Shown here piece by piece: positions 1-64,000 of a stretch of DNA of 64,000 nt. The first letter of the stretch is position 1. Each line of letters starts with the position of its first letter. A model generated the notes under the pieces. The model was given only the letters and a program-made list of their open reading frames with translations. It was not told where the DNA came from and searched no databases. The DNA comes from Oscillospiraceae bacterium. Its GTDB lineage: Bacteria > Bacillota > Clostridia > Oscillospirales > CAG-272. A program made the position numbers and the translations under genes. Location: assembly GCA_015064385.1 (NCBI GenBank), contig SVSI01000011.1:1-64000 (forward strand), read 5' to 3'.

Positions 1-1
1 A

Positions 2-94
2 TTTTATTCGCCATAAACTGCCGAAGGCAATATCACTTGAACGAAGTTCAAATATCACTGCGTAGCAATAGCACTCGCCGTAAGGCGAATAAAA
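2..94. repeat. Nested palindrome array
   Basis: Four short hairpins with different stems follow each other: TGCC-gaa-GGCA (19-29), TGAAC-gaa-GTTCA (38-50), TGC-gta-GCA (59-67) and CGCC-gtaa-GGCG (76-87). The first three are followed by a near-constant spacer ATATCACT or ATAGCACT. An outer inverted repeat, TTTTATTCGCC (2-12) with GGCGAATAAAA (84-94), encloses the set, so the strand could fold as a multi-branched cruciform. Stem sequences differ while loops and spacers stay constant. It lies downstream of gpmI and may continue left of the window. Confidence 0.7.
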
Positions 95-140
95 CTGCCC
101 AAGTGTCCTTAAGAACACTTGGGCAAAGGAGTTGTTTTTT
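91..140 (-). terminator. Intrinsic terminator after gpmI
   Basis: A long stem is formed by GCCCAAGTGT (97-106) and ACACTTGGGC (115-124). On the minus strand it is followed by AGTTTTATT. On the plus strand a T-run follows at 134-141, so it may work in both directions. It sits 24 bases past the gpmI stop. Confidence 0.7.
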
Positions 141-147
141 TATTTGC

Positions 148-1794
148 TTATTTTACCTTGATCATCGAAGGATCCCACATATCGGGCGCCTCGTAACCAA
201 GCATATTTACCGTAGTTGCGGCAACGTTTGAAAGTCCGTAAGCACCCTCTACAACCTCGTAAGCGTCTGCGGTGAAGTTGTCGTATATGATGCAGGGAAC
301 GGGATTAAGAGTGTGGCTGGTCTTTGCCTTGGGCTTTCCGTCGGACGAGTATTTAACCTTGCCGGTCTTCTTGTCGGTCTCGTACATCTCATCTGCGTTT
401 CCGTGGTCAGCGGTAATTATAGCCGCGCCGCACGCCTCGTCAATAACGGGGAGAAGTCTTGCGAGCTGAAGATCGAGTGCTTCGACCGAAACCTCCGTCG
501 CATCAATGTTTCCGGTGTGTCCGACCATATCGCCGTTAGGGAAATTAACGCGGATGTACTTGTACTTTCCGCTCTTTATAAGCTCGATAAGCTCGTCGGT
601 GATCTCCGCACATTTCATCCAGGGTCTCTGCTCAAAGGGGATAACGTCCGAGGGGATCTCAATAAAGGTCTCAAGCTCTTCGTCGAACTTTCCGCTTCTG
701 TTTCCGTTCCAGAAATAAGTAACGTGACCGTACTTCTGAGTCTCGGAGATAGCCGCCGAATAAACGCCGCTTCCAACGAGATATTCGCTCATGGTGTTCG
801 ATATTTCGGGGGGAGCTACGAGATAGTTCTTCGGAATATGGAGGTCGCCGTCGTACTCGAGCATGCCTGCGTACATTACTTTAGGATATCTTACTCTGTC
901 AAACTTGTCGAAATCCTCTGCGTCGAACGCCTTGGAGATCTCGATAGCACGGTCTCCTCTGAAATTGTAGAATATAACGCTGTCTCCGTCCTCAACGGTT
1001 CCGATGGGAGTGCCGTTTTCTGCGATAACGAAGGGAAGAATATCCTGGTCGATAGCGCCCGTTTCTTTTCTTATCGTGGTGATCGCTTCTTCAGCGGATG
1101 CGAAATATCTGCCGTTACCGAGAACGTGAGTGTTCCAGCCGCGCTCTACCATCGACCAGTCAGACTCGTAGCGGTCCATAGTGATGCTCATACGTCCGCC
1201 GCCCGACGCGATCTTTGCGTCAAAGCTGCCGTCGTTCAGCGAGGCAAGGAATGCTTCGAAGGGAAGAACGTAGTCAAGCGCAGACGTTTCTCCAACGTCA
1301 CGTCCGTCAAGAAGAACGTGGATCCTTACCTTTGAAAGTCCGTCTTCCTTTGCTCTGACGATCATTGCTTTCAGGTGATCGATGTGTGAGTGAACGTTTC
1401 CGTCCGAGAAAAGACCGATGAAATGAAGCGTACCGCCGCCGTTTTTGGCGTTTGCAACGAGATTTTTCCAAGTATCGGAAGCGAACATCTTTCCGCTTTC
1501 GATCGAATTGGAAACGAGCTTTGCACCCTGTGCAAATACCTGTCCTGCGCCAAGAGCGTTGTGACCGACCTCGGAGTTACCCATATCGTCGTCAGAGGGA
1601 AGACCTACTGCCGTTCCGTGCGCCTTGAGCGAAAGGGTGGGATATTTCGACATAAGCATATCGAGAGTGGGTGTGTTTGCCTTTTTTACTGCGTTTTCCT
1701 CACCTTCGCTGCCGAAGCCGATGCCGTCCATAACGACGGTTACGAGCGGTCCCTTAACGCCTGAAAAGGTTGTTGATTTTTTGAGTGATAACAT
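148..1794 (-). CDS. gpmI: 2,3-bisphosphoglycerate-independent phosphoglycerate mutase
   Basis: Cytoplasmic glycolytic enzyme interconverting 3- and 2-phosphoglycerate; the family uses two Mn ions and a phosphoserine. Visible: metal-binding VVMDGIGFG with Asp23, the catalytic serine motif GNSEVGHN (Ser74), and a late ITADHGNADEM metal motif. The protein is 548 residues, slightly longer than the usual ~510. I chose ATG 1794 because AAAGGAG lies 8-15 bases upstream and homology begins there; the frame is open further upstream but that part (to 1926) has no family sequence. It is monocistronic with a terminator after it. No close alternative assignment. Confidence 0.96.
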   Translation of the reverse strand: MLSLKKSTTFSGVKGPLVTVVMDGIGFGSEGEENAVKKANTPTLDMLMSKYPTLSLKAHGTAVGLPSDDDMGNSEVGHNALGAGQVFAQGAKLVSNSIESGKMFASDTWKNLVANAKNGGGTLHFIGLFSDGNVHSHIDHLKAMIVRAKEDGLSKVRIHVLLDGRDVGETSALDYVLPFEAFLASLNDGSFDAKIASGGGRMSITMDRYESDWSMVERGWNTHVLGNGRYFASAEEAITTIRKETGAIDQDILPFVIAENGTPIGTVEDGDSVIFYNFRGDRAIEISKAFDAEDFDKFDRVRYPKVMYAGMLEYDGDLHIPKNYLVAPPEISNTMSEYLVGSGVYSAAISETQKYGHVTYFWNGNRSGKFDEELETFIEIPSDVIPFEQRPWMKCAEITDELIELIKSGKYKYIRVNFPNGDMVGHTGNIDATEVSVEALDLQLARLLPVIDEACGAAIITADHGNADEMYETDKKTGKVKYSSDGKPKAKTSHTLNPVPCIIYDNFTADAYEVVEGAYGLSNVAATTVNMLGYEAPDMWDPSMIKVK

Positions 1795-1926
1795 CTTCTG
1801 AAGCTCCTTTGTAGAATAAATCAAAACATTACCTAACAGTATATACCATAATTGTGAATAAATCGTGACTTTGTAAGCGTTTATTGCAAAAAAATTACGG
1901 TTTTTTTGAGATTTGTTGAAAATCAC

Positions 1927-1955
1927 TTGAAAAAAAATCAGCGATATGTTATAAT
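1927..1955 (+). promoter_or_regulatory. Promoter for nfnAB
   Basis: TTGAAA (1927-1932), 17-base spacer, TATAAT (1950-1955), about 48 bases before the nfnA start. Housekeeping sigma-A type. Confidence 0.75.
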
Positions 1956-2003
1956 ATAGTATAATTTTTACTAGTGACGGCTTTGAAAGGATCGTAGAGG
2001 AAA

Positions 2004-2855
2004 ATGTTCAAGCTTTTAAGTAAAGAAAAACTCGGAGATGCTGTTGTAAAGATCGAAATAGACGCTCCGCAGATCAGCGCAAAAATAGGACCGGGGCAGT
2101 TCGTTATAATACGTTCACACGAGTATGGCGAGCGCATTCCGCTGACCGTTGCCGATTTTGATAGAGAAAAGGGAAGCATAACCGTTATATTCCAGACAGT
2201 CGGAGCATCCACGAAGCTTCTTGCAACGCTCGAAGCGGGTGATAGCATTATAGACGTAGTAGGACCTCTCGGAAACAAGACCGAGCTGGAGGATGTAAAG
2301 AGCGCTGCCGTAATAGGCGGTGGACTCGGCTGTGCCATTGCGTATCCGCAGGCAAAATATCTGCACGAAAAGGGCGCAAAGGTCGATATTATCGCGGGAT
2401 TTCGCTCGAAGGATCTCATTATCCTCGAGAGCGAGATGGAAAAGGTCTCCGATACTCTCACAATCCTTACCGACGACGGCTCAAACGGCAAAAAGGGACT
2501 CGTTACCGACGGTCTGAAGCAGAATATCGAAAAGGGCGCAAAGTACGATACGGTAATCGCCATCGGTCCGCCCATTATGATGAAATTCGTGTCAATGCTC
2601 ACGAAAGAGCTCGGCATAAAGACGATAGTCAGTATGAACCCCATTATGATAGACGGAACGGGTATGTGCGGCGGATGCCGTCTCACCGTTGGCGGAGAGA
2701 CTAAATTCGCTTGTATAGACGGTCCCGATTTTGACGGACACCTCGTTGATTTTGACGAGCTTATCCGCCGTAATTCGACCTACCGAAGCGAGGAAGCAGA
2801 GGCAGTTGAAAAGCTTCATAAGTGTAACCTCGATAGATTTGGAGGTACGAAATAA
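2004..2855 (+). CDS. nfnA: NfnA-type ferredoxin:NADP oxidoreductase small subunit (FAD, [2Fe-2S])
   Basis: Small subunit of the electron-bifurcating NADH-dependent reduced ferredoxin:NADP oxidoreductase family (also annotated sulfide dehydrogenase beta or dihydroorotate dehydrogenase electron-transfer subunit). The 283 residues hold an N-terminal FAD-binding barrel (RSHEYGERIPLTV, with conserved Arg), a Rossmann NAD region (AAVIGGGLGCAIAYPQAKYL) and a C-terminal [2Fe-2S] site, MCGGCRLTVGG...FACIDGPDFD. The stop overlaps the nfnB start by one base (TAATG), so the pair is translationally coupled. Size and partner match the Nfn pair; role in ferredoxin/NADH/NADPH balance is inferred from the family. 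Confidence 0.88.
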   Translation: MFKLLSKEKLGDAVVKIEIDAPQISAKIGPGQFVIIRSHEYGERIPLTVADFDREKGSITVIFQTVGASTKLLATLEAGDSIIDVVGPLGNKTELEDVKSAAVIGGGLGCAIAYPQAKYLHEKGAKVDIIAGFRSKDLIILESEMEKVSDTLTILTDDGSNGKKGLVTDGLKQNIEKGAKYDTVIAIGPPIMMKFVSMLTKELGIKTIVSMNPIMIDGTGMCGGCRLTVGGETKFACIDGPDFDGHLVDFDELIRRNSTYRSEEAEAVEKLHKCNLDRFGGTK

Positions 2856-4252
2856 TGGCAAATATGCAGATGAATAAAACTCCTATGCCCGAGCAGGAGC
2901 CCCTTGTAAGAAACCGTAACTGGCAGGAGGTAGCACTCGGATACAGCGAGCAGGACGCACTTTCGGAGGCACAAAGATGCCTTAACTGCAAGAATATGCC
3001 TTGCGTCAGCGGTTGTCCCGTAGGTGTAAAGATCCCTGAATTTATCAAAAAGGTCGCAGAGGGCGACTTTGAGGGAGCATATCAAAAGATAAAGGAGACC
3101 AACTCGCTCCCCGCGGTTTGCGGCAGAGTTTGCCCGCAGGAAAATCAGTGCGAGCATAACTGCGTTCGCGCGGTCAAGGGCGAGAGCGTTGGCATTGGAC
3201 GTCTTGAGCGTTTCGTTGCAGACTGGCATAGAGCACACGCGTCGGAAAATGACGTCGAAGCGGTAGAAATTCCCGCAAACGCGCCGAAAATTGCTGTTAT
3301 TGGCTCGGGGCCGGCAGGACTTTCCTGTGCAGGCGATCTTGCAAAGAACGGTTACAGAGTCACCATTTTCGAGGCACTTCATAAGGCGGGAGGAGTTCTG
3401 TCTTACGGAATTCCCGAATTCCGTCTTCCCAAGGATATAGTTGATAAAGAGGTAGCGTCTCTCGAAAAAATGGGCGTTGAGATACGCCTTAATACGATAG
3501 TGGGACGCACGCTCACGGTTGACGAGCTTTTCGAGAGTGGCTACGCGGCGGTGTTTATCGCAAGCGGCGCGGGACTTCCGAGCTTTATGAATATTCCGGG
3601 TGAAAACTCAAACGGAGTTTATTCGGCAAACGAATTTCTCACCCGCGTAAATCTTATGAAGGCGTACAGAGAGGACTATCTCACACCGGTAAAATGCGGC
3701 AAAAACGTTGCAGTCGTAGGCGGCGGAAACGTTGCTATGGACGCGGCAAGATGCGCCAAGCGTCTCGGAGCCGAGAGTGTCTATATCGTTTACAGAAGAA
3801 GCGAGGCGGAAATGCCCGCGCGATTTGAGGAGGTCCACCACGCAAAGCAGGAGGAGATCATCTTCAGAACGCTCGTAAATCCCGTAAAGATAAATGCGGA
3901 CGAAAAGGGCAACGTCATTTCTATGACCTGCGTGAAAATGGAGCTCGGCGAGCCCGACGCATCGGGCAGACGCCGTCCCGTCGAGATAGAAGGATCGGAG
4001 TTTGATATAGAGCTTGATACCGTTATAATTTCGGTAGGAACCTCGCCTAATCCGCTTATCCGTATGACCACGAGCGGACTCGATACGAACAAAAAGGGGT
4101 GTATCGTCACAATGGACGGTGTTACCACCACGCGCGAAGGCGTATTTGCGGGCGGAGACGCGGTCACGGGAGCAGCTACCGTAATACTTGCAATGGGCGC
4201 GGGCAGAGAAGCCGCCGCGGCAATAGACAAGTATGTAAAAGGTAATAACTGA
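2855..4252 (+). CDS. nfnB: NfnB-type / glutamate-synthase-like flavoprotein large subunit
   Basis: The 465-residue protein is of the GltA/NfnB type. The N-terminal iron-sulfur domain shows CLNCKNMPCVSGCPVGV and CGRVCPQENQCEHNC, for 4Fe-4S binding. An FAD Rossmann motif follows (GSGPAGLSCAGDLAKNGY), then an NADP-binding motif (VVGGGNVAMDAARCAKRLGA), and a last FAD contact, GVFAGGDAVTGAATVI. Because it is paired one-base-overlapped with nfnA and no glutamate synthase large subunit is nearby, NfnB (NADP-side bifurcating subunit) is more likely than a glutamate synthase small subunit, though automatic annotation would call it gltA. Confidence 0.88.
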   Translation: MANMQMNKTPMPEQEPLVRNRNWQEVALGYSEQDALSEAQRCLNCKNMPCVSGCPVGVKIPEFIKKVAEGDFEGAYQKIKETNSLPAVCGRVCPQENQCEHNCVRAVKGESVGIGRLERFVADWHRAHASENDVEAVEIPANAPKIAVIGSGPAGLSCAGDLAKNGYRVTIFEALHKAGGVLSYGIPEFRLPKDIVDKEVASLEKMGVEIRLNTIVGRTLTVDELFESGYAAVFIASGAGLPSFMNIPGENSNGVYSANEFLTRVNLMKAYREDYLTPVKCGKNVAVVGGGNVAMDAARCAKRLGAESVYIVYRRSEAEMPARFEEVHHAKQEEIIFRTLVNPVKINADEKGNVISMTCVKMELGEPDASGRRRPVEIEGSEFDIELDTVIISVGTSPNPLIRMTTSGLDTNKKGCIVTMDGVTTTREGVFAGGDAVTGAATVILAMGAGREAAAAIDKYVKGNN

Positions 4253-4261
4253 ACATAGAAA

Positions 4262-4287
4262 AAGTCCGACACTCGTCGGACTTTTTT
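4262..4287 (+). terminator. Intrinsic terminator after nfnB
   Basis: AAGTCCGAC, 4-base loop, GTCGGACTT, then a T-run. Confidence 0.9.
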
Positions 4288-4372
4288 GGTGTCATAAGGT
4301 CACGTTCCGAATATGCTGACTATGAGAAACAAAATAGCAAAATAAAGGAAAGTTAACTCATAGGAGGATAAA

Positions 4373-5155
4373 ATGTGGCTTTCGCTGTTAAAGGGAATTC
4401 TTCTCCCTCTCGCGGGCACGTCACTCGGCGCCGCCTGCGTATTTTTTATGAAAAAGGATATCAGCCAACGTCTTCGCAGTGCTCTCATCGGTTTTGCCGC
4501 GGGAGTTATGATAGCGGCGTCGGTGTGGAGTCTTATCATACCCGCAATAGAGGCGTCGGGGTCGTACGGAAAGCTCGCCTTTTTGCCTGCGACCGTCGGA
4601 TTTTGGGCTGGGATAGTTTTTCTTCTCGTGCTTGACCACACGATTCCGCACATCCATCTTGGCAGTATGCAAAAGGAGGGGCTTCGCAGCAAGCTTGGCA
4701 AAAACGCGATGCTCGTTTTCACCGTGTCTCTGCACAATATTCCCGAGGGAATGGCAGTCGGCGCGGTATATGCGGGACTTCTCGACAAAAACACGGGAGT
4801 GACGCTCAGTGGTGCGATAATTCTGTCTCTGGGTATAGCCGTGCAAAATTTTCCGGAGGGCGCGATAATATCAATGCCGCTTGCAAGTAGTGGAATGAAA
4901 AGAGGAAAGGCGTTTTTTTGCGGCTTTCTTTCGGGAGCTGCTGAGCCGATAGCGGCACTTCTTACAGTTCTTTTGTACGAAACGCTCATAGGAACTCTCC
5001 CATATATGCTTGCCTTTGCAGCAGGCGCTATGATCTACGTTGTAATCGAAGAGCTCGTTCCCGAGATATCCGAAGCGGAAAATTCGGACATCGGAACGCT
5101 CTTTTTTGCACTTGGATTTTCATTAATGATGGTACTTGACGTATCCTTGGGATAA
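4373..5155 (+). CDS. ZIP family metal transporter
   Basis: Inner-membrane divalent metal importer of the ZIP (GufA-like) family, probably for zinc. The 260 residues form about eight hydrophobic segments. The metal-site signatures HNIPEGMAVG and QNFPEGAII are in the expected helices, and EELVPE is near the end. RBS AGGAGG lies 7 bases before ATG. A second ZIP is at 48459-49211 and shares the overall plan (HNLPEG, QNIPEG). Substrate cannot be told from sequence. Confidence 0.92.
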   Translation: MWLSLLKGILLPLAGTSLGAACVFFMKKDISQRLRSALIGFAAGVMIAASVWSLIIPAIEASGSYGKLAFLPATVGFWAGIVFLLVLDHTIPHIHLGSMQKEGLRSKLGKNAMLVFTVSLHNIPEGMAVGAVYAGLLDKNTGVTLSGAIILSLGIAVQNFPEGAIISMPLASSGMKRGKAFFCGFLSGAAEPIAALLTVLLYETLIGTLPYMLAFAAGAMIYVVIEELVPEISEAENSDIGTLFFALGFSLMMVLDVSLG

Positions 5156-5157
5156 TA

Positions 5158-5186
5158 TTGACATTATGTGAGAACTGTGATAAAAT
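5158..5186 (+). promoter_or_regulatory. Promoter for LamG-metallophosphoesterase gene
   Basis: TTGACA (5158-5163), exactly 17 bases, TAAAAT (5181-5186). It starts right after the ZIP stop and lies 35 bases before the chosen ATG at 5221. Confidence 0.8.
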
Positions 5187-5220
5187 AGTGGCAAGGATCA
5201 CAAAACGAAGGGATATTGCT

Positions 5221-7110
5221 ATGAAAAAAGGCACTTTCTCACTAAAACGCATAATATCGGTAACTTTGATACTTTGCGCCGTGCTTTCCCTGATTTCGTC
5301 ATCGGTTTTGGCGGACGGCGCCGAGAGTGGGCGCACGGGGATCTCAATAAAAGAGGTCGCACAGAAAATAAACGGTAAAGTTTTGATCTATCCCGAAGGA
5401 TACTATTATAGTACGCAAACTATACCGCGCGAGCCGACCACCCTTGAAGCTTGGGTGTATTTGCCGAAAAGCTCGATCTCGGCAGGATGCGGAGTTATCT
5501 TCGGTAACTACGCGGGATATTCACAGGACGCATACCTTTCTTACGAGATAATCGAGGGAGGCGTGCCCGCACTTACAGTCAGCGATAACGACGGAGATGC
5601 CTATACCTATGAGTTCAGCTCGGCAGCAGTAAAGCCGAAGGAGTGGACCCATATCGCGATAGTTTACGGCGGCGGAGACGATTTTGAGCATATATACTGT
5701 TATATAAACGGCGAAATGAAGCACGAATTCGGCCCGGATAAATTTATGCCGATAGATAAATCGTTCAGTGACAATTTCTTTTCCATTGCAGGTGATTCTT
5801 CAAGGATCAACGAAAACCGTTTTACCGGTGTTCTCGGCGATATTGCCATTTATTCGGACGTTCGCTCGGCAGAGCGTATCAGACAAGATATGATCTCGCC
5901 GGATACCGCTGACGGTGCACTTATTGCGTATTATAAGCTTTTCGGAGCTGAAAATAAAAAGGACGTTCCCGACGTGAGCGGAAACGACTATAATATGTAT
6001 TACAGTCCTCTGTGGGTAAGCGAAAGGGAAATGAACGCCATTCGTACGTCCGAAAACGTCAAATACGCATATTCGATCGCCTTTATTCCCGACACGCAGT
6101 ACACCACCGAATATTATCCGCATAATCTTAGTCCCATTTACGATTTTATTATTGAAAACGCGCAAAAGAGAAATATCAAATACGCCGTAAGTCTCGGAGA
6201 TATGACTAACGATAACACCGAGGAGCAGTGGGTGCTGGTAAAAGAGCAGACCGATCGACTTAACGGTATCGTGCCATATACCGTACTGCGAGGCAACCAC
6301 GACGTTTATTACAGCGGCGAGGGACAGGAGTATTTTGACAAATATTACGCAAAGACCGACGGATACTACTATAACCACGTCAAGGAAAACGGCGGATTCT
6401 TCGACGAGACGTCGGTAAAGAACACCTATCTTCTTTTCAGTGCAGGCAAGGTTGACTATATGCTGATCAACCTTGACTACGGTGTCGGTAACGGCGCGCT
6501 CGAGTGGGCAAATAAGCTGATCTCCGAATATCCGGACAGACGAGTGATAATAGTTACTCACGCATATCTCTCGCCGGACGGCACTCCGCTTGCTGTTGGA
6601 GAGACCGGATCTCCTTCGAGCAGAAAAGACGATAACGGTGAGGATCTGAACTCGGGTGAAGATATATGGGACAAACTTATATGGGAACACGAAAACGTGG
6701 CTATGATAGTCAGCGGACACATGCATACGAATACGATAATGGCTACGAAGGCGTACGGAATGCGTAAAAACACCGTATATCAGGTGCTTATTGACGGTCA
6801 GAGCGTTGATAGTGCGCTTGAGGGCGTAGGACTCGTCGGTATGATGTATTTCACCGAGGACGGCGAGATAGCGCATCTTGAATATTATTCTACTGTTTTG
6901 AAATCGTATCTTTCGGGAAAGAGATCGCGTATCTCCTTTAATTTTCCGTCGCTCGGAGAAGACGAGGAGATCACTCCCGAGCTCACACCGCTTGATATTC
7001 ACGAAAAGAAAAAGCTGCCCGACGCAGTGCTTTATGCAATAATCGGTACTGTCGCAGCTCTTACAGCGTGCCTTACCACGGTAATTACGGTAAAAAAGAG
7101 AAAAAAGTAA
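5221..7110 (+). CDS. Secreted LamG-domain metallophosphoesterase, C-terminally membrane-anchored
   Basis: A 629-residue exported protein. Residues 1-32 are a signal peptide (Lys-rich start, hydrophobic core, VLADG). Residues ~35-260 look like a LamG/concanavalin-type module (LEAWVYLP, WTHIAIVYGGG, GDIAIYSDVRSAERI). A calcineurin-like phosphoesterase follows: IPDTQY (~288), SLGDMTND (~326), LRGNHDVYY (~357), THAYL, and SGHMHTN (~498), which supply the two-metal ligands. The C-terminus has a hydrophobic helix (~600-622) and KKRKK, fitting a membrane anchor without LPXTG. RBS GAAGGGA before ATG 5221; the promoter upstream excludes an earlier start. Substrate unknown: cell-surface or dietary phosphoesters are possible. 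Confidence 0.88.
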   Translation: MKKGTFSLKRIISVTLILCAVLSLISSSVLADGAESGRTGISIKEVAQKINGKVLIYPEGYYYSTQTIPREPTTLEAWVYLPKSSISAGCGVIFGNYAGYSQDAYLSYEIIEGGVPALTVSDNDGDAYTYEFSSAAVKPKEWTHIAIVYGGGDDFEHIYCYINGEMKHEFGPDKFMPIDKSFSDNFFSIAGDSSRINENRFTGVLGDIAIYSDVRSAERIRQDMISPDTADGALIAYYKLFGAENKKDVPDVSGNDYNMYYSPLWVSEREMNAIRTSENVKYAYSIAFIPDTQYTTEYYPHNLSPIYDFIIENAQKRNIKYAVSLGDMTNDNTEEQWVLVKEQTDRLNGIVPYTVLRGNHDVYYSGEGQEYFDKYYAKTDGYYYNHVKENGGFFDETSVKNTYLLFSAGKVDYMLINLDYGVGNGALEWANKLISEYPDRRVIIVTHAYLSPDGTPLAVGETGSPSSRKDDNGEDLNSGEDIWDKLIWEHENVAMIVSGHMHTNTIMATKAYGMRKNTVYQVLIDGQSVDSALEGVGLVGMMYFTEDGEIAHLEYYSTVLKSYLSGKRSRISFNFPSLGEDEEITPELTPLDIHEKKKLPDAVLYAIIGTVAALTACLTTVITVKKRKK

Positions 7111-7140
7111 AAAATACCGCCAGACGGCGGTATTTTTTTA
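7111..7140. terminator. Bidirectional terminator between phosphoesterase and tspO
   Basis: TACCGCC, 3-base loop, GGCGGTA flanked by A-run and T-run; it serves both convergent genes. Confidence 0.9.
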
Positions 7141-7145
7141 TGTTA

Positions 7146-7622
7146 TTATCGGTTCAAAAAAACTATTGCCGTATTCAGATAAGTGGCAAACGCGACCCAA
7201 AGGGTGTAGGGAATCTGAAGATATGCCGCTACCCAATTTATCTTTTTATAGGATATCACCGTTTTTATAATGCTTATCAGCAGAAAGACTATACAAACGA
7301 GCGCGGCAACGAATTCCCGCGCGTTGAAGAATATCAGACTCCACGCAAAATTGAAAAAGAGACTTATCTTGTAAATATCAAGCGCAGCTCGGACGGCTTC
7401 GGGCATTTCGTCCTTTTTGTTATATATAACAGCGGCGCTGACACCCATGAGGACGTAAAGGATAGTCCATACGATAGGGAATAAAATGGCAGGCGGAGCA
7501 AGAGGCGGGACTTTTATTTCGGAATATATGCCCATATTCCCGCGAGTCAGTAGCGCGGATATGATACCGACGGAGAGCGCGATAGCGATAGATATGATAA
7601 ACGGCTTTGCTTTTTTCCACAT
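7146..7622 (-). CDS. tspO: TspO/MBR family membrane protein
   Basis: Five-helix membrane protein of the TspO/peripheral benzodiazepine receptor family, which binds porphyrins and related tetrapyrroles. The 158 residues show the family pattern PPLAPPAILFPIVWTILYVL, NFAWSLIFF and a Trp-rich late helix (KINWVAAYLQIPYTLWVAFA). RBS AAGGGG lies ~10 bases before ATG 7622. It stands alone, convergent with the phosphoesterase gene. The physiological role in anaerobes is unclear. Confidence 0.93.
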   Translation of the reverse strand: MWKKAKPFIISIAIALSVGIISALLTRGNMGIYSEIKVPPLAPPAILFPIVWTILYVLMGVSAAVIYNKKDEMPEAVRAALDIYKISLFFNFAWSLIFFNAREFVAALVCIVFLLISIIKTVISYKKINWVAAYLQIPYTLWVAFATYLNTAIVFLNR

Positions 7623-7733
7623 AATATCTTACCCCTTGTGTCGTGATGCTACATTATATGCGCGTGAAAAGAGCGTTATTTCAAAATGTGCCCGTGAAGA
7701 GCCAAAATTAAGCGAAATTTTTTTATTTTTCTA

Positions 7734-7762
7734 TTGACAAGCAGATTTTTTTATGATATAAT
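7734..7762 (+). promoter_or_regulatory. Promoter for tRNA-His
   Basis: Perfect TTGACA (7734-7739), 17 bases, TATAAT (7757-7762), 31 bases before the mature tRNA. Confidence 0.9.
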
Positions 7763-7793
7763 CGCACTGTTGACTGCAAAGGGCAGTCGGTAT

Positions 7794-7868
7794 GGAGGGC
7801 GTAGCTCACTTGGTTAGAGCGCCAGGTTGTGGCCCTGGAGGTAGTGGGTTCGATTCCCATCGCTCTCC
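7794..7868 (+). tRNA. tRNA-His (GTG)
   Basis: Full cloverleaf: G-1 at 7794 opposite C73 at 7868 gives the 8-bp acceptor typical of tRNA-His. D-arm GCTC/GAGC, anticodon stem CCAGG/CCTGG with loop TTGTGGC (anticodon GTG), and T-loop TTCGATT. CCA is not encoded. Confidence 0.97.
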
Positions 7869-7875
7869 CTTGATA

Positions 7876-7912
7876 AAAACGGTACTGTGAAGGTTTCACA
7901 GTACCGTTTTTT
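7876..7912 (+). terminator. Terminator after tRNA-His
   Basis: ACGGTACTGTGA, short loop, TCACAGTACCGT, then T6. Confidence 0.93.
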
Positions 7913-7985
7913 GTATTTAGCGGACACAAAGAATAAAAAAATTGTAAATATTCCGCATAACCCGTATTTATTTCCAAAAACCTTG

Positions 7986-8014
7986 TTGACACGGAGAATA
8001 TATAATGTTATAAT
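7986..8014 (+). promoter_or_regulatory. Promoter for transketolase / GH93-like cluster
   Basis: TTGACA (7986-7991), 17 bases, TATAAT (8009-8014); a second TATAAT at 8001 is too close to the -35 to pair with it. The leader to the ATG at 8095 is about 75 bases. Confidence 0.85.
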
Positions 8015-8094
8015 ACTAAAGTATTATGGGTGGAATTTGCTTTGATATTTTCGTCAAAGCTCTATTACCGAAACAAGCGAAAGGATACAGTAAA

Positions 8095-8931
8095 ATGACG
8101 ACCAAAGAACTTGCACTTATTGCCGCAAAGGCAAGAAAACTGTGTGTGGAAGCCGTGTTCAACGCAGCATCCGGACATCCGGGAGGAGCGCTTTCTTCCG
8201 CTGACATTATGACTACGCTTTATTTTGAGAGGATGCGCGTCGATACGGAAAATCCGAGATGGGAGGACAGAGACCGTTTCGTTCTTTCCAAAGGACATTC
8301 CTCGCCCGGACTTTACGGTGTTCTCGCTCTGCGTGGATTTTTCCCCGAAGAGGATGTAAAGACCTTCAGAAAGATCGACAGCGATATGTCCGGACACGCA
8401 GAAATGCGTAAGATACGCGGTATAGATATGTCCACCGGCTCGCTCGGCCAGGGAATCTCTGCGGCAGTCGGAATGGCAATGGCGGGCAAGCTCGATAAAA
8501 AGGACTACCGAGTTTACGCACTCCTCGGCGACGGAGAGATCGAAGAGGGACAGGTATGGGAAGCAATGATGGCGGGCGCAAAGTACAAGCTCGATAACCT
8601 CTGTGCTTTCGTTGACGTGAACGGTCTCCAGATAGACGGTCCCACGTCGGTCGTTATGCCGTCCGAGCCCCTCGATATGAAATTCGAGGCGTTTGGCTGG
8701 AACGTTATCAAGATAGACGGTCATAATTTTGACGAGATAATCTCGGCGCTCGATGCGGCCGAAAATTGCAAGGGTAAGCCCACAATGATCCTTGCAAAGA
8801 CCACAAAGGGCAAGGGCGTATCATTTATGGAAAACAGCGTTGCATGGCACGGAAAAGCACCCAACGCCGAAGAATACGAGATAGCAGTCAAGGATCTTGA
8901 CAAGATCATTTCGGAACTGGAGGGAAAGTAA
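8095..8931 (+). CDS. tktA: Transketolase, N-terminal (TPP-binding) subunit
   Basis: The thiamine-diphosphate-binding half of a split transketolase of the non-oxidative pentose phosphate pathway. The 278 residues show NAASGHPGGALSSADIM, a DRFVLSKGHSSPGLYGVL segment, the TPP/Mg motif LLGDGEIEEGQVWEA and VDVNGLQIDG. I chose ATG 8095, with AAAGGA 9 bases upstream; homology starts there, and the open frame to 8026 upstream lies inside the leader. The C-terminal subunit begins one base after its stop. It heads a cluster of GH93-like genes, suggesting a link to pentose use. Confidence 0.95.
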   Translation: MTTKELALIAAKARKLCVEAVFNAASGHPGGALSSADIMTTLYFERMRVDTENPRWEDRDRFVLSKGHSSPGLYGVLALRGFFPEEDVKTFRKIDSDMSGHAEMRKIRGIDMSTGSLGQGISAAVGMAMAGKLDKKDYRVYALLGDGEIEEGQVWEAMMAGAKYKLDNLCAFVDVNGLQIDGPTSVVMPSEPLDMKFEAFGWNVIKIDGHNFDEIISALDAAENCKGKPTMILAKTTKGKGVSFMENSVAWHGKAPNAEEYEIAVKDLDKIISELEGK

Positions 8932-8932
8932 G

Positions 8933-9880
8933 ATGGCAGATAAGATAGCAACCAGAGAAGCGTACGGAAAGGCACTTGTTGCACTTGCCGAAAAATATCC
9001 CAATTTTCTCGTGCTTGACGCAGACCTTGCAGAAGCGACCAAGACGGTCGGCTTCTCGAAAGCGTATCCCGACAGATTTTTCGATATGGGTATCGCAGAA
9101 GCGAATATGATGGGCGTTTCCGCGGGACTTGCTACCTGCGGCAAAAAGGTATTTGCAAACTCTTTTGCAATGTTCGCAGCAGGAAGAGCTTTCGAGCAGG
9201 TAAGAAACTCGATAGCATATCCAAAGCTTAACGTAACGGTAGTCGGCTCTCACGGAGGACTCTCGGTCGGTGAGGACGGAGCTACTCACCAGTGCTGTGA
9301 GGATATAGCTCTTATGCGTACGCTCCCCGGAATGACGGTTATCGTACCCTGCGACGGTAACGAGATGACTCAGGCGGTAGAGGCGATCCTTAACCACGAC
9401 GGTCCGGTATATCTGCGTCTCGGTCGTCTTGCAATAGACGTAGTTACGGATAGTGTTGATGGTTATAAATTTGAAATAGGCAAGGGCGCACAGCTCAGAG
9501 ACGGAAGCGACGTTACCGTAGTTGCAACCGGTATGATGGTGCAAATGGCTATTGAGGCGGCGGAAAAGCTCGCAAAAGAGAATATTTCCGTTCGCGTAAT
9601 AGATATGCACACGATAAAGCCGCTTGATACCGAGATACTTCTCAAGGCGGCAAAGGAGACGGGCGCTATCGTCACCACCGAGGAGCATACGGTAGTAGGC
9701 GGACTCGGAGCGGCAGTTTGCGAATATATTTCGGGTGCTTGCCCCGTACCCGTTATCCGTCACGGCGTAAACGACGAGTTCGGACGCTCGGGTAAGGCAC
9801 AGCTCGTTCTTGAAAAGTACGGTCTGACCGCCGATGCGATCGCTGAAAACTGCAGAAAAGCAGTTGCAATGAAAAAATAA
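8933..9880 (+). CDS. tktB: Transketolase, C-terminal (pyrimidine-binding) subunit
   Basis: Second half of the split transketolase (315 residues), completing the active site with the N-terminal subunit. Visible: DADLAEATKT, the catalytic-region MGIAEANMMGVSAGLA (the Glu activates TPP), FAMFAAGRAFEQVRNS, GSHGGLSVGEDGATHQ and the C-terminal domain with EEHTVVGGLGAAVCEY. ATG 8933 is chosen because family homology starts at MADKIATREAYGKAL and the RBS GAGGGAAAG is in the end of the upstream gene. Translational coupling is likely. Confidence 0.95.
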   Translation: MADKIATREAYGKALVALAEKYPNFLVLDADLAEATKTVGFSKAYPDRFFDMGIAEANMMGVSAGLATCGKKVFANSFAMFAAGRAFEQVRNSIAYPKLNVTVVGSHGGLSVGEDGATHQCCEDIALMRTLPGMTVIVPCDGNEMTQAVEAILNHDGPVYLRLGRLAIDVVTDSVDGYKFEIGKGAQLRDGSDVTVVATGMMVQMAIEAAEKLAKENISVRVIDMHTIKPLDTEILLKAAKETGAIVTTEEHTVVGGLGAAVCEYISGACPVPVIRHGVNDEFGRSGKAQLVLEKYGLTADAIAENCRKAVAMKK

Positions 9881-9922
9881 ATACTCTTTGTTCGAATTTG
9901 TGTTTTTGTGGAGGACTTTATT

Positions 9923-11083
9923 ATGAAAAAGTTTGAAAACGGCGAAATCACTCTTACAAACGGAACGAAGCTCGTTATAGAGACGAAATCTCTCGTCGGA
10001 CGTCCCGACGTCCCCAACACCCCGCTTTGCTTTTCCTATCCTACGATGGTTAAGCTTGCTCACAACGGTGAAAATAACGGAAAGCTTATAGCCGCTCACG
10101 CAACACTTTTCGGAACGCGCGATGATAACGGTTATAAAATTTACGAGAGTAACGATGACGGAGATACTTGGAATCGTATCTCAAACGCTATTGACGATTT
10201 TACTCCCGGCGTATATGACAATATCCTTCAGCCCTGTCTTTTCGAGCTTCCCAAGGAAATGGGAGGTTTCAAGGAGGGAACGCTTTTCCTCGGCGGTTGC
10301 TCGCGTGGAAAATTTCCCGACGGCAGCGGAATGTCGGCAGTTACCCTATATTACAGTGAAGACGTAGGACTTACTTGGAAAGCGTACCACGTTCTCGCAA
10401 TGGGCGGAACTGCCCAGGCAAAGGAGGGCGTATGGGAACCCTTCTTTTATTATGACGACGAAACGGGACGTGTGTTCTGCTTCTACTCGGATGAGACCGA
10501 TCCTAAATACAATCAGGTGCTCGGCTTCAAATACACTACCGATATGAAGAATTGGAGCGAGATAAAGTACGCCGTAGCTAACGAGCAACCTGAGCTCAGA
10601 CCGGGTATGATTGCTATTTCAAAGATGAATAACGGTGAGTACCTTATGACCTTTGAGATGGTCGGCTTGAAGGGAAACCCGATATATTATAAGAAAACGA
10701 GAAAGATCGACGATTGGGGAGATCTCGCAGACTACGGAAAGCTTATCATAACAGACGACGGAAAATCGCTCGGAAGCGCGCCGTGGAACGCTTGGACACC
10801 TGCCGGCGGTGAAAAAGGAATAGTATTTATGGGTGCAAACCATAAGGTAACCGGTCCGTCAGTATTCGGAACGGGGACTGACCTTTTCCTCAGCTTGGAT
10901 TACGGCGAGAGCTGGACGGCTATTGAAAATCCGATTCCGTTTGCTCCTACTAAATGCGGAAAGACGTCGTACAGCCCATATATCGGCTTTTCCGAGGATG
11001 GTAGAACGATGTACTATCTGAGTGGCTCCGATTACGGCGAGTGTAATCAGATGATGTTCGCACGTGTGAAAATCGTTGATTAA
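9923..11083 (+). CDS. Cytoplasmic sialidase-fold glycosidase, GH93-like (putative exo-arabinanase)
   Basis: A 386-residue beta-propeller protein with no signal peptide. Asp-box repeats are seen: SNDDGDTW, YSEDVGLTW, SLDYGESW. Catalogues would call it BNR/sialidase family, but the sialidase RIP arginine motif is absent. Instead it has GVWEPFFYYDDETGRV...FYSDE and RPGMIAISKMNNGEYLMTFE. I recognise these as the pattern of GH93 exo-1,5-alpha-arabinanases, with candidate catalytic Glu172 and Glu245. ATG 9923 follows GGAGG by 9 bases; the ATG at 9908 overlaps that RBS. It follows tktB by 42 bases and precedes a lipoprotein paralogue. Family call is inference; a sialidase-like enzyme of other specificity is possible. 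Confidence 0.65.
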   Translation: MKKFENGEITLTNGTKLVIETKSLVGRPDVPNTPLCFSYPTMVKLAHNGENNGKLIAAHATLFGTRDDNGYKIYESNDDGDTWNRISNAIDDFTPGVYDNILQPCLFELPKEMGGFKEGTLFLGGCSRGKFPDGSGMSAVTLYYSEDVGLTWKAYHVLAMGGTAQAKEGVWEPFFYYDDETGRVFCFYSDETDPKYNQVLGFKYTTDMKNWSEIKYAVANEQPELRPGMIAISKMNNGEYLMTFEMVGLKGNPIYYKKTRKIDDWGDLADYGKLIITDDGKSLGSAPWNAWTPAGGEKGIVFMGANHKVTGPSVFGTGTDLFLSLDYGESWTAIENPIPFAPTKCGKTSYSPYIGFSEDGRTMYYLSGSDYGECNQMMFARVKIVD

Positions 11084-11104
11084 ATATAAAATAAGGAGAA
11101 AAAT

Positions 11105-12760
11105 ATGAAAAAAATATTCTCAATGCTTCTCATATCTGCGCTGATGATCTCCGCGCTTGCGGTATTTTCGGCGTGTAGGGACGACTCGGAGGATGAGCCG
11201 GAAAAGGCAAGCAAAATTGACGTTAGCTCTTATACGCTCGTTCGCGGAGACGACGTAGGAGATGAGCTTGTCAAATATTCACTGTTGCTCAGAGATCTTA
11301 TAAATAAGCACACGGGCGCGGACGTTAATCTTAAGGGTGATTTTGCCGAGCCGAGCGAAAAGGAGATACTTATCGGCGAGACCGAAAGAGCAGAAAGCAA
11401 AACGGTTTACGCAATTCTCGAAAAAGCACCGAAAAACGCCTACGTTATCAAGGCGATCGGAAATAAAATAGTTATCGCGGGTAAGACCGAGGATGCAACG
11501 ATCCGCGCAATGAAACGCTTCCTTGAAAATAACGTCAAGAGCGCAGAGGGTACCGTTCTTAATATGGACACCGCTTACGAGGAAAAGGGAACCGTAGATC
11601 TCTCTTCCGTACTTTTTGATAATTTTGCGGAAATGATACCCGAGGTAACTCTCGATATGGCTGTCCCCAATAATATCTCTACAGGATATTCATATGAAAC
11701 TATGATACAGCTCGCCCATAACGGCGACAAAAACGGAATGCTTATCGCCTCGCACGCATCTCTTTACGGATACGATGACGGATACAAGATGTATCGCAGC
11801 TACGATAACGGAGATACGTGGGAGATGTATGCAACCGCACTTGATACCATAACTGAAAACCTCAGTGACTGCTATATGCAACCCTGCCTCTTCGAGCTTC
11901 CCGCAAATATGGGAAATTTCAAGGAGGGAACGCTTTTTCTCGGCGGATGCACCAGATCTGAAAAGGGCGAAAAAAGTAACATAATCCTTTATTACAGTAC
12001 CGACCTTGGAGAAAGCTGGACGTCATACGTAAATCTCGCGATAGGCGGAAGAGCAGACGATCGTCTCGGTGTATGGGAGCCCTATATAATATACGAGGAG
12101 GAGACGGGAAGGGTTTACTGCTTCTACTCGGACGAGACCTATCCCAAAAACGGCGAAAAAGCGCAGAAGCTCGTTTACAAATATACTACCGATATGGTAA
12201 ACTGGAGCGAGCTTAAAACCGCAGTTTCCTGCGAAAAGAAAGACTGCCGTCCCGGAATGGTATCTATCGCAAAGCTCGGCAACGGCGAGTACTATATGAC
12301 CTTTGAGATGATCGGTAACGAGAAAAGATCTCCCGCTTACGCAAAGAAAACGAGAAATCTTGACGACTGGGGCGATCCCGCAGACTGCGGAAAGCTGATA
12401 ATCACCTCAGACGGTAAGTCGATCGGAAGCGCGCCTTGGTGTGCGTGGACCCCGAAGGGCGGAGACTGCGGAATGATTCTCGTAGTTGCTCGTTGGATGT
12501 CAAGCGGCACGCCCATTTACGACGAGGGCTATAACGGCACCGGCTCGGATATGCTCGTAAGCTTCGACTATGGCGAGACCTTTGTGGCGATCAAGAATCC
12601 TATTCAGTATAATCAGATAGATAATGAAGATAAAGCAAAGTGCGGATACAGCCCCTTTATAGGATTTTCTGAGGATGGCGGCACGCTTTACTATTTCAAT
12701 AGCGTTCCTTTCAAGAACGATAACACTAAGGTACGCTTCAAGAGAATGAGGGTCTGGTAA
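11105..12760 (+). CDS. GH93-like lipoprotein with N-terminal GH67N-like domain
   Basis: A surface lipoprotein of 551 residues: lipobox with Cys24 (AVFSAC), an acidic linker, then residues ~40-155 resembling the N-terminal module of alpha-glucuronidases and hexosaminidases (EILIGETERAESKTV, AYVIKAIGNKIVIAGK, TIRAMKRFLEN). The beta-propeller follows, closely like the gene upstream: SYDNGDTW, GVWEPYIIYEEETGRV, RPGMVSIAKLGNGEYYMTFE, SFDYGETF. Both candidate catalytic Glu residues are kept. RBS AAGGAG. It is 21 bases after the cytoplasmic paralogue. Likely acts on arabinan or a similar glycan outside the cell; substrate not proven. Confidence 0.65.
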   Translation: MKKIFSMLLISALMISALAVFSACRDDSEDEPEKASKIDVSSYTLVRGDDVGDELVKYSLLLRDLINKHTGADVNLKGDFAEPSEKEILIGETERAESKTVYAILEKAPKNAYVIKAIGNKIVIAGKTEDATIRAMKRFLENNVKSAEGTVLNMDTAYEEKGTVDLSSVLFDNFAEMIPEVTLDMAVPNNISTGYSYETMIQLAHNGDKNGMLIASHASLYGYDDGYKMYRSYDNGDTWEMYATALDTITENLSDCYMQPCLFELPANMGNFKEGTLFLGGCTRSEKGEKSNIILYYSTDLGESWTSYVNLAIGGRADDRLGVWEPYIIYEEETGRVYCFYSDETYPKNGEKAQKLVYKYTTDMVNWSELKTAVSCEKKDCRPGMVSIAKLGNGEYYMTFEMIGNEKRSPAYAKKTRNLDDWGDPADCGKLIITSDGKSIGSAPWCAWTPKGGDCGMILVVARWMSSGTPIYDEGYNGTGSDMLVSFDYGETFVAIKNPIQYNQIDNEDKAKCGYSPFIGFSEDGGTLYYFNSVPFKNDNTKVRFKRMRVW

Positions 12761-12876
12761 AATATCTTAATATTTTGATATTTTATCTGTATATTCTTCA
12801 TTTGCTTCTTTTTAAGAATGGTGTAAAATGCAATTGATATACATTTGAAACAAACTAAAAAGGAAGAAATTAAGCT
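12761..12876 (+). promoter_or_regulatory. Intergenic gap between the two GH93-like pairs
   Basis: AAAATATC (12761-12768) pairs with GATATTTT at ~12778-12785, followed by an AT-rich stretch; this may be a weak terminator. TTGCTT near 12803 and TAAAAT 16 bases on could be a weak promoter for the second pair. RBS AAAGGAAG precedes ATG 12877. No coding sequence seen. Confidence 0.35.
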
Positions 12877-14058
12877 ATGAAAAAATTTGTAAACGGTTCT
12901 ATTGTACTTGATAACGGCACTACTCTTACTATCGAGAAAAAGCTGATTCTTGCCGCGCCCGGAAGCAGTGATTCTAAGTGGACTTATTCGTATCCCACTA
13001 TGGTGCGCCTTGCCCATAACGGAGAAAACAACGGCACTCTCGTTGCCGCTCACGCAACTCTTTACGGACCGTGTAACGATAACGGATATAAGGTGTATAA
13101 AAGCTACGACGACGGCGATAGCTGGACCTTCGTTTCAAAGGCGGTAGATAATTATACAGAGTATGCGCACGAAAGCATTCTTCAGCCGTGTCTTTTTGAG
13201 TTACCTAAGGATATGGGAGATTTCAAAGAGGGAACGCTTTTTATGGGCGGTTGCTCGAGAGGAAATTTCCCCGATAAAAGCCCGATGACCGCAATGGCGC
13301 TCTATTATAGTACAGATCTCGGAGAAAGCTGGACTGCATACCACACTCTCGCAGTAGGCGGAGGCGCCAACGAATGCGAGGGCGTATGGGAGCCCTTCTT
13401 TATATACGAGGAGGAGTCGGGAAGAGTTTACTGCTTCTATTCGGACGAAACGAACGCCTCGGGCACGAAAAACGGACCGAAAGCGCAGGAGCTCGTCTAT
13501 AAATACACTACCGATATGAAAAATTGGAGCGATGTTCAGGTCGCTATGAGCTGTACCGACAAGGAAAATATGCGTCCGGGAATGATAGCAATTTCTAAAA
13601 CTCCGGTGGGATATATTATGACCTACGAGCTTGTCGGTCTTTCGGGTAGCCCTACTTACTGTAAAATAGTAGATAAACTTGATGATTGGGGCGATATTGC
13701 TGATGTCGGTTTTCCGATAGTTGCCGATAATAACAAAACAATGGGAACTGCTCCATGGTCGGCTTGGACGCCGGCTGGCGGAGAAAACGGAATTTTTTTC
13801 TCAGTTGCAAACCATATGATAGAGTGTGAGGCAATTGACGGTACGGGCACAGATATGTTTGTCAGCTTGGATTACGGAAAGACTAACATTGCTATTGAAA
13901 ATCCCAGTACATTCGTTCAGAATCGAAAAAATAAGCTCTCGTACAGTTCATACTTGGGTTTTTCCGAGGATGGATATACCATGTACTATATGAACAGTAT
14001 TAACCTTGGTCCTGATAATACTCAGATAGAATTTGTGAGAATAAAGATCGCTGACTGA
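12877..14058 (+). CDS. Cytoplasmic GH93-like sialidase-fold glycosidase, second copy
   Basis: A 393-residue paralogue of the 9923 gene product, without signal peptide. Same order of motifs: TYSYPTMVRLAHNGENNG near the start, SYDDGDSW, YSTDLGESW, GVWEPFFIYEEESGRV, RPGMIAISKTPVGYIMTYE, SLDYGKT. Both candidate catalytic glutamates are present. An insertion (NASGTKNGPKAQ) after the FYSDE motif makes this loop longer than in the first copy. It is followed 76 bases later by a lipoprotein paralogue, repeating the cytoplasmic-then-lipoprotein arrangement, so the four genes probably arose by duplication of a pair. Confidence 0.65.
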   Translation: MKKFVNGSIVLDNGTTLTIEKKLILAAPGSSDSKWTYSYPTMVRLAHNGENNGTLVAAHATLYGPCNDNGYKVYKSYDDGDSWTFVSKAVDNYTEYAHESILQPCLFELPKDMGDFKEGTLFMGGCSRGNFPDKSPMTAMALYYSTDLGESWTAYHTLAVGGGANECEGVWEPFFIYEEESGRVYCFYSDETNASGTKNGPKAQELVYKYTTDMKNWSDVQVAMSCTDKENMRPGMIAISKTPVGYIMTYELVGLSGSPTYCKIVDKLDDWGDIADVGFPIVADNNKTMGTAPWSAWTPAGGENGIFFSVANHMIECEAIDGTGTDMFVSLDYGKTNIAIENPSTFVQNRKNKLSYSSYLGFSEDGYTMYYMNSINLGPDNTQIEFVRIKIAD

Positions 14059-14134
14059 AATTTAATACGTAACACAAAGGTATTTAGGTATCACAAAGAA
14101 GATGCCTACAAATAAATAAAAAAAGGGGAAAACT

Positions 14135-15886
14135 ATGAAAAAACTCAAAACACTCTTAAGCATTCTGCTTCTTCTTTCTCTTGCGCTCGGTATGTTTGCC
14201 GCGTGCAAAGATGATGATGCGGACCAGAAGCCCGAAGCACCGCAGGTGACCGATATTTCACAGTACAGTATCGTTCGTCCCGAAGATGCCGATGAAGAGC
14301 TTATCAAGTTCGTTACTCTCTTCAAGCAGGAAATGCTTCGCTATACCAAGACAAATCTTCCCGTACGTTCAGACGATATTCCCGTAGCGGAAGGTGCCAA
14401 GGAGATACTTATAGGCGAGACTAACCGCCCTGAAAGTGCGGCAGCAAAAAGTGCTCTTGCCAAAGCTCCCGATAACGCCTTTACCGTAAGAGCGACTGAG
14501 AACAGTATAGTTATCGCCGCCAAGAGTGACGCGGGACTCATTCGTGCAATGAAGTATTTTTATATGACCTATGGCGCTGAATGTGACGTTGATGCTTCGC
14601 TCGCGCTCCTTCCCGGTCACGTTCACAACGGAACGGTAGATCTTGATTCTCTGATTCTGGATAATTATACAGAGATCATTGATAAAGTCACCTCGACCAT
14701 CGCTATATGTGGTAGAGATTTCGACACTACCTGTGGATATGAGACGCTTATTCAGTTAAATCATAACGGAGAAAACAACGGAACGCTCTTTGCTTCGTAT
14801 GCTGATTACAGCGGTTATGGATATAGAATATTCAAGAGTACTGACGAAGGTAAGACCTGGAAGCATATTTCAACTGCCATAGATACTTTTAACGATAGCA
14901 TGACCGATAGAGACAACCCTACGAAACACAAGGCGGATAACGTTTGCCTCCAGCCCTGTCTCTATGAGCTTCCTTGCGATATGGGAGACTTTAAGGAAGG
15001 AACTCTCTTCCTCGGCGCTTGTTCCAAAGGAACGGGTTATTACAATAAGATGGAGACCTATACGTCCAGTATGACTCTTTATTACAGCACCGACCTCGGA
15101 GTTACCTGGAAATCCTATTGTAACGTTGACCTTGCAGGTAACGCTGACGCCAAAAACGGCGTATGGGAACCCTTCTTCATTTACGACGAAGCTACCGGAC
15201 GCGTTTACTGCTACTACTCGGATGAGAGTGATGAGGAAGGCAAGAAGAACGGCTCCGGAGCGCAGCGTCTTGTGTTCAAATACTCCACCGATATGAAGAC
15301 GTGGGTAGGACAGGACGGAAAGACCGGTGTTACCGACACACCCTTTTATGCCATAGATGCATCAAACAGTGATGCCTACAATTTCCGTCCCGGAATGATC
15401 TCGATAGCAAAGATGGGTAACGGCGAATATTTTATGACTTATGAGATGTGCGGAATATCGGGATGTCCGATATACTATAAGAAGACTACCGACCTCGCTA
15501 ATTGGCCCAACGTCAGCGATTACGGTAAGCCGGTAAAGACCGCAGACGGATACACCTTCGGAAGCGCACCCTGGTGTGCATGGACTCCCGCAGGCGGAGA
15601 GTGCGGAACTCTCGTTGTCGTAGCGCACCACAATCAGGACAAATGGCCCATCACCCTCGACCAGTATGGTAAAGTCAAGGGAACCGATATGCTTCTCTCG
15701 TTTGACTACGGTGAGACCTTCGTTGCTATTAAAAATCCCATTCCGTACTATACCTTTGAAAAGACCTCTTACTCTCCGTTCGTCGGCTTCTCCGAAGACG
15801 GACACACCTTCTTCTATCTCAACAATCCTCCGGACGATAAGCAGTCCTATCAGAAGGTAATATTCAAGAGTATGAAGATCTGGTAA
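14135..15886 (+). CDS. GH93-like lipoprotein with N-terminal GH67N-like domain, second copy
   Basis: 583 residues; lipobox FAAC with Cys24. The N-terminal module (EILIGETNRPESAAA, AFTVRATENSIVIAAK, LIRAMKYF) matches that of the 11105 product. The propeller has STDEGKTW, YSTDLGVTW, GVWEPFFIYDEATGRV, RPGMISIAKMGNGEYFMTYE and SFDYGETF. An insertion of about 20 residues between the two glutamate motifs (around GQDGKTGVTDTPFYAID) is shared with the 44597 product, so these two are the closer relatives. Ends with a strong terminator. Role as for the first lipoprotein. Confidence 0.65.
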   Translation: MKKLKTLLSILLLLSLALGMFAACKDDDADQKPEAPQVTDISQYSIVRPEDADEELIKFVTLFKQEMLRYTKTNLPVRSDDIPVAEGAKEILIGETNRPESAAAKSALAKAPDNAFTVRATENSIVIAAKSDAGLIRAMKYFYMTYGAECDVDASLALLPGHVHNGTVDLDSLILDNYTEIIDKVTSTIAICGRDFDTTCGYETLIQLNHNGENNGTLFASYADYSGYGYRIFKSTDEGKTWKHISTAIDTFNDSMTDRDNPTKHKADNVCLQPCLYELPCDMGDFKEGTLFLGACSKGTGYYNKMETYTSSMTLYYSTDLGVTWKSYCNVDLAGNADAKNGVWEPFFIYDEATGRVYCYYSDESDEEGKKNGSGAQRLVFKYSTDMKTWVGQDGKTGVTDTPFYAIDASNSDAYNFRPGMISIAKMGNGEYFMTYEMCGISGCPIYYKKTTDLANWPNVSDYGKPVKTADGYTFGSAPWCAWTPAGGECGTLVVVAHHNQDKWPITLDQYGKVKGTDMLLSFDYGETFVAIKNPIPYYTFEKTSYSPFVGFSEDGHTFFYLNNPPDDKQSYQKVIFKSMKIW

Positions 15887-15895
15887 GATACTAAT

Positions 15896-15931
15896 AAAAA
15901 AACACCGAAACGAAAGGTTTCGGTGTTTTTT
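15896..15931. terminator. Bidirectional terminator
   Basis: ACACCGAAA, 7-base loop, TTTCGGTGT, with A-run and T-run flanks, between the GH93-like lipoprotein and the minus-strand iorAB operon. Confidence 0.92.
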
Positions 15932-15936
15932 ATTAT

Positions 15937-16164
15937 TTAGTGGTGATAATCTCGCATCTTGTACGAGTATTTTCTAAATTTCAGCATATAAGAGCGGTAC
16001 TGTTTTTCGGATAACTTGCCTTCGCTGTAAAGCTCCTGAGTGCGCTGCTCGAGCTTTTTTCGGCAGTCGTGTGCAAGATCCTTGTAGTTGTTCATAAGAT
16101 ACTGCTCGATGTCTTCGATAATGGAATCAAGCTCTTTTACGGCCTTTGATCTGAAAAAACACAT
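15937..16164 (-). CDS. Small hypothetical protein coupled to iorB
   Basis: 75 residues, charged and mainly alpha-helical: an acidic N-terminal helix (ELDSIIEDIEQYLMNN) and a basic, Tyr-rich C-terminus ending YKMRDYHH. No membrane segment or Cys motif. It starts 3 bases after the iorB stop with no clear RBS, so translation probably depends on iorB. I do not recognise the family. Position at the end of iorAB suggests a link to that enzyme or only shared transcription. Confidence 0.6.
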   Translation of the reverse strand: MCFFRSKAVKELDSIIEDIEQYLMNNYKDLAHDCRKKLEQRTQELYSEGKLSEKQYRSYMLKFRKYSYKMRDYHH

Positions 16165-16167
16165 ATC

Positions 16168-16740
16168 TTAAGCGTTGTATCCGAGTGCAAACGCCTTTTT
16201 GTTCATCTCTACGAACTTTGGAGCAACCGTGTTCTCGATAGCATTTATCCACTTTTCGTAAGGAATGTCAAAATATTTTGCAAGGCGTCCCATAAGAACG
16301 ATGTTGACAGCTTTGGATGAGCCCGCCTCGCTTGCAAGTGCGAGCGCATCGAGACGGTCGCAGTCAATACCGAGCGAGTCGAGAGTGTCAAGAGCATCGT
16401 GCGGATACTCCGCAGCACCCGTAATAACGGGCATCGGATCTATTTCCTGGGTGTTTACTATTATCTTTCCGCCGTCCTTTAAGTATGCTGCCCATCTTGC
16501 CGCCTCTATCTTTTCAAAGGAAACGATAAAGTCTGCTTCTTTTTCGCAGATGATGGGAGAATATACCTTTTCACCGAACTTGACGTAGGTAATAACGCTT
16601 CCGCCTCTCTGGCTCATTCCGTGGACCTCGGATACCTTTACGTCATATCCTTCGTCAACCAGAAGACGTCCGAGAAGCTTGCTTGCGAGCAGCGATCCCT
16701 GACCGCCAACGCCCGAAATTATAATATTTTTAGTGTTCAT
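16168..16740 (-). CDS. iorB: Indolepyruvate:ferredoxin oxidoreductase beta subunit
   Basis: The gamma-type domain (190 residues) of 2-oxoacid:ferredoxin oxidoreductases: begins MNTKNIIISGVGGQGSLLASKLLG and has EVHGMSQRGGSVITYVKFG, both signatures of IorB. With IorA it converts aryl-pyruvates from aromatic amino acids to aryl-acetyl-CoA with reduction of ferredoxin in the cytoplasm. RBS AAAGGA before ATG 16740. It follows iorA by 23 bases in the same operon. Confidence 0.95.
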   Translation of the reverse strand: MNTKNIIISGVGGQGSLLASKLLGRLLVDEGYDVKVSEVHGMSQRGGSVITYVKFGEKVYSPIICEKEADFIVSFEKIEAARWAAYLKDGGKIIVNTQEIDPMPVITGAAEYPHDALDTLDSLGIDCDRLDALALASEAGSSKAVNIVLMGRLAKYFDIPYEKWINAIENTVAPKFVEMNKKAFALGYNA

Positions 16741-16763
16741 AATGATAATTCCTTTCTGTACGG

Positions 16764-18479
16764 TCAGTTGATAGCGTTAAAGGCGCAAAGCTGCGTGCAT
16801 ACGCCGCAACCCACGCAAAGAGTCGTGTCGATAACCGCTTTTCCGTCCTTCATACTGATGGCGGGACATCCGAGACGCATACAGCTCTTACACGAACGGC
16901 ACTTGTCGGGATCTACGGTTACGGGGGTTTTCGGCTTAACGTATTTGAGAAGAACGCAAGGACGTCTCGAAATAATTACCGAGGGCTCGTCAGCCGCAAG
17001 CTCTTCTTTAATAGCCGTGTCGCACGCCTTGAGATCGTAGGGATCGACAACGCGCACTCTGTTTATTCCGACCGAGCGGCAGAGCGTTTCAAGGTCGATT
17101 TTGCTTGCAGGATCTCCCTTGATATTATAGCCGGTCGTGGGGTTTTGCTGATGTCCGGTCATACCGGTGATCGAGTTGTCAAGAATAATAACGGTCGAAT
17201 TTGAGCCGTTGTAAGCGATGTTTATAAGTCCGGTGATTCCTGAGTGCATAAAGGTGGAATCGCCGATCACGGCAACGCATTTTCCGTCAAATCCCGCTTT
17301 GTTGAAGCCGTGGAGACCGGAAACGGACGCGCCCATGCAAAGGGTAGAGTCAAGCGCGTTAAGGGGTGCCTGCGCGCCGAGAGTGTAGCATCCGATGTCA
17401 CCAAGGACGGTCACCTTGTTTTTAGCAAGCGTGTAGAACATTCCTCTGTGAGGGCATCCCGCACACATAACGGGCGGACGAACGGGTACGCTCGGAAGTC
17501 CTTCGGGGATCTTTGCCGTCTCGGCTCCGAGTGCCTTGGCGATAACAGTCTGCGAAAATTCTCCAATAGGAGAAAAGAGCGACTTGCCTTCTACCGAGAG
17601 TCCGAGGCACTTGCAGAATTCTTCAATTACAGGGTCGAGCTCCTCAATAACGATAAGACGCTCAACCTTGGATGCAAAGTCCTTTATCATCTTCGGGGGA
17701 AGGGGATTTACCATTCCGAGCTTAAGTACGCTGTATTTGTCACCAAACACCTCTTTTACGTACTGATAAGAGGTTCCGGAGGTTATAATACCGATAGAGC
17801 TGTCGCCGTACTCAACCGTGTTAAGAGGCGAGGTCTCGGCATACTCTGCAAGCTTTTTCGTGCGCTCCTCAACGAAGGGATGACGAAGCTTTGCGTAAGC
17901 GGGCATCATTATGTATTTCTGCGGATTCTTCTCGTAAGCAGGAATTGCTCTTTCGGCTCTGTCGCAAAGCTCGGTAATGCTTTGAGAATGAGCGATTCTC
18001 GTGCACATTCTTATCATAACGGGGGTGTCGAACTGCTCGGAGATGTCAAAGGCAAGCTTAGCAAAATTCTTCGCCTCGGAGGAATCTGCGGGCTCGAGCA
18101 TAGGTACCTTTGATGCAATAGCGTATCTGCGCGAGTCCTGCTCGTTCTGTGAGGAGTGCATTCCGGGGTCGTCTGCGACGCAGATAACCAGACCGCCGTT
18201 TACACCCGTGTAGGAGAGGGTAAATAAGGGGTCTGCTGCGACGTTCATACCAACGTGCTTCATAGCACAAGCTGCGCGCGCACCCGCAAGAGAAGCACCG
18301 AAAGCGGTCTCAAGAGCGACCTTTTCGTTGGGAGCCCACTCGCAGTATATCTCGTCGTATTTTGCGGCAAACTCGGTGATCTCGGTCGAGGGAGTTCCGG
18401 GATAGCTTGATATTACCGAGCAGGATGCTTCCCAAAGACCTCTGGCGAGAGCTTCGTTTCCAATTAAGAGTTTTTTCAT
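16764..18479 (-). CDS. iorA: Indolepyruvate:ferredoxin oxidoreductase alpha subunit
   Basis: 571 residues. N-terminal pyruvate-ferredoxin-type domain (GLWEASCSVISSYPGTPSTEITEF), central dehydratase-like region, TPP-binding domain (CMGASVSGLHGF, VIGDSTFMHSGITGLINI, DNSITGMTGHQQNPTTG), and a C-terminal ferredoxin domain with CRSCKSCMRLGCP and CVGCGVCTQLC. Size and clusters match IorA. Its leader is unusual: the AAAGGA site is separated from ATG by a small hairpin and 11 bases (see findings). Reduced ferredoxin produced could feed NfnAB. Confidence 0.95.
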   Translation of the reverse strand: MKKLLIGNEALARGLWEASCSVISSYPGTPSTEITEFAAKYDEIYCEWAPNEKVALETAFGASLAGARAACAMKHVGMNVAADPLFTLSYTGVNGGLVICVADDPGMHSSQNEQDSRRYAIASKVPMLEPADSSEAKNFAKLAFDISEQFDTPVMIRMCTRIAHSQSITELCDRAERAIPAYEKNPQKYIMMPAYAKLRHPFVEERTKKLAEYAETSPLNTVEYGDSSIGIITSGTSYQYVKEVFGDKYSVLKLGMVNPLPPKMIKDFASKVERLIVIEELDPVIEEFCKCLGLSVEGKSLFSPIGEFSQTVIAKALGAETAKIPEGLPSVPVRPPVMCAGCPHRGMFYTLAKNKVTVLGDIGCYTLGAQAPLNALDSTLCMGASVSGLHGFNKAGFDGKCVAVIGDSTFMHSGITGLINIAYNGSNSTVIILDNSITGMTGHQQNPTTGYNIKGDPASKIDLETLCRSVGINRVRVVDPYDLKACDTAIKEELAADEPSVIISRRPCVLLKYVKPKTPVTVDPDKCRSCKSCMRLGCPAISMKDGKAVIDTTLCVGCGVCTQLCAFNAIN

Positions 18480-18566
18480 AATAATAAGACGGAATAAAAT
18501 TCCTTGTCCTTTCCGCCTTGCGGCTTTTCTTTGATTTAATATTTTAATTTGTTAAAGTAAAATCTA

Positions 18567-18595
18567 TTGACAAAAAGATTTTAAGTTGCTATAAT
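18567..18595 (+). promoter_or_regulatory. Promoter for amidohydrolase gene
   Basis: TTGACA (18567-18572), 17 bases, TATAAT (18590-18595). Confidence 0.85.
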
Positions 18596-18632
18596 TGTTT
18601 AAGAACTTTTAGAGCTTGAAGGCAAAACGTTA

Positions 18633-19448
18633 ATGATAATTGATTTCCACACTCATATCTTTCCCGACCGTATAGCGGACAAAACCATAAAGATGCTGTC
18701 CGAAAAGGCGGGATTTCCGAATTATCTCGATGCAAGAGCCGAAAGTCTGCTTTCGTCAATGGAAAAAGCGGGTATAGACAAATCGGTCTTGCTTCCCGCA
18801 CTGACTGCTCCGAAGCAGTTTGACTCGGTAAACAGATACACTCTTGAAACGGCGATTGCAAGCGAGGGAAGACTTATCCCGTTCGGCGGAATACACCCCG
18901 ACTGTGACGATCTTTCTCAAAAGGTAAAATTTCTCGCAGATAGCGGATTTTACGGAATAAAACTGCATCCCGACTATCAGTCAACCTATATTGACGACGA
19001 AAAATACGTAGATATCATAAGCTGTGCCGTAAAAAACGGACTTGTAGTGACCGTTCACGCAGGCGTTGACTGCGGACTGCCTGATCCGGTCCACTGCACA
19101 CCCGAGCGCTCGTGCAGAATGCTCGAGAGAGTTTTCGCAAATACGCAGGGCTACGATGCCAAGATCGTGCTCGCGCACATGGGCGGATATCTGATGGGAA
19201 AGGACGTGCTTTCGCTTTTGTGCGGAGCAAACGTCTATTTCGATACGGGCTTTACGCTTTTTGAAAAGGACGTCGAGACGACGCGTGAAATAATCGAAAA
19301 GCACGGTGCAGATAAGGTACTGTTTGCAACCGATTCGCCGTGGGCACCGCAGAAAGAGTACGTAGATGCACTCAAATCTCTCGGACTTTGTGAGAGGGAT
19401 AGAGAAAAGATACTCGGCGAAAACGCGGCGAAGCTTCTTAATATGTAA
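18633..19448 (+). CDS. Amidohydrolase family protein (TIM-barrel metal-dependent hydrolase)
   Basis: 271 residues of the amidohydrolase-2 type. Metal ligands and fold signatures in order: MIIDFHTHIFPDR, FGGIHPDCDDL, IKLHPDYQSTYIDD, VVTVHAGVDCGLPD, VLAHMGGYLMG and FATDSPWAPQKEYV. Enzymes of this group hydrolyse or decarboxylate small ring or carbonyl compounds; the substrate is not evident. AAGG lies about 10 bases before ATG. It is followed 119 bases later by yerC and could be co-transcribed. Confidence 0.9.
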   Translation: MIIDFHTHIFPDRIADKTIKMLSEKAGFPNYLDARAESLLSSMEKAGIDKSVLLPALTAPKQFDSVNRYTLETAIASEGRLIPFGGIHPDCDDLSQKVKFLADSGFYGIKLHPDYQSTYIDDEKYVDIISCAVKNGLVVTVHAGVDCGLPDPVHCTPERSCRMLERVFANTQGYDAKIVLAHMGGYLMGKDVLSLLCGANVYFDTGFTLFEKDVETTREIIEKHGADKVLFATDSPWAPQKEYVDALKSLGLCERDREKILGENAAKLLNM

Positions 19449-19567
19449 AAATCATTTATCATTATAACAGAAGTGAGCGCAGATTTCAATAGTTTTTAGA
19501 TAAAAACCGCATATTTTGCGGTGTTAAAATATAGCAGATACAAATAAAATCAAGGATGGTTCAGAAA

Positions 19568-19873
19568 ATGTTAAGTCAACACAAAGAAAGAGACACGTCA
19601 CTGCTTTTCAAAACGCTCGCAAAGCTTCAGGGAGAGGAACAGTTCCGTATGTTTTTCGAGGATCTTTGCACATATAAGGAGATCGAGCAGATGAGCCAGC
19701 GACTTGAAAGTGCGTGCTATCTTCTTGATGGAAAGACGTATTCTTATATAATCGACGAGACCGAGATATCGTCTGCGACGCTCAGCCGTATTTCGAGATG
19801 TATCCAGCGCGGAAGCGGAGGATATAATAAGCTTCTCGTTGATATCCGCAAGAAAGAAGAGGAAAATAAATAA
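19568..19873 (+). CDS. yerC: YerC/YecD family TrpR-like DNA-binding protein
   Basis: 101 residues with a TrpR-like helix-turn-helix: EQFRMFFEDLCTYKEIEQMSQRLE, then SSATLSRISRCIQRGSGGYN as the recognition helix region. The family is widespread in Firmicutes, often near metabolic or translation genes, and its targets are poorly known. I chose ATG 19568 because AAGGA is 11 bases upstream; the ATG at 19556 overlaps that RBS. A tRNA-Arg gene starts 40 bases after the stop. Confidence 0.88.
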   Translation: MLSQHKERDTSLLFKTLAKLQGEEQFRMFFEDLCTYKEIEQMSQRLESACYLLDGKTYSYIIDETEISSATLSRISRCIQRGSGGYNKLLVDIRKKEEENK

Positions 19874-19882
19874 TAAAAGTTA

Positions 19883-19907
19883 TCTCGGCAGCATATAGTT
19901 GCCGAGA
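19883..19907 (+). terminator. Hairpin between yerC and tRNA-Arg
   Basis: TCTCGGCA pairs with TGCCGAGA across a 9-base loop, followed by AGATTT only. It could be a weak terminator or a processing stem for the tRNA precursor. Confidence 0.4.
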
Positions 19908-19913
19908 AGATTT

Positions 19914-19987
19914 CTGCTCGTAGCGTAGCTGGATAACGCACAAGACTCCGACTCTTGAGACCGCAGGTTCGAATCCTGTCGAGCAGG
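19914..19987 (+). tRNA. tRNA-Arg (CCG)
   Basis: Acceptor CTGCTCG/CGAGCAG, D-arm GCGT/ACGC, anticodon stem CAAGA/TCTTG with loop CTCCGAC (anticodon CCG), T-arm GCAGG/CCTGT with TTCGAAT. CCA not encoded. No promoter of its own is obvious, so it may be read with yerC. Confidence 0.95.
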
Positions 19988-19988
19988 T

Positions 19989-20027
19989 AAATAAACAAAG
20001 GGTGGCACAGCCACCCTTTGTTTATTT
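19989..20027 (+). terminator. Terminator after tRNA-Arg (CCG)
   Basis: A 17-bp stem: AAATAAACAAAGGGTGG with CCACCCTTTGTTTATTT around a 5-base loop. Confidence 0.9.
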
Positions 20028-20218
20028 CTCTAACTTAACGATGAAGAACCTCGCATTTTGCGAAGCAAATATGCCAATTTGCGCAAAGTGAGCGAGCGGT
20101 GATAGTGTGCGTAGGCGCAAATTTAGGTTCGTAAATCCTGTCAATACGGCACAGCCACCCTTCGTTTATTTCTCTTACCTCACGATTAGAACCTTGCATT
20201 TTGCGAAGCGAATTTATC
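20002..20218 (+). repeat. Decayed tRNA-tail repeat, tandem copy
   Basis: About 70 bases from 20002 (GGCACAGCCACCC..., then AACCTCGCATTTTGCGAAG) recur imperfectly at 20146-20218. Between them, GGTTCGTAAATCCTGTC (from 20127) is a damaged copy of the tRNA-Arg T-arm GGTTCGAATCCTGTC (from 19967). The unit thus runs from the tRNA 3' end through its terminator and is repeated with a ~160-base period. The segment GCGTAGGCGCAAA to AATCCTGTC also occurs beside the other tRNA-Arg (38601-38705). No coding sequence. Confidence 0.65.
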
Positions 20219-22021
20219 TCAATCAAAAACTACTATCGCATCAATATCTATGTCACAACCCTCTGCGCGTGGATTTTGCTTAGAGCATACCGATATTCTA
20301 ACGGTATGTTCGCCACTTTCAAGTAGCGGACTCAGATACTGCATCGTGCATACGGACGTAGATACGCCGGTCACATTTTTGTTTGGAGTATCCTTGAACA
20401 GTGAATAAAAGTCAACCTCATCGATCTCGCGTCCGTCTATCGATATTTTTGCAATTCCGGACGTTCTGTGAGCGTTACCGATAAGCATAAACCGTCTTCC
20501 CGTGATCTTGATGTCGGCATAACTGCCACTACTTGAAGAGCGGTGGCACGAGTCGTTTATACACCCGTATTGATCGTCAAGAACAGACCAATCGCCGCTA
20601 TATGAGAACTCGCCGTCGTCGATTATACGGTGTTCTGACGATAGGGCAGTATCTCCCGTGCGAAGGATCAGCCGTCTGTATGCTTTCAGCGGAATTTTTC
20701 CGTGATTTTCAACCTCGAATATGACGTGATATTCTTCACCTTTTCCGTACGGCACCTCGATCGAGGGTGTCGGAGTATCGGAATCATTTATCGTAAGCGT
20801 GCGGTAAGTTCCTGCCTCGGGGTAGCAGTACGCCTTGTACGTGAGAGTGCCTTTGTCGGGATCCGTGCTTCCCAAGAGACTGGGAGTTATTATTTCTCCC
20901 TCATTAACGTCTAAAACAATTGCAGACGTGCTTTGGTCGCCGTTAAGTACCGCTATCGGATTGTGACAGCATTTTTCGTAATCGGGATTTAACGCCCAGT
21001 CGATACGTGCCGCCATATCGTTTTGGTAATCGTTTTTCCATCGCGATACGGTGGTAAACGTATCCTTATAAGCAGTTTCACCGTTAGGATAAGTAAAAGT
21101 GTCCGTTTCGTCCTTGTACATATAGTACGGGCGTTCCTCGTGTAAATAGGATTTAGTGAAAAATTCTGCGGGTACGTTAGGGAAAGGAATGCGTGAAAAT
21201 CTTCCCGCATGTCCGCCCCATTCAAGACGGTATCTGTCGGTAAGACCGTTGTTTATCATTGCCATAAGGGATGGCGAGTCTGTTTCAAGACCGTATTTCG
21301 TGTGAGGATATATCTTCTCAAACGGACCGCGGCGGATATGTCTGTCCGCCCAAGTATTGCTGACACATTCTACCGACCCCACGGTGTATCCCCAACGGTG
21401 CGGCGTTTCCGAAAATCCCCAAAATGACGTGGTAGATCTGTACCATTTTATTTCGGGGAAGTTTTTACATATAAAGGCGCCGCAATCGTCTTGACCGTGA
21501 ATATCGTAAACGTACAGCTTCTCGGATAGAATATGAGCTTTTTCTACGTCTTCCTGCATAAGGTCGTAAAGTGCTTGCGCGAGTGTTCCGCAGCCGCCCC
21601 AGTTAAGTATCCATAAGGGTCTGTCATCATTGCGCTTCAGCGACGATATTATGAGACGGGAGCCGTCACTTGAAAGACCGTTTCCTACGTTTTGTAAGGA
21701 CACCTCGCCGCCGGAGCGCTTCATATGCACGAAAGGTGTTCCGCGCTTTACAACCGAATAAAGATATTCGGCAGTAGGGTATCCGTCTTTGTGTGAGATA
21801 AGACTACTTCGTACCTCACGGTAAACGTCTATTACGTCGAAAATACGGGTCATAAACCCCTCGTCAGACGTATCGGGAGCACACCACGAGGCGTTTGGAA
21901 TGATGCCTTCGATCTCGTATTCGTTTGAATACAGCATAAGCCGAACGAGAGACTGTGAATCGTCGGGCTCACTTTCCCAGGGACCTATGTCCGTAAGAAT
22001 TATTATCCTTGCTTTTTCCAT
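20219..22021 (-). CDS. DUF1593 / nucleoside-hydrolase-like protein
   Basis: A 600-residue protein of the DUF1593 family (Sde182-type, often called cellulose-binding). The N-terminal half has a nucleoside-hydrolase-like Asp cluster: IILTDIGPWESEPDDSQSL and LWILNWGGCGTLAQALYD. The middle has WGGHAGRF. The C-terminal ~200 residues form beta-rich modules ending in GCDIDIDAIVVFD. There is no signal peptide, unlike many family members, so this copy should be cytoplasmic. RBS AAAGG before ATG. It follows folD by 33 bases at the end of a long minus-strand operon. Its true substrate is unknown; glycan or nucleoside hydrolysis is possible. Confidence 0.82.
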   Translation of the reverse strand: MEKARIIILTDIGPWESEPDDSQSLVRLMLYSNEYEIEGIIPNASWCAPDTSDEGFMTRIFDVIDVYREVRSSLISHKDGYPTAEYLYSVVKRGTPFVHMKRSGGEVSLQNVGNGLSSDGSRLIISSLKRNDDRPLWILNWGGCGTLAQALYDLMQEDVEKAHILSEKLYVYDIHGQDDCGAFICKNFPEIKWYRSTTSFWGFSETPHRWGYTVGSVECVSNTWADRHIRRGPFEKIYPHTKYGLETDSPSLMAMINNGLTDRYRLEWGGHAGRFSRIPFPNVPAEFFTKSYLHEERPYYMYKDETDTFTYPNGETAYKDTFTTVSRWKNDYQNDMAARIDWALNPDYEKCCHNPIAVLNGDQSTSAIVLDVNEGEIITPSLLGSTDPDKGTLTYKAYCYPEAGTYRTLTINDSDTPTPSIEVPYGKGEEYHVIFEVENHGKIPLKAYRRLILRTGDTALSSEHRIIDDGEFSYSGDWSVLDDQYGCINDSCHRSSSSGSYADIKITGRRFMLIGNAHRTSGIAKISIDGREIDEVDFYSLFKDTPNKNVTGVSTSVCTMQYLSPLLESGEHTVRISVCSKQNPRAEGCDIDIDAIVVFD

Positions 22022-22054
22022 AGCGTTACCTTTTATCCGAAAGATTATTGTTGT

Positions 22055-22915
22055 TTATTTGCTCGCAACCTTATTCTCAGCCGCAACGAGGGTGTTCTGA
22101 AGAAGCATAGTTATCGTCATAGGTCCGACTCCGCCGGGAACGGGGGTTATGTAGGATGCTTTTTCGGAAACACTTGCAAAGTCAACGTCACCCGTGAGCT
22201 TGCCGTCTGCACGGCGGTTCATTCCGACGTCGATAACGACTGCGCCGTCCTTGACCATATCGCCCGTTATGAAATCTGCCTTTCCGATGGCTACAACGAG
22301 AATATCGGCGCGGCGTGTTACCTCGGAAAGATCCTTCGTGCGCGAATGACATACCGTTACCGTTCCGTTCGCCTGAAGAAGAAGCATTGCCATCGGCTTT
22401 CCGACGATGTTGCTTCGTCCTACGACCACGCACTCCTTGCCCGAAATATCGATTCCGCTCTCTTTAAGCAGCACCATAACTCCTGCGGGAGTGCAGGGAA
22501 GGAAGCTGTAATTTCCTATCATAATTTTGCCCACGTTCGATTCGTGGAATGCGTCAACGTCCTTTTCGGGCGATATACGGGCAATGACCTCTTCGCTGTC
22601 AAGATGCTTGGGGAGAGGGAGCTGAACGAGAATTCCGTGAACGCTCTCGTCTGCGTTGAGCTTGTCGATAAGAGCGTTCAGCTCCTCGCGCGTGGTATCC
22701 TCGGGAAGCTCGTAAACGTTGGAATTAAATCCTACCTGCTCGCAACCGAGCTTTTTGTTGCGTACGTAAACCTTAGATGCAGGATCTTCTCCGACGATTA
22801 TTACCGAAAGTCCGGGAGCAAAGCCGTGTTCTTTCTTAAATTTCTCGGTGTCTGCGGCAATTTTTTCTCTGCAGGCGAGACTTATCGCCTTGCCGTCAAT
22901 TATCTTTGCTGACAT
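22055..22915 (-). CDS. folD: Bifunctional methylene-THF dehydrogenase / methenyl-THF cyclohydrolase
   Basis: 286-residue FolD of one-carbon metabolism, interconverting 5,10-methylene-THF and 10-formyl-THF with NADP. Seen: SVIIVGEDPASKVYVRNKKLGCEQVG (catalytic Lys/Tyr region), GILVQLPLPKHL, CVVVGRSNIVGKPMAMLLLQANGTVTVCHS and YITPVPGGVGPMTITMLLQNT. RBS AAAGGAG. Lies 12 bases after lgt. Confidence 0.97.
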   Translation of the reverse strand: MSAKIIDGKAISLACREKIAADTEKFKKEHGFAPGLSVIIVGEDPASKVYVRNKKLGCEQVGFNSNVYELPEDTTREELNALIDKLNADESVHGILVQLPLPKHLDSEEVIARISPEKDVDAFHESNVGKIMIGNYSFLPCTPAGVMVLLKESGIDISGKECVVVGRSNIVGKPMAMLLLQANGTVTVCHSRTKDLSEVTRRADILVVAIGKADFITGDMVKDGAVVIDVGMNRRADGKLTGDVDFASVSEKASYITPVPGGVGPMTITMLLQNTLVAAENKVASK

Positions 22916-22927
22916 AGTTTTTCTCCT

Positions 22928-23995
22928 TTACTCGTCCGTTTTTTCGGTATTTTCGGTGGATTCCGCCGGATCTTCAACGCTTTTCTCGGGATCCTCAACG
23001 ATCTCGGAAACGGTCTCTTCTTCCACCTTTTCTTCTGCGATAGCGCTCTCCTCGCTTGCGGGAGCAGTATCTTCAGCGGGACTCTCACTTATGGGCGTCT
23101 CGGCACCTTTAGCCATAAAATCTTCGTATTTTTTGGTACCCTCAACGTAGATACACTCTTTAACGCGACGCTCTTTGCTTATTATAAAGCCGTAGATGAG
23201 CAGTCCGAGCGCTACGATAAAGAGTACTGCCGCAAGGAGCTGTGATACTCTGAGCTGACCGATGTAAAGACTGTCCTGACGCAGTCCCTCGATAAAGAAT
23301 CTTCCGAGACCGTACCACGATACTGCCATAAGGAATATCTGACCGTCAAATTTTCTCTTTTTGAAGAGAAGGGTAAGAATTATAAATCCAACGAGATTCC
23401 AGAGCGACTCGTAAAGGAAGGTGGGGTGGACCTCGGTTACTAAAAGTCCCGATTCGCTTGAAAGTCTCATACGGCAGAACCAGGTGGTCTCTGCGCCGTA
23501 CGCTTCCATATTTACGAAATTACCCCATCTGCCGATGCTTTGCGCGAGAAGGATACCGGGGAAAGCACAGTCGAGCATAGTGGGTATTCTTATTTTTTTG
23601 ATCTTAAGCGCGATAATGGCACCGAGTACTCCGAAGATAAGTCCGCCGTAGATGGCAAGTCCGCCCTCCCAGATCGCGATAACGTCGTAAAAGGTGCTGT
23701 ATTTTTCGGGATTTGCTATTCCGTCAAATACGACGTAGTAAAGACGCGCGCCGAGAACTCCGGGGATTATGGAGGAAAGCGCAATGTCGAGAAGGTCGTC
23801 GAAGATCAGTCCGTGACGGCGGGACTGCAGATATGTATAAGCGACTGCGGCGATCATTCCGCAGACGATTATAAGTCCGTACCATTTGATCTCAAGGTTG
23901 CCCAGTGTGATCGCGGTAGGATCAATGTGGAAATCTCGGTTAAGTCCGAGTCCCGGGAAGCTCATATAGTAGTAGAGAAGAGAGACGGGATTCAT
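22928..23995 (-). CDS. lgt: Prolipoprotein diacylglyceryl transferase with acidic C-terminal tail
   Basis: Membrane enzyme that puts diacylglycerol on the lipobox Cys of prolipoproteins, such as the three lipoproteins of this window. Seven hydrophobic segments; signatures WEGGLAIYGGLIFGVLG and SIGRWGNFVNMEAYG. 355 residues, longer than usual (~260-300) because of an acidic low-complexity tail after residue ~300 (many Glu, Ser, Pro). The leader holds a 7-bp hairpin between an AAAGGA site and ATG, with a second AAGG after the hairpin; an internal ATG (MSFPGLGL) is possible but less likely. Confidence 0.95.
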   Translation of the reverse strand: MNPVSLLYYYMSFPGLGLNRDFHIDPTAITLGNLEIKWYGLIIVCGMIAAVAYTYLQSRRHGLIFDDLLDIALSSIIPGVLGARLYYVVFDGIANPEKYSTFYDVIAIWEGGLAIYGGLIFGVLGAIIALKIKKIRIPTMLDCAFPGILLAQSIGRWGNFVNMEAYGAETTWFCRMRLSSESGLLVTEVHPTFLYESLWNLVGFIILTLLFKKRKFDGQIFLMAVSWYGLGRFFIEGLRQDSLYIGQLRVSQLLAAVLFIVALGLLIYGFIISKERRVKECIYVEGTKKYEDFMAKGAETPISESPAEDTAPASEESAIAEEKVEEETVSEIVEDPEKSVEDPAESTENTEKTDE

Positions 23996-24035
23996 TTTTT
24001 CGCCTTATCCGACTGTGTCGGATCCTTTCTTTAAT

Positions 24036-25343
24036 TTACTTATTTTCATCTTGCGGATAAATGGTCGCAAGAGTATAGAAGTTTTCGTTAAAAAGCTCGT
24101 GCAGAGCGGAATTTACACCATCGGCAGTTATATTTTCAAAGGTATCGATGTAATCAAATACGTCGTAGCCCTCCATAATGAACGGCAGAAATTCGTTTGC
24201 GATATTTGCGCTTGAATCGAATATCGAAATAAACTCTCCGTAAAGGGCGCGTGCAACCCGTTTAAGATCGTCTTCGCTGATTCCGGCTGACTTTACACTC
24301 TCGATGTGTGCCTTGAAACGCTCAAATACTTCCTCGGGATCGTCAGACTCGCCGCCTATCTCGAAAAACGAGAAGGCGTCGTTGTGATCAACGTAGAAGG
24401 ATATGGGATTACGCGTTAGCCCCTGCTCGTAGAGAGACACCGAAAGAGGAGAGCATTCTCCGAAGAGAACGCCTGCAAGTATTTCCATCGTGACGCGCTT
24501 TTTAAGCCGCTCGGCGGGATCCTTTGGAATGTTTACATCCTTTACACCGATAGCAAATATCGGCTTTGAGAGACGCATTTTTCTGCTGAAACGCGACGAG
24601 GCGACCTCGGGCTTTTCGCTTGGGTAGGAGCGCACGCTTTCTATCTTTATCGGCTTTTCCTCTTTGAGAACTCTGTCGCAAACGTCTATCACGTCCGAAA
24701 TATCAATATTTCCGCATACGCAAAGGGACATATTCGAAAGACGGTAAAAGGTGTCGTAGCATTTGTATAGAAGCTCGGGGGTTATTTTGGATATAGATTC
24801 GACCGTTCCCGCAATGGGTACGCGCACGGCGTTTTCGCTGTACATTGACGAGATAAGTCCCTGAAAAAGAGCATCGTGGACGTTATCCTCGTACATTTTT
24901 ATCTCCTGAGCGATAATGCCTTGCTCTTTAGCTACGTTTTCCTTGGTGAAATATGGCGATTTTATACCGTCAAGCAGTATTTCAAGTGACTTTTTGAAAT
25001 TTTCTGTACACGAGAAAAGATACATCGTGTGCGTGTAGGAGGTGTATGCGTTTGCACTTGCGCCCGTTAAGGCGAATTTTTCAAAAAGGTCGCTGCCGTC
25101 CTCGCATTCGAACATCTTGTGCTCAAGAAAATGAGCAATTCCGTCGGGGACCTTTTCAAGTTCGCTTTTTCCGTCGGGTATAAAGCAGTTGTCTATCGAG
25201 CCGTAGGACGTTCCGAAAAGGGCGTACGAGGTCGTGAGGTCTTTCGGAAAAAGATAAACGTCAAGTCCGCTGATATGTCTGAAATAGTAATATTTTTCGC
25301 CGAGGACCTTGTTTTCTTTTGTTATAACGGTAGGATTACTCAT
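24036..25343 (-). CDS. ymfH: M16 family zinc peptidase, YmfH-type (active subunit)
   Basis: 435 residues with the inverted zinc motif HFLEH (in GIAHFLEHKMFE) and the downstream Glu ligand (GIIAQEIKMYEDN), then the second M16 half-domain (SRKMRLSKPIFAIGVKD). It is the catalytic partner of the YmfF-like protein encoded upstream. In Bacillus the pair is linked to modification of elongation factor P. Its ATG overlaps the ymfF stop by four bases. Confidence 0.9.
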   Translation of the reverse strand: MSNPTVITKENKVLGEKYYYFRHISGLDVYLFPKDLTTSYALFGTSYGSIDNCFIPDGKSELEKVPDGIAHFLEHKMFECEDGSDLFEKFALTGASANAYTSYTHTMYLFSCTENFKKSLEILLDGIKSPYFTKENVAKEQGIIAQEIKMYEDNVHDALFQGLISSMYSENAVRVPIAGTVESISKITPELLYKCYDTFYRLSNMSLCVCGNIDISDVIDVCDRVLKEEKPIKIESVRSYPSEKPEVASSRFSRKMRLSKPIFAIGVKDVNIPKDPAERLKKRVTMEILAGVLFGECSPLSVSLYEQGLTRNPISFYVDHNDAFSFFEIGGESDDPEEVFERFKAHIESVKSAGISEDDLKRVARALYGEFISIFDSSANIANEFLPFIMEGYDVFDYIDTFENITADGVNSALHELFNENFYTLATIYPQDENK

Positions 25344-26653
25344 TGAATATCCTCCTCATCTTCGGTGCTTCCCGCACTCTTAAGCGTGCCTTTAAGAAAA
25401 TATACCGTGTCGGGCGAGATCTTCTTGGCGGCATCGACTATTTCCTCTTTGGTAACGAGAGCGATCTTTTCGGCGACTTCGGACGGAGAATCCGACCTGT
25501 TTGCAAACGATCTCGTAAGATACCAGAAAACCAGTCCGGAATGACTGTCGGTCAGCTCCCTGTAAGAATTGATAAGCGATTTTTTTGCGCTTTCAAGCTC
25601 AAAATCGGTAATATCTCCCGATTTTAAGGCATTTATCTGCTCAAAAATCGCGTCACGCGTTTTCTCAAAATCGTCCACCTCAATACCGCTTGACACAGTC
25701 AAGGTACCCTTGAGCGCATTCGGACGGGAGGAGCAGTAGTAGCAAAGCCCAAGCTTTTCTCTGACGTTCATAAAGAGCTTGCTCGTGGGAGATGCCCCGA
25801 GCAGAGCGTTAGTCAGTGCGAAGACGTGATAATCTTCGTCTGACAGGGCAAAGCCGCTTCTAAAACCGATAGTCAGCTTGCCCTGTGAGACTTTTTCTTC
25901 TTCAATAACGGTCTTTATATCGCCGTCTGCACGTCTTTTTACCTCGGTGGGGACTGCAGTTGCGATTTTTGAGTTAAAGTCGGAAAATACCGTCTTTAGT
26001 TTGTCAGCAAGGACGCCTATATCCTCGCTTCCGGCATAGCATATATTTATCTGCGCGCAGTTTTTAAGTGAAAGATAGTAAGCGTAAAGCTCCTCGCCGC
26101 TCACCTGCGAAACGCTTTCAAGAGTTCCGCTCGTTGAGACTGCAAAGCGCTCACCCTCGCACATTATCTCCTCACATCGGCGGAGTGCGTACGCCGCGGG
26201 ATTGTTTATTCTCGAGAGTATTCTTCCGCACAGTTTTTCTTTTTCGCTCTCAAGCACGCTCTTGTCAAAAGAATTTCCTTCCGTCAGCGGATTTAATATC
26301 ATTTCGGAGATAAGATCTATTATTTCCGAGAGGACGTCCGTTTTGTCAAAGGTAAAGCGGTTTTCGGTAAAGGATGCGTACAGACCGAAAAGATGGTTTT
26401 CACCCATTGAAATATTCATCGGCTCAACGGACGCTCCGTAGAGCGACTGAAGGTGAACTCCGAGAGAGAGCATCGTGGGATATTTTTTGCACGATCTCGT
26501 GAGGATCTCGGGAATAAGCGCGTTCATTGCCGCTTCTTTTTCGCATAAGGGACGAGTAAAGCAGACCGAAAGATATGCAGTCTTGAATTTACTGCTCGGC
26601 ACAGCGGTAAGCTTTACCGACGGATATATTTGAATTTTTTTAACGCCGTTCAA
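25340..26653 (-). CDS. ymfF: M16 family peptidase-like protein, YmfF-type (non-catalytic partner)
   Basis: 437 residues with the M16 fold (ALIPEILTRSCKKYPTM, GFRSGFALSDEDYHVFALTNALLG) but lacking HxxEH, as usual for the inactive partner. The likely start is TTG 26653 with AAGGCGG about 8 bases upstream. Its own promoter is at 26687-26715, so it opens the operon ymfF-ymfH-lgt-folD-DUF1593. Confidence 0.88.
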   Translation of the reverse strand: MNGVKKIQIYPSVKLTAVPSSKFKTAYLSVCFTRPLCEKEAAMNALIPEILTRSCKKYPTMLSLGVHLQSLYGASVEPMNISMGENHLFGLYASFTENRFTFDKTDVLSEIIDLISEMILNPLTEGNSFDKSVLESEKEKLCGRILSRINNPAAYALRRCEEIMCEGERFAVSTSGTLESVSQVSGEELYAYYLSLKNCAQINICYAGSEDIGVLADKLKTVFSDFNSKIATAVPTEVKRRADGDIKTVIEEEKVSQGKLTIGFRSGFALSDEDYHVFALTNALLGASPTSKLFMNVREKLGLCYYCSSRPNALKGTLTVSSGIEVDDFEKTRDAIFEQINALKSGDITDFELESAKKSLINSYRELTDSHSGLVFWYLTRSFANRSDSPSEVAEKIALVTKEEIVDAAKKISPDTVYFLKGTLKSAGSTEDEEDIQ

Positions 26654-26686
26654 GTCAGCACCGCCTTAAGATACAAATTTAGAATA

Positions 26687-26715
26687 ATTATATCATATAA
26701 TGACCGAGTTTTCAA
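26687..26715 (-). promoter_or_regulatory. Promoter for ymfF-ymfH-lgt-folD-DUF1593
   Basis: On the minus strand TTGAAA (26715-26710), 17 bases, TATAAT (26692-26687). Confidence 0.75.
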
Positions 26716-26718
26716 CCG

Positions 26719-29700
26719 TTATTTTGAAATATTTGGACCGTTAAAGAAAATTTTACCGTTTTCATTTCCGGGCGAGTCGGTCAGCTTTACGCTCTTTGTC
26801 TGACCTTTATCGGAGAAGGTGACCTCTACCTTATCGAATTTATCCGAAAATTTAGGTGTTATCAGAAAACCACCTTCACCGTCTCGCGATATACCGATAA
26901 GACCGCCGAGCACCGCCTGGACGAACCATGATGCCGAGCCGGTATATAAGCTCCAGCCGCCGCGACCCGTATGCTCGGGATTTGAATATACGTCTCCGCA
27001 CAGAGCGTACGGCTCTGTCTTGTAGCGCACAGCTCGCTTTTCGTCGGACGAAATGTTTATGGGGTTTATATCGCATAGCATTCCGAACGCCTTTTCGTTA
27101 TCTCCCAGAGCTAAAAGTCCGAGTATCGCCCAGAATACCGCGTGAGTGTATTGACCTCCGTTTTCGCGAAGTCCCTCGCAGTAGCCGACGATATAGCCGG
27201 GATCGTCGTATTTTCCGGAAAACGCAGGTGAAAATAGCTTGACGATTTTGTTATTTCTGTCCCATAGCATATCACACGCACTCTCCATAGCGAGCTTTGC
27301 GCGTGAGCGGTCTTTTCCGTATATCGCGGCAAACGCCTGAGGCAATAGATCTATCTCGCATTCCTTGTCTCCCGCTTTTCCCATCGGCTTTCCGTCGTCG
27401 TAAAAGGCACGCATATATCTGTCGCCGTCAAACGCCGCGTTTTCTACCGCGTCCGATAGCTCCGCGGCTATCTTTTCGTACTTTTTTGCTCCCTCGGTAT
27501 CTCCGCGGCTTTTACAGATCGGCACGAACTTTATAAGAAGCGCTCTCATAAACTGCGATAACCATACCGATTCGCCGCGTCCTTTTGCCCCGACACGGTC
27601 ATATCCGTCATTCCAGTCACAGCTTCCCATAAGGATGAGAGAATTCGGTCCTCGTCGCAAAGCGCGCTCAATTGCTCTTATACAGTGATTATAGACGCTT
27701 TCTCTGTATTTTGAGCGAAAAGGACGCTCGTAGCGCGTATTTTCGCTCTCATCAAGCTCGCGCGATTCGATATAGCGTACACGCAGATCAAGTATCGAGC
27801 TGTCGCCCGTATAGTCGATATAACGCGCAACGGTGTAGGGAAGCCACAGAAGATCGTCCGAGCATTTAGATCGAAGTCCCGCGTGCCAGAGCCCCGCGTT
27901 GTCCGAGCTTTGCGAGTTGTGCCACCAGTGCTGAACGTCACCCTCGGTGTATTGATGCGCGGCGGCACGAAGTATCTGATATTTGCAGAATTTCCCATCG
28001 TAGTAGAGCGTTGCAAGGGAGTCCTGAAGCTGATCTCTGAAGCCGTACGCACCGCTTGACTGGTAAAATCCCGTACGTCCGAAAAGACGGGCGCTGAATA
28101 CCTGATACGGAATATAATAATTAGTCGCAAGATCAAGCGCACGGTCACCGCTCTCTATTTGGATCTTCGAGAACAGATCACGGTAAAACTGCGAATATTT
28201 TTCAAATGCGTGTAAAATATCGTCACAGCTTTGAAATACCTTTTGTATATGATAATAAGCGCGGTCGGAAAAGCTCGGGAATATGCCGAAAATAAATCCG
28301 TATTCAAGAGAGCTTCCGTTTTTTCTCTTGTCAAGCGAGGTCAGAAAAACTGTGTGCTCGGAAAGGTGGGAATCGTACCTGCGTCTGAAAAACTCGGTTC
28401 TTGCATCCTGCTTTTTGAGTATAAGATTCACTTGGCAGATATTTTCACCTATTACGGGATCTACGCTGTAAACTATTTTGTCAAGCATTGAGAGATCGCC
28501 CTCGGCACGCGCGTATATCAGCTTGACCTGAAGCTTTTCGTCAACACCTACACAGCTTTTTACCGTGCAGCCGTTTATCTCGGTTTTGTAAATAGCACAT
28601 CCCTTTGTAAACTCGCAGGAATATGACGATGCGATAAGATCGTATTTCTCTCCGCTCTTGCTCACAAATATTAGCCGCTCGCCGCAAATATCCCGCCTGT
28701 ACGACGAAAACGCGGGAGTAAGACGCTTTTCCTTTGAGTTTGCAAACCAGGTGTATCCGAGCGAATTTTGCGTTAAGACGGTACCGAAAGTGCGGTTTGC
28801 GTATATATACGACCAAACCAGATCAGCGCGGCTTTTATTTATCAAAAATCCGTCCTCGGTAAAGGTGCCTCCATACACGTCAAAGCCATCCTTTTTGTCA
28901 AAACGCGCAGAGCGAGATATCTTTATATCGTCGGCAACTCTGAGTGAACGCTTCATAAACGAGTGGAATATTTCTTCTATCGACGAATCGTTTTCAAGCG
29001 GAATATAAAGAGCGCTCACCGACGAAAAGATCTCGCGTGAATTTTCTCCTACGGTAAATATCCCGCCGTGACGGCAGAAATATTCACTCGCTCCGCATTC
29101 GGATATGATCGCGGAGAGTCGGTTTCGGTTGTGGCTGTTATAAGCGTCCTTTTCGGATACGATAAATACGAGATCGCTTTTCTTGCCGCGCAGACGGAGG
29201 AGTCTGTGAAGTCGTATCATAACGTCACAGATCTTCTTGCAGGACGGCGAAAGCTCGCTCGGCAGATCGAGAGCAACTATCGGCAAATCTCCCGATATTC
29301 CGTACGACCATAGTGAATTTTTAGAAAAGGTCTTATCAGTGGGAGGTGTGCCGTTAGGTCTGAAACAGAGCGCAGCAAGATAGAAATCGGCGTATTTCAG
29401 ATAGCTCTGCGGAACGTTTACGAGATTAAGCCGATTTTGTGAGAGCTTGTACATACTGCCCGCAAAAAAGCTGCTGATATCATGTCCCGAGTTTTTCCGT
29501 ACGAAAAGCACCTTTTTCACAATATCCTCGTGCGTTGCGCCGTAGGTGATAAGAAATTCGCACGAAAACTTGCCGCGGCAAGGAGTTTCACGCCCTTTCA
29601 AAATACAGAAGGGCGATATGCACGCTCCCTCGCGTGAAGGCAGGTCCTTAAAGAGAAGGTCGCACAGATCGTCTTTTGAATAGTTGAGAGGTAAAATATC

Positions 29701-32700
29701 GCTTCTCGTGTCAAACTCTACGCCGTACGGCGAGTTTTCAAGGGATACCGATATCCACCTTTCCTCCGTGCCGTCTTTTGATCGACACCTGAAGCAGAGA
29801 AGCGAGTTTTCACGGTCGTAAAAGGACTCGACGGACAGTCCGTTATAAAAGGGATGTGACTCTCTGTCCATTGCGCTTGAAAGGACCGTCTCAAAAGCTA
29901 TCATAGGGGTAAATTTGTTGAATTTTCCCGATGCATCCAGCTTTATGCAGTAGGCACTCTCGCTTGCGCACAGGGTAAAGGTTGCGGAGCAGGAGAGCTT
30001 TTCGCCGCTCTCCTGAAGCTGTGAGCGCAGAAGTATCTTCGATCCCGAGTAGTTCATAGTATCGGGTGTAAACGAGTGCTTGTTTGCGTCGGTTGCAAAA
30101 AATATCTGAAGTCCGTTTTCGGTAGAGTACATATCTCGCGTATCGAACGGATCGCGAGTTATAAGGATATTTCGGTGTGTGAGCATAACGTGTCCCGCAT
30201 CCGAGACGGTTATAGAAGCATCGTTTGACGCGAGTGTACAAACGGACGGGATCTGTCCGCTTCTGAGACTGGATTTCAGCGTTTTGTCGGTAGATGGGTA
30301 TCTTATCGGAGGCGCTTCCGCACTACGCACGGCTGAGTTTTTTGATATTCCCGCCTCGGTGGGTACGCTTTCGCACAAAAGCTCGCTTATTGACGACATT
30401 TCTGCATCACTCATGAAGCGTTTTACGAATATATTGTCAAAACAAAAGTTAGTGGCGGCAATAACGCTCATTCCTACGTGATGCGCCATATAGCATTTCA
30501 CCGTCTCGGGCTCCGTGCCGACTCTGAGGCGTGTAAAATCGACCGACTCATAAAAGCCGTGCTTTCCGTAAGCACCGAAGCTACGGAGCTTTTCAAGATT
30601 TTTTATAGCTTTTCTTTTTGCAGTTGAAAGACACAAAAATGAGGAATACGGTGAGATCACCTTTTCCTTTCCGATTATCGGATCAAGCGCGAGACGGGAT
30701 ACCCCGTTTGCCTTGTACTGATAGTTCATAGCGTTGTCAAAGGTGTAGTATGCGCTTTCCGAAACGCCCCAAAATCCCTTTACCTTGTCCTCGATCTGCG
30801 CGTTCGTGGCGAATATAAGCGCCTCGCCCATAAGAGAAGAATCGTATAAGGGAAGAAAGAGATGCGGCATAAAGTATTCAAACATACTGCCCGACCAGGA
30901 TGCCACTCCGATATAGCCCTTGTGACCGATTATCGGTCTGCCCATTTTTCGCCAGTTTTTAACGTCTATCTGATCCTTTGCGATCGCATAGTAGCAGGTA
31001 GAACGGATCTCGCTCATAAGCAGATCGTAGCAGTTCTCCTCGGAAACCTCGTCCGCGGCATCCATACCGATATAGAAAAGATCTCTTTTTTGAGAATACA
31101 GAAAGGAAAAATCGGTCGCGTCAAGTATCTTTTTTATTCTTTCTCTGACACCGATAAGACGCTCCTCCTGTTGTCGGTAATCGGAAAGTCCCTGATAGAG
31201 AGCAGTCAGTGCGACCGCAAAATTTCCGCTGTCAACGGTGGAAACGTAGGGCGAGCCGAGAACGGTCAGCTTTTTAGTGTCGTACCAGTTGTAAAGATGT
31301 CCGTGCTTTTTGGGAAGCGACTCTATGGTACTTAAGGTGTTTTCAAGGCGGTAAGCGAGTGTGTGCGGATCTATAAATCCGCAGTCGCACGCGGCAAGAC
31401 AGGATACCATATACATTCCGATATTTGTCGGAGAGGTACGGTGAGCAATAGTCAGCGTCGGGAATTCCTGCACGTTGTCGGGCGGGAGAAAGTTCTCCTT
31501 TTCGTTGACGTAGGTGGCAAAAAAGCTCCACGAGTCAAAGAGGTAGCGCAGAAGCACCGCCTTGTCTGACGAGCTCGGCTTTGGCGATCTCGGAACGTAA
31601 AACGAGAGGGCGAGCAGTATCGCCGGCATAAATATCCAAAGAATTGCACCGCATTTCAAAACGGGACTTTCGGCAAAGACGAGAATAAGCGCGCCTAAAA
31701 TATAGGAAATAAGTCCCCACGATATCTGGGGAAGCACGCCCGACTTTTTCTCTGAAAAAGAAACCGACCATTCAAGCGTCTTTTTGCCGCTTATACGCGA
31801 CCTGAAAAAGCCCTTGATAAGCGCGTCGGCAGAAACACTTGCATAGCAAAATACCGAAGCTACGCCAAAAAAGAAGTCCCAGAGCGCACTTGAGATCGCA
31901 GGTCGGACGTGAGAAAAGAAACGCCGTCCCACGCCCCTTACAGAACGTAAGATGCCGTGAATGGGTGCTACCAAGGTATAGGAAAGAGCAGCAACTGCTA
32001 TAAGAGTCTGCGGCGAGGTGCCGAGCGCGGCAGCGACCAAAGCGATACATGCGCAAACCGGAACGAGCGCACGGCGTACGTTATCGAAAATAAAGAATTT
32101 TGAAAGGGAAGAGATAGGATTTTTTACCGTCTTACGCTCTTTGTTCAGAACGTATTTTGAAGCGTACAAGGTCGATTGAATATCACCGCGTATCCATCTG
32201 TGGAGACGCTTCCAGAAGGCGGACGGTGTAGTTGGGTGAGCGTCGGTCAATACGACGTCGGAAAGAACTCCGCACCTGAGACGCGTACCCTCCAAAAGAT
32301 CGTGACTCAGTATCACCCCGTCGCAAAACGCATCGGGAATTAAAGAAAAATAGACGTCAACGTCGAAAATACCTTTCCCGCAGAAAATTCCTTCGTCAAA
32401 AAGTGACTGATAAAAATCGAAGGACGCCGACTGATAGGGATCCACTCCTCCGCGCGAGGAAAATGAGGAAAAATAGCTTTTGCTGAAAGAGGCAAGAGAC
32501 GTAGCCGTTCTCGGCTGCATTATTGCATATCCCGAGGTAACCACGCCGTTTTTTATCTTCGGTCGGTTGCGAGGGTGAAGCATAGCCGATACCATATCCC
32601 GAACGGCACCCTTGTACAGACGCGTGTCTCTGTCCAGAGTTATTACGTATTTTACGTCGGATATCAGCTCTTTGTTGCCGAGCAGTACCGAAAACTCACT

Positions 32701-33789
32701 GTTTTTTTCGCGCAAAAAGGAAACGAGATCTATAAGCGCGCCGCGCTTGCGCTCTCGTCCCATATAGCTGTTTTCACTCGGAACTCTAACTCTGTCTCTT
32801 ATGAAAACGTAAAATTTATCCTTGTATTTTTGATTTAAGAGATCGAACCTTTCTTTGACGAGATCTATAAGAGCTACGTCCTTTTCGTCATACTCGCTAT
32901 CCGCCTCGGGGAGATCAAGGAGAAGACCGTAATAGGCGTTTTCATCTCGGTTTGCAAGGTAAAACTGTTCGATCTGATCAAATATTGCGCTATCTTTGTC
33001 TGAGATCAGCGAGGTTATGACCGTCAGCACCTTTGCGTTTGACGGTATCGTGTCAAGCTTAAGACGGGCGACCGTCGATTGCGGTATAAAGCGAGAGAAT
33101 ATCCGATCAAGGATCAGCTTTACGCTCTCACTTATCGGTAAGAGTAGGATAATAAAAAAGAATGGACCGCGCTGCGAGGCAAGACAGATCACAAAGGTGA
33201 TGGCAAGGGTGAGTATCACCCAAAGAGAAAAATACAGGCGTGCGTTCTTTTTTCGTATGATCTTATCTTCAAGATAGCATCCGTTTTCGCAGTAAACGAG
33301 AGCTGCATCCTTCTCCGATATTCGGTGGCGCTTTGCAAAGGCGGATATCCTCGATCTAACGAGCGATTTCGTAAGATCAGAGCTTTGCGCGTAGGCATTA
33401 CAGTTTCGGGCGCTAAGCGTTCTGTCAAGCACCGAGATGCGCTCTCGGAGTGATTCTATATCAACGAGCTCGAACGAGCGCAGAAGAGCGCTCGCGCGAT
33501 TTATCAGCGTCTTTTCGTAATCGCCTTCAAGGTTCTTAATATTAGAGAGCGCCCTTGATATAATATCGGCAATTATCGGCATAAAAAGCACCGTTTCTTC
33601 GTCGGTGAACGGTCTTTCGTCCGCCTTTTTTATAACTGATTCGCGAATATCCTTTTCGCTGATTACAAACTCCCTGTTTGCCGTGAGATCCTCTAAAATG
33701 CGGTATATACGCGTCCTGCGCTTTCTTGCGCTGATCTTATCATACGAGTTAAGTATGGCAAGGGTGTGTGGATACTGCTTGCCGATCAC
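26719..33789 (-). CDS. ndvB: Cyclic beta-1,2-glucan synthase-like protein (GT84-glycoamylase-GH94)
   Basis: 2356 residues, NdvB/ChvB-like. Order: cytoplasmic N-terminus; membrane segments (~185-230); GT84 glycosyltransferase with ITLDRDTRLYKG (~386) and RGDIQSTLY; more membrane segments (~590-720); a glycoamylase-like domain (IAHRTSPTNIGMY, GHLYNWYDT); a GH94 beta-sandwich; and GH94 catalysis with GFRDQLQD, GDVQHWWH (~1956), CSDDLLWLPY and CDWNDGYDRVG (~2060, catalytic Asp). It would elongate and cyclise beta-1,2-glucan at the membrane. The WWH loop has a ~6-residue insertion. The start taken is GTG 33789 with AAGG upstream. The frame is open 22 codons further to an ATT behind GGGGAGG, so the true N-terminus is unsettled. 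Confidence 0.88.
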   Translation of the reverse strand: MIGKQYPHTLAILNSYDKISARKRRTRIYRILEDLTANREFVISEKDIRESVIKKADERPFTDEETVLFMPIIADIISRALSNIKNLEGDYEKTLINRASALLRSFELVDIESLRERISVLDRTLSARNCNAYAQSSDLTKSLVRSRISAFAKRHRISEKDAALVYCENGCYLEDKIIRKKNARLYFSLWVILTLAITFVICLASQRGPFFFIILLLPISESVKLILDRIFSRFIPQSTVARLKLDTIPSNAKVLTVITSLISDKDSAIFDQIEQFYLANRDENAYYGLLLDLPEADSEYDEKDVALIDLVKERFDLLNQKYKDKFYVFIRDRVRVPSENSYMGRERKRGALIDLVSFLREKNSEFSVLLGNKELISDVKYVITLDRDTRLYKGAVRDMVSAMLHPRNRPKIKNGVVTSGYAIMQPRTATSLASFSKSYFSSFSSRGGVDPYQSASFDFYQSLFDEGIFCGKGIFDVDVYFSLIPDAFCDGVILSHDLLEGTRLRCGVLSDVVLTDAHPTTPSAFWKRLHRWIRGDIQSTLYASKYVLNKERKTVKNPISSLSKFFIFDNVRRALVPVCACIALVAAALGTSPQTLIAVAALSYTLVAPIHGILRSVRGVGRRFFSHVRPAISSALWDFFFGVASVFCYASVSADALIKGFFRSRISGKKTLEWSVSFSEKKSGVLPQISWGLISYILGALILVFAESPVLKCGAILWIFMPAILLALSFYVPRSPKPSSSDKAVLLRYLFDSWSFFATYVNEKENFLPPDNVQEFPTLTIAHRTSPTNIGMYMVSCLAACDCGFIDPHTLAYRLENTLSTIESLPKKHGHLYNWYDTKKLTVLGSPYVSTVDSGNFAVALTALYQGLSDYRQQEERLIGVRERIKKILDATDFSFLYSQKRDLFYIGMDAADEVSEENCYDLLMSEIRSTCYYAIAKDQIDVKNWRKMGRPIIGHKGYIGVASWSGSMFEYFMPHLFLPLYDSSLMGEALIFATNAQIEDKVKGFWGVSESAYYTFDNAMNYQYKANGVSRLALDPIIGKEKVISPYSSFLCLSTAKRKAIKNLEKLRSFGAYGKHGFYESVDFTRLRVGTEPETVKCYMAHHVGMSVIAATNFCFDNIFVKRFMSDAEMSSISELLCESVPTEAGISKNSAVRSAEAPPIRYPSTDKTLKSSLRSGQIPSVCTLASNDASITVSDAGHVMLTHRNILITRDPFDTRDMYSTENGLQIFFATDANKHSFTPDTMNYSGSKILLRSQLQESGEKLSCSATFTLCASESAYCIKLDASGKFNKFTPMIAFETVLSSAMDRESHPFYNGLSVESFYDRENSLLCFRCRSKDGTEERWISVSLENSPYGVEFDTRSDILPLNYSKDDLCDLLFKDLPSREGACISPFCILKGRETPCRGKFSCEFLITYGATHEDIVKKVLFVRKNSGHDISSFFAGSMYKLSQNRLNLVNVPQSYLKYADFYLAALCFRPNGTPPTDKTFSKNSLWSYGISGDLPIVALDLPSELSPSCKKICDVMIRLHRLLRLRGKKSDLVFIVSEKDAYNSHNRNRLSAIISECGASEYFCRHGGIFTVGENSREIFSSVSALYIPLENDSSIEEIFHSFMKRSLRVADDIKISRSARFDKKDGFDVYGGTFTEDGFLINKSRADLVWSYIYANRTFGTVLTQNSLGYTWFANSKEKRLTPAFSSYRRDICGERLIFVSKSGEKYDLIASSYSCEFTKGCAIYKTEINGCTVKSCVGVDEKLQVKLIYARAEGDLSMLDKIVYSVDPVIGENICQVNLILKKQDARTEFFRRRYDSHLSEHTVFLTSLDKRKNGSSLEYGFIFGIFPSFSDRAYYHIQKVFQSCDDILHAFEKYSQFYRDLFSKIQIESGDRALDLATNYYIPYQVFSARLFGRTGFYQSSGAYGFRDQLQDSLATLYYDGKFCKYQILRAAAHQYTEGDVQHWWHNSQSSDNAGLWHAGLRSKCSDDLLWLPYTVARYIDYTGDSSILDLRVRYIESRELDESENTRYERPFRSKYRESVYNHCIRAIERALRRGPNSLILMGSCDWNDGYDRVGAKGRGESVWLSQFMRALLIKFVPICKSRGDTEGAKKYEKIAAELSDAVENAAFDGDRYMRAFYDDGKPMGKAGDKECEIDLLPQAFAAIYGKDRSRAKLAMESACDMLWDRNNKIVKLFSPAFSGKYDDPGYIVGYCEGLRENGGQYTHAVFWAILGLLALGDNEKAFGMLCDINPINISSDEKRAVRYKTEPYALCGDVYSNPEHTGRGGWSLYTGSASWFVQAVLGGLIGISRDGEGGFLITPKFSDKFDKVEVTFSDKGQTKSVKLTDSPGNENGKIFFNGPNISK

Positions 33790-33864
33790 TCGCCTTAACT
33801 TTATTTTCAGCAGATTTCCCGAAGGATCAAAGCGCTTTAGTAATGTCGTGTTAATAACAAAAAC

Positions 33865-33903
33865 CTCCCCATAGGTCTGATTTAATAAACCTATTATGGG
33901 GAG
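33865..33903. terminator. Hairpin between comEC and the glucan synthase
   Basis: CTCCCCATAGGT (33865-33876) pairs with ACCTAT-(3-base bulge)-GGGGAG (33889-33903). The plus strand continues with T6 and the minus strand with GTTTTTG. It is the likely comEC terminator, 29 bases past its stop. Its minus-strand 3' arm also holds GGGGAGG, the best Shine-Dalgarno of the glucan synthase leader. Confidence 0.75.
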
Positions 33904-33931
33904 ATTTTTTACATTTTATGCCTGAAAAAGG

Positions 33932-36187
33932 TCAGTTTTTGATTCCCGAATAAAATTGTGACCGTACTATCTCAGCCGAGCTGACCTTTACGGCTGTGTC
34001 AAGCGCTTTTTCGGAATTTCCGTGTGATCCGTATATTATGACGTCCGCCTTCTTTACGGCGCTTGTAAACGACTTTGAAAATTCACTGCTCGTAAGAGTC
34101 AGCGCGCCGGTATTTGAGAAGTACGTATAGCGCGGAAGATCGCTTATCTCACTCTCGATAACTATAATCGAGGCGGGATTTGCCGTTTTGTGCGGATAGA
34201 TATACGGAGTAAGCGATATTTTTCCAAAGTTTAGTTTTTCTTCACACGGGGTATAGATCCTGACGTCACAACCGCTGATATCAAGAAAGGTCTTGATCGC
34301 ATTGTGAAATTCAAGGTCGCGCTCCTGCGGCTTCGGGAGAATAAAAGTCCTTATATCGGTGCTTTCTACAAGGCGCGTTACCGTTGCAATGTGCGTATAA
34401 TGATAATCACTTATCATATACGCGCTCACCTTGTTTCGGCATAGCTTTTCGCCGTACTCGATAGCGTTTTTGGTGAAAGGATAATTTCCGCTCGATATAT
34501 CGCACAAAAGTACCTCTTTCCCCGACGAAATTATAATGGCGTCGTTCTCGTTTTCCGTATAGTACGCAACAGAGCCGCCGTGAAGGTAGGGGTAGGTGAT
34601 TATCGCATTTCCGATGCAGCTCATAGCAACGAACGCAATAAGCGGAACGTAGGCAAGATATCGCCTTTTAGAAAAGCTCTTTAAGAAAAGGAGCATCAGT
34701 ACAAGAGAAAGCACGGTCAGTGCGAAAAGCAAATCAGAAAAAATGCCGTCAAAACGTACTGTAAAGCTTCCGAGACCGGAAAGAAAGCTTGATAGCGATA
34801 CACATATTTTGGATATAAAAGTTATCGCGCCGCCGAGCATCTTCGCTATTGGGATAATGGGCGAGAGTATCAGCATAAACGGTATCAGATACAGAATAAG
34901 TGTTATAAATACCGAAAAAATCAGATTACTTATCGGAGAAACATAGGACATTTCTCCGAAACAGAAATAGGATATCGGTAAAGTAAAGAGAACTGCCGCA
35001 AGAGTTATGTTCAGTGCCGAGACAAGGAGATACAGAGGTCTTATTTTATATATCGACTTGCTTCTGAGACCTTCATTTATAGGCACGGCTACGGTCAAAA
35101 TACCGAGTGTCGAAAAGAATGAAAGAAGAAGTCCGAGATCGTATATTGCATACGGACTCAGCATACAAATTATAAATGCGGAGCAAAACAGAGAACTTAC
35201 AGCATCCGAGCGCCTGCCGAAATAAAATGAAGCGTATGATAAAAGAAGCATTATCGCCGCACGGGATACGGATGCCGAAAATCCGGATATAAGCGCGTAA
35301 AACAACACGAAAATACCAAGAAGAAGCAACGAAATCTTTTTGTTTAGCGGCAGTCGGCAGAGAAATGCAGCAAGGAGTCCCACGATTATAGAAAAGTGCA
35401 TACCGCTTATTGCCAGCATGTGCGATATGCCGAGCTCTCTGAAAGAATCGGTAAAGGAGCGCGAAAGTCCGGATCTATCTCCGTAAACGAGCGCGCCGGA
35501 TAGTGACGTTCCCTCGTCGCGAGTAAATTTTCGTATGAGACGTGAGACGCCGTTACGCAGGCGCGCCGTTTGAGAGTAGGGAAAAGCAGAGCCGTCATCT
35601 ACTATTTCAAGCGCCTCTTCGTTTTCGGAAATTACGTTCAAAAAGTATCCCTTTGAGAACCCGTACGCCTCCGAGAGATTTGAAAATCGGTTATCTACCG
35701 ATATTTTGACCGGTAGCTTCAGTGATTCTCCGCTCTCAAACGGATTCATATAAGTGGAGGTCATAAACGCTTTGATACGGCATTTTTCGCCGTTTATCTC
35801 GCGAAGCAGTACCTCGTGACTTGAATAATTCTCATTTACGGTATTTGCCGAAATGACCGTCAAGGTAACGTTTGCCGCAAGAGAGTCGTATTTCTTTTCA
35901 AGCTTTTCGAGCTTAAGATCGAAATTTATAAATGAAAGGATAAACGCGAGAGCTATTGCAAGTGCCGCCAAGGTGTACGGCATAGCGTAAAACTCGTGTC
36001 CGCGCCGACGCAACACTACTCCTATAACGGGCATGAGTGCTCCTATGTATAAGATTATCGCGGCGACGGTTATTTTAAGTGAGCTATGAAAAAATCCGCA
36101 GAGAAAGTATGTAAGAAGAAAGCCCGCAAGCGTGAAGCATAGCGGGCGTTTGATAACTGAAAAGTTTATTCTTCTTATAAGGTTCAA
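33932..36187 (-). CDS. comEC: ComEC/Rec2 family DNA uptake channel protein
   Basis: 751 residues. N-terminal DUF4131 region with membrane helices, then the competence domain (SLSGALVYGDRSGLS, ISHMLAISGMHFSIIVGLLAA ~259) and a C-terminal metallo-beta-lactamase-like domain. In that domain the usual HxHxDH motif is replaced by SDYHYTH (~592), so metal binding is probably lost or altered. The start appears to be TTG 36187, two bases after the HU stop, with AAAGG ~11 bases upstream. It would form the inner-membrane channel for transforming DNA if the rest of the machinery exists. Confidence 0.9.
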   Translation of the reverse strand: MNLIRRINFSVIKRPLCFTLAGFLLTYFLCGFFHSSLKITVAAIILYIGALMPVIGVVLRRRGHEFYAMPYTLAALAIALAFILSFINFDLKLEKLEKKYDSLAANVTLTVISANTVNENYSSHEVLLREINGEKCRIKAFMTSTYMNPFESGESLKLPVKISVDNRFSNLSEAYGFSKGYFLNVISENEEALEIVDDGSAFPYSQTARLRNGVSRLIRKFTRDEGTSLSGALVYGDRSGLSRSFTDSFRELGISHMLAISGMHFSIIVGLLAAFLCRLPLNKKISLLLLGIFVLFYALISGFSASVSRAAIMLLLSYASFYFGRRSDAVSSLFCSAFIICMLSPYAIYDLGLLLSFFSTLGILTVAVPINEGLRSKSIYKIRPLYLLVSALNITLAAVLFTLPISYFCFGEMSYVSPISNLIFSVFITLILYLIPFMLILSPIIPIAKMLGGAITFISKICVSLSSFLSGLGSFTVRFDGIFSDLLFALTVLSLVLMLLFLKSFSKRRYLAYVPLIAFVAMSCIGNAIITYPYLHGGSVAYYTENENDAIIISSGKEVLLCDISSGNYPFTKNAIEYGEKLCRNKVSAYMISDYHYTHIATVTRLVESTDIRTFILPKPQERDLEFHNAIKTFLDISGCDVRIYTPCEEKLNFGKISLTPYIYPHKTANPASIIVIESEISDLPRYTYFSNTGALTLTSSEFSKSFTSAVKKADVIIYGSHGNSEKALDTAVKVSSAEIVRSQFYSGIKN

Positions 36188-36188
36188 A

Positions 36189-36464
36189 TTACTTGTTTAC
36201 CTTTTCGCGAAGCTTGCTCGACTGACGGAAAGAAACGATCTTGGTGTCGGGGAGCTGGATCTGAGCACCGGTAACGGGGTGACGTCCGATTCTGCCTGCG
36301 CGCTTTTTAACTTCTATGGTACCGAAACCGGAGAGCATAACCTTTTCTCCGTTTGCAAGAGCGTCAGCGATCTCGTTTATAAAAGAATCAATAACGTCTG
36401 CGGTTTTTGCATTGGAAAGTCCGTTTGCCTGAGCAACTTTTGCTACGAAATCCTTTTTTTTCAT
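36189..36464 (-). CDS. hup: HU family nucleoid DNA-binding protein
   Basis: 91-residue histone-like protein: MKKKDFVAKVAQANGLSN, VMLSGFGTIEVKKRAGRIGRHP with the DNA-intercalating arm and the conserved Pro, and ends KLREKVNK. It forms a dimer that bends DNA. The ATG is preceded by 11 bases, a 9-bp hairpin, and only then a GAAAGGA site 36-42 bases upstream. A promoter at 36521-36549 serves it and probably comEC. Confidence 0.97.
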   Translation of the reverse strand: MKKKDFVAKVAQANGLSNAKTADVIDSFINEIADALANGEKVMLSGFGTIEVKKRAGRIGRHPVTGAQIQLPDTKIVSFRQSSKLREKVNK

Positions 36465-36520
36465 AACTGCTGTTTGTCTTTTTTGTTGAAAAAAAGACGT
36501 CCTTTCATTTAATTTTCTAC

Positions 36521-36549
36521 ATTATAGCACATATTTGCGTAAAAATCAA
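36521..36549 (-). promoter_or_regulatory. Promoter for HU-comEC
   Basis: Minus strand TTGATT (36549-36544), 17 bases, TATAAT (36526-36521). Confidence 0.85.
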
Positions 36550-36603
36550 CAGTTTCTTATCAAAAAAATAATATTTTTTTTGCAAAATGTAGAAAAAACT
36601 CGC

Positions 36604-36632
36604 TTGACCGTTTGATAAAATAATGCTATAAT
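36604..36632 (+). promoter_or_regulatory. Promoter for CDF transporter
   Basis: TTGACC (36604-36609), 17 bases, TATAAT (36627-36632). Confidence 0.85.
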
Positions 36633-36734
36633 GATAAAAAGTTTACCGTGTGCTATTTATACTCCTCAAAAATCGGTTTTTTATACGAAGCGGTAAAAAT
36701 AAAAAAATAAATAATCAAGGGGTAAAATCAAAAT

Positions 36735-37913
36735 ATGCTTTTAGCCGATCTGTTTATAAAAAATCAGCAGTCGCTCTCTTCGGAAAAGAAGCGTGAGAAA
36801 TACGGTGTATTTTACGGAATACTCGGAATTTTTCTCAATATCTTGCTTTGTATAATAAAATTTATAGCAGGAATGCTGACGGGTGCGATCTCGGTCACCG
36901 CAGACGCTTTCAACAATCTTTCCGACGCCGGCTCGTCTCTGATATCTCTTTTCGGATTCCGTCTCGCATCCAAAAAGGCGGACGAAGACCATCCCTTCGG
37001 TCACGGACGCTTTGAATACATTTCGGGATTTATTATCTCGCTTCTTATCGTGCTCGTTGGATTCGAGCTCGGAAAAAGCTCGGTCGAAAAGATATTCGAT
37101 CCCACAGCCGTTGAGTTTTCGACGGTATCTGTGATAATACTCGCGGTATCGATTCTTATAAAGCTTTATATGGCGTACTACAATTTCAGAGTAGGAAAGA
37201 AGATAAGCTCGAGCGCTATGAAGGCGACCGCGGTTGACAGCTTGACCGACTCGGTCTCGACCACCGTAGTACTTATATGCATTCTTATCTCGCACTTTAC
37301 GAGTGTACAGATAGACGCATACTGCGGTCTTGCCGTATCGGCGTTCATCCTCTATTCGGGAATACGCTCGGCAAAGGAAACGATAGACCCGCTTCTCGGT
37401 CAGACGCCGACTCGGGAATTCGTTGAAAGCATCGAAGCTATGGCTAGAAGATGCGAATACGTTTGCGGAGTTCACGATCTCGTGGTTCACGATTACGGTC
37501 CGGGCAGGCGTATGATATCTCTGCACGTTGAGGTCCCCGCAGATGCGGATATTCTCGCCGTTCACGACGCTATTGACAATATAGAAAGAGAAATGCGCTC
37601 CACGCTTATGTGCGACGCCGTGATCCATATGGATCCCATCGAAACGGGTGACTCGCTCGTTGCCGAGGCACGTGAAATGGTGCTTTCCAGAATAAATAAG
37701 ATAGACTCACGCATAACCATCCACGATTTCCGTATGGTGCGCGGAAACACGCACACGAATCTTATTTTTGATGCCGTGATACCTTACGATATAAAGATGT
37801 CGGATAAAGAGATAAAGGATCTTATATCTGATAAAATTTCCGAGTATGACGATCATTACAGAACTGTAATAGAAATAGACCGTCCGTTTGTAAATTCGGG
37901 CGAAAAACGCTGA
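36735..37913 (+). CDS. Cation diffusion facilitator family transporter
   Basis: 392-residue metal/proton antiporter exporting Zn, Fe or Mn. Six membrane helices with the metal-site motifs DAFNNLSDAGSS and ATAVDSLTDSVS, a DHPFGHGRFEYIS loop, then a C-terminal cytoplasmic domain (LVVHDYGPGRRMISLHVEVP), followed by an extra ~70 residues with a second similar fold. RBS AAGGGG about 12 bases before ATG. Metal not predictable. Followed 18 bases later by a flavoprotein gene. Confidence 0.93.
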   Translation: MLLADLFIKNQQSLSSEKKREKYGVFYGILGIFLNILLCIIKFIAGMLTGAISVTADAFNNLSDAGSSLISLFGFRLASKKADEDHPFGHGRFEYISGFIISLLIVLVGFELGKSSVEKIFDPTAVEFSTVSVIILAVSILIKLYMAYYNFRVGKKISSSAMKATAVDSLTDSVSTTVVLICILISHFTSVQIDAYCGLAVSAFILYSGIRSAKETIDPLLGQTPTREFVESIEAMARRCEYVCGVHDLVVHDYGPGRRMISLHVEVPADADILAVHDAIDNIEREMRSTLMCDAVIHMDPIETGDSLVAEAREMVLSRINKIDSRITIHDFRMVRGNTHTNLIFDAVIPYDIKMSDKEIKDLISDKISEYDDHYRTVIEIDRPFVNSGEKR

Positions 37914-37931
37914 TTTTAAGGAGAAAATACA

Positions 37932-38549
37932 ATGAAAGTACTTATTTTAAGCGGAAGTCCGCACGCAAACGGAAACACCGCAAGAGCTATTAGGGAGCTT
38001 GAAAATACCTTTAATGCCGAGGGTGTTGAGACCGAGGTAATTCAGGTCGGAAACAAGGAAATCCGCGGATGCTACGCGTGCAAGGTCTGTTATAAAACGG
38101 GCAAATGCGTCGCAGACGATATCGTGAATGAGATAGCAGAGAAATTTGAGCAGGCAGACGGACTTATCGTTGCAAGTCCCGTTTATTACGCCTCTCCCAA
38201 CGGAACTCTCGTTTCCTGCCTTGACCGTCTCTTTTACAGCAGCCACTTTGACAAGAGAATGAAAGTAGGCGCAAGCATTGCAGTCGCAAGACGTGGCGGA
38301 TGCTCTGCTACTTTCGATATGCTCAATAAATATTTCACGATAAGCGGTATGCCGATCGCCTCCAGTCAGTATTGGAACAGCGTTCACGGAGCGGCGCCCG
38401 GTCAGGCAGAGGAGGACCTCGAAGGACTCCAGACTATGCGTACGCTTGCAAAGAATATGACTTTTCTTATGAAGAGCATTGCACTCGGTAAAAAGGAGTT
38501 CGGTCTTCCCGAAAAGGAAGAGAAGATATCTACCGGATTTGTGAGATAA
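37932..38549 (+). CDS. Flavodoxin/NADPH-dependent FMN reductase family protein
   Basis: 205 residues of the iron-sulfur-flavoprotein-like FMN reductase group. FMN-binding loop at the start (SGSPHANGNTARAI), and a Cys-rich segment GCYACKVCYKTGKCVADD that may hold a metal or disulfide, then VASPVYYASPNGTLVSCLDR. Members reduce quinones, nitro-compounds or transfer electrons in anaerobes. RBS AAGGAG. Ends with a terminator. Confidence 0.9.
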   Translation: MKVLILSGSPHANGNTARAIRELENTFNAEGVETEVIQVGNKEIRGCYACKVCYKTGKCVADDIVNEIAEKFEQADGLIVASPVYYASPNGTLVSCLDRLFYSSHFDKRMKVGASIAVARRGGCSATFDMLNKYFTISGMPIASSQYWNSVHGAAPGQAEEDLEGLQTMRTLAKNMTFLMKSIALGKKEFGLPEKEEKISTGFVR

Positions 38550-38558
38550 AACGAAACG

Positions 38559-38587
38559 AAAAAGCAGGTCGGAAGACTTGCTTTTTT
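38559..38587 (+). terminator. Terminator after FMN reductase gene
   Basis: AAAAAGCAGGTC, 4-base loop, GACTTGCTTTTTT. Confidence 0.88.
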
Positions 38588-38600
38588 ACATAAATAACAC

Positions 38601-38705
38601 CGGCAGGACTTACGAACCTAAGTTTGCGCCTACGTTTAGCAATAATCAAAACTTACCTTGCGCAAACCAACACATCGTAAACGATGTGTGAGGTTCAAAT
38701 CGTCA
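38601..38705 (-). repeat. tRNA-tail repeat, second locus
   Basis: Read on the minus strand this contains AACCTCACA, TTTGCGCAAGGTAAG, CGTAGGCGCAAACTTAG and GGTTCGTAAGTCCTGCC. It aligns with the repeat at 20042-20144. It too follows a tRNA-Arg gene and its terminator, and ends in a T-arm-like sequence carrying the same two-base insertion. An internal hairpin (CACATCGT/ACGATGTG) is present. No coding sequence. Confidence 0.65.
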
Positions 38706-38713
38706 AGTGAACT

Positions 38714-38745
38714 AAAAAAGCAGATGAGAAAAATCTCATCTGCTT
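38714..38745 (-). terminator. Terminator after tRNA-Arg (ACG)
   Basis: Minus strand AGCAGATGAG, 6-base loop, CTCATCTGCT, then T6. Confidence 0.92.
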
Positions 38746-38750
38746 TTCTA

Positions 38751-38823
38751 CGCGCCCGGCAGGATTCGAACCTGCGACCTACCGGTTCGTAGCCGGGCAC
38801 TCTATCCACTGAGCTACGGGCGC
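38751..38823 (-). tRNA. tRNA-Arg (ACG)
   Basis: Acceptor GCGCCCG/CGGGCGC, D-arm GCTC/GAGT, anticodon stem CCGG/CCGG with anticodon ACG (read as ICG), T-arm GCAGG/CCTGC with TTCGAAT. CCA not encoded. Confidence 0.97.
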
Positions 38824-38867
38824 GTATTTTTCGTACGAAAACGCACACTCGCGTTTCGTACTTGGCG

Positions 38868-38896
38868 ATTATAACACAATATTTTCCTTTTGTCAA
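38868..38896 (-). promoter_or_regulatory. Promoter for tRNA-Arg (ACG)
   Basis: Minus strand TTGACA (38896-38891), 17 bases, TATAAT (38873-38868). Confidence 0.9.
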
Positions 38897-38930
38897 GAGT
38901 AAAATCGCAAAAAATGAAAAAATTTAGGAA

Positions 38931-40178
38931 TTATTTTGCGGCAAAGTTTATCTTTGCTTCTGTAAGACGTTCGTTGCCTTTTTCGACGGCTATTTCCTTG
39001 TACTGTGCCTCGCTTCCCATAAAGGTGACGTCCTTAAGAGAAATGCATCCGCTGAACGCACCTTCTCCGATCTTTGCCGTCTCGTGAGACAGAGTCAAGC
39101 TTGAAAGCTTCGTGCAGCTGTCGAAAGCGAATGCACCGATCTCCTGTACATTTTGTGGGAGTATTACGCCCGTAATTGAACTGCAACCGAGAAACGCAGA
39201 GGTGTCGATCTTTGTGAGTCCTTCGGGCATATCGGGAAATTTAAGGGACGTGCAGGATGCAAAAGCGTACGAGCTGATAGAGGTAACACCGCTCGGAATG
39301 TTTATTTTCTCAAGTGAGGAGCAACCCATAAAAGCGTACTGACCAATGTGTTTTACACCATCGGGAAGAGTTATCTCTTTAACTAAGGAGCAGCCGTAGA
39401 ACGCGTAGTCGCTGATCTCGGTGACTGTTTCGGGAATTGAAACCGACGTCAGCTTCGTGTAGTTTTTGAACGAATTTTTCTCGATCTCATGGACGGCAAC
39501 TCCGTCGAAAACGGCGGGAATAACGATATCTCCGTCCCCGGTATATCGACTCCTTTGGAAGATTATCGCGCCGTCCGCACTGACCGAAAAATAGGGCTCG
39601 AGCGCAGAGCAGGATACCTTCTTGCCTTCCTTTTCGGAGAAGGAGTCGTAAATGTTTTTGAGATATTCCTTGCCGTCCTTATAATCTGCTATATCCGAGA
39701 AAAGCTCTGCCGCCTTCTCATAGTTTCCGCCGTTATAGTTTTTCTTTGCCAAAGCGTATTTTATAGGCGAGATGCACAAAAGGAGCGAAGCTACGATTAT
39801 TCCGACGGCAGCGGCAATAATTGCAAATATTTTAAGCGCTTTTTTGACCTTTGCGGGAGAAAAAGCGCGGGAGCTCTCCTCAACGATCTCGCGCTCGACC
39901 ATTCTCGATGCAAGATATTCGCACGACTCGATCTGTTCGGGACAGTCACGGTATTTTCCGAGCGAGACGAAAAGCTCTTTTGCCTCTTCAACGTCTCGGG
40001 GATATAGTGCTATCTGCTTTTTGTGAATGGCAGAAAGATAAATAGCGTCTTTATTTTCTTTTATCTCGTTTTCCGAAAGTATATCGCACTCTTTTCCGCA
40101 TTTCGGACATTTTGCAAGGTCCGAATCGGTACTTGAGAGAAATGCGTTTTTACAGCCGGAACAGTAGCATATAGCCAT
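38931..40178 (-). CDS. BspA-type leucine-rich-repeat membrane protein with zinc ribbon
   Basis: 415 residues. The N-terminus is a zinc ribbon (CSGCKNAF...CPKCGKEC). One membrane helix (~115-140: IFAIIAAAVGIIVASLLLCI) follows, then a TPR-like stretch (NYEKAAELFSDIADYKDG). From ~190 there are about seven LRR_5 repeats of the BspA type (ITLPDGVKHIGQYAFMGCSSLEKI and similar, 23-residue period). The zinc ribbon should be cytoplasmic and the repeats outside. RBS AAAGGAG. Function unknown; such proteins often mediate adhesion or envelope sensing. Confidence 0.88.
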   Translation of the reverse strand: MAICYCSGCKNAFLSSTDSDLAKCPKCGKECDILSENEIKENKDAIYLSAIHKKQIALYPRDVEEAKELFVSLGKYRDCPEQIESCEYLASRMVEREIVEESSRAFSPAKVKKALKIFAIIAAAVGIIVASLLLCISPIKYALAKKNYNGGNYEKAAELFSDIADYKDGKEYLKNIYDSFSEKEGKKVSCSALEPYFSVSADGAIIFQRSRYTGDGDIVIPAVFDGVAVHEIEKNSFKNYTKLTSVSIPETVTEISDYAFYGCSLVKEITLPDGVKHIGQYAFMGCSSLEKINIPSGVTSISSYAFASCTSLKFPDMPEGLTKIDTSAFLGCSSITGVILPQNVQEIGAFAFDSCTKLSSLTLSHETAKIGEGAFSGCISLKDVTFMGSEAQYKEIAVEKGNERLTEAKINFAAK

Positions 40179-40270
40179 TTGTGTCTCCTTTGGAGTAAAA
40201 TTCTTCGTTTACATTATAATAGCATTGCCGCGCCTTGTCAAGAATATGTGCGAAATGTTTACATACTTAC

Positions 40271-40299
40271 TTGACATTTGGTACAAATTAGGATAAAAT
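40271..40299 (+). promoter_or_regulatory. Promoter for HD-domain / QueH-Nudix operon
   Basis: TTGACA (40271-40276), 17 bases, TAAAAT (40294-40299). Confidence 0.85.
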
Positions 40300-40333
40300 G
40301 TTTTCAGTAATCTGATTTACACAGGAGGCAAGA

Positions 40334-40903
40334 ATGAACCCGCGCGAATACATCGATTTTCTCGGCATAATAGAAAAAAACAAGTGTAACACCCGCCACT
40401 CGTGGACGTCAAGCGGACGTCGCGAGAGTGTTGCTGAACATTCGTGGCGTCTTTCGGTAATGGCTATGCTGTGTGCGGATGAATACCCCGATCTTGATAT
40501 AAATAAGCTTATAAAAATGTGCCTTATACACGATTTCGGCGAGGCGGTCACGGGAGATATTCCGTCCTTTCTTAAGACTGATTCTCACGAGAAAGAGGAA
40601 GAAAAGGCGATCAAGGAGCTTCTTTCAAAGCTCCCTGATAGCTATCGAGAGGAGTTTACAGCGCTTTTTGAGGAAATGAACGCACTCGAAACGCCCGAGG
40701 CAAAGCTCTATAAGGCGCTTGACAATATGGAGGCAGTCGTTTCTCATAACGAGGCACCCATATCGACCTGGATCCCCGACGAATACCGGATGAATCTCAC
40801 CTACGGCGAGGATAAGGCACAGTGGTCGCCCTGGACGAGAGCACTTCGCGAACAGTTAAAAGAAGATTCACTTAAAAAGATAGAAGAAAGCAAGGAAAAA
40901 TGA
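40334..40903 (+). CDS. HD domain phosphohydrolase (YfbR/HDDC2-like)
   Basis: 189 residues with the HD metal motif in order: SVAEHSWRLSVMAML, IHDFGEAVTGDIP and a later Asp (ALDNMEAVVSHNEAP). Resembles 5'-deoxynucleotidases of the YfbR/HDDC2 group, which hydrolyse dNMPs. RBS AGGAGG 6 bases before ATG. Its stop overlaps the start of the QueH-Nudix gene by four bases. Confidence 0.9.
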   Translation: MNPREYIDFLGIIEKNKCNTRHSWTSSGRRESVAEHSWRLSVMAMLCADEYPDLDINKLIKMCLIHDFGEAVTGDIPSFLKTDSHEKEEEKAIKELLSKLPDSYREEFTALFEEMNALETPEAKLYKALDNMEAVVSHNEAPISTWIPDEYRMNLTYGEDKAQWSPWTRALREQLKEDSLKKIEESKEK

Positions 40904-42048
40904 GCGTTAAAACAAACTATCAGAAGGAGCTTGAAAAGCTGCTTGAAAATATCCCGAAAGGGACTCGTCTGCTGCTTCACAGTTGCTGTGCGCCCTGCTC
41001 GTCGTACGTTATATCCTATCTTGCAAATTATCTCGATATTACGGTGTTTTATTATAACCCCAACATAAGCGAGCGCGACGAATATCTGAAGCGTGCGGCC
41101 GAGCAAAAACGGCTGATAAGCGAGATGCCGACACCTCATAAGGTAGATTTTATCGAGGGCAAGTACGACGGAAAGATCTTCTTTGACGCAGTGCGCGGAT
41201 ACGAATGCTGCCGCGAGGGAGGAGACAGATGTAAGATCTGCTACCGTCTGCGCCTTGAGGAGACGGCGCTCAAAGCAAAAGAGCTCGGTTACGACTATTT
41301 CTCGACCACGCTTACGATAAGTCCTCTGAAAAACGCGCAGGCGATAAACGAGATAGGAAAAGAGCTTGAAAAGATGCACGGAGTGAACTGGCTCCCGTCC
41401 GATTTCAAGAAAAACGAAGGGTATAAAAAGAGCATCGAGCTCTCTAAAAAATACTCGCTTTACAGACAAAATTACTGCGGCTGTGTCTTTTCAAAAAGAG
41501 AGAGCGGCGAAACGGTGCTTTATGAAAAAACGCTCGCCACTACCGAAATATTTGACGGAAAGATCATCCGCGTAAAACGGGACGACGTTCTTCTTTCGGA
41601 CGGTACGAGCGCTTTCCGCGAGGTGGTCGAGCACAGCGGCGGAGTCTGCGTTGCGCCCCTTATCGAGGACGATAAGCTTATTTTCGTAAGGCAATTCAGA
41701 TATCCTCACGGAGAGGTGATTTACGAACTTCCCGCAGGTAAGCTTGAAAAGGGCGAGGATCCCAAAAGTGCAGGACTGCGCGAGCTCTCCGAGGAAACGG
41801 GATATATAAGCGATGATCTTACCGATCTCGGGATACTTTATCCTACACCCGCCTACTGCGGAGAAAAAATATATATGTATCTTGCGCGCGATATGAAAAA
41901 GAGTGAGCAGCATCTCGACACGGGAGAACTCCTTTTTACTGAGGAGATATCTCTTGAACGTGCCACAGAAATGGTAATGCGTGGCGAGATCAGGGATGCC
42001 AAAACTCAGGTTATGGTACTAAAGCTTGCGCGTATGCTTGGCGTATAA
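40900..42048 (+). CDS. queH: Epoxyqueuosine reductase QueH fused to a Nudix hydrolase
   Basis: 382 residues, two enzymes in one chain. Residues ~1-205 are QueH (DUF208), the last step of tRNA queuosine synthesis: SCCAPCSS (28-35), GYECCREGGDRCKICY and YCGCVFS give the paired Cys sites for Fe-S and metal. Residues ~210-382 are a Nudix domain of the ADP-ribose pyrophosphatase type, with a full Nudix box GKLEKGEDPKSAGLRELSEETGY split as GKLEKGE (280-286) and RELSEETGY. No internal start or RBS separates them; the Nudix part begins with the usual ADPRase lead (TEIFDGKIIRVKRD). Function of the fusion is unknown. Confidence 0.9.
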   Translation: MSVKTNYQKELEKLLENIPKGTRLLLHSCCAPCSSYVISYLANYLDITVFYYNPNISERDEYLKRAAEQKRLISEMPTPHKVDFIEGKYDGKIFFDAVRGYECCREGGDRCKICYRLRLEETALKAKELGYDYFSTTLTISPLKNAQAINEIGKELEKMHGVNWLPSDFKKNEGYKKSIELSKKYSLYRQNYCGCVFSKRESGETVLYEKTLATTEIFDGKIIRVKRDDVLLSDGTSAFREVVEHSGGVCVAPLIEDDKLIFVRQFRYPHGEVIYELPAGKLEKGEDPKSAGLRELSEETGYISDDLTDLGILYPTPAYCGEKIYMYLARDMKKSEQHLDTGELLFTEEISLERATEMVMRGEIRDAKTQVMVLKLARMLGV

Positions 42049-42052
42049 AACT

Positions 42053-42082
42053 AAAAACGGGTGAAAATTCACCCGTTTTTTT
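42053..42082. terminator. Shared terminator of queH-Nudix and araC genes
   Basis: ACGGGTGA, 4-base loop, TCACCCGT with A-run and T-run flanks. The AraC stop codon lies inside the stem. Confidence 0.9.
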
Positions 42083-42959
42083 CTTTTATCATTTTTCTGT
42101 ACTGAAGAGGAGAATATCCGTATTTTTTCTTGAAAAGCGAATAGAGATAGTTTTCTGAGCCGAAGTTTATCTGGTTAGCTATGTCGCTTATCTTCATATC
42201 GGTATTACGAAGCAAAATTTCGGCAGATGCGAGCTTTTTTTCTATTATTAGATCGCTCAGCGAGCAGCCGTATTCTTTTTTTATGATTCTCGCTACCTGT
42301 CTCGTTGATAGGAAAACGTGCTCGGCAACGTCAGAGAGGGTTATCTTCTGATAGAACTTGAAGTTTATATATGCCTCAATGTCGTTTATATGATTGCTGT
42401 CGTCCTTTTCAACGTAGGAGTTGACGCTTTCGGGAGCGAGCATACGCATCATTTCGTGGAATACAAGCGAGATGAGAAGCTCTGCCTCTTTTTCGGACTT
42501 GCGGTTGTTTTCCTCGAGCTTTTCAGATATTTTTCGTATGTAGAAGACAATATCGTCGCTTATCGGTGTGTCGCAAACGATACCGTTTTCCTCCTTGCCG
42601 CTCAGTATCTTCAAAAATGCGGACGGGAGAGTACCTTCCTTGGCGTTTTCAACAGAGAAGAGCAGACAGAAGCATTCGCGGTTGTTGGGAGTCGTGTAGT
42701 GCTTTATTTTGGGCGGGATTATTACGATCTTCCTTTCGTAGAACGTGTTTCCTCGCTCGGTAACGATCTCCAGACTGCCTTCGGTTACGAAAAATACCTC
42801 GTATGTGAAATGTGTGTGTATCGTCTTCATTCGTCCGGGATCGTTGGAGTGCGCCTTTTCGCCGGGAATTCGCGGTGACGGGCCGGCTATAAATACGTTG
42901 AGATGCGATCCGTAAACGTCTATGAAGAACGCTTTTTTTGCTTTGTTTTTCTGTATCAT
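42069..42959 (-). CDS. AraC family transcriptional regulator (cupin sensor)
   Basis: 296 residues. N-terminal cupin-like ligand domain (IHTHFTYEVFFVTEGSLEIV, IVIIPPKIKHYT), and a C-terminal double helix-turn-helix (ITLSDVAEHVFLSTRQVARI and MKISDIANQINFGSENYLYSLFKKKYG). It is divergent from the GH51 arabinofuranosidase gene and most likely controls it in response to a sugar. The -10 box is only 6 bases from the ATG and no RBS is seen, so the mRNA may be leaderless. Confidence 0.92.
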   Translation of the reverse strand: MIQKNKAKKAFFIDVYGSHLNVFIAGPSPRIPGEKAHSNDPGRMKTIHTHFTYEVFFVTEGSLEIVTERGNTFYERKIVIIPPKIKHYTTPNNRECFCLLFSVENAKEGTLPSAFLKILSGKEENGIVCDTPISDDIVFYIRKISEKLEENNRKSEKEAELLISLVFHEMMRMLAPESVNSYVEKDDSNHINDIEAYINFKFYQKITLSDVAEHVFLSTRQVARIIKKEYGCSLSDLIIEKKLASAEILLRNTDMKISDIANQINFGSENYLYSLFKKKYGYSPLQYRKMIKEKNG

Positions 42960-42965
42960 ACCGGT

Positions 42966-42994
42966 ATTCTACCACATATTTAAGATTAAATCAA
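42966..42994 (-). promoter_or_regulatory. Promoter for AraC regulator
   Basis: Minus strand TTGATT (42994-42989), 17 bases, TAGAAT (42971-42966). Transcription should begin at or next to the ATG (42959). Confidence 0.7.
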
Positions 42995-43056
42995 CATAAA
43001 AAACGAAAAAACTAGAAAAAGAAGACATTTTTATTTGATTTTGTCTCGTGTTTCAC

Positions 43057-43085
43057 TTTACAAGTCGATCGAAATCGTTTATAAT
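43057..43085 (+). promoter_or_regulatory. Promoter for GH51 gene, with palindrome in the spacer
   Basis: TTTACA (43057-43062), 17 bases, TATAAT (43080-43085). The spacer contains the palindrome TCGATCGA and a nearby AATCG, possible contacts for the AraC regulator. Confidence 0.7.
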
Positions 43086-43121
43086 AAAGATGTAAATTTA
43101 AGAAAGGTTGGTTTTTAAGTT

Positions 43122-44576
43122 ATGGTTACTTTGAAAATCGGATCTAAAGACAAGCACACGATATCACCCTATCTCTACATGCAGTTTATGGAGCCCCTCG
43201 GCGTTGCCGACTCCTCGGTTGACGCTGCGTGGAATTTCGAAGAAAACTGCTGGCATCCTCAGGTTATCGATAAGGTAAAGGAGCTCGCTCCCACGATGGT
43301 ACGCTTCGGCGGTTGTTTTGCATCATATTACCGCTGGAGAGAAGCGATAGGCAAATATGAAAACAGAATCCCGATGATCAACTACTGTTGGGGCGGTCTC
43401 TACTCCAACATGGTAGGAACTCACGAGATCGCAGAATTCTGTCAGAGAGTAAACGCTGAGCCCCTTCTCGTAGTCAATATGGAGTCTGACGGACGTATGC
43501 ATTGGGCGTACCCTAAAGAGGGAATTGACCGTTTCGGTACCGCGCAGGAGGCGGCAGAGTGGATAGACTACTGTAATAATCCCGATAACGCACTTCGTAT
43601 TGCAAACGGAGCAGAGAAGCCCTTCAACATCAAGTATTGGCAGATCGGTAACGAGACCTCCTACGATAAGCGCGGATTTAACAGCGATCAGTGTATTGAG
43701 GTTACAAAGCGCTTCATTGATCCTATGAGAGCGGCAGATCCCTCGATCAAGCTTATCGGATGGGGTGACGATCCCGTAAATAGAGAGCAGGCACAGATAG
43801 ACGGAAACTGGTGTAAAAAGATGAGCGAGGTTGACGGGATCGACATGATCGCATTCCACCATCACTTTAACTCCGGACTTCCGGATTCTCCGCTCACAGG
43901 AACCAAATATAGAGAAGATCCCGACAACTCGTGGCTCCATATGATGAACGCGTATAAGTCTCTCGAGACGCATATCGCCAAGATGAGAGCACAGTGCGGA
44001 AACAAGCGTCTTGCTATGACCGAGGGACATTATCAGCTCCCCGGCAGAAACAGATGTGAGGTCCTTTCCTCTTGGATGGCAGGTGTTTCTTACGCGAGAT
44101 GCCTTAACGTGCTTATGCGTAACAGCGACGTGCTCGATATAGCAACGATGGCAGACTTCTTCGGTAACGTATGGCAGGTAAACGCTCTTATGATCCCTAC
44201 GCCCATCACGTGGAAGCCCGGATTCCCCTACCTCCAGCCCGTAGGTGCGGTTATGAGTCTGTTCGCGCATCATCAGGGTAAAAACGAGGTCGATATCTCC
44301 TATAACGGAGCAGTTGACGCAGTTGCATCCAAGACCGACAACAAGATATTCATTCATATCGCAAATACCGATATGCACTATGCACAGACGCTTGATCTCG
44401 ACCTTGACGGCAAGGAGATCGAAAGCGCAAAGATGTTCTATATAGCAGAAGATCCCACTCTCGAGATCACTCCTCTTAACTACGACTGCTTCCCTGTAAG
44501 AGAGCTTGATATTCAGGGCGGTAAGGTAGAGCTTCCCGCAGCGGCGGTAGCGGCTATTGAGATCACTCTTAAATAA
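43122..44576 (+). CDS. abfA: GH51-type alpha-L-arabinofuranosidase
   Basis: 484 residues, clan GH-A, no signal peptide: a cytoplasmic exo-enzyme releasing arabinose from arabino-oligosaccharides. N-terminal SPYLYMQFMEPLG and PTMVRFGGCFASYYRW (family R-x-P-G-like strand), acid/base Glu in YWQIGNETSY, HHHF strand, and candidate nucleophile Glu in LAMTEGHYQ, then the C-terminal beta-domain. The motifs are a little divergent from classical AbfA (GNEMDG and DEWN), so a related specificity is possible. It follows a divergent AraC regulator and precedes a GH93-like lipoprotein by 20 bases. Confidence 0.82.
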   Translation: MVTLKIGSKDKHTISPYLYMQFMEPLGVADSSVDAAWNFEENCWHPQVIDKVKELAPTMVRFGGCFASYYRWREAIGKYENRIPMINYCWGGLYSNMVGTHEIAEFCQRVNAEPLLVVNMESDGRMHWAYPKEGIDRFGTAQEAAEWIDYCNNPDNALRIANGAEKPFNIKYWQIGNETSYDKRGFNSDQCIEVTKRFIDPMRAADPSIKLIGWGDDPVNREQAQIDGNWCKKMSEVDGIDMIAFHHHFNSGLPDSPLTGTKYREDPDNSWLHMMNAYKSLETHIAKMRAQCGNKRLAMTEGHYQLPGRNRCEVLSSWMAGVSYARCLNVLMRNSDVLDIATMADFFGNVWQVNALMIPTPITWKPGFPYLQPVGAVMSLFAHHQGKNEVDISYNGAVDAVASKTDNKIFIHIANTDMHYAQTLDLDLDGKEIESAKMFYIAEDPTLEITPLNYDCFPVRELDIQGGKVELPAAAVAAIEITLK

Positions 44577-44596
44577 TTTGAAAGGTAAAAACGTTT

Positions 44597-46357
44597 ATGA
44601 AAAGAATCTTTTCTATGCTGATATGCTTGGCTACGCTTTTAACGCTCGTTCTCTCGTTTTCGGCTTGTAAGCCCGACGAGGAGCCCGAAGAACAGGTTGG
44701 CTTTGACATATCCGGTTATACCATAGTTTACCCCAATCGCTCGGACGAGAGTCTTGAGAAGGCATCTCTTGCAATTAAAAAGAGAATTGCCGAAAGCACG
44801 GGAGTAACTCTTGACGTCAAGGACGACTCGGCTAAGGTAAGTGAAAAGGAGATCCTCGTTGGTAACACTGACCGCCCCGAGACTGCAGCGGCAAGAGCAA
44901 AGCTTGACACTACCTCTAATGATAAGGCGTACGTAATTGAGGTAAATGCGGGTAAAATAGTAATAGTCGGTAAGAACGCCGATATTACCGTGCGCGCACT
45001 CAAATATTTCGCTACAAACTTCGTTTCCACCTCTCAGAGAGAGGGAACCATAAATATTGACGCCTCTTACAGCAAGGGTGGTCTCGCAAATACCTCGACC
45101 AAAATTATGCCCGAAAATCTCATAGAGTTTTCGTTCGGCAAGCAGACCACGATGTATGGAGACAAGATATCGCACCAATCCGGGACATTTTCGTATCCTA
45201 AGCTTATAGAGCTTCAGTATCAGGCGAATGCTGCCGATAACGGAATTCTGATAGCAACTCTCAACGAAGGCGGCTCATCATATCCTATACTGACAAGCAC
45301 CGATAAGGGAGCTACCTGGAATAGGATAACGAATGTGTCCGATACTATCAACGAAGATAATAAAATCTTTGGCGGACGTATGCCGTTCCTCTATGAAATG
45401 CCCGTGGATATGGGAAATTTCAAAAAAGGAGATATTATTCTTGCAGGCACCTCGAGTGACGGAAACAGTGGCAACGTTAATCTGTCTTCCATTACTCTCT
45501 ATGTTTCTAAGGACGTTGGAAAGACGTGGACCACGCTTTATAATATCGACTACGGCGGAGGACAGTTCTATGACGGCGTGCAGGTTGACCTCGGAGTTTG
45601 GGAGCCCTATCTCATTTACGATAACGGAAGGATATACTGCTTCTATTCGGACGACTCGGATCCCGACCACGACCAGAAGCTCGTTTACAAATACACCACG
45701 GACATGGAAAACTGGGTTGGTAAGGAGGGAATCAAAGGTCCCCACGGAGCAGACGGCGATCCCTTTGAAATAGTTTGCTGTGAGGATAAGGACTACCGTC
45801 CCGGAATGATCTCGGTCGTTAAGATGAACAACGGTGAGTTCTACGCGGTTTACGATATAGTCGTTTACGCGCCCGGAAGACCTAACGGAAAAATTGAGGT
45901 TGACGGAGTCACTTACACGCACTCTCCCGACCTTTATAAGAAATCCACCTCGCTCGATAACTGGGACATTGCACATCCCGGAACCGTTCCTCAGCTTCCC
46001 GACGGACGTTACACCGGTCTTTCGCCTTGGGTAACCTATTCGCCCACGATCGGAAAAACGGGTATGCTCGTAGTTTACGGAAGAACTTGGGCGAGCACGG
46101 ATAAGAGCCAGACAGATCTCTTCCTCAGTTTCGACTACGGCGAGACCTATATAGGACTTGAAAATCCCTTCAAATACAGTGTTGATCCCAAAGATGGTAT
46201 GGAGGCAAAGGACGGTTCTTACACCAACCAAAGCGGATATTCGCCCTCTCTGTCCTTCTCGGCAGACGGAAAGACACTTTACTATGCTACCGGCATTATC
46301 AATAAGGCAAAGCTCGGCTACAGCATTGAGTTCATTGCGATAGACATCATTTACTAA
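44597..46357 (+). CDS. GH93-like lipoprotein, fifth paralogue, with an altered catalytic site
   Basis: 586 residues; lipobox FSAC with Cys24, N-terminal GH67N-like module (EILVGNTDRPETAAA, AYVIEVNAGKIVIVGK), then the beta-propeller (STDKGATW, VSKDVGKTW, GVWEPYLIYDNGRI, SFDYGETY). The first glutamate motif is kept, but the second reads NGEFYAVYD, where the other four have MTYE or MTFE. The candidate second catalytic Glu is therefore Asp, and the following loop differs (VVYAPGRPNG). It may be inactive, a binding protein, or of new specificity. In the GH51 operon. Confidence 0.65.
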   Translation: MKRIFSMLICLATLLTLVLSFSACKPDEEPEEQVGFDISGYTIVYPNRSDESLEKASLAIKKRIAESTGVTLDVKDDSAKVSEKEILVGNTDRPETAAARAKLDTTSNDKAYVIEVNAGKIVIVGKNADITVRALKYFATNFVSTSQREGTINIDASYSKGGLANTSTKIMPENLIEFSFGKQTTMYGDKISHQSGTFSYPKLIELQYQANAADNGILIATLNEGGSSYPILTSTDKGATWNRITNVSDTINEDNKIFGGRMPFLYEMPVDMGNFKKGDIILAGTSSDGNSGNVNLSSITLYVSKDVGKTWTTLYNIDYGGGQFYDGVQVDLGVWEPYLIYDNGRIYCFYSDDSDPDHDQKLVYKYTTDMENWVGKEGIKGPHGADGDPFEIVCCEDKDYRPGMISVVKMNNGEFYAVYDIVVYAPGRPNGKIEVDGVTYTHSPDLYKKSTSLDNWDIAHPGTVPQLPDGRYTGLSPWVTYSPTIGKTGMLVVYGRTWASTDKSQTDLFLSFDYGETYIGLENPFKYSVDPKDGMEAKDGSYTNQSGYSPSLSFSADGKTLYYATGIINKAKLGYSIEFIAIDIIY

Positions 46358-46360
46358 AAT

Positions 46361-46400
46361 AAAAACGAAAAATCCGATGCGTTCGGATTTTTCGTTTTTT
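46361..46400 (+). terminator. Terminator of the GH51 operon
   Basis: ACGAAAAATCCGA, 4-base loop, TCGGATTTTTCGT, T6. Confidence 0.92.
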
Positions 46401-46403
46401 ATA

Positions 46404-46432
46404 TTGCAATTTGTCGTAAAAACTATTATAAT
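46404..46432 (+). promoter_or_regulatory. Promoter for EamA transporter
   Basis: TTGCAA (46404-46409), 17 bases, TATAAT (46427-46432). Confidence 0.75.
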
Positions 46433-46453
46433 GTCAAACAGGAGGGATATAGT

Positions 46454-47323
46454 ATGATCTGGATATTTACAGCCGTTCTTTCCGCTTTCTTTGCGGGACT
46501 TACTTCAATACTCGCAAAATGCGGTATAAAAAAGACCGATTCCGATCTTGCCACCGCACTTCGCACGGGAGTTGTTTTCGGATTTGCCTGGATAATGGTA
46601 TTTATAGTGGGATCGCATACGGGTATTGGTGATATAAGTACTCGTTCGCTGATCTTCCTTATTCTTTCCGGACTTGCAACGGGTGCTTCGTGGATGTGTT
46701 ATTTCAGAGCACTCTCGATGGGAGATATCAATAAGGTCGTTCCCATTGATAAATCAAGCACTATTCTTACGGTGCTTCTTGCCGTGATAGTATTTCATGA
46801 GCGTACAAATCTTGCCGTTAAGCTCATAGCGACCGTAGTTTTGGCGCTTGGAATATTTCTTATGATAGAAAAGAAAAAGAGCTCGGAAGGCACTAAAAGC
46901 CGCGCTTGGATGATATACGCCGTCCTTTCGGCTCTTTTTGCTGCCCTTACGTCTATTCTCGCGAAGGTCGGAATTGATGGAGTTGAGTCGAATCTCGGTA
47001 CAGCTATCCGTACCGGAGTAGTTTTACTTATGTCGTGGATCATAGTGTTCTCGCGCGGTAAACAAACCGGTCTGCAGACTATTGATAAAAGAGAGATACT
47101 CTTTATATGTCTTTCCGGAATAGCAACGGGTGCATCCTGGTTATGCTATTATCACGCAATACAAAACGGAGACGTCAGCGTGGTCGTTCCCATTGATAAG
47201 CTGAGCATACTCGTAACCGTGGCGTTCTCTTGGGTTGTCTTTAAGGAAAAGCTGTCCGCCAAATCCTTTGTCGGACTTTGCCTTATGGTCGCGGGCACAC
47301 TGCTTATGGTATTTTTCAAATAA
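46454..47323 (+). CDS. EamA family (DMT superfamily) transporter
   Basis: 289 residues built of two repeated EamA halves of five helices each. The internal repeat is obvious: SAFFAGLTSILAKCGI against SALFAALTSILAKVGI, LSGLATGASWMCYFRAL against LSGIATGASWLCYYHAI, and VVPIDK in both halves. Exports or imports small metabolites; substrate unknown. RBS AGGAGGG 7 bases before ATG. Confidence 0.93.
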   Translation: MIWIFTAVLSAFFAGLTSILAKCGIKKTDSDLATALRTGVVFGFAWIMVFIVGSHTGIGDISTRSLIFLILSGLATGASWMCYFRALSMGDINKVVPIDKSSTILTVLLAVIVFHERTNLAVKLIATVVLALGIFLMIEKKKSSEGTKSRAWMIYAVLSALFAALTSILAKVGIDGVESNLGTAIRTGVVLLMSWIIVFSRGKQTGLQTIDKREILFICLSGIATGASWLCYYHAIQNGDVSVVVPIDKLSILVTVAFSWVVFKEKLSAKSFVGLCLMVAGTLLMVFFK

Positions 47324-47387
47324 AATCAAAAAACGAATGGATTTTTTTGTAAAAGCGTGATATAATAACCAAAGTGGAGGTTATAAA

Positions 47388-48422
47388 ATGAAAATTGCTT
47401 TTTTTGATACAAAGCCCTACGATAAGCCGTCGTTCGATAAGTACGGAGAAAAAATGGGCGTTTCTTTCAAATATTTTGAAACTAAACTCACCGAGGATAC
47501 AGCAGGTCTTGCAAACGGATTTGACGGAGTGTGCGTTTTCGTCAACGACGTCGTAAACGCAAAGGTCATTGATAAGCTTTGCGAGATGGGCGTTAAGATA
47601 GTAGCACTGCGATGCGCGGGATTTAATAACGTAGATATGAAATACGCGTTCGGAAAGGTACACGTTCTGCGCGTTCCCGCGTACTCACCTTACGCGGTCG
47701 CGGAGCATACGATGGCTCTTCTTCTCACCTCGATAAGACGCATCCATAAGGCGTATATAAGAACGAGAGACTTCAATTTCTCGCTCGCGGGCATGACCGG
47801 ATTTGATCTTCACGGCAAGACGGTCGGAATTATCGGAACGGGTAAGATCGGACGCGTTTTTGCCGATATCTGCCGCGGATTCGGCATGAAGATACTCGCC
47901 TACGATAAGTATCCCTCAGATAATTTTGCTGACGGTGATAATATAAAATACGTAACTCTCGACGAGCTTTTTGCAGGCAGTGATATAATCTCTCTGCATT
48001 GTCCTCTTACCGATGAGACGCATCATATAATCAGCGAGGAGTCGATAGAAAAATGCAAACGCGGAGTGGTCATACTGAACACCTCGCGCGGAGCGCTCGT
48101 TGACTCGGAGGCGCTTCTTGCGGCAATAAAGTCGCGTAAGGTCGGAGCCGCTTGTCTTGACGTTTACGAGGAGGAATCCGATTTCTTCTTTGAGGACTTC
48201 TCGGGACACATTCTCGAGGACGATACGCTTGCTCGTCTTATCTCGATGCCTAACGTTATCGTTACCTCGCATCAGGCGTTCCTTACCGAGGAGGCGCTGT
48301 CGAATATTGCCGAAACTACCGTTCAAAACATCGTTGATATGATAGAAGAAGAGCAGTGTGAAAACGAGCTCTGCTACCGCGGCGGAAGTGCAAAGGACTG
48401 TAAAAACGGCAAATGCTTTTAG
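47388..48422 (+). CDS. ldhA: D-2-hydroxyacid dehydrogenase (D-lactate dehydrogenase type)
   Basis: 344 residues. NAD-binding GIIGTGKIGRVFADICRGFG, and catalytic Arg/Glu/His in LNTSRGALVDSEALL, ACLDVYEEESDFFF and VTSHQAFLTEEAL. Closest to fermentative D-lactate dehydrogenases reducing pyruvate to D-lactate. A short Cys-bearing tail (CYRGGSAKDCKNGKCF) extends past the usual end. RBS TGGAGG. Followed 36 bases later by a ZIP transporter gene. -10 box TATAAT at 47361-47366 with a poor -35. Confidence 0.92.
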   Translation: MKIAFFDTKPYDKPSFDKYGEKMGVSFKYFETKLTEDTAGLANGFDGVCVFVNDVVNAKVIDKLCEMGVKIVALRCAGFNNVDMKYAFGKVHVLRVPAYSPYAVAEHTMALLLTSIRRIHKAYIRTRDFNFSLAGMTGFDLHGKTVGIIGTGKIGRVFADICRGFGMKILAYDKYPSDNFADGDNIKYVTLDELFAGSDIISLHCPLTDETHHIISEESIEKCKRGVVILNTSRGALVDSEALLAAIKSRKVGAACLDVYEEESDFFFEDFSGHILEDDTLARLISMPNVIVTSHQAFLTEEALSNIAETTVQNIVDMIEEEQCENELCYRGGSAKDCKNGKCF

Positions 48423-48458
48423 CATTCACAATAATCACAGAAAGGTAGTTGTAAAGTA

Positions 48459-49211
48459 ATGGATATCGTTTTGCTTACAGCACTGGGCGTAGGAAGTGCG
48501 ACCGTTATCGGAGCGCTTATCGGTTTCGCATTTAAGAAGATATCGCATAAGTTTTCCGATATAGTTCTTTCGTTTGCAGCGGGCGTAATGCTTGCCGCCG
48601 CAGTGCTCGGACTCGTTATACCGTCTATCGAATACGGCGGAAAGTACGGAATATTGATCACGGTCGTCGGCATTTTTGTCGGCGCACTCTGTCTTAACTT
48701 GATTGATAAGATAGTACCTCACCTTCACAAAATGATCGGTCCCGATATAGAGGATCACAATAAGACGGGACTTAATAAGGTGCTCCTTTTCGTTACCGCG
48801 ATCGCGATACATAATCTGCCCGAGGGAATTGCCGCAGGCGTCGGATTCGGATCGGAAAATACCGCGCAGGCGCTCGTTATTGCGGGCGGTATCGCGCTTC
48901 AGAACATACCCGAGGGAATGGTAATAATCGGACCTATGCTCGCCGCAGGCGTAAAGCCGTCAAGGACGTTTATTATAGCAATGCTGACCGGTGTGATCGA
49001 GGTCATCGGTACGCTTATAGGTTATTTTGCTGTAAGTGTCGCGTCGGTGATACTCCCGTTTGCTCTTGCTTTTGCGGGCGGAACGATGCTTTACGTTATC
49101 AGCGACGAAATGATTCCCGAGACGCACGCGCACGGCTCTGAAAGTGGAGCGACCTTTGCGCTTCTCGTTGGATTTTGCGTTATGCTCGTCACCGACGTGC
49201 TGCTGGGGTAA
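48459..49211 (+). CDS. ZIP family metal transporter, second copy
   Basis: 250 residues; HNLPEGIAAGVGF and QNIPEGMVIIGPM metal-site helices, about eight membrane segments, DEMIPETHAHGSE near the C-terminus adds His ligands. Same family as the 4373 product. AAAGG about 13 bases before ATG; probably co-transcribed with ldhA. Confidence 0.92.
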   Translation: MDIVLLTALGVGSATVIGALIGFAFKKISHKFSDIVLSFAAGVMLAAAVLGLVIPSIEYGGKYGILITVVGIFVGALCLNLIDKIVPHLHKMIGPDIEDHNKTGLNKVLLFVTAIAIHNLPEGIAAGVGFGSENTAQALVIAGGIALQNIPEGMVIIGPMLAAGVKPSRTFIIAMLTGVIEVIGTLIGYFAVSVASVILPFALAFAGGTMLYVISDEMIPETHAHGSESGATFALLVGFCVMLVTDVLLG

Positions 49212-49227
49212 GTTTTAACGGCAAACC

Positions 49228-49249
49228 CCGAAAAAACTTTCGGATTTTT
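49228..49249 (+). terminator. Weak terminator after ZIP gene
   Basis: CCGAAA, AAAC loop, TTTCGG, ATTTTT. Confidence 0.6.
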
Positions 49250-49281
49250 ACAAAAATACGGTAAAAATATGAAAAAAAGAC

Positions 49282-49310
49282 TTGACAAACGGTAAAATCA
49301 ATGTTATAAT
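49282..49310 (+). promoter_or_regulatory. Promoter for rplU-prp-rpmA
   Basis: TTGACA (49282-49287), 17 bases, TATAAT (49305-49310). Confidence 0.9.
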
Positions 49311-49317
49311 GATTTGC

Positions 49318-49413
49318 CGCTTGAATTGAAGGTCAAAAATGGTATTAAAAACCTACCTTTATCAGCGAGTCTTGCGCCCAAAAGTGGTGCTTAAAGAAAG
49401 AGAGGTGCTTTTC
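49318..49413 (+). promoter_or_regulatory. Candidate L21 autoregulatory leader RNA
   Basis: About 95 transcribed bases before rplU with the segment CAGCGAGTCTTGCGCCC and a following AAAGTGGTGC, which looks like the conserved core of the Firmicute L21 leader. Binding of L21 would repress the operon. I recognise it only by resemblance; an in-frame ATG at 49339 inside it is not a real start. Confidence 0.5.
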
Positions 49414-49728
49414 GTGTACGCAGTTTTTGAGACAGGCGGAAAGCAGTACAAGGTAAACGAAGGCGATGTAATTTTCATCGAACGTCTTGAGGCTTCCGAA
49501 GGCGATACTGTAAAGTTCGACAAGGTTCTCGTAGTTTCTGATAACGACGGTCTTAAGGTTGGCGCTCCTTACGTTGACGGCGCAGCTGTAAACGCAGTTG
49601 TTGTTAAGAACGGTAAGGCCCCCAAGATATACGTTATGACGTATAAGCCGAAGAAGAACGAGAAAAAGAAGATCGGTCACAGACAGCCTTACACCAAGGT
49701 TCAGATCAGCTCTATCGCTGCTAACTGA
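49414..49728 (+). CDS. rplU: 50S ribosomal protein L21
   Basis: 104 residues: YAVFETGGKQYKVNEGDVIFIERL and the late KKNEKKKIGHRQPYTKVQI motif, full length for L21, which binds 23S rRNA. The start is GTG 49414, preceded by AGAGGTG; the open frame to 49339 upstream is leader. First gene of the conserved L21-Prp-L27 operon. Confidence 0.97.
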   Translation: MYAVFETGGKQYKVNEGDVIFIERLEASEGDTVKFDKVLVVSDNDGLKVGAPYVDGAAVNAVVVKNGKAPKIYVMTYKPKKNEKKKIGHRQPYTKVQISSIAAN

Positions 49729-49742
49729 GCAAACGAAAAAAG

Positions 49743-50096
49743 ATGACTACCATCACTTTTTTCAAAAAGAACGGAGTTTATTACGGCTTTAAGGAAACCG
49801 GACATTCCGGCTTTGCAGAAGAGGGAAACGACATTGTATGTTCGGCGCTCTCGGCAATGACGATGCTGATAATAAACGCCATTGAAGTCTCGTACGCTTC
49901 AGACGTTGATTATAAGATCGACGAAAAAACCACCGATATTACGGTTATGGCAAAGGCGGCGCTTCCTACCGAGGAAAGCGACGAGAAAAAGCAGTACGCC
50001 GTATCGGGACTCTTCTACGCATATTATCTGCAGCTTTGCGATCTGCTGGAAGATTACTACGATTTTATCGACGTTAAAGAAGTAGAGCTCGACTGA
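49743..50096 (+). CDS. prp: Ribosomal-processing cysteine protease Prp
   Basis: 117 residues with the Prp catalytic pair: His in [11 protein letters not shown] and Cys in [11 protein letters not shown]. Prp removes the N-terminal extension of L27 in Firmicutes and is essential where studied. It lies 14 bases after rplU, directly before rpmA, whose product carries the matching cleavage site. Confidence 0.95.
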
Positions 50097-50148
50097 GGAA
50101 AAGAAATTTTCCGAAAATTACAAAGTTTACATGAAAGGAACTAAGACA

Positions 50149-50427
50149 ATGTTCAGAATTAGCTTACAGTTCTTCGCTCATAAGAAGGGTGTTGGTTCGA
50201 CCAAGAACGGTCGTGACAGCGAATCCAAGCGTCTTGGTGTTAAGAAGGCAGACGGACAGTCCGTAATCGCAGGTAACATCATCGTAAGACAGCGCGGAAC
50301 TCATATTCATCCCGGCAACAACGTCGGACGCGGATCTGACGATACTCTTTACGCTCTTATCGACGGAAAGGTAAAGTTCGAACAGATCGCAAAGGACAGA
50401 AAGTGCGTTAGCGTTTACGCTGACTGA
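50149..50427 (+). CDS. rpmA: 50S ribosomal protein L27 with Prp-cleaved extension
   Basis: 92 residues beginning [10 protein letters not shown] followed by [13 protein letters not shown]. The LQFFA end marks the Prp cleavage site; the mature L27 N-terminus reaches the peptidyl-transferase centre. ATG 50149 is chosen because AAAGGAA is 9 bases upstream and [10 protein letters not shown] is the usual start; the ATG at 50131 overlaps the spacer. Confidence 0.97.
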
Positions 50428-50457
50428 TTTTCGTCATAGAAAACGAGTATTCGACAC

Positions 50458-50505
50458 AAAAGCCGCAGAAGGGCAGATTATGCCGTTTTGGGGCTTTTTG
50501 TTTTA
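50458..50505 (+). terminator. Terminator after rpmA
   Basis: AAAAGCC (50458-50464) pairs with GGCTTTT, around an inner GGC/GCC stem, then TGTTTT. Confidence 0.8.
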
Positions 50506-50524
50506 AGTTTTGGAGATTTTAGCT

Positions 50525-51925
50525 ATGAATAACAAATTATGGGCAGGACGTTTTTCAAAAGAACTCAACAAGGTGGCGGACGATTTCAATTCGTCCATAC
50601 CGTTTGACAGCCGTATGTATTCTCAGGATATACGCGGCTCGATAGCGCACGCTACTATGCTCGGTATGCAGGGCATAATCACTATCGACGAGGCACACAC
50701 GATAATAAACGAGCTTGTAAAAATCGAGGAAGATATTACCGAGGGACGTCTCGAGATCGATATGACCGCAGAGGACGTTCACATGTTCGTTGAGAGCGTT
50801 CTCACCGAGCGTATCGGAGATACGGGCAAGAAGCTTCATACTGCGCGCAGCCGTAACGATCAGGTTGCACTTGACGTACGCCTTTATCTCAAGGACGAGA
50901 CCGATAATATAATAGAGGATATCTGCTCGCTTATCGAAGCACTCACCGATAAGGCAGACGAGTATAAGGACGCTATAATGCCCGGATATACTCATATGCA
51001 GAGAGCACAGCCAATAACCTTCGGACATCATCTTATGGCGTACGTTTCAATGTTTATGCGCGATATCGAACGCATTTCTGAGGCGTCTGCGCGTATGATG
51101 TCGGCATCTCCCCTCGGATCGTGCGCTCTTGCGGGAACGACCTATAATACAGACAGACAGCGTACTGCTGATATTCTCGGTTTCCAGTACCCCTGCCGCA
51201 ACTCGCTTGACGGCGTTTCGGACAGAGATTTCGCAATTGAGCTTTGCGCGGCTTATTCTATAGCTATGATGCATATTTCGCGTCTTTCCGAGGAGATAAT
51301 CCTCTGGTCGTCGTGGGAGTTCAAGTTTATCGAGCTTGACGACTCCTTCTCGACCGGCTCCTCCATTATGCCGCAGAAGAAAAATCCCGATATGGCAGAG
51401 CTTGCGCGCGGAAAGACGGGCAGAGTTTACGGCGATCTTATGACTCTTCTTACTATTATGAAGGGGACTCCGCTTGCGTATAACAAGGATATGCAGGAGG
51501 ACAAGGAAGCAATTTTTGACGCCGTTGACACCCTTAAGGCGTGCCTTGGCGTCTTTGCCCCTATGATAAAGACGATGCGTCCCATACGCGAAAATATGTA
51601 CGCTGCGGCGCAGAAGGGCTTTATAAATGCAACCGACGTTGCCGACTATCTCGTAGGTAAGGGACTTCCGTTCAGAAGCGCTTACAAAATAACCGGTCAG
51701 CTCGTCGGAAAATGCGTTGCCGAGGGCAAAGTACTCGATAATCTTTCACTTGACGAGTACCGCGAATTCTCCGAGCTTTTTGATGAGGACCTTTACGGAT
51801 TTATCTCGCTTGAGAGCTGCGTGAGCAGACGTACCTCGTACGGCGGCACGTCGCCCGAATCGGTGGCATCTCAGATAGAGTATGCAAGAGAATTTCTCGA
51901 TGCTTTTAAGATCGACGAAGAATAA
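50525..51925 (+). CDS. argH: Argininosuccinate lyase
   Basis: 466 residues; final step of arginine synthesis, splitting argininosuccinate to arginine and fumarate. LWAGRFSKELNK at the start, HTARSRNDQVALDVRLY, YTHMQRAQPITFGHH and the fumarase-superfamily signature SSIMPQKKNPDMAE with the catalytic Ser. ATG 50525 follows GGAG by ~10 bases; TTG 50510 upstream is in the RBS region. No other arg genes nearby. Confidence 0.97.
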   Translation: MNNKLWAGRFSKELNKVADDFNSSIPFDSRMYSQDIRGSIAHATMLGMQGIITIDEAHTIINELVKIEEDITEGRLEIDMTAEDVHMFVESVLTERIGDTGKKLHTARSRNDQVALDVRLYLKDETDNIIEDICSLIEALTDKADEYKDAIMPGYTHMQRAQPITFGHHLMAYVSMFMRDIERISEASARMMSASPLGSCALAGTTYNTDRQRTADILGFQYPCRNSLDGVSDRDFAIELCAAYSIAMMHISRLSEEIILWSSWEFKFIELDDSFSTGSSIMPQKKNPDMAELARGKTGRVYGDLMTLLTIMKGTPLAYNKDMQEDKEAIFDAVDTLKACLGVFAPMIKTMRPIRENMYAAAQKGFINATDVADYLVGKGLPFRSAYKITGQLVGKCVAEGKVLDNLSLDEYREFSELFDEDLYGFISLESCVSRRTSYGGTSPESVASQIEYAREFLDAFKIDEE

Positions 51926-51929
51926 AATA

Positions 51930-51959
51930 AAAAATCCATCACAAGCGTGATGGATTTTT
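51930..51959. terminator. Bidirectional terminator after argH
   Basis: AAAAATCCATCAC, 4-base loop, GTGATGGATTTTT; also downstream of the convergent FAD oxidoreductase. Confidence 0.92.
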
Positions 51960-51969
51960 ATTTTAATTT

Positions 51970-53223
51970 TCACAGCGCCGCTCCGTTTTTGATAAGAGTG
52001 TCGCGAAGGAGCTTTGTGTCAAGCGTGTGTGCGCACTCTCCCGTCTTGTACGCAAGAGCCGCCGCAGTTCCCGCCGCCTGACCGAGAGTTGCACAGATCG
52101 GCATAATTCTGACCGACGCCTGCGCCTCGTGGGTTGCCGAGATACATCTTCCGGCAACGAGTAGGTTGTCGTATTCCTTCGGGAGAAGCGAGCGATAGGG
52201 AATAGAATATCTCTCCTCGCCCTTAAAATAATAATGTGAGGTTCCCGAACCCGCGGGATTATGAATATCTATATCGTAATTTCCGAGAGCTATCGCATCG
52301 TCGAAATAGGTAAGATTTTTAAGGTCCTCGACGGTCAGAACGTAAATTCCTTTGAGCTTACGGCTCTCTCTTACACCGATCTCACTTGCTATCGAGATAA
52401 GCGTGCTGTTTTCAAACGCTTTTGAGTGCTTTTTTAGGAAAAGCTCCATCTCATATACCTGACGGCGCGCCGCGATCTCTGCACGGCTCTTATCAAAGGG
52501 ATCTGTAGGATCAAGCTTTACGATTCTCGTGGTGTTGAAGTGAACTATTCCTTCGCCTATGCCGTAGAATACGAGAATATCCTCGCGAGGATTTTTGATC
52601 TCGCCGCTTTTCTGAAGCTCCTTGTATTTTTCGTTTATCGTTGCGCTGTCCTTTTTGAACTGTGCAACGTCAACTCCGCTCATTCTGAAGCAGGTCGTCA
52701 TCGGCTGACAGAGTCCGTCGCTTTCACGCCCGAGCTGATAATCACAGCCCGCAAGGTAAAACAGATTTCCGTCTCCCGTTGTGTCGATAAAGAAGTCGGC
52801 TTCGAGAGTTAAAATACCTGCATCGGTAGTAACGCTTACGCTCTTTATCTTGTTTTTCTCGCAGTTTACGGCACAAAGACAAGCGTGGAAAAGAAGGTCA
52901 ACGCATGCCTCGCTTACCATATCGTCAAGCAGGAGCTTGAAGTATTCGGGCTTAAATCTCATAAGCGAAAACTCGCTCGTGTATTTCTTTTCACGCTCAC
53001 GCATTTCCGCAAATATTCCGCTGCTCAAATGGTTTCCAACCTTGTTATCCTCACCGAGCGTCCAGTAACGCATAAAGGGATATACGAGGTTGTTTGATAT
53101 TGCGCCTCCGAGAGTTCCGCTCTTTTCGATAAGTAAAACCGAGAGTCCCTCTCGAGAAGCACTGACAGCCGCCGCGACACCCGCGAGTCCGCCTCCTGCA
53201 ACTATAAGATCGTATTTCTTCAT
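51970..53223 (-). CDS. FAD-dependent oxidoreductase (FAD_oxidored family)
   Basis: 417 residues. N-terminal FAD motif LIVAGGGLAGVAAAVSASREG, LIEKSGTLGGAISNNLVYP, a second cofactor contact DFFIDTTGDGNLFYLAGCD, and C-terminal LLVAGRCISATHEAQASVRIMPICATLGQA. Typical of the FAD_oxidored group found in carbohydrate clusters of gut anaerobes; substrate unknown. RBS AAAGGAG. Divergent from a PocR/AraC regulator that may control it. Confidence 0.9.
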   Translation of the reverse strand: MKKYDLIVAGGGLAGVAAAVSASREGLSVLLIEKSGTLGGAISNNLVYPFMRYWTLGEDNKVGNHLSSGIFAEMREREKKYTSEFSLMRFKPEYFKLLLDDMVSEACVDLLFHACLCAVNCEKNKIKSVSVTTDAGILTLEADFFIDTTGDGNLFYLAGCDYQLGRESDGLCQPMTTCFRMSGVDVAQFKKDSATINEKYKELQKSGEIKNPREDILVFYGIGEGIVHFNTTRIVKLDPTDPFDKSRAEIAARRQVYEMELFLKKHSKAFENSTLISIASEIGVRESRKLKGIYVLTVEDLKNLTYFDDAIALGNYDIDIHNPAGSGTSHYYFKGEERYSIPYRSLLPKEYDNLLVAGRCISATHEAQASVRIMPICATLGQAAGTAAALAYKTGECAHTLDTKLLRDTLIKNGAAL

Positions 53224-53304
53224 AATAGAGTCTCCTTTTTAGATCGCTATATGAAAATAATATCACACAATTATCGAAAAAACTTATATTTTCAGAAATT
53301 TATA

Positions 53305-53333
53305 TTGAATAAACGAAACTTTTATGCTATAAT
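53305..53333 (+). promoter_or_regulatory. Promoter for PocR/AraC regulator
   Basis: TTGAAT (53305-53310), 17 bases, TATAAT (53328-53333). Confidence 0.75.
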
Positions 53334-53368
53334 TTGTTTGAAATTGTACAATTAGTAGAGGAAAAGAT

Positions 53369-54190
53369 ATGAATTACAGCTCTCTGAACGATCTTATTGA
53401 TTATCTTGAATATGGCACGAAGCTACATATCGGAGTTTTGTTTTTCGGTTCTTTTGGTAACGAAAAACTCGTTTTGCCACACGAAAGACAGATACATAAA
53501 AGTCCCCTTTGCGGAGTTATGAAGGAAACTCCAAATGGATTCAAGCGCTGTTATTATTGCAGAAATTATGCTGTAAAAAAGGCACTTACGGACAAAAAGG
53601 CGTTCGGCGGACTTTGTATAAACGGAGTGTATGAATACATTCGGCCCGTGCTAATAGACGACAAGGTGGTCAGCGTAATTTTTATAGGAAATATACTTCC
53701 GCAGGAAAATAAACTTGAAAAATTGAAATGGAAGCTGCGCGAAAATCATGATCTGATCAGATCTCTGGAGAGCGGTTTTTCCCCCGAGCGTTGCGAAAGG
53801 ATCGGTGAGCTTATCGAGAGCTATATAAGAATGATCCTTGAGCTTTGCCCGAACGAAACGAAAAATGAAGATTTCGATCCTCTTATCGAAAATCTTAAAA
53901 GCTACATTGAAGCAAACCTTGAATACGAAATAGATCTCTCAATGCTTGCAAATATATTTCATTATAACGAAAAATATCTCGGACGACTCTTTAAGAATAA
54001 GACCGGATTTTCTTTCAGCGAATGGGTAAATCTGAGAAGAACAGAAAGAGCCGGGGAAATGCTTCTTTACGGAAAAGAGAGTGTTATAAGTATATCGGAA
54101 AAGGTCGGCTTTAATAACGTAACCTATTTCAACAGAGTTTTCAAAAAGTATTACGGTGTTACTCCGAGCGAGTATAGAAAAAAAGGATAA
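53369..54190 (+). CDS. PocR-domain AraC family regulator
   Basis: 273 residues. The N-terminal PocR ligand-binding domain (~1-160) shows LCGVMKETPNGFKRCYYCRN with its Cys cluster and GGLCINGVYEYIRPVLID. A linker is followed by a C-terminal AraC double helix-turn-helix (DLSMLANIFHYNEKYLGRLFKNKTG and VISISEKVGFNNVTYFNRVFKK). PocR domains sense small ligands such as propanediol-type compounds or hydrocarbons. Divergent from the FAD oxidoreductase gene. Confidence 0.92.
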   Translation: MNYSSLNDLIDYLEYGTKLHIGVLFFGSFGNEKLVLPHERQIHKSPLCGVMKETPNGFKRCYYCRNYAVKKALTDKKAFGGLCINGVYEYIRPVLIDDKVVSVIFIGNILPQENKLEKLKWKLRENHDLIRSLESGFSPERCERIGELIESYIRMILELCPNETKNEDFDPLIENLKSYIEANLEYEIDLSMLANIFHYNEKYLGRLFKNKTGFSFSEWVNLRRTERAGEMLLYGKESVISISEKVGFNNVTYFNRVFKKYYGVTPSEYRKKG

Positions 54191-54226
54191 AAATATCCCA
54201 CAGACAGGTCTGTGGGATATTTTTTT
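54189..54226. terminator. Terminator between PocR/AraC and pdxY
   Basis: ATATCCCACAGAC with GTCTGTGGGATAT, A-run and T-run flanks. Confidence 0.92.
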
Positions 54227-55058
54227 AGTTATTTACTGAATTTATAAGATACGAAAGCTCTGTTTCAAACTTTGCTCCGTACCAATGGTTATCTTCCTTT
54301 GCGGTGGCTTTTATACATCTTAAGGTGTAGTCTGCGGCAATCTTTGCGCTCTCAAAAGCACTCTTTTGGCGAGTAAGCGCACCAACGAATGCGGAAGCGT
54401 AGATGTCTCCCGTTCCGTGACAGCTGTTGGGGAGAAAGTCGTGCTCGTAGTACGAGTAGCTTCCGTTTTCAAATATAACTATACCTGTCTTACCTGACTC
54501 GTAGCTGACGCCTGTGAGAATGACGTTTTTAACGCCGAGTCCGGTCAGCTTTGTAAGGAGAGAGTCGATATACTCCCTGTCGTATTCGGTCTTGTACTCA
54601 ACGCCGGTGAGGAAGCACGCTTCGGTAATGTTGGGTATGATATAGTCTGCACTTGTGCAGAGCTTTACCATCTCTTTTACAAATTCGCCGTCAAATCCGG
54701 GATAGAGCTTTCCGCCGTCTGCCATTGCGGGATCAACTATGCGTACGCAGTTATCCTTTGCACACGAGGCGAAGATGTCTTTAACGTATCCGATCTGTCT
54801 CGTACTTCCGAGATAGCCGGTATATATCGTATCAAACTTGATATTTTCCTTTTCCCAATGCGAACGGATATCGGGCATATCGTCGGTCAGATCGCGGAAA
54901 GTATATCCCGAAAATCCTGCGGTATGCGTAGATAAAACTGCGGACGGCAACACACACGTCTCGACACCGCAAGCCGAGATTATGGGCAGTGCGACGGTGA
55001 GAGAGCACTGACCGACACACGAAATATCCTGAATAGTTAAAACTTTTTTGTACGACAT
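54225..55058 (-). CDS. pdxY: Pyridoxamine/pyridoxine kinase
   Basis: 277-residue ribokinase-fold kinase of vitamin B6 salvage: LTIQDISCVGQCSLTVALPIISACG, VLSTHTAGFSGYTFRDLTDD, VDPAMADGGKLYPGF and the anion-hole motif PNSCHGTGDIYASAFVGAL. Converts pyridoxine, pyridoxal and pyridoxamine to their 5'-phosphates. RBS AGAGG. Divergent from a MocR-type regulator with overlapping promoters. Confidence 0.93.
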   Translation of the reverse strand: MSYKKVLTIQDISCVGQCSLTVALPIISACGVETCVLPSAVLSTHTAGFSGYTFRDLTDDMPDIRSHWEKENIKFDTIYTGYLGSTRQIGYVKDIFASCAKDNCVRIVDPAMADGGKLYPGFDGEFVKEMVKLCTSADYIIPNITEACFLTGVEYKTEYDREYIDSLLTKLTGLGVKNVILTGVSYESGKTGIVIFENGSYSYYEHDFLPNSCHGTGDIYASAFVGALTRQKSAFESAKIAADYTLRCIKATAKEDNHWYGAKFETELSYLINSVNN

Positions 55059-55070
55059 TTATTTTACCTC

Positions 55071-55099
55071 TTTACAAATCGTTATAAATGTATTATAAT
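55071..55099 (+). promoter_or_regulatory. Promoter for MocR regulator
   Basis: TTTACA (55071-55076), 17 bases, TATAAT (55094-55099). Its -10 overlaps that of the opposing pdxY promoter. Confidence 0.75.
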
Positions 55100-55119
55100 C
55101 ATTTTTGATAATATGTAAA
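55092..55119 (-). promoter_or_regulatory. Promoter for pdxY
   Basis: Minus strand TTTACA (55119-55114), 16 bases, TATAAT (55097-55092), face to face with the MocR promoter. Confidence 0.75.
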
Positions 55120-55150
55120 TTACCAAAATAGGAGAATTTTATATAACCAG

Positions 55151-56212
55151 ATGGCAAGAGATAAAAAATACTACACACTATACAAGACCTTGAAAGGGAA
55201 GATACTTTCGGGCGAATATAAGCCGGACCAAAAGCTACCCTCAAAAAGAACGATGGCTGATATGACTAGCAATAGCGTGATAACCGTACAAGGAGCTTAC
55301 GATCTGCTATCTGACGAGGGATATATCTATTCAAAGGAGCGAAGCGGATATTACGTCGCAGAGTTTGATCCTCTTTATATAAAGGAAGCGGATAACGTGC
55401 GCGCTCTCCCTTTGCTTAACGAGGAAAACGATCTTCCGAGCGGTGATTTTGAATACTCGGTATGGTTCAAAACACTTCGCAAGGTTATATCCGATAAGGG
55501 AGAAAAGCTGTTCGTGAAATCGCCTGCAAAGGGCTGCGCCGTGCTTCGTAACGCTATATCCGAATATCTTTACAGATATCGCGGAATGTACGCAGAGCCC
55601 GAGCGTATCATTATCGGATCGGGGGCTGAGCAGCTCTACGACACGGTGGTTCGCCTGTTTGGACGCGATAAGATATACGCGATAGAAGACCCCTCGTACG
55701 CACAGATCGAAACTGTATATGAAGGAATGGGCGTCACCGTTGAAAAGCTGAAGATGGGTAGTGACGGAATAGAAAGCGACGCTCTTATCAGCTCGCGCGC
55801 AAACGTTTTGCACGTTACTCCTTTTCACAGCTATCCGTCGGGAGTTACGGCAAGCGCCAAGAAAAGACACGAATATCTCGCATTTGCCAATAAAAACGGC
55901 GGATATATCGTTGAGGACGATTTTGACAGCGAGTTTTTCGTTCCGGGTAACCCAATAGAGTCCCTTTACTCACTCGATAGCGGAAACAGGGTACTGTATA
56001 TGAATACTTTTTCAAAAAGCTTGTCTCCCTCAATGCGAATGGGATATATGGTTCTGCCGCGTGATCTCCTTGGAAAATATGACGAAAAGATGAGTATGTA
56101 TTCCTGCACGGTGCCGGTTATAGATCAATACGTGCTTGCCGAGTTCATAAAAAGCGGTAATTTTGAGCGTCATCTGAACCGTATGAGAAGAAAAATGAAA
56201 GAAATTAAATAA
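55151..56212 (+). CDS. pdxR: MocR/PdxR-like GntR regulator, C-terminally shortened
   Basis: 353 residues. GntR winged helix (YKTLKGKILSGEYKPDQKLPSKRTMADM; ~1-70) joined to a fold-type-I aminotransferase domain with GSGAEQLYDTVVRLFG, IEDPSYAQIETV, VEDDFDSEF and the PLP-lysine motif TFSKSLSPSMRMGY. It stops at NRMRRKMKEIK, about 100 residues short of the usual 450-480, so the small C-terminal aminotransferase domain is missing. No continuation is seen downstream; the feo promoter starts 15 bases after the stop. Divergence from pdxY suggests PLP-dependent control of pdxY. It may be a decaying or minimal regulator. Confidence 0.88.
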   Translation: MARDKKYYTLYKTLKGKILSGEYKPDQKLPSKRTMADMTSNSVITVQGAYDLLSDEGYIYSKERSGYYVAEFDPLYIKEADNVRALPLLNEENDLPSGDFEYSVWFKTLRKVISDKGEKLFVKSPAKGCAVLRNAISEYLYRYRGMYAEPERIIIGSGAEQLYDTVVRLFGRDKIYAIEDPSYAQIETVYEGMGVTVEKLKMGSDGIESDALISSRANVLHVTPFHSYPSGVTASAKKRHEYLAFANKNGGYIVEDDFDSEFFVPGNPIESLYSLDSGNRVLYMNTFSKSLSPSMRMGYMVLPRDLLGKYDEKMSMYSCTVPVIDQYVLAEFIKSGNFERHLNRMRRKMKEIK

Positions 56213-56227
56213 ATTTTCAAAAAACTC

Positions 56228-56256
56228 TTGACAAATGAAAAGTTTTTTTGTATAAT
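56228..56256 (+). promoter_or_regulatory. Promoter for feoAB
   Basis: TTGACA (56228-56233), 17 bases, TATAAT (56251-56256). Confidence 0.9.
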
Positions 56257-56262
56257 TGTGTT

Positions 56263-56280
56263 CGGTTAGCGGGCGCTAAC
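56263..56280. promoter_or_regulatory. Candidate iron-responsive operator at the feo start site
   Basis: CGGTTAGC-GGGC-GCTAAC, an inverted repeat (GTTAGC/GCTAAC) located at the expected transcription start. A related and longer copy is at 56550-56569. The half-site resembles DtxR/IdeR-type boxes (GGTTAG...CTAACC) more than Fur boxes. Confidence 0.65.
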
Positions 56281-56303
56281 TGAAAATGCTTACGGAGGGA
56301 CCT

Positions 56304-56525
56304 ATGACACTGCGAGACGCACAAGAGGGAAGAGAATATATCATTCAGAGCATCGTTACAGACGACGAAGAGCTCGATGCTTTCCTTTTTTCACTTGGCT
56401 GCTATGAGGGCGAGCCGATAACCGTCGTGTCCCATCTTAAGGGCAGTCTCGTAGTCTCCATTAAGGACGGTAGATATAGCATCGACAAAGAACTCGGTGA
56501 AGCCATCCTTGTTAAAGAAAAATAA
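56304..56525 (+). CDS. feoA: Ferrous iron transport accessory protein FeoA
   Basis: 73 residues, a small SH3-like FeoA: LRDAQEGREYIIQSIVTDDE, LGCYEGEPITVVSH, GRYSIDKELGEAILVKE. ATG 56304 has GGAGGG 5 bases upstream; the ATG at 56286 lies upstream of this RBS. FeoA assists FeoB in Fe(II) uptake. First gene of feoA-feoB-Cys-rich protein. Confidence 0.94.
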   Translation: MTLRDAQEGREYIIQSIVTDDEELDAFLFSLGCYEGEPITVVSHLKGSLVVSIKDGRYSIDKELGEAILVKEK

Positions 56526-56549
56526 TCTAACGGTTATTTTTTTGACCGT

Positions 56550-56569
56550 CGGTTAGCAACTGCTAACCG
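56550..56569. promoter_or_regulatory. Second candidate iron operator, between feoA and feoB
   Basis: CGGTTAGC-AACT-GCTAACCG, perfect 8-bp arms, the same half-site as at 56263. It lies 60 bases before feoB. It may also act as an RNA hairpin. Confidence 0.65.
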
Positions 56570-56628
56570 AAGCGCTTTACAGTATCTGTAACTAAACGAA
56601 ATTTTTTATCTTCCAGGAGGAAAAACAA

Positions 56629-58677
56629 ATGAGAATTGCACTTGCGGGTAATCCCAATAGCGGCAAGACCACGATGTACAACGCTCTGACCGGCAGCAGC
56701 GAAAAGGTCGGAAACTGGGCGGGAGTTACCGTGGAAAAGAAAGAACACGCAATCAAGAAAAGCTTTTGCGGCGACCTTGACGGTCTTATCGCGGTAGATC
56801 TTCCGGGTGCGTACTCAATGTCTCCGTTTACGTCAGAGGAGAGTATTACGAGCGCATACGTAAAGACTGAAAATCCCGATGCTATTATCAACATCGTGGA
56901 CTCGACCAACCTCAGCAGAAGTCTTTTCTTTACGACACAGCTCCTTGAGCTCGGAATTCCGGTTGTTATCGCTCTTAATAAGACTGATATCAATAAGAAA
57001 AAGGAAACGAAGATAAACGTTGCCTCTCTCTCCGAAAAGCTCGGATGCCCCGTAATAGAGACGGTTTCGACATCGGCTGAAGGACTTTCCGAGCTCGTTA
57101 ACGCCGCAGTTTCGGTTATAGGCAAGAGTCAGAAGGCGCCTTACGTTCAGGATGATATTGATCTTTCCGACAAGAAGGCGGTAGTTGATGCAGATAAAAA
57201 ACGTTTTGATTTCGTAAATAAGATCGTAAAAGACGTTGAGAAGAGAAAGGTCTTTACAAAGGACAAGAACTCGCAGGATAAGATAGACGCTATCCTTACA
57301 AATAAATGGCTCGGTATTCCGATCTTTGCACTGGTTATGTTCCTTGTTTTCCAGATCTCGCAGGCATGGCTCGGAGTCTGGGTCGCGGAGGGCTACGTAT
57401 TTAACGAAGGCGCCGATAACGAGCTTGTTATTCCGGGACTCGTTACCTTTATCGAGATGTTTGGAGAATGGGTTGCGGGACTTATGGAAAACGCAAACCC
57501 GCTGATCACCTCTATCCTTGTTGACGGTATTATCGGCGGTGTCGGTGCGGTAGTCGGATTCTTACCTCTCGTAATGGTCATGTACTTCCTTATCGCACTC
57601 CTCGAGGACTGCGGCTATATGGCACGCGCTACCGTCGTTCTCGATCCGATATTCAAAAAGGTCGGTCTTTCGGGTAAATCGGTAATTCCGTTTATTATCG
57701 GTACGGGCTGTGCTATCCCCGGCGTTATGGCTTGCCGTACTATCCGTAACGAGCGCGAGAGAAGAGCTACCGCAATGCTTGCACCCTTTATGCCGTGCGG
57801 AGCAAAGCTTCCCGTTATTGCGCTTTTCGCAGGAGCATTCTTCGGAGACGCTTCGTGGGTAGGAACTCTTATGTATTTTGCGGGAATAGTTATCATATTC
57901 CTTTGCGCGCTCCTTATAAATAAGCTCACGGGACATAAGAACAGAAAATCCTTCTTTATAATAGAGCTTCCCGAATATAAAGCTCCTTCCTTTAAGAGAG
58001 CGGCAATATCTATGTGCCAGCGCGGATGGGCTTACATAGTCAAGGCGGGAACGATCATTCTGGTATGTAACTTTGCGGTTCAGCTTATGCAGTCCTTTAC
58101 ATGGAGCTTCGTACCTGCTGAAAACGCAGCGGATTCGATCCTTGCTACGATCTCCACGCCCTTTGCATACGTATTTGCTCCTATCGTCGGTGTCGTTGCC
58201 TGGCAGCTTGCTGCGGCAGCTATTACCGGATTTATCGCAAAAGAGAACGTTGTCGGAACACTTGCAGTTTGCTTTGTAGGACTTGAAAACCTCATAGATA
58301 CCGAGGAATTTGCACTTATGGAGGGTGCGGCGGGCGCAGAGGTTGCGGGAATTATGGCAATTACCAAGGTTGCCGCACTCGCTTACCTTATGTTCAATCT
58401 TTTCACGCCTCCGTGCTTTGCAGCTATCGGTGCTATGAATTCGGAGATCAAGAGCAGAAAATGGCTCTGGGCGGGTATCGGACTCCAGTTCGGTGTAGGA
58501 TATTCGGTCGGATTCCTCGTTTATTTCTTCGGAACGCTCTTTACCTCTGCAAGCTTCGGAAGCATCTGGATGCCTATCGTCGGCTGGGCGATAGTGGGTG
58601 CGTTTGCACTTGTTCTCTCTGTACTTATCATCAAGAAGAATAATGAAATCAAGAACGAATATGCCCTTAAGGCATAA
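56629..58677 (+). CDS. feoB: Ferrous iron transporter FeoB
   Basis: 682-residue inner-membrane Fe(II) transporter with N-terminal G-protein: P-loop GNPNSGKT (7-14), DLPG (57-60), NKTD (117-120). The membrane part has two gate repeats (DCGYMARATVVLDPIFKKVGLSGKS region, FIIGTGCAIPGVMACRT; and SMCQRGWAYIVKAGTII, FIAKENVVGTLAVCF). RBS AGGAGG. In operon with feoA and a Cys-rich protein; control by the palindromes above is likely. Confidence 0.97.
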   Translation: MRIALAGNPNSGKTTMYNALTGSSEKVGNWAGVTVEKKEHAIKKSFCGDLDGLIAVDLPGAYSMSPFTSEESITSAYVKTENPDAIINIVDSTNLSRSLFFTTQLLELGIPVVIALNKTDINKKKETKINVASLSEKLGCPVIETVSTSAEGLSELVNAAVSVIGKSQKAPYVQDDIDLSDKKAVVDADKKRFDFVNKIVKDVEKRKVFTKDKNSQDKIDAILTNKWLGIPIFALVMFLVFQISQAWLGVWVAEGYVFNEGADNELVIPGLVTFIEMFGEWVAGLMENANPLITSILVDGIIGGVGAVVGFLPLVMVMYFLIALLEDCGYMARATVVLDPIFKKVGLSGKSVIPFIIGTGCAIPGVMACRTIRNERERRATAMLAPFMPCGAKLPVIALFAGAFFGDASWVGTLMYFAGIVIIFLCALLINKLTGHKNRKSFFIIELPEYKAPSFKRAAISMCQRGWAYIVKAGTIILVCNFAVQLMQSFTWSFVPAENAADSILATISTPFAYVFAPIVGVVAWQLAAAAITGFIAKENVVGTLAVCFVGLENLIDTEEFALMEGAAGAEVAGIMAITKVAALAYLMFNLFTPPCFAAIGAMNSEIKSRKWLWAGIGLQFGVGYSVGFLVYFFGTLFTSASFGSIWMPIVGWAIVGAFALVLSVLIIKKNNEIKNEYALKA

Positions 58678-58690
58678 AATTGGAGAAAAA

Positions 58691-58891
58691 ATGGACAATA
58701 TTATCGCAATTATTATAATACTTCTGATAGTTGGAGGCGCCGGCGCGTACATTATCAAGGCAAAGAAAAGCGGAAAGAAATGTATCGGCTGTCCTGACTC
58801 GTGCTCGTGCAGTGCCGGTAAAGAAGGCGATAAAAAGTCATCTTGCGGCGGAAACTGCGGTGCTTGCGGCGGATGCTCGAGCGATAAGTAA
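58691..58891 (+). CDS. FeoB-associated Cys-rich membrane protein
   Basis: 66 residues: one N-terminal membrane helix (IIAIIIILLIVGGAGAYII) and a Cys-rich tail (CIGCPDSCSC, CGGNCGACGGC). Matches the small proteins often next to feoB, thought to help handle iron. ATG 58691 follows TGGAG; the longer open frame upstream overlaps feoB and is not used. Confidence 0.9.
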   Translation: MDNIIAIIIILLIVGGAGAYIIKAKKSGKKCIGCPDSCSCSAGKEGDKKSSCGGNCGACGGCSSDK

Positions 58892-58936
58892 AAATCAGAT
58901 CCTAACGTACAAATACCTTTTACCTTAAAAAGCAAG

Positions 58937-58972
58937 ACGCACCGAATAAGCCACGGTGCGTTTTGTTTTTTT
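58937..58972 (+). terminator. Terminator of feo operon
   Basis: ACGCACCG, 9-base loop, CGGTGCGT, TTTGTTTTTTT. Confidence 0.88.
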
Positions 58973-58982
58973 GTATTTTGTA

Positions 58983-59011
58983 TTGAAAAGATACGTGATA
59001 TATGCTATAAT
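58983..59011 (+). promoter_or_regulatory. Promoter for ribokinase
   Basis: TTGAAA (58983-58988), 17 bases, TATAAT (59006-59011). Confidence 0.8.
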
Positions 59012-59072
59012 TATGTAGAAAGATCTCAGAAAGGGAAGAGTCGGTGTCTTTTACCGCTCTCGGTTTTATGAT

Positions 59073-60011
59073 ATGGCAAAAATTATCGTGGTTGGAAGTC
59101 TCAACGTTGATATTACCGCGTACGCAAGTCGTTTTGCGCGCGACGGAGAGACTGTTAAGGGAGACGATATAAAGTTCGGTCCGGGAGGAAAGGGCGGAAA
59201 TCAGGCAAGCGCTGCGGCAAGAGCAGGCGGAGAGGTCTGTATGATCTCGCGTATCGGCAGAGATGTTCTTTCGGGCGTTATTACTGATCATTATAATAAG
59301 GAGGGAATCTCCGATAAATATCTTTCGCGCAGCGACAGTTTGCCTACGGGAAGTGCGGTTATTGAGGTGAGCGCCGAGAACGGTCAGAATAAGATAGTCG
59401 TTATTGCGGGCGCAAACTCCGAGCTTTCCGCGGAGCACGTCAGGGAAGCGCAGGAAGAGTTTAAGGATTGCGACGTTTTCCTCACGCAGCTCGAAACGGG
59501 ACTTGATCCGATATACGAAGGTATAAATCTTGCCAAAAAATACCAAAAAACGGTAATTCTCAATCCTGCGCCGCTCCAGAAATTACCAAATGATATACTT
59601 ATGAACGTAGATTATTTCACGCCGAACGAGACTGAAGCTGAGTTTTATTCGGGTGTCAAGATCGAAAACGAAGAGGATGCCTCAAGGGCGGCAAAAGAGA
59701 TAATCAAGCTTGGCGTTAAGAACGTAGTTATAACGCTTGGTAAAAGGGGAGTATATTTCTCAAACGGAAAAGAAAGCTTTTCGGTTGCAACCAAGCTGCT
59801 TAAGGCGGTGGATACCACGGGTGCAGGCGACGCCTTTAACGGCGGACTTGCAGTAGCGCTCGGTGAAGGAATGGATATAAAGGACGCCCTCAAATTTGCC
59901 AACTGCGCCGGATCGCTGTCAGTGACGAGATACGGTGCGGCAACCTCGGGCGCGTACAGATCTGAAATAAAGGAAATGATGAAGGATTTTTACGGAGTAG
60001 AGATAAACTGA
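59073..60011 (+). CDS. rbsK: Ribokinase
   Basis: 312-residue PfkB-family sugar kinase: VVGSLNVDITAYASRFARDGETV, FGPGGKGGNQASAAARAGG, NPAPLQKLP, FTPNETEAEFYSG and DTTGAGDAFNGGLAVAL with the catalytic Asp. Phosphorylates ribose for the pentose phosphate pathway. The leader has AAAGGGA, then a hairpin, then 12 bases to ATG (see findings). It stands alone with its own promoter and terminator; no ribose transporter is next to it. Confidence 0.94.
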   Translation: MAKIIVVGSLNVDITAYASRFARDGETVKGDDIKFGPGGKGGNQASAAARAGGEVCMISRIGRDVLSGVITDHYNKEGISDKYLSRSDSLPTGSAVIEVSAENGQNKIVVIAGANSELSAEHVREAQEEFKDCDVFLTQLETGLDPIYEGINLAKKYQKTVILNPAPLQKLPNDILMNVDYFTPNETEAEFYSGVKIENEEDASRAAKEIIKLGVKNVVITLGKRGVYFSNGKESFSVATKLLKAVDTTGAGDAFNGGLAVALGEGMDIKDALKFANCAGSLSVTRYGAATSGAYRSEIKEMMKDFYGVEIN

Positions 60012-60024
60012 AAATAAAATATTT

Positions 60025-60061
60025 AACCGCAGACAGATTTGTGTCTGCGGTTTGTTTTTTT
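60025..60061 (+). terminator. Terminator after rbsK
   Basis: AACCGCAGACA with TGTCTGCGGTT, then TGTTTTTT. Confidence 0.92.
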
Positions 60062-60110
60062 AATAAAAGTGGAATTTTGTTATATCGGAAATCGTGCACG
60101 GAAAAAGTAC

Positions 60111-60126
60111 ACACAATATATTGTGT
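60111..60126. promoter_or_regulatory. Perfect 16-bp palindrome matching the NrdR-box pattern
   Basis: ACACAATATATTGTGT, a perfect palindrome fitting the NrdR consensus acaCwAtATaTwGtgt. NrdR represses ribonucleotide reductase genes according to ATP/dATP. No nrd gene or second box at the usual ~31-base spacing is seen. CGTGCACG (60093-60100) is another small palindrome beside it. Confidence 0.55.
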
Positions 60127-60154
60127 TCGTGGCGAAACTAAAGTGAAATAAACG

Positions 60155-60286
60155 CTGTGGAAAACTCCTGTGGATAAAATAACGGTCAAAATAGTTTTCC
60201 ACAGGCGAAATCCACAGGGGAGAAGCATAAGGGATGCATGCCTGTGGATTTATGTTTAATTATACTAAATGATTATTTAGTATAAT
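60155..60286. other. DnaA-box cluster with adjacent AT-rich palindrome (oriC-like)
   Basis: Five sites with the DnaA core TCCACA/TGTGGA: TGTGGAAAA (60156-60164), TGTGGATAA (60169-60177, perfect consensus), TTTTCCACA (60195-60203), AAATCCACA (60208-60216), TGTGGATTT (60243-60251). CTGTGGAAAACT (60155) and AGTTTTCCACAG (60193) are a 12-bp inverted repeat; AAATCCACAGG (60208) and CCTGTGGATTT (60241) an 11-bp one. An AT-rich stretch follows with a perfect palindrome, ATTATACTAAAT (60259-60270) and ATTTAGTATAAT (60275-60286). No gene. Confidence 0.65.
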
Positions 60287-60395
60287 AGAGGGGAGTGAAA
60301 ACGGGGTAAAAAGCCCCTGAAGGTCCCCTGAGACCAAAAGTCCCCCGATAAGCCAAAAATACCGTAGGTTCAAATGACCTACGGTATTTTTATTA
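60287..60395 (+). ncRNA. Possible small structured RNA
   Basis: Downstream of TATAAT (60281-60286) lie nested stems: AGGGGA with TCCCCT and, inside, GGGG with CCCC, then a G/C-rich tail and a strong terminator (60355-60394). The -35 is weak, so promoter activity is uncertain. No start codon with an RBS leads an open frame here. Confidence 0.35.
60355..60394. terminator. Bidirectional terminator
   Basis: AAAAATACCGTAGGT, 7-base loop, ACCTACGGTATTTTT. Ends the minus-strand isomerase gene and any plus-strand transcript of the DnaA-box region. Confidence 0.92.
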
Positions 60396-60403
60396 AAAAG
60401 TAT

Positions 60404-61267
60404 TTAATTTTCGGAAATTATTTTTCTGAGATAGCTTGCAGCCGTTGCGATATCCTTTGCGGGATCCGATCCTACCTCACGCTCAATCGTAAGATAACCT
60501 TTGTATCCGATTTCTTCGTACGCTTTAAGCAGTCCTACAAAATCTACCTTTCCTGTACCGAGCGCAACCTCCATAAACGATCTTCCTTTGGGTGCGTTCG
60601 GATCCTCTACGATGTGCGGTACTACACGGTAGATTATCTCGGGATCTCTGTAAAACAAATGGACGCCGTCCTTTGCGTGCGTATGTACAATATAATCCTT
60701 TAATGTATAAACGCCTTTAACAGGATCTGAATTCGTTACCATAACGAGGTTTGCAGGATCGTAGTTTACTGCCACGCCTTTTGAGGACAGCGAGTCAAGA
60801 AAGCCCTTGAGGATCTCAGGCGTTTCGGGACCGGTCTCAACGGCGAAATGAGCGTCCATCGAGTCTGCAAATTCGGCGAGCTCGAAGCAAGCTTGCTGCA
60901 TTATTTTGTATCTCTCGTGCGACGGATCGCTCGGTACGACGCCTATATGAGTCGTAACTATATCAGTACCAAGCTCCTTGGCGGTCTCCATAATACGTTT
61001 GGAGGTTTCAATAAGCTCGGGGTTTATTTCGGGATTTCCGAAGCCGCGTCCGAGATCTCCGCATATCGCAGAAACTTTGAGTCCGTTGTCACCGAGGTGC
61101 TTTTTGACCTCTGAAATCTTCGCAGAGTTCATATTTTCGGGTGCGAGCTCACCTCTGGAGGCATACATCTGAACTCCGTTTGCACCGCATTCTGCGGCCT
61201 TTTTTATCGCTTCAGCGACCGTTGTTCTGAAAGAATCTGTAATGATTCCTATTGGGAAATTATACAT
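60404..61267 (-). CDS. Sugar phosphate isomerase/epimerase family protein (xylose isomerase-like TIM barrel)
   Basis: 287 residues: FPIGIITDSFRTTVAEAIKKAAECGANGVQMYA, VSAICGDLGRGFGNPE, TDIVTTHIGVVP, FAVETGPETPE with metal Glu, VNYDPANLVMV with metal Asp, YIVHTHAKDGVHLF with His, and GYLTIEREVG. Metal-dependent aldose-ketose isomerase or epimerase of unknown sugar (IolE/hydroxypyruvate-isomerase-like). RBS GAGAGGA. It follows the fol genes by 48 bases. Confidence 0.9.
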   Translation of the reverse strand: MYNFPIGIITDSFRTTVAEAIKKAAECGANGVQMYASRGELAPENMNSAKISEVKKHLGDNGLKVSAICGDLGRGFGNPEINPELIETSKRIMETAKELGTDIVTTHIGVVPSDPSHERYKIMQQACFELAEFADSMDAHFAVETGPETPEILKGFLDSLSSKGVAVNYDPANLVMVTNSDPVKGVYTLKDYIVHTHAKDGVHLFYRDPEIIYRVVPHIVEDPNAPKGRSFMEVALGTGKVDFVGLLKAYEEIGYKGYLTIEREVGSDPAKDIATAASYLRKIISEN

Positions 61268-61315
61268 TTTCGTATATCCTCTCTTTTTTTGTTTTTTACG
61301 TTAAATTCCTCTTTT

Positions 61316-61690
61316 TTAATATATTAAAGAAGAATTCGTTTGATTTTTTTCGAGATAATCTGCCATAAAACGCTCGTATTCGAAGATCTGTTTGGCACAG
61401 ATAAGTGTTTCTTTCGGCGTTTTCGGTGAATTTATAACGGTATAGAGTGCGTGTAGCTCAAGTCTGCTGTCAAATATCGCAAATGCGGCAAGTACTCTGT
61501 GTCTGAAAACGTCGGGCTTCATACTCTCCGGGCATTTATCAAATACGAAGTGATTTTTCTGTTTGAATGCGTAGTAATGCTCAACGAAAAAGCGCTTTCC
61601 TATCTTATTAAGCTGTGCCTCGAGATACTCGAATTCAACGTCGGAAAGCGGACGAAGATCCCCGTATTTATACGGTGCATATACGCTCAT
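61316..61690 (-). CDS. Conserved-looking hypothetical protein coupled to folC
   Basis: 124 residues, soluble, helical, rich in Phe, Tyr and His (FFVEHYYAFKQKNHFVFDK, LAAFAIFDSRLELHALYTVI). No membrane segment, signal peptide or metal motif I recognise. Its ATG overlaps the folC stop by four bases (ATGA), so it is translationally coupled and likely linked to folate use, though this is only inference. Family not recognised. Confidence 0.65.
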   Translation of the reverse strand: MSVYAPYKYGDLRPLSDVEFEYLEAQLNKIGKRFFVEHYYAFKQKNHFVFDKCPESMKPDVFRHRVLAAFAIFDSRLELHALYTVINSPKTPKETLICAKQIFEYERFMADYLEKNQTNSSLIY

Positions 61691-62988
61691 AATACATCAC
61701 TTTTAGCCGAAGCTACCGCTTTTTTTACGTCCGAATAGGTATATAGCGATCCGAGAACGAAAACGGGAAGTCCGCACTCTCGCGCGTGCTTTAATGCCGT
61801 ACTGACGGCATTTTTTATACTATTGCAAGCTTGAGAATCAACCGACAGATCACGGTAGATATCAGAGAGCGCATCAGACGGCAGCGCCCGTGGATTATCG
61901 GGAGTTATCGTATATACGTGTTTGGCAACCGAGGATATCATCTTCGACATAGTCATATAGTCCTTATCGGCAAGCACACCGGTTACTACGATAACTTTTT
62001 TATCTCCGAAATATTTTTTAATGCTTTTTACAGTTTCACTTACGCCTTGAGGATTATGAGAACCGTCGAAGAACACGGTCGGATCGTCGCAGATCTTTTC
62101 AAAGCGCGCCTTCCATTTGCTTTGTAAAAGTCCGGTCTTGATGGCTTTTTCGCTTATGGAATATCCGATATGATTAAGCAGATCAACGGCTTCAAGGACG
62201 TTTGCGGCGTTAAATATCTGATAGCTTCCGAGAAGCGGAATTCTGACGTTTTTGTAGCTCTTATAATCAAATTCGGTGCCGTCAAGCGACTGTGAGTGAA
62301 TTTTTACGGCGGACGGATCGGTGAAAAAGATCTCCGAAGAATTTGAAAGAGCAGTGTCTGATATTACCTTTTTGACAGCTTCTTTGTGCTCGGGCGCGGT
62401 AGCACATCCGAGCAGTACTCCTCTTCCCTGCTTTATTATTCCCGCCTTTTCGAGCGCGATCTCCTCAACCGTGTCACCAAGGATCGCCGTATGATCGAGC
62501 GCAATACCCGTTATTACCGAAATTACGGAATTTTTTATAACATTTGTGGCATCAAGACGACCGCCAAGACCAACCTCGAGGACGACTATATCACAGTTGT
62601 TTTGCTTAAAATACAGCATTGCAAGTGCACTTATAAGCTCAAATTCTGTGGGCGGATCGTCCATTTTATCGGCTATAATACTTACTTTGTACGTAAGCTC
62701 GGCAAGCTCGTCGTTTGATATTTCCTGCCCGTTTATCATCATTCTTTCGTTAAAGCTTTCTATGTACGGAGAGGTAAAAAGTCCCGTTTTGAGCCCCGAT
62801 GCGGTGAGCACCGAGGAAAGCATAGAGCAAAACGAGCCCTTGCCGTTGGTTCCTCCAACGTGAATGAATTTCAGAGAGTCTTGCGGATTTCCGAGCTTTT
62901 CAAGCAGTTCGGAGACTCTTGAGAGTCCGGGGCGGCTTCCGCGCCAGTCTATTGAATGTATATATTCAAGTGCCTTTGTATAATCCAT
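61687..62988 (-). CDS. folC: Folylpolyglutamate synthase / dihydrofolate synthase
   Basis: 433-residue Mur-ligase-type enzyme that adds glutamates to folates and so traps them in the cell. ATP loop FIHVGGTNGKGSFCSML, then GLFTSPYIESFNERMMINGQ, VLEVGLGGRLDATNV, ITGIALDHTAILGDTVEEIA and FDGSHNPQGV. RBS GAGGAA. Lies 13 bases after folT under the same riboswitch. Confidence 0.96.
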   Translation of the reverse strand: MDYTKALEYIHSIDWRGSRPGLSRVSELLEKLGNPQDSLKFIHVGGTNGKGSFCSMLSSVLTASGLKTGLFTSPYIESFNERMMINGQEISNDELAELTYKVSIIADKMDDPPTEFELISALAMLYFKQNNCDIVVLEVGLGGRLDATNVIKNSVISVITGIALDHTAILGDTVEEIALEKAGIIKQGRGVLLGCATAPEHKEAVKKVISDTALSNSSEIFFTDPSAVKIHSQSLDGTEFDYKSYKNVRIPLLGSYQIFNAANVLEAVDLLNHIGYSISEKAIKTGLLQSKWKARFEKICDDPTVFFDGSHNPQGVSETVKSIKKYFGDKKVIVVTGVLADKDYMTMSKMISSVAKHVYTITPDNPRALPSDALSDIYRDLSVDSQACNSIKNAVSTALKHARECGLPVFVLGSLYTYSDVKKAVASAKSDVL

Positions 62989-63001
62989 TTTTCCTCGCGG
63001 T

Positions 63002-63544
63002 TCAGTCGTGCCTTTTGTTAAAAAGTGCGACTAGAGAATCGTTCTTCATTATAAGATATATGATCGCGCTTTCGCACACCGAGATCAAAAGATAGGTGGG
63101 TATTCTTAAGAGCAAAACGGGTATTTCGTACCTCCAGAAGAGCCAAAGTCCGAAGCTTTTTATCAGAACGCTTCCGATAAAATGTGCGGTGGCTACGGTG
63201 AAAATTACACGAAACGACAGTCTTTTCTTGGAAAAGCATTTTGAGATTATGCCCGATATTACACCTATCAAAACAGCACCGAGCGTTATTATCGGATTAA
63301 GTGCAGGATTAGGAGAGGTGATACAGCTTACGATATCCGAAACCGCGGCAACGACAGCGCCCGCTACCGGTCCGTAAAATACTCCGGAGAGTATTATAGG
63401 GATATTTTCGAAAGTCAAGCGAATGGGACCGAACGTGAGATAGGTCTTACATATCCAGCCGATAGCTACGCTGAGTGCCGTCATAAGACCGAGCGTTGCT
63501 ATCATTTTGGTAGTGGTAAGGCGATTTTGCGTATTTTTTTGCAT
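63002..63544 (-). CDS. folT: Folate ECF transporter S component
   Basis: 180 residues, six hydrophobic segments. Substrate-binding subunit of an energy-coupling-factor importer: TTTKMIATLGLMTALSVAIGWICKTYL, FGPIRLTFENIPIILSGVFYGPVAGAVVAAVSDIVSC, and NPIITLGAVLIGVISGII. Its folate role is supported by the THF riboswitch upstream and by folC downstream. ATG 63544 has AAAGGAGG 6 bases upstream. Confidence 0.92.
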   Translation of the reverse strand: MQKNTQNRLTTTKMIATLGLMTALSVAIGWICKTYLTFGPIRLTFENIPIILSGVFYGPVAGAVVAAVSDIVSCITSPNPALNPIITLGAVLIGVISGIISKCFSKKRLSFRVIFTVATAHFIGSVLIKSFGLWLFWRYEIPVLLLRIPTYLLISVCESAIIYLIMKNDSLVALFNKRHD

Positions 63545-63550
63545 AAAAAC

Positions 63551-63585
63551 CTCCTTTACCGCTTGATGTTTGTACAGTAAAGGAG
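63551..63585 (-). promoter_or_regulatory. RBS-sequestering hairpin of folT
   Basis: On the minus strand CTCCTTTAC pairs with GTAAAGGAG, whose end is the folT Shine-Dalgarno; T5 follows directly, so it could also terminate transcription. It is the expression platform of the THF riboswitch upstream. Confidence 0.75.
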
Positions 63586-63646
63586 ATCATAAATATAATT
63601 TAATCTTCTTGTACGGAAAATATATTCCGTGCATATTCTGTGCAAT

Positions 63647-63760
63647 TTGGAAGCGGGATGCAGAGCCCGAACCGCAAACCGGCTTTAGTGGCACGGTTTT
63701 TCGTTCTCCCGACAACTCCCTGTTCGGGGGACACTTAACGAACAAGCTCTTACTCTTCAA
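63647..63760 (-). promoter_or_regulatory. THF (tetrahydrofolate) riboswitch
   Basis: On the minus strand the conserved pieces follow in order: GAGTAAGAG, TTCGTTAAGTGT, GGGAGTTG, GAACGAAAAACCGTGCC, GGTTTGCGG and GCTCTGCATCCCGCTTCC, closed by TTGAAG/CTTCCAA. These match the THF-I riboswitch core. It lies between a promoter and folT, with a hairpin over the folT RBS. Confidence 0.88.
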
Positions 63761-63765
63761 GGGGT

Positions 63766-63793
63766 ATTATATCACAGAACGCGAAAAAGTCAA
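63766..63793 (-). promoter_or_regulatory. Promoter for the folT-folC operon
   Basis: Minus strand TTGACT (63793-63788), 16 bases, TATAAT (63771-63766), a few bases before the riboswitch. Confidence 0.8.
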
Positions 63794-63800
63794 TATATTT

Positions 63801-64000
63801 TTAGATTTTGCTCTCGTTTTCGTCGATAATTTTACATCCGCGGAAATAGTAGGAAAGAACGTCCGTGCAGTAAAATCCGTTTTCCACCATCTTCTCCGCG
63901 CCTGCGAGACTGAGTCCCAGACCGTGTCCGACTCCGTACGTTCTTATAACTATTCCGCCGTACGCCTCCTCGATCTCAAAGAAGTCGGATCTTAAATCAA
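63801..64000 (-). CDS. SpoIID/LytB-domain protein, C-terminal part (runs off the window)
   Basis: Only the last 65 codons are in the window, open to the right edge. They read YGVGHGLGLSLAGAEKMVENG and CTDVLSYYFRGCKI, the C-terminal pattern of SpoIID-type peptidoglycan glycosidases (G-x-GHG-x-G-x-S, GA, ILxxYYxG). In SpoIID the motif is usually followed by Gln; here it is LSLAGA. It suggests a sporulation or wall-remodelling protein. Confidence 0.8.
   Translation of the reverse strand, partial: DLRSDFFEIEEAYGGIVIRTYGVGHGLGLSLAGAEKMVENGFYCTDVLSYYFRGCKIIDENESKI

Follow-up and report, generated by a model that had tools for sequence, protein, structure and literature searches.

A probable dif site with a conserved array of DnaA boxes in an Oscillospiraceae genus

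We examined an intergenic block in an Oscillospiraceae bacterium that had been described as an orphan oriC-like element, and find that it very probably combines a chromosome-dimer-resolution site with an array of predicted DnaA-binding sites. The elements reported in the initial annotation are there, but their reading as an origin was wrong. The dif itself is of a familiar kind, although its sequence type is new. The surprising part is the conserved DnaA-box array beside it, and we found no published report of DnaA boxes at dif in the open-licence literature.

The DnaA-box array and its conservation

The window, that is, the whole stretch of 64,000 nucleotides analyzed here, is C2:1-64000 of a 66.6-kb contig in a 1.83-Mb draft genome of 26 contigs (G000). 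The five TGTGGA/TCCACA cores already described are present and span 60156-60248 (93 bp). The single perfect minus-strand box, the 12- and 11-bp inverted repeats, and the AT-rich palindrome with perfect 12-bp arms were likewise recovered, and the flanking genes converge on the block, as had been observed (Table 1). Hairpins on either side, one after each convergent gene, probably keep transcription out of the block.

Table 1. Features of the block and its neighbors (window coordinates)
Feature	Position	Strand	Remarks
Ribokinase, left convergent neighbor	59073-60011	+	TIGR02152 above cut-off; syntenic in G001 and G003
Terminator-like hairpin of ribokinase gene	60025-60052	+	
16-bp perfect palindrome	60111-60126	.	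ACACAATATATTGTGT; left of boxes; largely conserved in genus
Inverted repeat 1	60155-60204	.	12-bp perfect arms 60155-60166/60193-60204; contains boxes 1 and 3
DnaA box 1 (predicted)	60156-60164	-	TTTTCCACA; core unchanged across three species
DnaA box 2 (predicted)	60169-60177	-	TTATCCACA, perfect consensus; core unchanged across three species
DnaA box 3 (predicted)	60195-60203	+	TTTTCCACA; core unchanged across three species
DnaA box 4 (predicted)	60208-60216	+	AAATCCACA here; perfect TTATCCACA in G003
Inverted repeat 2	60208-60251	.	11-bp perfect arms 60208-60218/60241-60251; contains boxes 4 and 5
DnaA box 5 (predicted)	60243-60251	-	AAATCCACA; core 60243-60248, 10 bp from dif
dif-like site (palindrome)	60259-60286	+	28 bp, 11-6-11 dyad; perfect 12-bp arms
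dif-like site, left arm	60259-60269	+	ATTATACTAAA
dif-like site, 6-bp center	60270-60275	+	TGATTA
dif-like site, right arm	60276-60286	+	TTTAGTATAAT
KOPS/SRS-like motif copy adjoining dif	60289-60295	+	AGGGGAG here; consensus in relatives AGGGAAG; directed away from dif
Hairpin with A- and T-runs, 15-bp arms	60355-60391	.	Probable terminator of right (minus-strand) gene
Sugar-phosphate isomerase/epimerase-like protein, right convergent neighbor	60404-61267	-	Weak epimerase matches; syntenic

The clustering of the boxes is not a product of chance, since the densest 94 bp in any of 200 dinucleotide-preserving shuffles of the window contained three cores (in 2 shuffles), compared with the five observed. 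Genome-wide, TTWTCCACA occurs at background level (47 matches versus 44 for a reversed-pattern control), and at least three matches within 100 bp are found in just two places of the G000 genome, this block and the gap between gyrB and gyrA.

The locus is syntenic in two members of the same genus, G001 and G003, in the order feoB, ribokinase, block, isomerase, and folC, and the right neighbor is 78% identical in both. Across the three species, 30 of 30 core positions in the five boxes are unchanged, against 32 of the 71 other bases of the block (p = 1e-8); to the left and right of the block, 56 of 135 and 40 of 96 bases, respectively, are invariant. Box spacings are 13-29-13-32, 13-29-13-31, and 13-28-13-31 in the three species, and the distance from the last box core to dif is a constant 10 bp. 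The alignment has at most two gaps in the 133 columns of the block and many outside it. Outer box bases that differ between species often still make a DnaA box (AAATCCACA versus TTATCCACA), and G001 carries a sixth box that touches dif. The whole locus is absent from the assembly of a fourth genus member, an 85% complete draft. We conclude from these comparisons that the boxes are real and unusual and that their cores and spacing are under selection in the three species; DnaA presumably binds all five predicted boxes.

Further sequences around the array were noted. The right part of the 16-bp palindrome, ATATTGTG, is kept across the genus. The motif AAAAGTCCCCCGAT (ATCGGGGGACTTT) lies near dif at 60334-60347 in G000, two copies lie near dif in G001 (L045, upstream), and a shorter form is found by dif in G005 (L031, upstream). 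G001 also has another cluster of four DnaA-box cores (L068:10107-10216; C28, ~90.1 kb), 52 kb from its dif.

The inverted repeats might also act as single-strand hairpins with DnaA boxes in their stems, loading helicase in the manner of the A site of an ABC primosome, so that synthesis is primed or restarted at the meeting point of forks. A hairpin with a DnaA box is sufficient for DnaB loading in vitro (PMC6127211). Both repeats fold much better than shuffles on either strand (z ~ -5 to -6, RNA parameters), and the outermost pair of the first repeat, C-G in G000 and G003, is T-A in G001, a compensatory change. However, stems of this kind arise from any oppositely oriented boxes. Moreover, pairing of the second repeat is 11/11 in G000 and G001 but 9/11 in G003, where the stem loses two pairs while the box improves to TTATCCACA, as expected of boxes read in duplex DNA. 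As the boxes stay when the stem weakens, we rank the hairpin reading low and consider it quite improbable. A structured RNA was rejected as well: an Rfam search of 58-62 kb gave zero matches, and the folding signal stems from the inverted boxes and the terminators.

A dif-type palindrome across the order

The palindrome had been likened to a DNA unwinding element. We searched 59 relatives with a pattern consisting of the palindrome and its right flank, using the reversed pattern as a control, and obtained matches in 27 genomes, at a single place in 26 of them, and none with the control. Neither the window (copies expected: 0) nor the rest of the G000 genome contains the palindrome again. The 27 aligned sites read ATTATACAAAA-tgcAAA-TTTTGTATAAT-TnAGGGAAG, that is, an 11-6-11 arrangement. 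The right flank lies partly inside the search pattern and its conservation is hence biased; at the bases outside the pattern, A occupies position 35 in 27 of 27 sites and position -1 in 25 of 27. The two arms co-vary: ACAAAA is matched by TTTTGT, ACTAAA by TTTAGT (this genus), and, elsewhere, ATAAAA by TTTTAT and GACAAAA by TTTTGTC. Such paired changes in both arms argue that the dyad itself is under selection. A single-copy, dyad-conserved 28-bp site common to the family and the order fits dif, not an unwinding element.

We regard the palindrome as almost certainly dif. Like the dif sites of E. coli (XerCD) and B. subtilis (CodV/RipX), it comprises 28 bp with two 11-bp arms and a 6-bp center, is present in single copy, and lies at the terminus, where the skew switches and polar motifs converge. 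It differs from classical dif in that its arms are near-perfect mirror images, its sequence is unlike the B. subtilis type, AGGGAAG is conserved on one side, and, in this genus, DnaA boxes are attached. In E. coli dif, the XerD arm shares 8 of 11 positions with the right arm of the order-wide consensus. The G000 genome encodes two tyrosine recombinases (PF00589) with XerC/XerD/XerA-like scores, below the NCBIfam equivalog cut-offs for XerC and XerD. A pattern for the B. subtilis-type dif did not rise above control level in our search; dif analogues vary between lineages, and a match to that type is not required (PMC3025954, PMC5357621).

It is very unlikely that the palindrome is instead some other single-copy terminus element or an operator. 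Symmetric arms are unusual for XerC/XerD, which leaves some room for such an element; against it stand the 28 bp laid out as 11-6-11, the single copy, and the location at the point of motif convergence in 13 genomes. In addition, the adjoining genes vary between genera, so that the palindrome is not tied to a gene. We also considered a promoter or operator role, prompted by a plus-strand TATAAT and by ATTATA at the other end, and rejected it: the only promoter-like matches, all weak, fall on the minus strand at close to the chance level, and the neighbors differ between genera. One relative, G045, carries two dif-type sites (C8:58498-58531 and C49:5101-5134), one of which may belong to an integrated element, a second replicon, or contamination.

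The boxes do not accompany this dif type in general. A box within 30 bp of dif, in the orientation seen here, was found in 3 of 246 family genomes, all of this genus; direct inspection of 24 dif-type sites outside the genus revealed no box cluster, and the surroundings of same-type dif sites in relatives (400 bp to 1.5 kb) held nothing beyond single scattered cores. With the array confined to three species of the genus and the dif found order-wide, the comparison indicates that the DnaA array is a genus-level addition to a dif of order-wide type.

Such an addition could be what remains of a phage or plasmid that carried DnaA boxes and had inserted at dif. Mobile elements do use dif (PMC5357621), and a palindrome of this type occurs in 13 virus-collection contigs, several with tailed-phage genes. 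Yet the block has no similarity to the phage or plasmid records searched, the gap of ~400 bp contains no mobile gene, and selection maintains the box cores and spacing in three species, which together make a mobile remnant improbable. In the viral contigs themselves (L180-L192; for example, L187:133-160), the dif-type palindrome lacks the AGGG flank; several of them carry portal/terminase genes and one a rolling-circle replication protein, and they are possibly phages that use the host Xer.

Chromosomal position and the polar motif AGGGAAG

As the initial annotation had remarked, neither dnaA nor dnaN is near the block. Both lie on contig C17 in a standard gene order, with rnpA, yidC, and jag in one direction and dnaA, dnaN, recF, gyrB, and gyrA in the other. 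The cumulative GC skew of C17 declines to the dnaA region, is lowest at ~95-100 kb, and is flat or rising thereafter, and the skew of C2 is mostly positive to ~60 kb and near zero or negative beyond it. The skew minimum near dnaA together with the pattern on C2 places the origin of G000 at dnaA and gives the block the character of a terminus. C2 extends only 6.3 kb to the right of dif and G000 is a draft, so its own terminus is located mainly through its relatives.

In the complete genome of a relative, G043 (3,008,576 bp), dnaA lies at 664 bp and the palindrome site at 1,538,853; the skew is mostly positive before the site and consistently negative after it, flipping within ~2 kb. The cumulative-skew maximum falls within ~5 kb of the site in G035, G030, G031, G023, G006, G034, and G049 and 8 kb from it in G029, the overall range on long contigs being ~0.4-8 kb. 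G026 is an exception, with its skew maximum 20 kb away, yet its AGGGAAG polarity does switch at the site. The contig of G018 stops too early for its maximum to be placed.

The second line of evidence is this polar motif, which we sampled in 13 genomes. In six discovery genomes, AAGGGAA (145 copies toward the site, 17 away) and AGGGAAG (104 to 5) ranked with the 7-mers of strongest bias in the direction of the site. Since the orientation of the motif had been defined by the site, seven further, held-out genomes were tested, and 107 copies of AGGGAAG pointed toward the site and 9 away. The polarity reverses at the site or within a few kb of it in the 13 genomes, and the best-switch position touches or brackets the site in all seven held-out ones. 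Shine-Dalgarno-like control hexamers were biased toward the site by just 1.4-2.5:1. KOPS/SRS motifs behave likewise around dif (PMC5357621, PMC6549158); shared with them are the short, G-rich, leading-strand character, the direction to dif of >90% of copies, and the switch at dif. The motif here is AGGGAAG/AAGGGAA, not GGGNAGGG or GAGAAGGG, and by analogy it is a putative KOPS/SRS-like sequence that would guide FtsK/SpoIIIE. The copy fused to the dif flank (60289-60295; the same flank is found in 26 relatives) runs counter to the other polar motifs in always being directed away from dif.

Skew and polar motifs thus both mark a terminus at the block, and it is extremely unlikely that the block is the chromosome origin. 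What recalls oriC is the cluster of DnaA boxes adjoining AT-rich DNA, and the boxes are built of the same 9-mers as in the oriC of Clostridia. Unlike those origins, the block sits at the opposite end of the chromosome, away from the skew minimum and its diverging genes by dnaA. It has neither dnaA nor dnaN, its neighboring genes point towards each other, and its AT-rich element is a conserved recombination-type dyad, that is, dif. A four-box cluster in the gyrB-gyrA gap (C17:87801-87897; L006:2804-2894), ~5 kb from dnaA and near the skew minimum, may be part of the true origin region; clusters like it also lie after gyrB in G003 (L194) and G002 (L193). The suggestion of a true origin at the block consequently fell, because the skew switches elsewhere, while the conservation of the boxes in relatives favors the other reading that had been offered, a DnaA site.

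Possible roles of DnaA at dif

In the mechanism that we propose, a pair of Xer tyrosine recombinases would occupy the two near-identical 11-bp arms, with strand exchange in the 6-bp center, once an FtsK/SpoIIIE-type DNA pump had been led to dif from both chromosome arms by AGGGAAG. The convergent genes would leave a transcription-free gap adjoining dif, where DnaA would bind the five boxes (six in one relative), and the fixed box spacing would yield a compact, defined DnaA nucleoprotein complex at the point of the chromosome that is replicated last. Xer and FtsK, like DnaA, are presumed to act at the block. The DnaA complex could credibly be an accessory or docking complex acting with dif or the terminus, and could just as credibly be a regulatory sink or recharging site of the datA, DARS, or DnaA-box-cluster kind that is duplicated only at the end of replication; some other role is unlikely. 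The fixed distance to dif favors joint action with dif or with a complex meeting there. A DnaA complex on a dif-fused array might also couple the last replication step, whether fork meeting or dimer resolution, to the next initiation, although we hold this to be doubtful.

The array may be a regulatory site that titrates, inactivates, or recharges DnaA, its position beside dif being incidental. Because of its terminus position, such a site would double only at the end of replication. Like the DnaA-box clusters of B. subtilis and datA, DARS1, and DARS2 of E. coli, the array has several boxes with a conserved arrangement in a gap away from oriC; the five are strong or near-consensus, fixed in spacing, and far from genes that a promoter-bound DnaA could regulate. 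In B. subtilis, deletion of six non-origin clusters causes early initiation, which a single cluster, placed at various positions, partly reverses, and the action of datA and DARS in E. coli depends on chromosomal position (PMC5295017). What such a reading leaves aside is that, unlike in those systems, the array lies directly beside dif with a constant 10-bp gap in all three species, and that the only dif-adjacent boxes in our adjacency scan belong to this genus. In E. coli, DARS and datA rely on IHF or Fis sites.

It is also possible, if less readily assumed, that the array serves the recombination site as an accessory sequence through which DnaA shapes or times Xer recombination. In this respect the block resembles the Xer sites cer and psi of plasmids, with predicted protein-binding sites over ~100 bp that abut one arm only, 10 bp from the core in three species. 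The plasmid site cer uses ~180 bp of accessory DNA bound by PepA and ArgR (PMC5357621). The site here is instead chromosomal, and DnaA boxes take the place of ArgR/PepA/ArcA sites. Same-type dif sites in relatives, with their surroundings almost free of boxes, speak against an accessory function. Chromosomal dif normally needs only FtsK rather than an accessory sequence, and we know of no role of DnaA in Xer recombination.

If DnaA binds beside dif as predicted, a site at the extreme end of the chromosome would be reserved for the initiator and maintained by selection, and through it one could study directly how cells might sense that one round of replication has ended before they start another. 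The dif sequence and the AGGGAAG motif, for their part, allow the terminus to be located in draft assemblies from a large group of uncultured gut Clostridia.
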